In this document: positions 1 to 21,200 of the stretch, in pieces
Layout: each line of letters opens with the position of its first letter
How positions within the stretch are numbered: position 1 is the stretch's first letter
Source: a virus
IMG/VR virus record: IMGVR_UViG_3300007229_000119
Coordinates: 1-21,200 of that record
Strand: one strand, 5' to 3'
Length of the DNA: 21,200 nucleotides
Notes under the pieces: generated by a model
What the model was told of the DNA's origin: nothing
What the model saw: the letters and a program-made list of their open reading frames with translations, nothing else
The model's database searches: none
Position numbers and translations under genes: made by a program

Positions 1-1
1 A

Positions 2-79
2 AAAGCTGGCAAAGCAGCAACCAAAAGGAAAACATCAGCCAAGCCTGTAAATTGGAAAAAGAAAAAAGGAAAGAAGTAA
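2..79 (+). CDS. C-terminal end of upstream virion-region gene (partial, 5' end outside window)
   Basis: Frame 2 is open from the window edge to the TAA at 77-79 and encodes 25 residues, very rich in Lys and Ala and ending in NWKKKKGKK. The stop overlaps the next ATG (TAATG), as at most junctions here, which supports a genuine gene end. By synteny with tailed phages the upstream gene could be the portal protein or another head gene, but the visible fragment carries no diagnostic residues. A basic C-terminal tail would suit DNA contact inside the capsid; this is inference only. Confidence 0.6.
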   Translation, partial: KAGKAATKRKTSAKPVNWKKKKGKK

Positions 80-249
80 TGGGAAAAGGTTTAAAGCATT
101 ATTTTAAAAACGGCAAAGAGCACAAAGGTGCTACCCACAAAGACGCCAAAGGCAGAGTGATGTCTGGCAAAACGCACACAGACTCAAGCAAGTTTTTAGT
201 CCACATGAAAGACTTGTCTGATAAAGCCAAGAAAGTTGCCAGAGCATAA
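79..249 (+). CDS. Small basic phage protein, 56 aa, function unknown
   Basis: ATG at 79 overlaps the preceding TAA and is preferred over the in-frame TTG at 52, which would overlap the upstream gene by 28 nt. The product has many Lys and His residues, with a pattern of short repeats: HYFKNGKEHKGATH and then GKTHTDSSKFLVHMKDLS. I recall similar small His/Lys proteins next to portal-region genes in marine phages, but no function is known to me. No membrane segment or signal peptide is visible. It could be a minor virion or DNA-binding protein, but nothing in the sequence proves either. Confidence 0.65.
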   Translation: MGKGLKHYFKNGKEHKGATHKDAKGRVMSGKTHTDSSKFLVHMKDLSDKAKKVARA

Positions 250-506
250 TGGCTGAGTATAAAGGACGCAAAGTAACTCTTAACAAGCCTAGGCGAATCG
301 CAAAAGGCGAAACGTCTTATGGCAAGAAGAAGTCAGCTGTTTATGTAATGGATGGTGACAGAGTTAAGCGTGTTACTTTTGGCGACCCGAATATGCGTAT
401 TAAGAAAAATCAAAAAGGTCGCAGGAGCAACTTCCGCTCCCGTCACAATTGTGACACTCCTGGACCAAAAACAAAGGCACGATATTGGTCGTGTAAGGCA
501 TGGTAA
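249..506 (+). CDS. Conserved basic phage protein, 85 aa, function unknown
   Basis: Starts at the ATG overlapping the previous stop (TAATG at 247-251). It is strongly basic. The first half looks like a short beta-rich segment (SAVYVMDGDRVKRVTFGDP). The C-terminal half has FRSRHNCDTPGPKTKARYW and ends SCKAW. The fixed Cys, His, Cys and Trp pattern (RHNC...YWSCKAW) looks like a small structured domain, conceivably metal-binding. This kind of protein recurs in marine phage head regions from memory, annotated only as hypothetical. Its place before the head genes suggests a minor virion or assembly role (inference). Confidence 0.75.
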   Translation: MAEYKGRKVTLNKPRRIAKGETSYGKKKSAVYVMDGDRVKRVTFGDPNMRIKKNQKGRRSNFRSRHNCDTPGPKTKARYWSCKAW

Positions 507-507
507 T

Positions 508-966
508 ATGGCCGCACTGAGCAAGCTAGTGAAACCAATTACCAATAATGTATCAGACTTTTTAAAAAGCCTTTCTGATAAATATGTATATCACTCTGGG
601 TCTTTTAAAGATGAAGGGTCTTTTAAAAGTGTTGCTGAAAAAGGTCTTGTTCCATCAGAGGGAAAAGACAGCTCTGGAGTTTATATGGCTTATAGTCCTG
701 ATGGAACTTACTATCACGTTTCACCAGAAGAAGCTACAACTTTCAGAGCACCCATAAGCCCTATACTTGAAGACTATGGCCTTTATAAAGACACCCCATC
801 AGGAGTTCAATATGATGCTGAAGAGCTTATTGTTCCTGGAGCTGTTAGGCCAGATCTTTTAGAAGTTAAAGTTGGAGATAGGTACTTCCCAGTATCACAA
901 GTTAATGAGGTTGTTCAAAAAGTTGGGCTTCCAACAGCAAAACAATTAATCGGGAATGTTGATTGA
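508..966 (+). CDS. Putative ADP-ribosyltransferase-like accessory protein, 152 aa
   Basis: ATG 508 lies 1 nt after the previous stop; upstream in-frame ATGs would overlap the previous gene by more than 150 nt. The protein begins with an amphipathic basic helix (residues 2-22). It then shows YHSGS at 28-32 followed by a 'Gl.ps' turn, GVYM around Tyr59, and AEELIVPGAV at 104-112 with Glu105/Glu106. This His...Tyr...Glu order and spacing resembles the H-Y-E core of diphtheria-toxin/KptA-type ADP-ribosyltransferase folds. That is my reading of a motif, not a family match. No signal peptide or membrane segment is seen. Neighbours are small virion-region genes and two paralogous accessory proteins, so packaging into the capsid is possible. 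Alternatively it is a non-enzymatic structural protein. Confidence 0.5.
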   Translation: MAALSKLVKPITNNVSDFLKSLSDKYVYHSGSFKDEGSFKSVAEKGLVPSEGKDSSGVYMAYSPDGTYYHVSPEEATTFRAPISPILEDYGLYKDTPSGVQYDAEELIVPGAVRPDLLEVKVGDRYFPVSQVNEVVQKVGLPTAKQLIGNVD

Positions 967-1157
967 TGGCCAAAGCAGCAATTAAAAAAGTAGCTAATGC
1001 AGAGATCCGTGCAGCAAAGAGCTTCCTTGAGAAGCGAGGCATAAAGTCTGATGAGGTCAGCCCACGCAAGTTTGCCAAAGCTGCAAAAGAGCTAGACAAA
1101 GGCTTTCAAGAAACATTAAAGATACTCGCTCGTGAGTTATCAGGAGGTCAAGTGTAA
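966..1157 (+). CDS. Small helical phage protein, 63 aa, function unknown
   Basis: ATG 966 overlaps the upstream TGA (TGATG), and the stop TAA overlaps the next ATG, so it is translationally coupled on both sides. The product is all-helical in appearance, rich in Lys, Ala and Glu, with a conserved-looking core (EVSPRKFAKAAKELDKGFQE) and an end LARELSGGQV. I believe similar short proteins are common in marine phage genomes as hypothetical proteins. No catalytic residues, membrane segments or Cys are present. The position, between accessory genes and upstream of head genes, suggests a minor virion or scaffolding-type helper (inference). Confidence 0.7.
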   Translation: MAKAAIKKVANAEIRAAKSFLEKRGIKSDEVSPRKFAKAAKELDKGFQETLKILARELSGGQV

Positions 1158-1732
1158 TGGCAAAACAATTACAATATATGGATGCCCTTGGCCCAACAAT
1201 CGCAAAGGCAAGGTTTGCTGCTGAAGGTGGAGATGTTGCCGCTGAAGAAGCTCGGTTGATGAATCCTGATTATGTTGCTCCTGGAGTTATGGAGCAATCC
1301 ACAGGCACACTTCAAGCATACACCCCAACCATGCGCGAGAATGCAGAGTCAAAAATAGCAGGTGCTCTTGAGAACATAGGCATGTCAAAGCAATCCGCAA
1401 GAGACTCAGCCATAGGTTTCACAGGCACAATGGACTCAAGCAGAGGTGGCTTGGGAGTTGGGGTTCTTGATTTTGCTGCACCATTCTCAATCCCAACAGC
1501 AGTTCAAGAAGCAGGTCGCGAAGTTAAGGCAATACGCAATGACCCTAATTCAAGCGGAACAGATTATATTTTTCCAGCACTAACAGTTGGTTTAAGCGTG
1601 GCAGAATCATTGCCTTTGGCCAAAGCAGCAACTGCACCACTCAAAGCCTTCATTAAGAACTTAGCTGCAAAATCAAAGCCTGTCGCAGAACCGTTGAAGC
1701 TGATGAAGCAAAGTCGTGGCTTAAAAACTTAG
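1157..1732 (+). CDS. Ala-rich hypothetical protein, 191 aa
   Basis: Starts at ATG 1157, overlapping the preceding stop by one base. Residues 1-60 hold an Ala/Glu-rich region followed by VAPGVMEQSTG. The middle (about 85-115) is Gly/Ser-rich. From about 138 to the end come hydrophobic and Lys/Ala-rich helices (IFPALTVGLSVAESLPL, then KAFIKNLAAKSKP). This Ala-rich, partly amphipathic composition resembles internal virion proteins of short-tailed phages, and ends with a basic tail like its neighbours. I do not recognise a domain. It is separated from the next gene by 13 nt with a weak Shine-Dalgarno (GAAAG). Confidence 0.65.
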   Translation: MAKQLQYMDALGPTIAKARFAAEGGDVAAEEARLMNPDYVAPGVMEQSTGTLQAYTPTMRENAESKIAGALENIGMSKQSARDSAIGFTGTMDSSRGGLGVGVLDFAAPFSIPTAVQEAGREVKAIRNDPNSSGTDYIFPALTVGLSVAESLPLAKAATAPLKAFIKNLAAKSKPVAEPLKLMKQSRGLKT

Positions 1733-1745
1733 TGAAAGAATCAAA

Positions 1746-2465
1746 ATGAGCAAGCTAGCAAAACTTATAAAAGAGCTTTCCCCAGACGCGATACGTTGGG
1801 CAGAGTCAGTTGCTGCTAAGCTCTCAGGCAAGCCAGAAGACTTTGTTCGCTATCCGACGACAACTGAGCAAGTAATATACAGGACAGGTGAAAAGCTCGC
1901 TAATCTTGAAAGGCTAGCTCCTCAGATGCTAGACATCTATGATGATAGAGCTTTGTATGAAGCATTAGATGAAGCCAAGAAAGGTCGCACTGATGTTGGG
2001 TTGATTGCTCCTGATACTTTCCGCAAGGCTGCAGCAGAGATAAATACAGACGACCCTTACATACGCGACATGGTTGCCAAAAAAGTTCAAAACTTACAAG
2101 ACTTGCGCCAGTCTGGGATACGCTTCTCGGATGTTCCTTTTTTAGGATACCAAGAACCTTATCCTGGGGTAGCTCAAATTTTCTCTCATGAAGGTCGCCA
2201 CAGATCCAGAGCACTCGCAGGTGAAGGCGAACCATTGCAACTTGTCAGGATGCGTCCTTATAGAGCATCTTATGAAGGGGAAACAAATGCCCCTCTTATG
2301 ACGGAAATGGATCCGAACACCCAGATATACTCTGAAGTCAGCACAATGCAAGAAAACAGTGGCGGCAAGCCAATAGGTTCTCTTGGCGAGCTAATTAAAT
2401 TTTTAGGACTTGGGGCTGTCGCAGTTCCTGGAGCACTGTCTCAGATGGGTGAAAAAGATGGCTAG
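1746..2465 (+). CDS. Accessory protein with HEGRHR motif (ParB/Srx-like?), 239 aa, tandem paralogue A
   Basis: ATG 1746 follows a short gap with GAAAG upstream. An N-terminal amphipathic helix (MSKLAKLIKEL) is followed by DVGLIAPDTFRKAAAEI at 83-99. The motif HEGRHRSRAL lies at 148-157, followed by a hydrophobic strand (LQLVRM). The C-terminal hydrophobic module GSLGELIKFLGLGAVAVPGA is at 211-230. The GRHR followed by a small-residue helix resembles the box II region of ParB-type and sulfiredoxin-fold (ParB/Srx) domains and motifs in phage polyvalent proteins; this is motif-level only. The downstream gene shares the order DVGL/NLGV-AP, H-x-G-R-H, YSE and the C-terminal module, so the two are paralogues. 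The role is unknown; a capsid-delivered effector or a minor virion protein are both possible. Confidence 0.6.
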   Translation: MSKLAKLIKELSPDAIRWAESVAAKLSGKPEDFVRYPTTTEQVIYRTGEKLANLERLAPQMLDIYDDRALYEALDEAKKGRTDVGLIAPDTFRKAAAEINTDDPYIRDMVAKKVQNLQDLRQSGIRFSDVPFLGYQEPYPGVAQIFSHEGRHRSRALAGEGEPLQLVRMRPYRASYEGETNAPLMTEMDPNTQIYSEVSTMQENSGGKPIGSLGELIKFLGLGAVAVPGALSQMGEKDG

Positions 2466-3126
2466 TAAACTTGTAAGAGCTTTTGTTGAGAGTCTGGCGA
2501 AAAAGGTCTATATGACTCCTGAACAGGCAACTTCAACATATGCTCAAAAAGCAGCAAAGATAGTCAAAGAAGATCCTAGGTTTTTAAAACTTTACGATGA
2601 AGAAGATATCGGCAGTGCTATATATAGTTCAAGAACAGGAGAGGCTAATCTTGGCGTGATGGCTCCTGAGAAATTCCTCGAATTGGCTGCACAGATGCCC
2701 ACTGATAAAAAAGGCTATGAGTTTATAAGAGAAACAATTGACCAGAAAAAATCAGATATAGCAGAAGGCACCCCAAGACAACAATTTACATTCCCTACTT
2801 TGGGCATGAGATTAAACCCCAAAGACAACTCTTTATTTGTCAACATGCATGATGGCAGACACATTAACACAGCAATGAAAGAGATGGGCTATCCAAAAGG
2901 ACTTGTTGAGATTGTCCCTCAATACAAAACACCAAACCTAAAAACAATGTCCCCAGACACCCCAGTTTACAGTGAAGAATCATTTATTGATGACGTTGAG
3001 ATTCCCAGCAAGCAAGTCGGGACTCTTGGCGAGCTTGTTAAATTCCTAGGATTAGGAGCTGTTGTTGCTCCTGGAGCTTTGTCACAGTTGACTGATAATC
3101 AAAAAGGAGATAAGGTTGCTGAATAG
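2458..3126 (+). CDS. Accessory protein with HDGRH motif, 222 aa, tandem paralogue B
   Basis: ATG 2458 overlaps the upstream stop by 8 nt and is preferred over an ATG at 2410, which would overlap far more. It has the same plan as its upstream neighbour: a basic N-terminal helix (MASKLVRAFVESLAKK), NLGVMAPEKFLELAAQM at 64-80, HDGRH at 131-135, YSEES at 171-175, and GTLGELVKFLGLGAV at 188-202. The two diverge strongly elsewhere. Here the Arg after the second motif His is replaced by Ile, so if the motif is catalytic or nucleotide-binding in copy A it may be altered here. The cassette ends at the first intergenic gap in the window, suggesting the end of an upstream transcription unit. Confidence 0.6.
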   Translation: MASKLVRAFVESLAKKVYMTPEQATSTYAQKAAKIVKEDPRFLKLYDEEDIGSAIYSSRTGEANLGVMAPEKFLELAAQMPTDKKGYEFIRETIDQKKSDIAEGTPRQQFTFPTLGMRLNPKDNSLFVNMHDGRHINTAMKEMGYPKGLVEIVPQYKTPNLKTMSPDTPVYSEESFIDDVEIPSKQVGTLGELVKFLGLGAVVAPGALSQLTDNQKGDKVAE

Positions 3127-3138
3127 AGTTGGTTTTGC

Positions 3139-3159
3139 ATCCTCGCTAACAAAGAGGAT
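3139..3159 (+). terminator. Possible stem-loop after accessory cluster
   Basis: ATCCTC at 3139-3144 pairs with GAGGAT at 3154-3159 across a 9-nt loop, 13 nt after the stop of the previous gene, in the first non-coding gap of the window. There is no run of T after the stem (ACAACACG follows), so it is not a classical intrinsic terminator. It may be an RNA processing or stability element, or chance. Confidence 0.3.
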
Positions 3160-3199
3160 ACAACACGAAAACAAACTTAAAAAGAAAGGAGCCAACAAG

Positions 3200-3241
3200 A
3201 TGTATGGCAAGAAAAAGGGTAAAGGTGGAAAGAAAAAATAA
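3200..3241 (+). CDS. Putative Lys/Gly micropeptide, 13 aa
   Basis: ATG 3200 is preceded by AAAGGAG (GGAG at 3188-3191) with an 8-nt spacer, among the better ribosome-binding sites here. It opens a 13-codon frame, MYGKKKGKGGKKK, ending at TAA 3239-3241. The composition (8 Lys, 4 Gly counting the whole peptide) echoes the Lys-rich tail of the gene at the window's left edge. Such a peptide could bind DNA or RNA, or the frame could be a leader whose translation governs the downstream genes. The alternative reading is that this ribosome-binding site serves the ATG at 3204 in another frame (55 codons). Both cannot be judged without comparison or expression data. Confidence 0.4.
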   Translation: MYGKKKGKGGKKK

Positions 3242-3371
3242 AGACGCAACTGTCTTTGTCACAGGCGTTTCCATGTCAGGGAAGGTAAAAGATGACGACA
3301 ATAGAACTCCTGAAGGCGATCAAACGCAATCTGAGGGAGAAGCGATCGGCGATAGCCGAGAAGATGATTGA
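3204..3371 (+). CDS. Alternative overlapping ORF, 55 aa
   Basis: ATG 3204 lies 4 nt inside the 13-codon frame and opens a different frame running to TGA 3369-3371, overlapping the next gene by 80 nt. The product is basic at the start (MARKRVKVERKNK), has a strand-like DATVFVTGVSMSGKV resembling the 'VTGV..tG.V' motif I associate with marine phage virion proteins, and ends in an acidic, disordered tail. The ribosome-binding site GGAG at 3188 is 12 nt upstream, rather far. If real, it fills the otherwise unexplained gap before 3292. The large overlap and the poor spacing keep confidence low. Confidence 0.35.
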   Translation: MARKRVKVERKNKDATVFVTGVSMSGKVKDDDNRTPEGDQTQSEGEAIGDSREDD

Positions 3372-3489
3372 AGGTCGGGAGTCTGATTTTCAATCATACC
3401 AAAAGGACGTTGGCATTGCACAAGGATTAGAAGATGCTTGTGCAATAATCGACGAAACATTAAATCAAATTGATGAAGAGGATGCATAA
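3292..3489 (+). CDS. Small coiled-coil phage protein, 65 aa, function unknown
   Basis: Begins at ATG 3292 after AAGG about 7 nt upstream. The sequence is almost wholly helical: TIELLKAIKRNLREKRSAIA, then a short break with DFQSYQKDVGIAQGLEDA and an acidic end (IDETLNQIDEEDA). This charged two-helix hairpin recurs in many phages upstream of head genes, always as a hypothetical protein as far as I recall. It sits 1 nt before the co-chaperonin gene and is probably cotranslated with it. A role as a small assembly or virion-associated helper is only inferred from position. Confidence 0.75.
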   Translation: MTTIELLKAIKRNLREKRSAIAEKMIEGRESDFQSYQKDVGIAQGLEDACAIIDETLNQIDEEDA

Positions 3490-3490
3490 C

Positions 3491-3895
3491 ATGTCTCATC
3501 CGCATGCAATATACACCGATGAAGAAAATAAAGCGACCATCGGTTCTCACCAACTTCCAATACCAATGAATTGGAAAGTCCTAGTCCAGCCCAATGAAAC
3601 CAAAAAAGAGACCAAAGGTGGAATAATCCTGCCTTCAATCTCAAGAGACAATGAGAGTTATCTCACTGCTCATGGAACAATTGCAGCATTGGGCGAACTT
3701 GCTTATCATGATAGAGATACTGGCCAGCCTTGGAAGATGTCAACACGTCCACAGGTCGGCAATCGTATCACCTATGGAAAATACGCAGGTCAAAAAATTG
3801 TAGTTAATGGTGTCAGCTTCCTTATATTGAATGATGATGAGATTACATCCATTCTTCCTGAGGGTGCTGAGATTACTGGCTACTTACCAACTTGA
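3491..3895 (+). CDS. GroES-like co-chaperonin (Cpn10 family), 134 aa
   Basis: A co-chaperonin caps the host GroEL ring so that a bound protein can fold inside. Here residues 21-35 (QLPIPMNWKVLVQPN) match the start of the Cpn10 barrel. ETKKETKGGIILPS at 36-49 is the mobile loop, with the GGIIL contact motif that docks on the GroEL apical domain. HGTIAALGE at 61-69 and QVGNRITYGKYAGQKIVVNGVSFLILNDDEI at 88-118 follow the order of GroES strands. The protein is longer than bacterial GroES (about 97 aa) because of an N-terminal extension and an insert of about 17 residues after ALGE. The start at ATG 3491 follows the previous stop by one base. It lies directly upstream of scaffold and capsid genes, as expected for a capsid-folding helper like T4 gp31. 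(Residues quoted in two parts: QVGNRITYGKYAG and QKIVVNGVSFLILN.). Confidence 0.85.
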   Translation: MSHPHAIYTDEENKATIGSHQLPIPMNWKVLVQPNETKKETKGGIILPSISRDNESYLTAHGTIAALGELAYHDRDTGQPWKMSTRPQVGNRITYGKYAGQKIVVNGVSFLILNDDEITSILPEGAEITGYLPT

Positions 3896-3900
3896 GGTGA
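3894..3900 (+). promoter_or_regulatory. Strong ribosome-binding site before scaffold gene
   Basis: GAGGTGA overlaps the stop of the co-chaperonin gene and sits 5 nt before ATG 3906. It fixes the scaffold start at 3906 rather than the in-frame ATG at 3831, which would lie inside the co-chaperonin gene. Confidence 0.6.
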
Positions 3901-3905
3901 ATAAC

Positions 3906-4820
3906 ATGGAAAACACCACCATGGCTGAAAAAGAACAGCTGGAAATTGTAGAAGAAGAAATCAAAGATGCCAAGCGAAGAGCTGGCGAAGAAGATTTTGA
4001 AATTGAAATAACTGACGAGCCAGAGGCTGATGATGAATTGGTCGCAAAGCAGGAACCAGAAAAAGAAGAGGATCCTGAGTATGGCGAGAAAGTTCAAAAA
4101 AGAATTAAGAAGCTTGTTGATCAAAGACGTGAGGCTGAATTAGAAGCCAAAAAACAGCAAGAGCAAAATGCTCAACTTGCAGCTCGTCTTGAGAGGCTTG
4201 AGAAAGGCTCCCAACATCAAGCTGAAAATGCATTCCACACTCGCTATGAGCAAACAAAATCTGCATTGGCCAAAGCCATTGAAGAAGGCGACACTCAGTC
4301 CCAACTTGATTTCTCAGAGCAAATGGCAGACATGCGTGCAGCTATGCGCATAGCTGAAATGCAAAAGCAAACAGCGCAACAGCAACGCACAGCATCACCA
4401 ACAGTTGGTCGTGCTCAACAAGCTGCAGAAAACCCAGCACCTGCAAAGGCAATGTCTTGGTGGGAAAAGAATCGTTGGTTCAATTCTGCTGGTTATGAGC
4501 GAGAAACTGCTGCAGCTCGTGCAATTGATGTTCAATTGGATCTTGAAGGAAACGACAAGAATTCAGAAGAATATTACGATTTGTTAAATAATCGTTTACA
4601 AAAAATGTTTCCCGAGTTAAGCTCAGGAGGCGAAACAAATAAGCCTAGAGTAAAAAGCAGATCACCAGTTGCGCCAACTGCAGGCGGCTCTCAGGGTTAT
4701 AAAGGGAATAGGGTTCGCATGTCACAAGACCAACTTAGGATGGCTAGAGAACTTGGTATTACTGATGAAAAAGGACTCAAAGCATATGAGGCCGAAATCA
4801 AAAGACAAGCAAGGAGCTAA
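3906..4820 (+). CDS. Head scaffolding-like protein, 304 aa
   Basis: Scaffolding proteins guide capsid protein into a prohead and then leave or are degraded. This product has the usual signature: a highly acidic, disordered N-terminus (residues 1-60, many Glu/Asp), a basic/acidic coiled coil (about 61-160) rich in Gln, Ala and Lys, and a helical SWWEKNRWF segment at 184-192. The end, from about 270, holds a small basic helical region (QLRMARELGITDEKGLKAY) that could be the capsid-binding part. The gene lies between the co-chaperonin and virion genes, three genes before the major capsid protein, where scaffolds normally sit. The start is set by GAGGTGA at 3894. No protease motif was seen. The family assignment rests on composition and position. 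Confidence 0.65.
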   Translation: MENTTMAEKEQLEIVEEEIKDAKRRAGEEDFEIEITDEPEADDELVAKQEPEKEEDPEYGEKVQKRIKKLVDQRREAELEAKKQQEQNAQLAARLERLEKGSQHQAENAFHTRYEQTKSALAKAIEEGDTQSQLDFSEQMADMRAAMRIAEMQKQTAQQQRTASPTVGRAQQAAENPAPAKAMSWWEKNRWFNSAGYERETAAARAIDVQLDLEGNDKNSEEYYDLLNNRLQKMFPELSSGGETNKPRVKSRSPVAPTAGGSQGYKGNRVRMSQDQLRMARELGITDEKGLKAYEAEIKRQARS

Positions 4821-4822
4821 TC

Positions 4823-5308
4823 ATGGCTGAGAAAAGAAATGTGCGTGCAAATGAATCCCGTTCAAATATCCGAGAAGATGAGGCTCGTCCTCAAGCTGCT
4901 TGGTCTCCACCGTCACTTTTGGATGCGCCTGAGGCTCGTTCAGGAATGACACAGAGGTGGGTTGCCACCTCTATTCAGGGTAAGGATACCCCAGACAACG
5001 TCTTCAAGCGTATGCGTGAAGGTTGGAATCCTCGCCCTGCTGATACTGTGAAAGATAAGAGATTCCCAACTATCAATCACGGCCAATGGGAAGGTTGCAT
5101 TGGAATTGAAGGAATGCTGCTTTGTGAAATGCCTATTGAACAGCATAAGTCTATGAAAGACTATTATGCAAATAGGAATTACGAGCAGAACGAATCACTT
5201 TCAGGTGACCTAGATGCACTAAATCGTTCAGGTGGTCCAAGAGTTTATCAAACTCGCGAATCATCTGTTTCAAAAGGCCGCAGAGATCTTGCGGCTATGG
5301 AAGACTAA
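4823..5308 (+). CDS. Conserved marine-phage head-region protein, 161 aa
   Basis: ATG 4823 follows the scaffold stop by 2 nt, with GGAG in the end of the scaffold gene. The N-terminus is charged and disordered. Residues about 43-100 form the conserved-looking core: QRWVATSIQGKDTPDNVFKR, GWNPRPADTV, then FPTINHGQWEGCIGIEGMLL and CEMPIE. After that come helix-forming, polar residues (MKDYYANRNYEQNESLSGD). I associate the 'RW...S..G.D...N...R...GW.PR.A' pattern with a protein found between scaffold and capsid genes in marine short-tailed phages, without known function. It could be a scaffold partner, head-maturation protein or minor capsid component. Confidence 0.7.
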   Translation: MAEKRNVRANESRSNIREDEARPQAAWSPPSLLDAPEARSGMTQRWVATSIQGKDTPDNVFKRMREGWNPRPADTVKDKRFPTINHGQWEGCIGIEGMLLCEMPIEQHKSMKDYYANRNYEQNESLSGDLDALNRSGGPRVYQTRESSVSKGRRDLAAMED

Positions 5309-5330
5309 AAACTCGTGAAGGAGTGAAAAA

Positions 5331-5882
5331 ATGGCAAATGTTGATGCTGCCTTTGGGTTCGTCCCAGTTCGCCACATGAGCGGTAATATTCCACGTGCAA
5401 ATAAATACACCATTGCTTCTGGTTTAGCGGAGAATATCTTCACAGGTGATCTTGTTATTATTATTAATACAGGTCTTCTGACCCCGCACACAGCCACTGA
5501 AGTAAATAATATTGGTGTATTTGCAGGTGTTTCATATACCGCTGCAGATGGCTCTTATGTGTATAGCCAGTATTGGCCATCAGGCACAACTGCTACAAAT
5601 ATCGTAGCATATGTGTATGATGATCCATATACTGTTTATAAAGTTCAGTCAGCTGGAACTCCAGCCCAAACTAATATCGGCAACTGTGCTGATGTTGTTG
5701 CGGGTGCAGGTTCCACTACAACTGGTCAGTCAGGTTTTGAAATTTCAGGAACCATGGCTGCAGGTGCTGCAACTTGTAAAATTCTTAGTCTTTATGAGGC
5801 TCCTGATAATGCTTTCGGCGCAAACGCCATTATGGAAGTTATTATTAACGAGCACCTCTTAAAAGACTCAGCTGGTATATAG
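5331..5882 (+). CDS. Probable capsid-associated structural protein, 183 aa
   Basis: ATG 5331 follows AAGGAG (5318-5323), a good ribosome-binding site, suggesting strong expression. The product begins ANVDAAFGFVPVRHMSGN and continues with alternating beta strands, many Gly/Ala/Thr, few charges, ending in VIINEHLLKDSAGI. Such beta-rich proteins directly before the major capsid gene are usually decoration or head-stabilising proteins. I recall the 'FGF.PVRH..G' opening from marine phage virion proteins. There is no signal peptide or membrane segment. The high Gly/Thr content argues for an exposed beta-sandwich. The exact role (decoration, spike or vertex protein) cannot be decided from sequence. 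Confidence 0.7.
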   Translation: MANVDAAFGFVPVRHMSGNIPRANKYTIASGLAENIFTGDLVIIINTGLLTPHTATEVNNIGVFAGVSYTAADGSYVYSQYWPSGTTATNIVAYVYDDPYTVYKVQSAGTPAQTNIGNCADVVAGAGSTTTGQSGFEISGTMAAGAATCKILSLYEAPDNAFGANAIMEVIINEHLLKDSAGI

Positions 5883-5887
5883 GAGGG
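5881..5887 (+). promoter_or_regulatory. Strong ribosome-binding site of major capsid gene
   Basis: AGGAGGG lies 8 nt before ATG 5896 and is a near-perfect Shine-Dalgarno sequence, consistent with very high translation of the capsid protein. Confidence 0.65.
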
Positions 5888-5895
5888 TTTGAAAA

Positions 5896-6798
5896 ATGGC
5901 TATGAATAGAGCACAATTTGCGAAAATGCTCGAGCCAGGATTGAACACCCTGTTCGGTCTTGAATATGCTTCTTACCCAGCTGAATATGAAGCTGTGTTT
6001 GAATCAAATAGCTCAAATAAAGCATTTGAAGAAGATGTTTTGTTGACAGGCTTCGGTGCTGCTCCAACTAAAGATGAAGGTGCGTCTGTTTCTTATGACT
6101 CAGCTTCTCAGCAGTGGACAGCTCGTTACCAACATGAGACAATCGCTTTGGCATTCTCAATTACTGAGGAAGCTGAAGAAGATGGTCTTTATGGGTCAAT
6201 TGCTTCTCGTTACACAAAAGCACTAGCACGCTCAATGGCCTCTACTAAAGAGATCAAGGCTGCTAATGTTCTTAACACTGCGACAAGTGCATCGGGTGGT
6301 GATGGTGTTTCACTATTAAATACAGCCCACCCAACACAGAATGGCACCCAGAGTAACACACTTGCTACTGCTGCTGATCTGTCTGAGACTTCATTGGAGT
6401 CAATCCTTATCAACATTGCTGACATGAAAGATGATCGTGGTCTGCGGATTGCTGCTCAAGGGACAATGCTTATTATCCCAACAGCATACACATTCGTAGC
6501 AGAGCGTCTTCTTGAGTCTCAGCTGAGAACAGGAACAGCTGACAATGACATCAACGCTATTAAGTCTGGCGGCTATCTGCCTCAGGGTTATCACGTGATG
6601 CGTCGCCTGACTGATTCAGATGCATTCTTCGTTAAGACGGATGTTCCTGATGGTCTTAAGATGTTCCAGCGTTCACCTATGAAAAAAGGTGTTGAAGGTG
6701 ATTTCGAAACTGGTAATGTTCGCTACAAAGTTCGTGAGCGTTACAGCTTCGGAGCAACTGATTGGCGCGGAATCTTCGGCACAGAAGGTGCTGCATAA
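5896..6798 (+). CDS. Major capsid protein, HK97 fold, Mu gpT-like, 300 aa
   Basis: This is the main shell protein. The length (300 aa), acidic N-terminal half and position after scaffold and co-chaperonin fit. Similarity to the Mu gpT-type HK97-fold family is seen as: IALAFSITEEAEEDGLYG in the N-arm/E-loop region (about 79-96); LLNTAHPTQNGTQSNT at about 137-152, like the 'HP...G...N' segment of gpT; an ESILINIADMKDDRGL helix at about 167-182; AQGTMLIIPTAYTF, a strand of the P-domain; and a C-terminal VRERYSFGATDWRGIFG. No cross-linking Lys/Asn pair or fused protease can be claimed. AGGAGGG 8 nt upstream and a terminator-like hairpin downstream suggest a highly expressed, separately controlled transcript end. 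The product should need GroEL/co-chaperonin help, explaining gene 3491. Confidence 0.85.
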   Translation: MAMNRAQFAKMLEPGLNTLFGLEYASYPAEYEAVFESNSSNKAFEEDVLLTGFGAAPTKDEGASVSYDSASQQWTARYQHETIALAFSITEEAEEDGLYGSIASRYTKALARSMASTKEIKAANVLNTATSASGGDGVSLLNTAHPTQNGTQSNTLATAADLSETSLESILINIADMKDDRGLRIAAQGTMLIIPTAYTFVAERLLESQLRTGTADNDINAIKSGGYLPQGYHVMRRLTDSDAFFVKTDVPDGLKMFQRSPMKKGVEGDFETGNVRYKVRERYSFGATDWRGIFGTEGAA

Positions 6799-6806
6799 AA
6801 TAATAT

Positions 6807-6838
6807 GGGGGAAGGCAAAAGTCTTCCTCCTAACTTTT
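6807..6838 (+). terminator. Terminator-like hairpin after major capsid gene
   Basis: GGGGGAAG at 6807-6814 pairs with CTTCCTCC at 6823-6830 (8 bp, one G-U) over an 8-nt loop, 9 nt after the capsid stop codon. It is followed by TAACTTTT, a modest T-rich tract. This is the best intrinsic-terminator candidate in the window and may cut or lower transcription into downstream genes. Confidence 0.6.
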
Positions 6839-6887
6839 CCTGACAACTCCATCGGGGGGTTGACACTAGCCACGACAGGAGATCCAA

Positions 6888-7436
6888 ATGGCTAATACTA
6901 CTTTCACTGGACCAGTGCGTTCAGAAAACGGATTCACAGTTGTTTCCAAAGATGCAACATCTGGTGCTATCACTGATGTAGCTTCAATAGCTTCTACAGG
7001 CATTGTAACAAATAAATATGTAAAGCATGTTGGCTTTGCCACTGGTGTTACTGTTAACACAACTGCAGGTGACAGCCCAACCATTGGTGAGTTTACTCAG
7101 CCAGCAAACACAATCATCACAAACATTAAGATATTTTGTGACACGGCTCCCGTCATTGGAACTGGTGACATTGGTTATGAAGTTGGTACATCCTCTTCGG
7201 GCGCACAAATTGTTGCGGCAATTGCAGACGAAATCCTAGATGGCGGTACAACAGTTGTCGTTGGAAACGTAACAACTACTACCTTGGTTGCTACTACTCA
7301 AAACGCCGCCACAGCCCCTATCTCTGCTCAGTATGCTTCAGCAGAGCGTACAATTTACTGTAATGTTACTAACACAGTGGATGCTACGACAGCGGGTTCG
7401 TTTACGTTCATCGTTGAGTACGTTCAAATTGCATAA
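6888..7436 (+). CDS. Beta-rich virion protein, 182 aa
   Basis: ATG 6888 follows CAGGAG at 6876-6881 with a 6-nt spacer, after an 89-nt gap holding the hairpin. The protein has almost no Lys/Arg after the start and is dominated by Thr, Ala, Val and Gly in alternating strands. It contains a TFTGPVRSENGFTV opening and ends in FTFIVEYVQIA. This looks like a beta-sandwich decoration or head fibre protein downstream of the capsid gene. No catalytic site, Cys pair or membrane helix was seen. Its separate ribosome-binding site and flanking hairpins on both sides suggest independent dosage control. Function is inferred from position and composition only. Confidence 0.7.
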   Translation: MANTTFTGPVRSENGFTVVSKDATSGAITDVASIASTGIVTNKYVKHVGFATGVTVNTTAGDSPTIGEFTQPANTIITNIKIFCDTAPVIGTGDIGYEVGTSSSGAQIVAAIADEILDGGTTVVVGNVTTTTLVATTQNAATAPISAQYASAERTIYCNVTNTVDATTAGSFTFIVEYVQIA

Positions 7437-7439
7437 ACT

Positions 7440-7460
7440 GGTGGGGCTGTGTGCCCCATC
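7440..7460 (+). terminator. Stable stem-loop between two virion genes
   Basis: GGTGGGGC at 7440-7447 pairs with GCCCCATC at 7453-7460 (8 bp, one G-U) with a 5-nt loop TGTGT, 3 nt after a stop codon. ATAACTTAGGAG follows, so there is no proper T-run; the ribosome-binding site of the next gene begins within 10 nt. It may be a weak terminator or an mRNA-end stabiliser. Confidence 0.5.
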
Positions 7461-7478
7461 ATAACTTAGGAGTGCAGA

Positions 7479-7892
7479 ATGGCTGATATAACAACCACAA
7501 CCAAAATATCTGAAAACACTCAAGAGGTCGTTTTTGCTTTCCAATATCAATATGTTGATGGTGGAAATGAAAGTGCTGTCAGCAAAATTGATGTCTCTGG
7601 GCTTTTGACCAATGCAGCAGGGGAAACCTGCACAGGCATAAGGATAATTGAGTGTTGGTGGGTTATCAATGCAATGACTGTTGAGGTTCTTGCAGACGCA
7701 GACGTTGACATAATTGTCCTTCACCTTGACGAAGGCCAGTCTGGATATCAAGACTTTTCTAGATTTGGCGGATTGCCAACAAGCTCATCATATGGTGCCA
7801 ATGGAACAGGTGATATAAAATTCACAACAACTGGTGCTGGAGCTGCGGGGGATTCATATCAAATTGTTATCAGAGCGAGCAAGCAGTATTAA
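7479..7892 (+). CDS. Virion protein, 137 aa, probable beta-sandwich
   Basis: ATG 7479 follows TTAGGAG (7466-7472). The sequence starts with EVVFAFQYQYVDGGNESAVS, followed by KIDVSGL, and includes a Trp/Cys strand (GIRIIECWWVINAMTVEVLA). It then has IIVLHLDEGQSGYQDFSRFG and ends with a strand IVIRASKQY. I recall the 'VFAFQY.YVDGG.ESAVSKI' opening from marine phage structural genes. It is likely a small head- or neck-associated protein, given that an adaptor gene follows with a one-base overlap. No enzyme motif is visible. It could be a head-decoration, neck or head-closure component. Confidence 0.7.
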   Translation: MADITTTTKISENTQEVVFAFQYQYVDGGNESAVSKIDVSGLLTNAAGETCTGIRIIECWWVINAMTVEVLADADVDIIVLHLDEGQSGYQDFSRFGGLPTSSSYGANGTGDIKFTTTGAGAAGDSYQIVIRASKQY

Positions 7893-8590
7893 TGGCAACT
7901 TCAGGAACAGTAGTTTTCAGGCCAAGTGTTGAAGAGATAATAGCAGAAGCATTTGAGCGTTGCGGTATTGATCCCCAAACAAGGACAGGGGATCATGCCG
8001 TTTCTGCGCGCAGAAGCCTTAATCTTTTATTTTCTGAATGGGCAAACAGAGGAATAAATTATTGGGCACTCAGCTCTGGCACTCTTAATCTTAGCTCAGG
8101 GACAGCTGTTTACAATTTGCCAGCAGGAGTTATAGATCTGATGGACGTTGTTATAAACAACTCTGCTAGTTCATCTCAGTCAGATACCATAGTTAATAAA
8201 ATAACAATATCTGAATATAACCAGATACCCAATAAAACATCCTCAGGCAGACCAAGCCAATACATGATTGATAAAGGTCTTCAGTCAGGATCAAATAACA
8301 TATCTAAAATTTATGTTTGGCAAGTCCCTAATATAAGCACATATGTCCTTCAGTATTGGTCAATGAATCAGCTTGAAGATATAACAGCTTCAAATCAAGA
8401 CACAGACATTCCTTATACATGGAGTGAATGTATTTGTGCAGGCTTGGCGAGCAAGCTCTCCGTCAAATACTCGACAGATCGGTTTCAACTTTTAAATGAG
8501 CTTTATGAAAGAGCATTTAATTTCGCAGCAGCATCAGATAATGATGGCGTAAGCTTGAGGGTTCAACCCACAGCGTTGAATTTGGTTTAA
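7892..8590 (+). CDS. Head-to-tail adaptor, P22 gp4-like (copy 1), 232 aa
   Basis: Adaptors bind below the portal ring and join it to the tail. The order of elements fits the P22 gp4-type tail accessory family. A helical N-terminal half comes first (SVEEIIAEAFERCGID, then HAVSARRSLNLLFSEWANRG). The TAVYNLPAGVIDLMDVVI strand segment at about 71-88 is next, followed by GRPSQYMID and KIYVWQVPN beta segments. A second helical part (SECICAGLASKLSVKYS, then LLNELYERAF) closes it. Starts with a one-base overlap to the previous gene (TAATG) and ends with the same overlap to the next. No membrane helix. The family assignment is from pattern recognition, and the gene at 9562 shares the plan. Confidence 0.65.
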   Translation: MATSGTVVFRPSVEEIIAEAFERCGIDPQTRTGDHAVSARRSLNLLFSEWANRGINYWALSSGTLNLSSGTAVYNLPAGVIDLMDVVINNSASSSQSDTIVNKITISEYNQIPNKTSSGRPSQYMIDKGLQSGSNNISKIYVWQVPNISTYVLQYWSMNQLEDITASNQDTDIPYTWSECICAGLASKLSVKYSTDRFQLLNELYERAFNFAAASDNDGVSLRVQPTALNLV

Positions 8591-9561
8591 TGGCGAAATA
8601 TGCATCAGGAAAAAAATCATCAGCGATAAGTGACAGGTCTGGCTTTAAAATAAAGTACACAGACCTTAAAACTACTTGGGATGGGTTGCGTGTTGAAAAA
8701 GAAGAGTGGGAGCCGAAGCACCCTCAGTTAACCCCAGCCAAAAATGTTTTTGATGCAACAGCGTTGAGAAACCCAAGGCCTGATGGTGACCCTGATAATG
8801 TAAAGTTTTTTGTAGGTTTTAATTACGACCCTTTCCTTGATGTTAGGGAGAGGCCACCCATTGGAATAGCAGGACTTGGTCAAATTGGCAGGGTTGAAGC
8901 TAGGTTTATAATTGGTGCTTCAGCAACAGGGGTTGCAGGAACAAGTGCTTTAGGAACTTTTGGCTTAACTATAAATCAGACACTATCTCAGATAGGGCTT
9001 CAGGCACTTGGTTTTGTAGCTGGGTCAGCAACTGGCACTACAACTTTCGAAATAACTGTTGTAAATCCTGGCTCAGGAAATGTTTATGCAATAGACGCCA
9101 GCAACCAAGCAACACTTACACTTTACGAAGGAAACACTTATTACTTTGATCAATCAGATAGCAGCAACAGCGGTCATCCGTTAAGGTTCAGCACTACTTC
9201 AGACGGAACTCATGCTAGCGGATCAGAGTATACAACAGGTGTAACAACAAGCGGAACTCCAGGAGAATCAGACGCATATACTCAAATTGTTGTTGCTTCA
9301 GGAGCCCCGACGCTATATTACTATTGTACAAATCACAGCGGTATGGGTGGAACATCAAACACACCATCGCCAATAACACAAGTTCCAACAGCTAAACAAG
9401 TTAATGCTGGCGTCGCAGGAACTGGTGCCATTGGCGATCAGGCTGCTCAAGGAAGCCCATCAAATGCTGGCGTCGCAGGAACAGGCGGCGTAGGAACTGT
9501 TTCGGTAGTTCTAAGTGGCTGGGGTCTTGGTGGCTGGGGAAGTGGAACATGGGGTAATTAA
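8590..9561 (+). CDS. Virion protein with cupredoxin-like domain and WG-rich tail, 323 aa
   Basis: ATG 8590 overlaps the previous stop. Residues 1-85 are basic then mixed (FVGFNYDPFLDVRERPP). Residues about 90-130 hold degenerate 'VAGTxxxGtfG'-type repeats. Residues about 148-258 form a cupredoxin-like domain, with strands LTLYEGNTYYFD and GHPLRFS. The His196, Cys246, His249 and Met252 in GHP and YYYCTNHSGMGG match the four ligands of a type-1 copper site (C-x2-H-x2-M here). The end repeats NAGVAGTG and finishes in SGWGLGGWGSGTWG. I recall similar motifs in marine cyanophage virion proteins. It could be a neck or tail fibre-type structure. Copper binding is not shown by sequence alone. Confidence 0.65.
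   Translation: MAKYASGKKSSAISDRSGFKIKYTDLKTTWDGLRVEKEEWEPKHPQLTPAKNVFDATALRNPRPDGDPDNVKFFVGFNYDPFLDVRERPPIGIAGLGQIGRVEARFIIGASATGVAGTSALGTFGLTINQTLSQIGLQALGFVAGSATGTTTFEITVVNPGSGNVYAIDASNQATLTLYEGNTYYFDQSDSSNSGHPLRFSTTSDGTHASGSEYTTGVTTSGTPGESDAYTQIVVASGAPTLYYYCTNHSGMGGTSNTPSPITQVPTAKQVNAGVAGTGAIGDQAAQGSPSNAGVAGTGGVGTVSVVLSGWGLGGWGSGTWGN
9403..9482 (+). repeat. Direct repeat encoding NAGVAGT
   Basis: AATGCTGGCGTCGCAGGAAC occurs identically at 9403-9422 and 9463-9482, in the same frame, encoding NAGVAGT(G). The 60-nt spacing is a multiple of three, so copies add or remove a protein unit without shifting frame. Confidence 0.8.
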
Positions 9562-10185
9562 ATGAACTATACAACTTTGGTATCTAATATTAAAAATTTC
9601 ATGGAAGATGATTCTTCTGAGTTTGATTCGTCTATTAATGAAATAATAGCTCAAGCTGAAGAAATGATATTTCAAAGACTTCCTAGCTTGCCTTGTTTCA
9701 GATCATCAGCAACAGGAACTTTGGTTGTTGGAACTGCTGATTATGTAATACCATCAGCAAGAATGATAAGACAACTCTCTGTAACAGCTTCAAGCTCTGT
9801 TTCTTTTCTTGATCACAGGGTAGATTCTTATATTCGTGACTATTGGCCAAATGCAACACTTACAGGAACACCAGAGTTTTACAGCACAAAGTTGGCAGGG
9901 ACTGCTGGTATAACTGTAACTTTGGCACCAACACCATCTGCTACTTTAAGTTATCAAGCTGACATAGTAGCCCCAGAAACAGGATTATCTACAGGTAATG
10001 CAAACAGTTGGATCGGCGATAACGCTGAAGCTGTTTTGCTTGCTGCAGCACTTTATGAAAGTTCTGCTTTCCTTAAAGCTCAAGAAACGCTAAGTTTATA
10101 CAAGGCTCAGTTTGATGAAGCTGTTGCATTGTTCCAGCAGGAGATGGGCAGAAACTACACAGCCGAATATAATGGAGGCATTTAA
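9562..10185 (+). CDS. Adaptor-like virion protein (copy 2), 207 aa
   Basis: ATG 9562 directly abuts the preceding stop TAA. The product has an acidic helical start (NIKNFMEDDSSEFDSSINEI, then IIAQAEEMIFQRLPSLPCF) and a beta part around 55-135 (TADYVIPSARMIRQLSVTA, then EFYSTKLAG and ITVTLAPTPSATLSYQADIV). A helical end follows (NAEAVLLAAALYESSAFLK, then FDEAVALFQQEMGRN). This helix-beta-helix plan resembles tailed-phage adaptor proteins and the gene at 7892. Two adaptor-like genes with three kilobases between their ends may form successive rings of the neck, as in other short-tailed phages, or one may be a tail-tube-like component. No membrane helix or enzyme motif. Confidence 0.6.
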   Translation: MNYTTLVSNIKNFMEDDSSEFDSSINEIIAQAEEMIFQRLPSLPCFRSSATGTLVVGTADYVIPSARMIRQLSVTASSSVSFLDHRVDSYIRDYWPNATLTGTPEFYSTKLAGTAGITVTLAPTPSATLSYQADIVAPETGLSTGNANSWIGDNAEAVLLAAALYESSAFLKAQETLSLYKAQFDEAVALFQQEMGRNYTAEYNGGI

Positions 10186-10601
10186 TGGCTATATCACAAG
10201 CAATGTGTACATCGTTCAAAGCTGAAATATTGGATGAACAACACGACCTAGCAGCAGATACTTTAAAAATTGCACTTTATACAAGCTCTGCAAGTTTGGG
10301 TGCAACAACTACTGCATATGCAACAACCAACGAAGTAAGTGGTTCGGGGTATACTGCTGGGGGCGAAGCTCTGGCAAATAAAACAGTTTCAACAAGTGGC
10401 ACCACAGCGTACTTTGATTGCGATGATCCCACTTGGACAAGTGCTTCTTTTACAGCCAGAGGTGCTTTGATATATAATGACACCAATGGCGACAAAGCGA
10501 TAGCTGTTTTAGATTTCGGAGGAGACTTTGCAGTTTCATCAGGAACGTTTCAAATAGTTTTCCCTGCAGCTGGGGCGAATGCGATTATAAGGATAGCATA
10601 A
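10185..10601 (+). CDS. Small virion protein, 138 aa
   Basis: ATG 10185 overlaps the preceding TAA; GGAGG lies 7 nt upstream. The protein starts MAISQAMCTSFKAEILDEQH and has a strand DTLKIALYTSSASLG. A Gly/Ser/Thr-rich beta region follows with YFDCDDPTWTSASFTARGAL and YNDTNGDKAIAVLDFGGDFA. This opening is one I associate with marine phage virion proteins annotated only as structural or hypothetical. The lack of charged clusters, the beta pattern and the position just before the tail fibre suggest a tail-fibre attachment, decoration or head protein. No catalytic or metal site is clear. The two Cys (8 and about 86) are probably not a disulphide pair in the cytoplasm. Confidence 0.65.
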   Translation: MAISQAMCTSFKAEILDEQHDLAADTLKIALYTSSASLGATTTAYATTNEVSGSGYTAGGEALANKTVSTSGTTAYFDCDDPTWTSASFTARGALIYNDTNGDKAIAVLDFGGDFAVSSGTFQIVFPAAGANAIIRIA

Positions 10602-10602
10602 A

Positions 10603-11931
10603 ATGACGAGCACCTATGTAAACGATCTTAGATTAAATGAGCTGGGTACTGGGGATGGTTCGGGTACTTGGGGAACAACAACAAATACCAATCTTGAGTT
10701 AATAGGAGAAGCATTAAGTTTTGGCACAGAAGGCATAACAACAAATGCCGATACTCATACTACCACAGTAGCAGATGGTGCGAGTGATGCTGGCAGAGCT
10801 ATGTATATAAAGTATACTGGGACTTTAGATAGTGCTTGCACAATAACAATTGGCCCAAACACAATGAGTCGTGTTCACTTTATTGAGAATGGCACATCAG
10901 GTTCTCAAAATATAATTATCAGCCAAGGTTCTGGCGCGAACATAACAATACCTCCTGGAGATGTTAAGGTAGTTTATCTTGATGGCGCAGGTTCTGGTGC
11001 AGCAGTTGTTGATGCTTTTGCATCTTTAAATGTTGTAGATTTAAAAGTTCAAGATGATTTAACTCTTAGCTCAGATAGCGCAGTCGTATCATTTGGTGTT
11101 GATGGTGATACTACACTTACGCACACTGACGGAACTGGTCTGACTTTAAACAGCACAAACAAACTTTGTTTTAATGATGCGAGTCAATTTATACAAGGTG
11201 CGAGTGCAACTGTTTTAGATATTGCAGCCACAGATACTATAGAGTTAACTGCGACTACGACTGCCATTGTTGGCAATCAAACTGTTTCCGGAACACTAGT
11301 GCCGAGTGGCGTACTAACCGCTAACGCAGGTGTTGTTGTAGATACCATGACCCTTGACGCAGCCACCCTTACAGCCACGGGTGATTTTACTGCTAGCATT
11401 GCTGGCACAGTGCTATTTGATGCTGCTGGCGATATTGTTCTTGATGCTGCGGGAGATGATATACTATTAAAATCTGGCGGTACTCACGAGGGTAATATAA
11501 ATCTTGCAAGTAGCAACTTAACAATTAAATCAATCGTTTCTGATAAAGATATTATTTTTCAAGGAAATGACGGTGGTTCTGCAATAACAGCCCTCACCCT
11601 TGATATGTCTGCGGCAGGTGCGGCAACATTCAATAACGATGTTACTGCATTCTCTGATAAACGATTGAAGACTGATGTAACAGATATAGAAAATGCTCTT
11701 GAGAAAGTACAGCAGATGCAGGGCGTTTATTACAGAAGAAATGACGTAGAAAATGCCAAGATGCAAGTTGGTGTCCTCGCACAGGACATGGAAAAAATAC
11801 TACCTGAAGTAGTCCTGACTGCTGATGATGAGATGCAGACTAAGTCGGTTGACTATGGAAAGATAACATCTGTTCTAATTGAAGCAGTCAAAGAACTTTC
11901 AGCAAAAGTTAAGGAACTAGAAGGGAAGTAA
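10603..11931 (+). CDS. Tail fibre with C-terminal S74 intramolecular chaperone, 442 aa
   Basis: Starts at ATG 10603, 1 nt after the preceding stop. Residues 1-60 are an N-terminal segment with GDGSGTWG (17-24) followed by NTNLELIGEALSFG, a motif found at the start of many marine phage fibres. Residues about 60-345 form a repetitive beta fibre rich in Thr, Ala and Asp (for example DTLTLSSDS-like and LDAAGDIVLDAAG). The C-terminus has FSDKRLKTDVTDIENALEKV from about Ser351 on and QVGVLAQDMEKILPEVV, hallmarks of the peptidase S74/endosialidase chaperone domain. This domain trimerises the fibre and normally cuts itself off before the Ser of the S-D-x-R motif (here Ser351). A DYGKITSVLIEAVKEL helix closes it. 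The fibre should bind the host or be a base for the glycine-rich adhesin next door. Confidence 0.8.
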   Translation: MTSTYVNDLRLNELGTGDGSGTWGTTTNTNLELIGEALSFGTEGITTNADTHTTTVADGASDAGRAMYIKYTGTLDSACTITIGPNTMSRVHFIENGTSGSQNIIISQGSGANITIPPGDVKVVYLDGAGSGAAVVDAFASLNVVDLKVQDDLTLSSDSAVVSFGVDGDTTLTHTDGTGLTLNSTNKLCFNDASQFIQGASATVLDIAATDTIELTATTTAIVGNQTVSGTLVPSGVLTANAGVVVDTMTLDAATLTATGDFTASIAGTVLFDAAGDIVLDAAGDDILLKSGGTHEGNINLASSNLTIKSIVSDKDIIFQGNDGGSAITALTLDMSAAGAATFNNDVTAFSDKRLKTDVTDIENALEKVQQMQGVYYRRNDVENAKMQVGVLAQDMEKILPEVVLTADDEMQTKSVDYGKITSVLIEAVKELSAKVKELEGK

Positions 11932-11934
11932 AAT

Positions 11935-12876
11935 ATGACACTACCATCAGAAGGCAACCCAATATCTTTACAGCAAGTAAACGTAGAACTTAGCAACACA
12001 GCAACAGCCGCGATTAATATGGGTAGTTCTGATGTTCGTGGTTTATTTGGTATTGCTTCTGGTGCTATTGATATGTCTGATGGGTATGGTAAAGCTTCTT
12101 TCAGCGCGACAGGTGGAACAATTACTACATCTGGTAGTTACACAATTCACACATTTACGTCTTCTGGAACTTTCGCTGTAAGTGGCTCTAAGTCAGCGGA
12201 TTATATTGTTGTTGCTGGTGGCGGTGGTGGCGGTGGTGTTTACGCAGGTGGTGGCGGTGCTGGCGGATATCTAGATGGCTCTTTAACTTTAAGCACATCA
12301 AATTACACAGTTACTATTGGTGGTGGCGGTGCTGGTAATAACAACGCAAACGGCGGAGTAGGTGTATCTTCTGTCTTTGGCGCTGTTAGCACTGTAGGTG
12401 GTGGATTTGGTCGAAATGATAACGGAGCAGGTGGTAATGGTGGTTCTGGTGGTGGCTCCTGTAATGGCGCGGCCGCTGGTTCTGGAACTTCTGGTCAAGG
12501 TAACAATGGTGGCGTAGGACCATCAACAGGCATTGCCGGAACTGCCACAGGTGGTGGCGGTGGTGGTAAAGGCGCAGTTGGTTCCAATGGCTCTCCGAAT
12601 AATCCTGGAAATGGTGGCGCAGGTTTAGCATCTTCAATAAACGGAAGTTCAGTAACAAGAGCAGGTGGCGGTGGCGGTGGCTCTGGCACCAATGGCCCAA
12701 GTAGTGGTGGTATAGGCGGTTCAGGCGGAGGCGGCACAGGCGGTCGTTCTGCTGGCGCAAATGGTAGTGCTGCAACTGTCAATACAGGTAGTGGCGGCGG
12801 AGGCGGTTCTGCACCAACAACCACAAGAGGTGGTGCTGGAGGTTCTGGCATCGTTATTATACGCTACCTCACTTAA
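11935..12876 (+). CDS. Glycine-rich tail-fibre/adhesin-like protein, 313 aa
   Basis: ATG 11935 lies 3 nt after the fibre stop; AAGGGAAG upstream is a fair ribosome-binding site. Residues 1-60 contain LPSEGNPISLQQVNVELSNT and MSDGYGKASF, a short fibre-anchor motif I recall from marine phage adhesins. From residue about 84 the sequence is over half Gly (long GGGGGG runs interleaved with Ala, Asn and Ser). The last strand SGIVIIRYLT ends the domain. The composition resembles glycine-rich adhesins of T4-like phage fibre tips (gp38-like) and glycine-rich repeat domains. It probably forms a polyglycine-helix-type sandwich displaying variable receptor-binding loops. Receptor and partner are not known; likely partner is the fibre at 10603. 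Confidence 0.7.
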   Translation: MTLPSEGNPISLQQVNVELSNTATAAINMGSSDVRGLFGIASGAIDMSDGYGKASFSATGGTITTSGSYTIHTFTSSGTFAVSGSKSADYIVVAGGGGGGGVYAGGGGAGGYLDGSLTLSTSNYTVTIGGGGAGNNNANGGVGVSSVFGAVSTVGGGFGRNDNGAGGNGGSGGGSCNGAAAGSGTSGQGNNGGVGPSTGIAGTATGGGGGGKGAVGSNGSPNNPGNGGAGLASSINGSSVTRAGGGGGGSGTNGPSSGGIGGSGGGGTGGRSAGANGSAATVNTGSGGGGGSAPTTTRGGAGGSGIVIIRYLT

Positions 12877-12892
12877 TTTATGGAATTGTCAA

Positions 12893-13246
12893 ATGGCACA
12901 CTATGCAAAAATAAATGAAGGTATTGTTGAAAGTGTAATAGTCGCTGAAGCAGATTATATCGAAACACTTGAAGGCACTTGGATACAAACATCTTATAAC
13001 ACCTATGGGGGTGTTCACTCTGGTGGTGGAACTCCTTTGCGTAAAAATTACGCAGGTATCGGTTATGTATATGATTCTGGAAGAGATGCGTTCTATCAAT
13101 CTCAGCCTTATGCAAGCTGGACTTTGAATGAAAGCAGTTGTTTGTGGGAGCCACCAATCGCATATCCTGAAGTCTCAGAGCAACAATTTGAGTGGGATGA
13201 AGATGCTTACCAAGCAGATAATAACTCTGGATGGGTACCTTTTTAA
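12893..13246 (+). CDS. Small tail-fibre accessory protein, 117 aa
   Basis: ATG 12893 is chosen over an upstream in-frame ATG at 12761 that lies inside the glycine-rich gene. It lies 16 nt after that gene, with GGA at 12882. The protein reads MAHYAKINEGIVESVIVAEA, then GTWIQTSYNTYGGVH, LRKNYAGIGYVYD and ends DNNSGWVPF. This pattern ('MAHYAKI...IV..V.V.....', 'NYA.IG..YD...DAF') is familiar from marine phage genomes, where such genes follow tail fibres. It is acidic, Trp- and Tyr-rich, and has no membrane segments. A role as fibre-tip or tail assembly protein is plausible from position. No function has been established to my knowledge. Confidence 0.75.
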   Translation: MAHYAKINEGIVESVIVAEADYIETLEGTWIQTSYNTYGGVHSGGGTPLRKNYAGIGYVYDSGRDAFYQSQPYASWTLNESSCLWEPPIAYPEVSEQQFEWDEDAYQADNNSGWVPF

Positions 13247-13410
13247 TGAAAGACATGCACACAGATATAGCAATAATTGGTGGCGGAATTACTGCTCCAC
13301 TTTGGGTTAATGCTTTAACAGGTTGGTTTGCACTTGGAACTGCTGCTGTTTCTTTTGTTGTAGTTTGTGCCAGAGCTTATTTTATGTATCGGAAGCACAA
13401 TGATAGCTGA
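13246..13410 (+). CDS. Small membrane protein, holin-like candidate, 54 aa
   Basis: ATG 13246 overlaps the preceding stop TAA (TAATG); the frame ends at TGA 13408-13410. The product starts with a short charged segment (MKDMHTDIA) and a hydrophobic stretch of weak strength (IIGGGITAPLWVNALTGWFA, residues 10-29). It continues with a stronger one (ALGTAAVSFVVVCARAYFMY, about 29-48), then a basic end (RKHNDS). This size, charge pattern and place at the head of a lysis block fit a small holin or holin accessory. The overlap with the next gene by 11 nt supports coupling. A family cannot be named, and a small antiholin or a tail-membrane anchor are alternatives. Confidence 0.6.
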   Translation: MKDMHTDIAIIGGGITAPLWVNALTGWFALGTAAVSFVVVCARAYFMYRKHNDS

Positions 13411-13870
13411 AACCCTTGCGGGTATTGCTCTGGTCAAGTCTGCGGTTGATGGCATTAAGTCTGCTATTGGCACAGCCAATGATATTGGGGAGATAGCTGG
13501 GCACATAGACAACCTTTTTCTTGGTGAGCAACAGGCACAAAAAGCTAGAAACAAAAAGTCTGGTGTAAATCAATTTAACGTCAACACTGTAGCTAGAGAA
13601 ACGATAGATGCAAAGCTAGCGGCAGAAAAACTTTATGAAGTATCTGTTATGGTTGACCAGCGTTTTGGTCATGGAACTTGGTCTGGCATTGTTACTGAAC
13701 GTGCTAGGCGTATACAGGAAGCCAAAGAAGAGGTGAAGCAAGCAAGGATAGAACAGAATCGCAAGAACCACGAAATGATGGAAGTTGCCAAGACCATTGG
13801 TATATCTCTTTTAGCTCTTATCTTTGTAGTTGCATGTATTACCTTGTCAATAATTTTTGCGAGTCCATAA
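13400..13870 (+). CDS. Tail-anchored coiled-coil membrane protein, 156 aa
   Basis: ATG 13400 lies inside the last codons of the preceding gene (11-nt overlap) and is preferred to an earlier in-frame TTG at 13367. Residues 1-45 are a weakly hydrophobic, small-residue helix (ETLAGIALVKSAVDGIKSAI). Residues about 60-130 are a charged helical region with ARRIQEAKEEVKQARIEQNR. A strong membrane segment (KTIGISLLALIFVVACITLS, then IIFASP) ends the protein. The topology is C-terminally anchored with a coiled coil in the cytoplasm. It is common from memory in marine phages between fibres and lysozyme, with unknown function. It might be a spanin-like or membrane-remodelling factor, though spanins are usually N-terminally anchored. 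Confidence 0.65.
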   Translation: MIAETLAGIALVKSAVDGIKSAIGTANDIGEIAGHIDNLFLGEQQAQKARNKKSGVNQFNVNTVARETIDAKLAAEKLYEVSVMVDQRFGHGTWSGIVTERARRIQEAKEEVKQARIEQNRKNHEMMEVAKTIGISLLALIFVVACITLSIIFASP

Positions 13871-14070
13871 TGTTTACCGCTGTTCTAATAATATGCGCAC
13901 CACTGCTTGGAGATGAGTGTATTGAAATAGTAGATGCCAAAGGACCATATGATAGACAGGCAGAGTGCATTGAGCGTGTGCTACAAATGTTTCAAGACAC
14001 ACAGCTTTTATTCCCTGCCCCATATAAGTCAGTTTCTTATAAATGCGAGAACAAATACAAGAGAGCTTAA
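13870..14070 (+). CDS. Small Cys-containing, exported-looking protein, 66 aa
   Basis: ATG 13870 overlaps the preceding TAA, and the stop overlaps the next ATG. It starts with a short hydrophobic N-terminus (MFTAVLIICAPLLG) that looks like a weak signal peptide or anchor, with no clear lipobox (Cys9 is preceded by LII). The rest holds DECIEIVDAKGPYDRQAECI and ends SYKCENKYKRA. Four Cys (9, 17, 33, 59), of which three lie after the hydrophobic part, could form disulphides in the periplasm. The 'CI.....GPY.....C..R' pattern is one I recall in marine phages. Its place between two membrane proteins and before holin and lysozyme suggests a periplasmic lysis accessory, spanin-like, but this is not established. 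Confidence 0.6.
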   Translation: MFTAVLIICAPLLGDECIEIVDAKGPYDRQAECIERVLQMFQDTQLLFPAPYKSVSYKCENKYKRA

Positions 14071-14411
14071 TGACGCAAAAAAAGTTACAAAAAGAGAGTT
14101 CTTATTCAAAGTTTGACACCAATGGCGATAATGTCCTTTGTGATGAAGAGCTCTCTATGGCGTTAGAGTTCAAAAGAAAAGAACTTGAAGATGCAGATGC
14201 TCGCCGTGACTCAATGCGCTATATGACTTGGTTTGCTTTGTTTGGAACTTTAAATTATCCAGCGGCTATTTTAATTACAGCTATGCTTGGATATGATAGT
14301 GCGGCAACTATAATAGGTAATATTGCACCTACTTATTTTGTAGCCAACTCTGCTCTTGTTGCTGCTTATTTTGGAGCTAACGCATACGTCGATAGAAAGT
14401 CAAAACAATGA
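14070..14411 (+). CDS. EF-hand-containing membrane protein of lysis block, 113 aa
   Basis: ATG 14070 overlaps the preceding TAA. Residues 16-27 read DTNGDNVLCDEE, matching the 12-residue EF-hand calcium loop with Asp16, Asn18, Asp20, Val22 (backbone position) and Glu27. A charged helix follows (ELSMALEFKRKELEDADARR). Two membrane segments come next at about 51-74 (YMTWFALFGTLNYPAAILIT) and about 77-103 (SAATIIGNIAPTYFVANSAL), then a basic end (VDRKSKQ). A single EF-hand joined to two membrane helices would let calcium bind at the membrane face. I recall similar proteins in marine phages. A holin, antiholin or sensor role is inferred from the neighbouring holin and lysozyme. Confidence 0.7.
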   Translation: MTQKKLQKESSYSKFDTNGDNVLCDEELSMALEFKRKELEDADARRDSMRYMTWFALFGTLNYPAAILITAMLGYDSAATIIGNIAPTYFVANSALVAAYFGANAYVDRKSKQ

Positions 14412-14785
14412 TACAAGCATTGATTGGTCCTATAGCATCATTAGCTGGCTCTTGGATGGAAAAGAAAGTAACAGAGCAAAAAGGCAAGTCTGCTGTTGCA
14501 ATGGCTAAAGCTGAGGCTGAAGCTGAAGTGATGAAAGTTGCCGCTACCCATGAGGCTGGGTGGGAAAAGATAATGGCTAATTCATCTGACAATAGTTGGA
14601 AGGATGAAGCATGGACTGTTTTGTTTATTGTTATTATAGCGATGTGTTTCATCCCACCTTTACAGCCTTATGTAGAGCGTGGGTTTGATGCGCTCAATCG
14701 AACTCCTGAGTGGTTTCAATGGGCAATGTATGCTAGCATCGGTGCTTCATTCGGGATAAGAGGTTTAAAAGGTATTAAGAAATGA
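14408..14785 (+). CDS. Holin, GTA-type three-TM-like family, 125 aa
   Basis: A holin opens the inner membrane so lysozyme reaches the cell wall. ATG 14408 overlaps the upstream stop (ATGA), and its own stop overlaps the lysozyme start in the same way. Residues 1-16 are a weakly hydrophobic helix (IQALIGPIASLAGSW). Residues 17-60 are charged and Ala/Glu-rich. S-W-K-D-E at 63-67 precedes the main membrane helix (TVLFIVIIAMCFIPPLQ, 70-86). A last segment PEWFQWAMYASIGASFGIRG at 100-119 completes it. The SW.DE...L...I...FIP......P.W.......GIRG order matches my memory of the gene-transfer-agent release holin family (GTA_holin_3TM). Direct coupling to lysozyme supports it. Confidence 0.7.
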   Translation: MIQALIGPIASLAGSWMEKKVTEQKGKSAVAMAKAEAEAEVMKVAATHEAGWEKIMANSSDNSWKDEAWTVLFIVIIAMCFIPPLQPYVERGFDALNRTPEWFQWAMYASIGASFGIRGLKGIKK

Positions 14786-15222
14786 ATATTGATAAGTTGA
14801 GGGAAGAAATTGAAGTTGATGAGGGATGCAAGTATGAAATCTATCTTGATCACCTCGGCTTGCCTACCTTTGGCATTGGGCATCTTGTTTTGGATATTGA
14901 TCCTGAGTATGGAGAAGAGGTCGGAACACCTGTATCAGAGGATAGGGTGTCAGCTTGTTTTGATAGAGACGTACACACAGTGCTTTCCGAATGTGAAAGG
15001 TTGTACGAAGACTTTTCCAGCCTCCCTGAAGATGTGCAAAGAATTATTGCAAACATGATGTTTAACATGGGATATCCTAGGTTAAGCAAATTTAAAGGAA
15101 TGAAGGCTGGTGTTGATGCTCGTGATTGGAACCAAGCTGCAGATGAAATGGTTGACTCTGTTTGGTATCGTCAGGTAACTAATAGAGCAGACAGATTAGT
15201 TGAAAGAATGAGGAGGATTTAA
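14782..15222 (+). CDS. T4-type lysozyme (endolysin), glycoside hydrolase 24, 146 aa
   Basis: Cleaves the peptidoglycan glycan bond. The family's catalytic triad is plain: Glu14 in DEGCK, Asp23 in IYLDHLG and Thr29 in LPTFGIGH, at the same spacing as T4 lysozyme Glu11, Asp20 and Thr26. IIANMMFNMGYPRLSKFKGM at about 90-109 matches the helix 'INMVFQMG...F' of T4, and SVWYRQVTNRADRLVERMR matches 'SRWYNQTPNRAKRVI'. The length is 146 compared with 164 in T4. There is no signal peptide, so it depends on the holin encoded just upstream (ATGA overlap). AGGAGG in its last codons (15211-15216) is the ribosome-binding site of the next gene. Confidence 0.9.
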   Translation: MNIDKLREEIEVDEGCKYEIYLDHLGLPTFGIGHLVLDIDPEYGEEVGTPVSEDRVSACFDRDVHTVLSECERLYEDFSSLPEDVQRIIANMMFNMGYPRLSKFKGMKAGVDARDWNQAADEMVDSVWYRQVTNRADRLVERMRRI

Positions 15223-17135
15223 TGTCACTAAAACTTCTTAAATTCAAGTCAGGAATAGTCAAAGACATAACTGAATATGCAGCATCTAAAAATGGTCCAT
15301 TTTTCACAGATGGCAACTTAGTAAGATTCACAAATGGCTATGCTGAAAAAATAGGTGGCTGGGTTAAAGAATTATATTATGGCCTAGATGCAGCAGGGAA
15401 CCCAGATACAGATACAGCTGTTAAAATTCAAGGAACTCCCAAAGCTGTTTTAAGTTGGAGAGCTAACACTGATGGTTCAGACAGGATTGCACTAGGAACT
15501 TCAAGTCACCTTTACGTTTTTAAACAAAATGTTGCCTACGATGTAACACCTTTAAGAAAAACAACCTCAAACCTTACCAATCCTTTGGCTACAACAGACG
15601 GAAGCACAACTATAACATGCACAGATAACAGCCATGGTGCCCATCTTGGTGATTATGTTTTAATAGAATCTGCTGCGGCAACAGGTGGCATAGCAGCAAA
15701 TACACTAAACAGAAAAGAAGGCTATGAAATATCTGCAGTCACAACAAATACATTTACAATAACTGTCCCTGATGCCGCTACTAGCACTGTTGGTTCTGGA
15801 GGTGGGACAACAATTGATTTTTTGTACCTTATAGGCAACGTTGCAGGTTTGGGAGTTGCTAGCTCAATTCCTGGACTTGGCTGGGGAGCAGGAACTTGGG
15901 GTGAATCAACTTGGGGAACAGCCAGAGACTCTTCAACAATTGGAATTGGGCCATCTTTAGATTCATCTCAGTGGAATCTTAATTTGTGGGGTGAAGATTT
16001 ATTAGTCAACATCCGTAATGGTGCTGTATATTATTGGGAGCTTTCTGATGGTGAAACATCAAGAGCTGTTTTGGCATCAACTGAATCAGGCGCATCAAAC
16101 ATACCAACTGCTACAAGAGTCACCAACATATCTTTCCCAGACAGGCATTTTATAATCGGTGGTGCTAATCCACTTGGTAGCTCAGTCATGGATCCTATGC
16201 TTATAAGATTCTCAGATCAAGAAGACTTTGTTAACTTTACTCCAACATCAACTAACACAGCAGGTGATCAAAGGCTTGAGGTTGGAACAAAGATAATACA
16301 AATTTTGCCAACAAAAGATGAGACATTCATTCAAACAGATGAAGCAGCATATGCAATGACATTTGTTGGCCCACCTTTTACATTCTCATTTAGGTTGTTG
16401 GCTGTTAATTGTGGTGCTGTCGCAATTAATGGTTCAGCAAATGTTGATGGAAGTATATATTGGATTGGCAAAAGTAACTTTTTTGCTTATAATGGTTCTG
16501 TTGCAGAGTTGCCTTGCTCAGTTCAATATTATGTATTTGACAGATTGCAACAAGAGTTTATAGATAAAACGTACGCAGGTCACAACAAAAAATTTAATGA
16601 AGTAACTTGGTTTTACGTCAGCACAGACAATCCCGCTGGAACTAACAGTCCAGAGCCAGACAGCTATGTAACATTTAATTACGCAGATGGCTCTTGGACA
16701 ATAGGTTCCCTCGATAGAAATGTTTGGAATGATTCAATGGGAAGCAGACTTGTTCCTTTTGCTTTTGACTCAACAGGAGAACTTTACAATCACGAAACGG
16801 GAACTTCTGATGATGGATCAGCGATGTCTTGTTTTATAGAAACGAGTGATTTGGAAATGTCTGAATCAGGCAACAGACTATTCTTAATTGATAAAGTTGT
16901 CCCAGATGCAAAGATGGGAGCTGACACAAGTCTTTTTGTTGAGCTTAAAACTCGAAAATATCCTCAAGGATCAGAAACAACCAAGGGTCCATTTACTATT
17001 ACTCAAAATACAGCTAAGGTATCAACAAGAGCAAAAGGTCGTCAAGTCTCAGTTAAGTTCTCAAGCACAGGTCAAACCGATGATTGGCAACTTGGTGACT
17101 TCAGGATAAATACAATAGAAGACGGAACAAGATGA
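15222..17135 (+). CDS. Tail/DNA-stabilisation protein, P22 gp10-like candidate, 637 aa
   Basis: ATG 15222 overlaps the lysozyme stop, with AGGAGG at 15211-15216. The N-terminus reads LLKFKSGIVKDITEYAASKN, then FFTDGNLVRFTNGYAEKIGG and W. This opening ('GI..D.T.Y......F.DGN..RF..G..EKIGGW') is what I recall from marine short-tailed phage tail proteins of the P22 gp10/packaged-DNA-stabilisation type. The middle has a GWGAGTWGESTWG repeat (about 222-234) shared in style with the gene at 8590. From about 240 on, bladed beta segments repeat (ISFPDRHFIIGG, IQTDEAAYAMTF, IYWIGKSNFFAY, EVTWFYVS), suggesting a beta-propeller. It would bind below the adaptors as a tail hub. The length is greater than P22 gp10 (472 aa). 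Confidence 0.55.
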   Translation: MSLKLLKFKSGIVKDITEYAASKNGPFFTDGNLVRFTNGYAEKIGGWVKELYYGLDAAGNPDTDTAVKIQGTPKAVLSWRANTDGSDRIALGTSSHLYVFKQNVAYDVTPLRKTTSNLTNPLATTDGSTTITCTDNSHGAHLGDYVLIESAAATGGIAANTLNRKEGYEISAVTTNTFTITVPDAATSTVGSGGGTTIDFLYLIGNVAGLGVASSIPGLGWGAGTWGESTWGTARDSSTIGIGPSLDSSQWNLNLWGEDLLVNIRNGAVYYWELSDGETSRAVLASTESGASNIPTATRVTNISFPDRHFIIGGANPLGSSVMDPMLIRFSDQEDFVNFTPTSTNTAGDQRLEVGTKIIQILPTKDETFIQTDEAAYAMTFVGPPFTFSFRLLAVNCGAVAINGSANVDGSIYWIGKSNFFAYNGSVAELPCSVQYYVFDRLQQEFIDKTYAGHNKKFNEVTWFYVSTDNPAGTNSPEPDSYVTFNYADGSWTIGSLDRNVWNDSMGSRLVPFAFDSTGELYNHETGTSDDGSAMSCFIETSDLEMSESGNRLFLIDKVVPDAKMGADTSLFVELKTRKYPQGSETTKGPFTITQNTAKVSTRAKGRQVSVKFSSTGQTDDWQLGDFRINTIEDGTR

Positions 17136-17338
17136 TAAGATTGCCACAAGCACCAAGGAACATAGGAGCACCAGCACCAGTTGTTGACTTTTATAATAAG
17201 ATGAATGAGATGATAACATTCGGACAGAACCTTGTAAAAAGTTTAGAAAATCAGCAGACTCAATCTGACTTTTCTAAAAATGCTGCTTTAAATCAGTCTG
17301 AAGATTCATCAGAAGCAAAAGGTTGGTTTATTGGCTAA
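17132..17338 (+). CDS. Small hypothetical protein, 68 aa
   Basis: ATG 17132 overlaps the upstream stop (ATGA). The N-terminus is Pro-rich (IRLPQAPRNIGAPAPVVDFY). A short helix follows (NKMNEMITFGQNLVKSLENQ), then a polar disordered part (SDFSKNAALNQSEDSSEAKG) and WFIG. No membrane segment or known motif. The single helix might be a coiled coil in a tail complex. It lies between two tail or virion genes and overlaps the next start by 8 nt. Function unknown. Confidence 0.6.
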   Translation: MIRLPQAPRNIGAPAPVVDFYNKMNEMITFGQNLVKSLENQQTQSDFSKNAALNQSEDSSEAKGWFIG

Positions 17339-17654
17339 TAATTATAAAAATTCAAAAGTTGATTTAACAACAACAGACGTAACAGTTCTTTATACTGCGC
17401 CAGCAGCAACATCAGCAATTATTAAATCAATACTTGTTTCGGAAGACAGTGGCAATGCAGATACGATAACATTAACTTTGACTGACACTGCTCCTGCAGT
17501 TTTCAGCCTTTTTAAAGTAAAAGCAGTTGGCGCGAATGAAACTGTTGAATTATTAACTCAACCTCTGGTCGTTATGGAATCAGAGATATTAAAAGTGACA
17601 GCGGCAACAGCCAACAGGCTTCACGTCACAACAAGCTATTTGGAGGTAAGCTAA
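17331..17654 (+). CDS. Small beta-rich virion protein with TTG start, 107 aa
   Basis: No ATG precedes the conserved-looking start MANNYKNSKVDLTTTDVTVL; the frame opens at TTG 17331, overlapping the previous stop by 8 nt, with AAAAGG 6 nt or so upstream. The product is all beta in pattern: LYTAPAATSAIIKSILVSED, then DTITLTLTDTAPAVFSLFKV and AATANRLHVTTSYLEVS. This 'TLYTAP..T.AIIKSILVSED' sequence is recalled from marine phage virion genes. It might be a tail or head decoration protein. GGAGGTAAG near its end is the ribosome-binding site of the next gene. No enzymatic motif. Confidence 0.7.
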   Translation: MANNYKNSKVDLTTTDVTVLYTAPAATSAIIKSILVSEDSGNADTITLTLTDTAPAVFSLFKVKAVGANETVELLTQPLVVMESEILKVTAATANRLHVTTSYLEVS

Positions 17655-18961
17655 TGGCTGAGCAACTAGGTGGACTTACTGGGTTTCTTAATGAGGAAGA
17701 GGGGAAAGATTTTACATACAACCTTTTCCAGTCTGAAGCTCAGGATCCAGACGTAGGTTATAATCTTCAGGCTCTTTATGGAACAAAAGCTATGCCTGTT
17801 TTTGAATGGGTAAAGACAATACAAACTGGGGAAAGAACTTACAATCCTCAAGACGATTTTGATAATTCAATGCTTGCTCAGCTAAATCAACTTCAAAGTG
17901 GATCACAAGATGGAAAAATTCCAGGAGTCCCGACAACAGCTGAAATTGTTGCTGGTGTCGCCGCTCCTGTTGTTCAGGCTGTAGGCCAAAATGTCATTAA
18001 GGGTGTAGGTGATGCATATCTTGGTGGTGGTGTTGATGCAGCTCTTGAAGGTGCTGCTAATACTTTCAGCCTCAGTGCACTGCCGGAAAGCCAAGTCACA
18101 AAGCTGGCATCAAATTCATCAAAACTTCTTGAATCAGGAGCACTGAAGTCAGGCAAATTGTTTGCTCCTGAGTTAGCAGGAGGAAGAACACTTGCTGAAT
18201 CAACAGGGAACTTAGATGCTTGGACTGCACTTAATGATGCTGGTGCTCTTTCGAAAACAGGGATATATGACTCAAACACCTTAACTGCTTCAGGATTTAC
18301 AGGATCAACAATTGATTCAACTCAAGCAGTATCAGCTGGAAAAAATGCAGCTGCTTCTTCAGCAATAGCTACGGCTGTTGAGCCGACTACATATTTCGGA
18401 GGCGTTCAACAAAGGCTAGGGATGGAAGGCTTAAAGTCTGCTGGGATGAATGGCCTTGTTAGTTTTGGGATAAACTTAGCGTCTGGGATGAAACCCAAAG
18501 AGGCTGTAAAGTCTGCAGGAGCTTCAGCTATCGGTGCTTACATCGGTCAGGCACTTATACCCATCCCAGTTATAGGTGGTGTTATAGGAAGTGCTGTAGG
18601 GAGCATAATTGGTGGTCGTGTAATATGCAACGAGCTTCAGCGTCAAGGCGTTATGACCCGCAAGCAGGTGGTTCTTGATTATAGGTTCACCAGAGACCAC
18701 TTAACACCTCAGCACGTTAATGGATACCACATTTGGGCAGTCTGGATGGTACGTCAAATGCGCAAAGGAAACTTTGTTAATTTTTGGAAACATGTTGCTG
18801 GTCACCGCGCTAATGAGATTGCCTATATTTATGGTGAGCGAGACAACCCAGATTATCTGGGGAAGGTTTACAGAAAGATTCTTGAACCAACATGTTGGTT
18901 AATTGGTCGCTTCTGTAAAAAAACAAACTGGTCAATTTTATATAAACCGAAGGAGATTTAA
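17654..18961 (+). CDS. Putative internal virion/ejection protein, 435 aa
   Basis: ATG 17654 follows GGAGGTAAG and overlaps the upstream stop. Residues 1-90 are acidic with LTGFLNEEEGKDFTYNLFQS. Residues about 90-290 are Ala/Ser/Gly-rich, with VAAPVVQAVGQNVIKGVGDA. A glycine-zipper hydrophobic stretch lies at about 295-323 (AIGAYIGQALIPIPVIGGVI, then GSAVGSIIGG). The C-terminal part is compact and rich in aromatic and basic residues (VICNELQRQG, NGYHIWAVWMVRQMRKG, FWKHVAGHRANEIAYIYGE, CWLIGRFCKK). I recall the 'CNELxRQG...GYH.WA...V' module in marine phages. The glycine-zipper membrane-like stretch plus conserved C-terminus suits a protein released from the capsid and inserted in the host envelope during DNA entry (inference). 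Confidence 0.55.
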   Translation: MAEQLGGLTGFLNEEEGKDFTYNLFQSEAQDPDVGYNLQALYGTKAMPVFEWVKTIQTGERTYNPQDDFDNSMLAQLNQLQSGSQDGKIPGVPTTAEIVAGVAAPVVQAVGQNVIKGVGDAYLGGGVDAALEGAANTFSLSALPESQVTKLASNSSKLLESGALKSGKLFAPELAGGRTLAESTGNLDAWTALNDAGALSKTGIYDSNTLTASGFTGSTIDSTQAVSAGKNAAASSAIATAVEPTTYFGGVQQRLGMEGLKSAGMNGLVSFGINLASGMKPKEAVKSAGASAIGAYIGQALIPIPVIGGVIGSAVGSIIGGRVICNELQRQGVMTRKQVVLDYRFTRDHLTPQHVNGYHIWAVWMVRQMRKGNFVNFWKHVAGHRANEIAYIYGERDNPDYLGKVYRKILEPTCWLIGRFCKKTNWSILYKPKEI

Positions 18962-19258
18962 ATGGCTGAAGAAATGAACATGGAAGGTGCCAACATGGAT
19001 CCGTTGTCAGCAATGGACCCAGAAGCTCGTCAGATGATGATGCAGGCTGATGAAGATATTGCTGCAGTTCTTCTGGCTCGTCTTGCTAATATGTCACCAG
19101 AAGAACTTCAAAGTCTTGATTCAGCAATAACACCAGCTGTTGCGTCTGTTCTTATGAAGTTGCTCCCAGAGCTAGGTCAAATTATTGACGCTGTAAACTC
19201 TGAAGGTGAAATGCCAGAGCAAGGTGAAATGCAGATGGGTGCATTAAGTGGAATGTAG
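18962..19258 (+). CDS. Acidic Met-rich small protein, 98 aa
   Basis: ATG 18962 follows AAGGAGATTTAA, a strong ribosome-binding site at 18950-18955 in the previous gene's end. The protein is acidic and Met-rich (MAEEMNMEGANMDPLSAMDP and a last EMPEQGEMQMGALSGM), with a helical middle (DEDIAAVLLARLANMSPEEL, then LMKLLPELGQIIDAVN). No Cys, no membrane helix. It looks like a small chaperone or scaffold-like partner for the internal virion proteins on either side, as such acidic helical proteins often are, but this is inferred from composition. The next gene starts inside its last codons. Confidence 0.6.
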   Translation: MAEEMNMEGANMDPLSAMDPEARQMMMQADEDIAAVLLARLANMSPEELQSLDSAITPAVASVLMKLLPELGQIIDAVNSEGEMPEQGEMQMGALSGM

Positions 19259-19685
19259 GAGGGCTAATTTATTTGATGTTTCAGCAATAACAGCTATGCT
19301 AATTGAAATGCATAATGATGCTGAAATTAAATTAACAAGTGTCAATACTGAAAAACTTGTTAATAAAATAAATGAAGCTCTCCATCAAGGAGTTATTTTG
19401 ATAGCGCAAAAAGATGACAAGGTAGTAGGATCAATAGGAGGGATGATTGTTTCAGACTGGTGGTCTGATGAAAAACATCTTTCAGACCTTTGGTTCTATG
19501 TCTCTCCTTCTTGCAGAAAGTCCAAAGCTGCAGTGCTTTTATCAAAAGGGTTTATTAAAATAGCAAAAGAAGCTAAACTACCAGTAAGACTAGGCCACGT
19601 CTTTTCAGGAGATGTAGATCGCAAAGATAAATTTTTTGAGCGTCTGGGCATGAACAAAGCTGGTTCTTTGTATGTGGAGAATTAA
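19248..19685 (+). CDS. GNAT-family N-acetyltransferase, 145 aa
   Basis: GNAT enzymes move acetyl from acetyl-CoA to an amine. The product starts at GTG 19248 (overlap of 11 nt) and keeps the GNAT order. It has the opening CRRANLFDVSAITAMLIEMH (3-22), a core strand GVILIAQKDDKVVGSIGGMI (48-67), then LWFYVSPSCRKSKAAVLLSK (81-100) for the acetyl-CoA loop and its helix, and KFFERLGMNKAGSLYV (128-143) at the end. In the loop the usual Gly is replaced (R90-K-S-K93-A). AGGAGG at 19257 lies in the coding sequence (Arg-Arg) and is not a start signal. The substrate is unknown. Its place among virion genes suggests it modifies a virion or host component; similar genes occur in marine phages from memory. 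Confidence 0.75.
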   Translation: MECRRANLFDVSAITAMLIEMHNDAEIKLTSVNTEKLVNKINEALHQGVILIAQKDDKVVGSIGGMIVSDWWSDEKHLSDLWFYVSPSCRKSKAAVLLSKGFIKIAKEAKLPVRLGHVFSGDVDRKDKFFERLGMNKAGSLYVEN

Positions 19686-20744
19686 ATGGGTGGTATTTGC
19701 ACAACTAATGTAGAGGCTTTGCCAGATGCTAAGAATGTTCTTTCAGGAACTCAGATACCTGAGTGGGTATCTGCCGCTGGTCGTCAACTTTATGAACAAG
19801 CCGCAGAAATGGCATCAAGTGAGTTCCCAGCTTACACAGGCCAAAGGACTGCAACTTTTGGCGATGCATTGGATGCTGATGGAAACAGAATACAAATAGG
19901 AACCAATGATGATGGAACTCCTATATTCCAGCAATCAAGACTTACTCAAGAAGAGTTGCAGGCAGCAGACCTCCTATCTGGGGGAACAGAAACATATCAG
20001 CCATACTTAGATGATGCAAAAGCGATGACTGATACTCTTGGTCAAGGATTCTCATCCACATCCAGAGAAGACCTTGTTGGCCCTAGTTTTAGTCTTGATT
20101 CAGCACAGCCTTATTTAGATATTTACCAAGGCGCTCAAGATGCCGCAGTTAGAGAGATTCAAGATCAGACCCAAAGAGGCTTAATAAGTGATGCTGCTGA
20201 AGCTGCTAGGATGGGTGCATTTGGAGGCTCCAGACTTGGTTTAAGAGAAGCTGAAACAGTAACTGGGGGAGCAACAGCCGCAGGTGATCTAAGAGCAAGA
20301 GCTGCAGCTGAAGGTTTACAGTTTGCTGGTCAGCGTTTTGATACTGATAGGGAAGCTCGTTTTGCTGCTGAAGATAGGTCTTTGGCTGCATATGAAACTG
20401 ATGAAGCTGCAAGGTTAAGAGCATCTCAAGAGCTAAGGAGCTTTGCACCTCTTGTTCAAGGATTAAATGAGCAAGCTGCTGCAGGCCTATTAACAACTGG
20501 GGAGGCCAAAAGGAACCTTGACCAGATGGCTCTTGACTTAGCCTATGGAGATTATGTTGAGCAACGTGAATATCCATTCCAAATGCTTAACTTTGCTCAA
20601 GGTGCTCTTCAAGGAACTCCGTACGAAACTCGCACAATTGGTCTTGAGCAAGGAAATCAGTACGTTCAGTCACCAAGCATATATGGCCAGACAATTGGAG
20701 GCCTTGGCTCTTTGGCTAGTGCTTATTATTTGGGGAACAGATAA
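19686..20744 (+). CDS. Putative internal virion/tail protein, 352 aa
   Basis: ATG 19686 directly abuts the preceding stop. The N-terminus is Gly/Cys-containing (MGGICTTNVEALPDAKNVLS) and EWVSAAGRQLYEQAAEMASS, then YTGQRTATFGDALD. The middle is an Ala/Arg/Glu-rich helix region (AAVREIQDQTQRGLISDAAE, then AARMGAFGGSRLGLREAETV and ALDLAYGDYVEQREYPFQML). The 'GAFGGSR' motif in a helical Ala-rich context is one I associate with internal virion proteins of marine short-tailed phages. The C-terminus is a small-residue hydrophobic stretch (YGQTIGGLGSLASAYYLGNR). It might be part of the ejected complex or a tail component. No enzyme motif seen. Confidence 0.6.
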   Translation: MGGICTTNVEALPDAKNVLSGTQIPEWVSAAGRQLYEQAAEMASSEFPAYTGQRTATFGDALDADGNRIQIGTNDDGTPIFQQSRLTQEELQAADLLSGGTETYQPYLDDAKAMTDTLGQGFSSTSREDLVGPSFSLDSAQPYLDIYQGAQDAAVREIQDQTQRGLISDAAEAARMGAFGGSRLGLREAETVTGGATAAGDLRARAAAEGLQFAGQRFDTDREARFAAEDRSLAAYETDEAARLRASQELRSFAPLVQGLNEQAAAGLLTTGEAKRNLDQMALDLAYGDYVEQREYPFQMLNFAQGALQGTPYETRTIGLEQGNQYVQSPSIYGQTIGGLGSLASAYYLGNR

Positions 20745-21200
20745 ATGGCTCACCAAAAAAATTCTATGGGCTTTCCTATAGAGCACAATCAGATTGGCAG
20801 TGTTGATGAAATGAATGCAGCTTCAGCTGAAAGCCTTAATGCTGGCGTTTCAAATACAGACATGTCTACGATTAATGCTGGCGTATTAAATACCCTCCCA
20901 GCATACCAGCAAGCATTGGCCATTGCAGATCAAGTCTATCAAGAGCGTGAACCAATCAGTCCAGCTATGCTTAGCTTCTTGTTCTTCTCAAAGATGGCAG
21001 AAGAATCAAGCAAGCCAGGATCCACAGCTCTGGGTGCCGCAGGAACTGCCGCTGCAACCCCAGCCGCATACTTAATGAAAGAGCGTGAGCTTGATGCCGC
21101 AGATAAGAAAGCCAAGGCAACAATGGCCGCAACTCTTACTACTAGCCTGACAAAAGCTCCACCAAAGACAACGCTGTATGTTGATCCAAGTGACACAAAT
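20745..21200 (+). CDS. Ala-rich virion-region protein (partial, 3' end outside window)
   Basis: ATG 20745 abuts the previous stop TAA and the frame is open for 152 codons to the window edge. The visible part starts MAHQKNSMGFPIEHNQIGSV and contains SAESLNAGVSNTDMSTINAG (NAGV repeated as in the 8590 gene by chance or style). It has a helix PAYQQALAIADQVYQERE and SPAMLSFLFFSKMAEESSKP. An Ala/Gly-rich stretch STALGAAGTAAATPAAYLMK and KERELDAADKKAKATMAATL follow. It resembles internal virion or tail proteins by composition. The function and full length are unknown. Confidence 0.6.
   Translation, partial: MAHQKNSMGFPIEHNQIGSVDEMNAASAESLNAGVSNTDMSTINAGVLNTLPAYQQALAIADQVYQEREPISPAMLSFLFFSKMAEESSKPGSTALGAAGTAAATPAAYLMKERELDAADKKAKATMAATLTTSLTKAPPKTTLYVDPSDTN

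Follow-up and report, generated by a model that had tools for sequence, protein, structure and literature searches.

The locus and its genes

The stretch of DNA analysed, hereafter the window, is a virus record of 21,200 bases. At 8590-9561 on its plus strand there is an intact open reading frame that starts with ATG and specifies 323 amino acids with no interruption. It lies between two genes for SU10-type tail adaptors, the upstream one overlapping it by 1 base such that the final base of the adaptor gene is the A of the ATG. Further downstream come an S74-chaperone fibre gene and then a long gene matching the virion structural family phrog_3287. Gene order and family resemblance together suggest that the 323-residue product of this uncultured virus is a virion protein. 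The features relevant here are as follows.

7892..8590, plus strand: upstream gene for an SU10-type tail adaptor (PF24175, E 6e-10)
8590..9561 (stop included), plus strand: gene for the domain-bearing virion-type protein, syntenic with gp53 of the Roseobacter phages CRP-901 and CRP-902
8590..8865, plus strand: conserved N-terminal anchor, residues 1-92 (phrog_28581 match at residues 1-65; common to 80 viral loci and CRP-901/902)
8929..8955, plus strand: short repeat of the GVAGTxAxG type ahead of the domain (alignment A5; the number of repeats differs among relatives)
9046..9366, plus strand: predicted cupredoxin-fold domain, residues 153-259 (AF2 pLDDT 94.9, structural and profile matches)
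9175..9177, plus strand: codon of His196, putative first type-1 ligand, within 'GHPLRF' (aligned to the 'PHN' His of PF00127 proteins; conservation)
9325..9327, plus strand: codon of Cys246, putative thiolate ligand, the sole Cys (composition and conservation)
9334..9336, plus strand: codon of His249, putative second His ligand (composition and conservation)
9343..9345, plus strand: codon of Met252, putative axial ligand (composition and conservation)
9409..9435, plus strand: repeat GVAGTGAIG, 3' of the domain (sequence and A5)
9469..9495, plus strand: repeat GVAGTGGVG, 3' of the domain (sequence and A5)
9517..9558, plus strand: C-terminal GWGLGGWGSGTWGN motif (Trp316, Trp321, Gly312, Gly317 and Gly322 invariant in A5)
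9562..10185, plus strand: downstream gene for a second SU10-type adaptor (PF24175, E 5e-19)

In the 323-residue product Cys occurs once, at 246, Met at 252 besides the start residue, and His at 44, 196, 208 and 249. Apart from the start Met, all Cys and Met residues are thus among the four putative ligands, and Cys246, being the sole Cys, is without a disulphide partner.

Two other parts of the window may be mentioned. The long virion-family protein encoded at 15222-17135 (phrog_3287) has in common with the 8590-9561 product both similarity to phrog_28581 and a GWG/TWG-type motif. The ORF at 3470-3895, judged by position only, sits where CRP-901/902 and phage 023Pt_psg01 have the co-chaperonin GroES, the point at which the same structural gene order begins.

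Architecture and the domain as an optional module

Residues 160-258 match tail-fibre and virion families among the PHROG profiles. Alignment of 15 relatives reveals an N-terminal anchor that is kept, GxxGTGAIG-type repeats that are variable in number and a C-terminal GWGxxxWGxGTWG that is again kept. The domain itself comes and goes: among 80 viral loci picked by the anchor alone, the anchor-bearing ORF has it in 17, which is 12 of 63 distinct proteins. The gp53 of CRP-901 and CRP-902 occupies the same gene position and has the anchor, the repeats and the Trp/Gly tail, but is without the cupredoxin domain, for which a profile search of the whole record gave 0 matches in each phage. At three loci (L044, L051 and L207) the domain is doubled in tandem, and in phage 023Pt_psg01 it is fused to the N-terminus of an adaptor-like protein. 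On these sequence comparisons the domain is a movable accessory module inserted between the N-terminal anchor and the Trp/Gly tail, and its optional presence is more in keeping with an accessory on display than with a structural part that the virion must have.

At two loci (L151:3956-5758 and L152:1514-3316) an insert that looks by eye like LamG sits at the place of the copper-type domain. The anchor also has a curious feature of its own in that its first part (8590-8790, residues 1-65) resembles a zinc ribbon without its cysteines; among 104 distinct anchors CxxCG...CxxC is kept in 8 and CDRCA...CxxC in 1 (loci L058, L049, L090, L126), with SDRSG...VEKEE in that of the window.

The predicted fold

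The sequence-only reading had placed the four residues in a plastocyanin-like beta context, and the structural work agrees with it. An AF2 model of the domain, built from the 54 rows of alignment A4 (of 55 candidate rows L128, with unknown residues in its sequence, was left out), is all-beta with pLDDT 94.9 and pTM 0.87. The best VIA match of this model is the N-terminal domain of Hyphomicrobium NirK (2dv6_A, Z 9.8, 99 residues aligned at 2.5 A), other matches including rusticyanin (Z 8.8), nitrosocyanin (7.0) and plastocyanin (6.5); Z values of 7 to 8 often turn up for models that match nothing clearly, and the top rows exceed that and are of the same kind. All 50 VIA matches listed are cupredoxin-type, counting entries for factor VIII, ceruloplasmin and EfeO that we take to be so, and no antibody is among them. 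Foldseek likewise gave Hyphomicrobium NirK and rusticyanin as its best solved matches. Profile-profile comparison with seven PF00127 Copper-bind proteins yielded a probability of 88.6, and of 96.3 after three marine copies were added, the first His being aligned on the His of 'PHN' and the Cys and second His on the Cys and His of the PF00127 proteins. In the modelled secondary structure His196 directly precedes a strand, Cys246 ends one and Met252 stands ahead of the next, which is presumably the usual type-1 topology. The domain is thus predicted to have the Greek-key beta-sandwich of cupredoxins.

Sequence libraries are less forthcoming. PF00127 Copper-bind in Pfam matched neither the whole protein nor any of 16 domain members, the NCBIfam amicyanin model TIGR02657 matched 2 of the 16 below cut-off (best E 0.051; the window's domain not among them), and nothing in Pfam or NCBIfam was above cut-off for the domain. 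Searches of solved structures by sequence were uninformative, the single protein giving one chance match and two profiles giving mostly antibody chains and a few copper proteins (NirK E 2.9; pseudoazurin E 0.26). A full-length AF2 model, with mean pLDDT 45.2, was poor outside the domain and discarded there, so that display geometry draws no support from it. In BFVD, giant-virus (Pithovirus, Marseillevirus) 'beta-sandwich proteins' (A0A481Z7Q7, A0A481Z6J5, A0A481YVH3) have TM of about 0.7 to the domain model at 20-22% identity.

Could the sandwich instead be an immunoglobulin V-set domain in which the ligands are coincidental? GenBank carries a PF07686 note on P-HM2 gp106, and the antibody heavy chains in the solved-structure searches, brought in via a YYC stretch, point the same way. 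However, their E-values were 0.15 or worse, the VIA matches listed were free of antibodies, and a single Cys allows no V-set disulphide; nor did PF07686 match the window's protein or the 16 domain members above cut-off. We regard this reading as extremely improbable.

The four putative ligands and their conservation

His196, Cys246, His249 and Met252 are present as the sequence-only reading had numbered them, and composition and conservation single them out. Their order, H...C-x2-H-x2-M, is that of type-1 (blue) copper sites. When 143 distinct related domains are compared over 102 columns, those of the four putative ligands rank highest in conservation, with Cys in 140/140, the second His in 140/140, Met in 140/140 and the first His in 142/143. 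This reflects selection and not the near-identity of recent descent, since both synonymous codons are common at the His and Cys columns: CAC 68, CAT 74 and AAT 1 for His196, TGC 54 and TGT 86 for Cys246, and CAT 72 and CAC 68 for His249. When 16 divergent rows with identity down to 27% are taken, the invariant residues are exactly H, Y, C, H and M.

The broader count gave 155 domain matches in 209 sources, 152 of them with all four ligands and the other 3 partial alignments, a count that is partly biased in that some search patterns contained the Cys-His stretch, as is so for many of the 143 domains. One of the partial alignments was ended by a contig end, and two, from cyanophages, are truly ligand-less according to the later survey described below. 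A motif-selected count of 84/84 was set aside as biased, the patterns having included the Cys-His stretch. As a possible fifth ligand His208 was discarded, since its conservation does not extend beyond the surroundings of the window's subfamily and many ligand-bearing copies are without it. A full type-1 set in a cupredoxin fold, as originally claimed, is well supported by the model, the structural matches and conservation, the fold itself being predicted.

The immediate surroundings of the site are distinctive. The residue following the first His is Pro in 138/142 where plastocyanins have Asn, which makes for a different second sphere. In plastocyanin the Cys sulphur takes part in a hydrogen bond with the backbone; Pro would remove this bond, from which a raised reduction potential is predicted.

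Ligand-bearing and ligand-less copies

A second survey, in which the profile was run on 27 whole phage records, found 69 places in 25 records; two adjoining ones were joined (L327), which gives 68 copies. The places were not chosen by motif, but the records had been reached via tblastn matches and the profile, A4, came from ligand-bearing rows, so that ligand-less copies are if anything under-counted. The trio C-x2-H-x2/3-Met or Gln is present in 38 of the 68 and absent from 30. Its axial residue is Met in 37 and Gln in 1, the exception being a copy (L293) in P-RSM6 at 87571-88221. Axial Gln is known from stellacyanin-type sites.

The distant first His accompanies all 38 trio copies vs 8 of the 30 trio-less ones (Fisher p 1.5e-11, kinship ignored). 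A paired test corrected for kinship was underpowered, supported branches giving it only 2 independent pairs (median p 0.5). The tree, made with ligand columns excluded from the window and the 55 of 68 copies with at least 25 bits (56 rows), has the trio changing state at least 6 times, only 2 of these changes being forced by supported branches; the 13 copies below 25 bits are possibly doubtful relatives. As far as the sequences go, this pattern is consistent with ligands being gained or lost as a set, and with one shared metal site.

The sequence-only reading had held that frequent substitution in homologues would count against a metal site. Within the window's subfamily the ligands are unsubstituted (152 of 155, the remainder partial), whereas 30 of 68 copies in the cyanophage family at large have lost the trio. 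It had also held that most structural uses of the fold would not need all four ligands, and here the ligand-less copies bear it out, above all P-SS2 ORF080. This protein, at 112 residues approximately the domain alone, is without the first His, the Cys and the second His, and was present in purified particles in the structural proteome determined by mass spectrometry, with an average of 9 peptides (PMC2784084). It supports the place of the domain family in virions. Metal is therefore not obligatory for the fold or its incorporation, and since the fold works without ligands in P-SS2 ORF080, their retention elsewhere needs its own reason. A literature search for virion proteomes found no entry for a ligand-bearing copy.

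The same copies are the natural footing for supposing a plain structural beta-sandwich, in which the four residues pack at the loop end for structural purposes and no metal is held in the virion: nearly half of the surveyed copies manage without the trio and one of those is a virion component. Yet a fold that dispenses with these residues has them, where they are retained, as its top-conserved columns and as a set, and we consider the plain sandwich unlikely, though deserving of some weight.

Distribution and the setting of the domain

A tblastn search with the domain matched 368 of 50,697 phage records, the names of which begin with Synechococcus, Cyanophage, Prochlorococcus, Pelagibacter, Methylophilales, 'Marine', 'uncultured' or 'phage'. 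The copies are labelled 'tail fiber', 'structural' or 'hypothetical'. Cultured phages with the full ligand set include the Pelagibacter phages HTVC028P and EXVC032P and the cyanophage S-TIM61. Related domains also occur at 40 loci in genome contigs. Typed by eye, some of these are clearly phage, some are T7-like tail fibres on contigs of Pelagibacter, and others belong to marine bacterial proteins of very large size that appear to be exported. At four of the genome-contig loci (L099, L109, L103 and L128) a domain with the full ligand set lies in a marine bacterial protein that is large or RTX-like and apparently exported.

Type-1 sites usually carry electrons, and it may be asked whether the gene is metabolic, encoding a plastocyanin-like electron carrier and not a virion part, the more so as cyanophages also have a separate petE plastocyanin gene, according to PMC3037559 and PMC10436341. 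Against this the domain is fused to tail or adaptor proteins in many phages and lies within the tail gene cluster, and CRP-901/902 do without it. An electron carrier is highly improbable.

A displayed, metal-stabilised attachment module?

The overall best explanation, and one that we judge rather probable, is that the domain is a displayed, metal-stabilised tail-attachment module with a type-1-like copper site. Residues 153-259 would form a cupredoxin with a complete type-1-like site and a short Cys-His-Met loop of amicyanin length. The N-terminal anchor would fix this tail-neck protein near the adaptor ring, and the short Gly-rich repeats would space the module outward, where it is probably displayed on the virion. 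The site would most likely bind one copper ion, which would lock the domain at its exposed end, the one with the Cys-His-Met loop. Cupredoxins generally meet their partners with this face, hence the proposed role in host-surface contact, which the metal-stabilised loop end may shape or strengthen.

Copper is not the only candidate. Cys-His-His-Met sites are able to bind other soft metals, and the site might hold zinc, silver or a mixture, or might have copper only by chance from seawater. The H...C-x2-H-x2-M spacing and the position of the loop match those of type-1 copper proteins, however, and an alternative or adventitious metal seems quite unlikely.

A bolder extension of the copper-bearing attachment module is that the interchangeable tail modules of marine tailed phages are true type-1 copper centres, that evolution switches one domain all-or-none between copper-bearing and copper-less forms, and that copper from the host envelope or seawater arms host recognition, for instance if the module docks on a protein with which the host handles copper or if a redox change takes place at the cell surface. 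It is speculative, and we hold it possible but doubtful.

Free virions are usually regarded as metal-poor protein and DNA. With the domain present in many ocean viruses, marine virus particles may hold copper. If it does hold copper, abundant ocean phages bear blue-copper sites outside the cell, phage attachment is tied to trace-metal chemistry, there is an added virus-borne pool of copper, and the hundreds of records now labelled only in structural or hypothetical terms would acquire a function that can be tested. Nature supplies a ready comparison, in that one domain exists both with and without the ligands.

Likeness to known systems

Neither the fold nor the ligand set is new. A literature search, mostly without subscription journals, found no description of marine phages employing them as an optional tail module and no paper on cupredoxins in phage virions. 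Several cyanophage tail and baseplate domains (PHROG 30742, 693, 708, 27200) belong to the same domain family as that of the window, and in the records examined these copies have no cupredoxin annotation. The gp9-type cyanophage copies ('baseplate wedge tail fiber connector') carry the full ligand set, while many other cyanophage copies are without ligands.

Among solved structures the closest is the N-terminal cupredoxin domain of the three-domain NirK of Hyphomicrobium denitrificans (2dv6, 6tfo), but at 18% identity, and there the domain is part of an enzyme whereas the phage one is in a virion-type protein. With amicyanin, plastocyanin and PF00127 proteins the phage domain has in common the order H...C-x2-H...M, and its Cys-to-Met loop of seven residues is the same length as the CTPHPFM loop in the title of 2fta, which we take to be the amicyanin loop; unlike amicyanin or plastocyanin it is inserted in a phage protein and is not a free electron carrier. 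The tip of T4 gp37 and phage spikes have iron-binding His sites. There too metal resides in a phage protein for adhesion or piercing, with a different fold, a different metal and different ligands.
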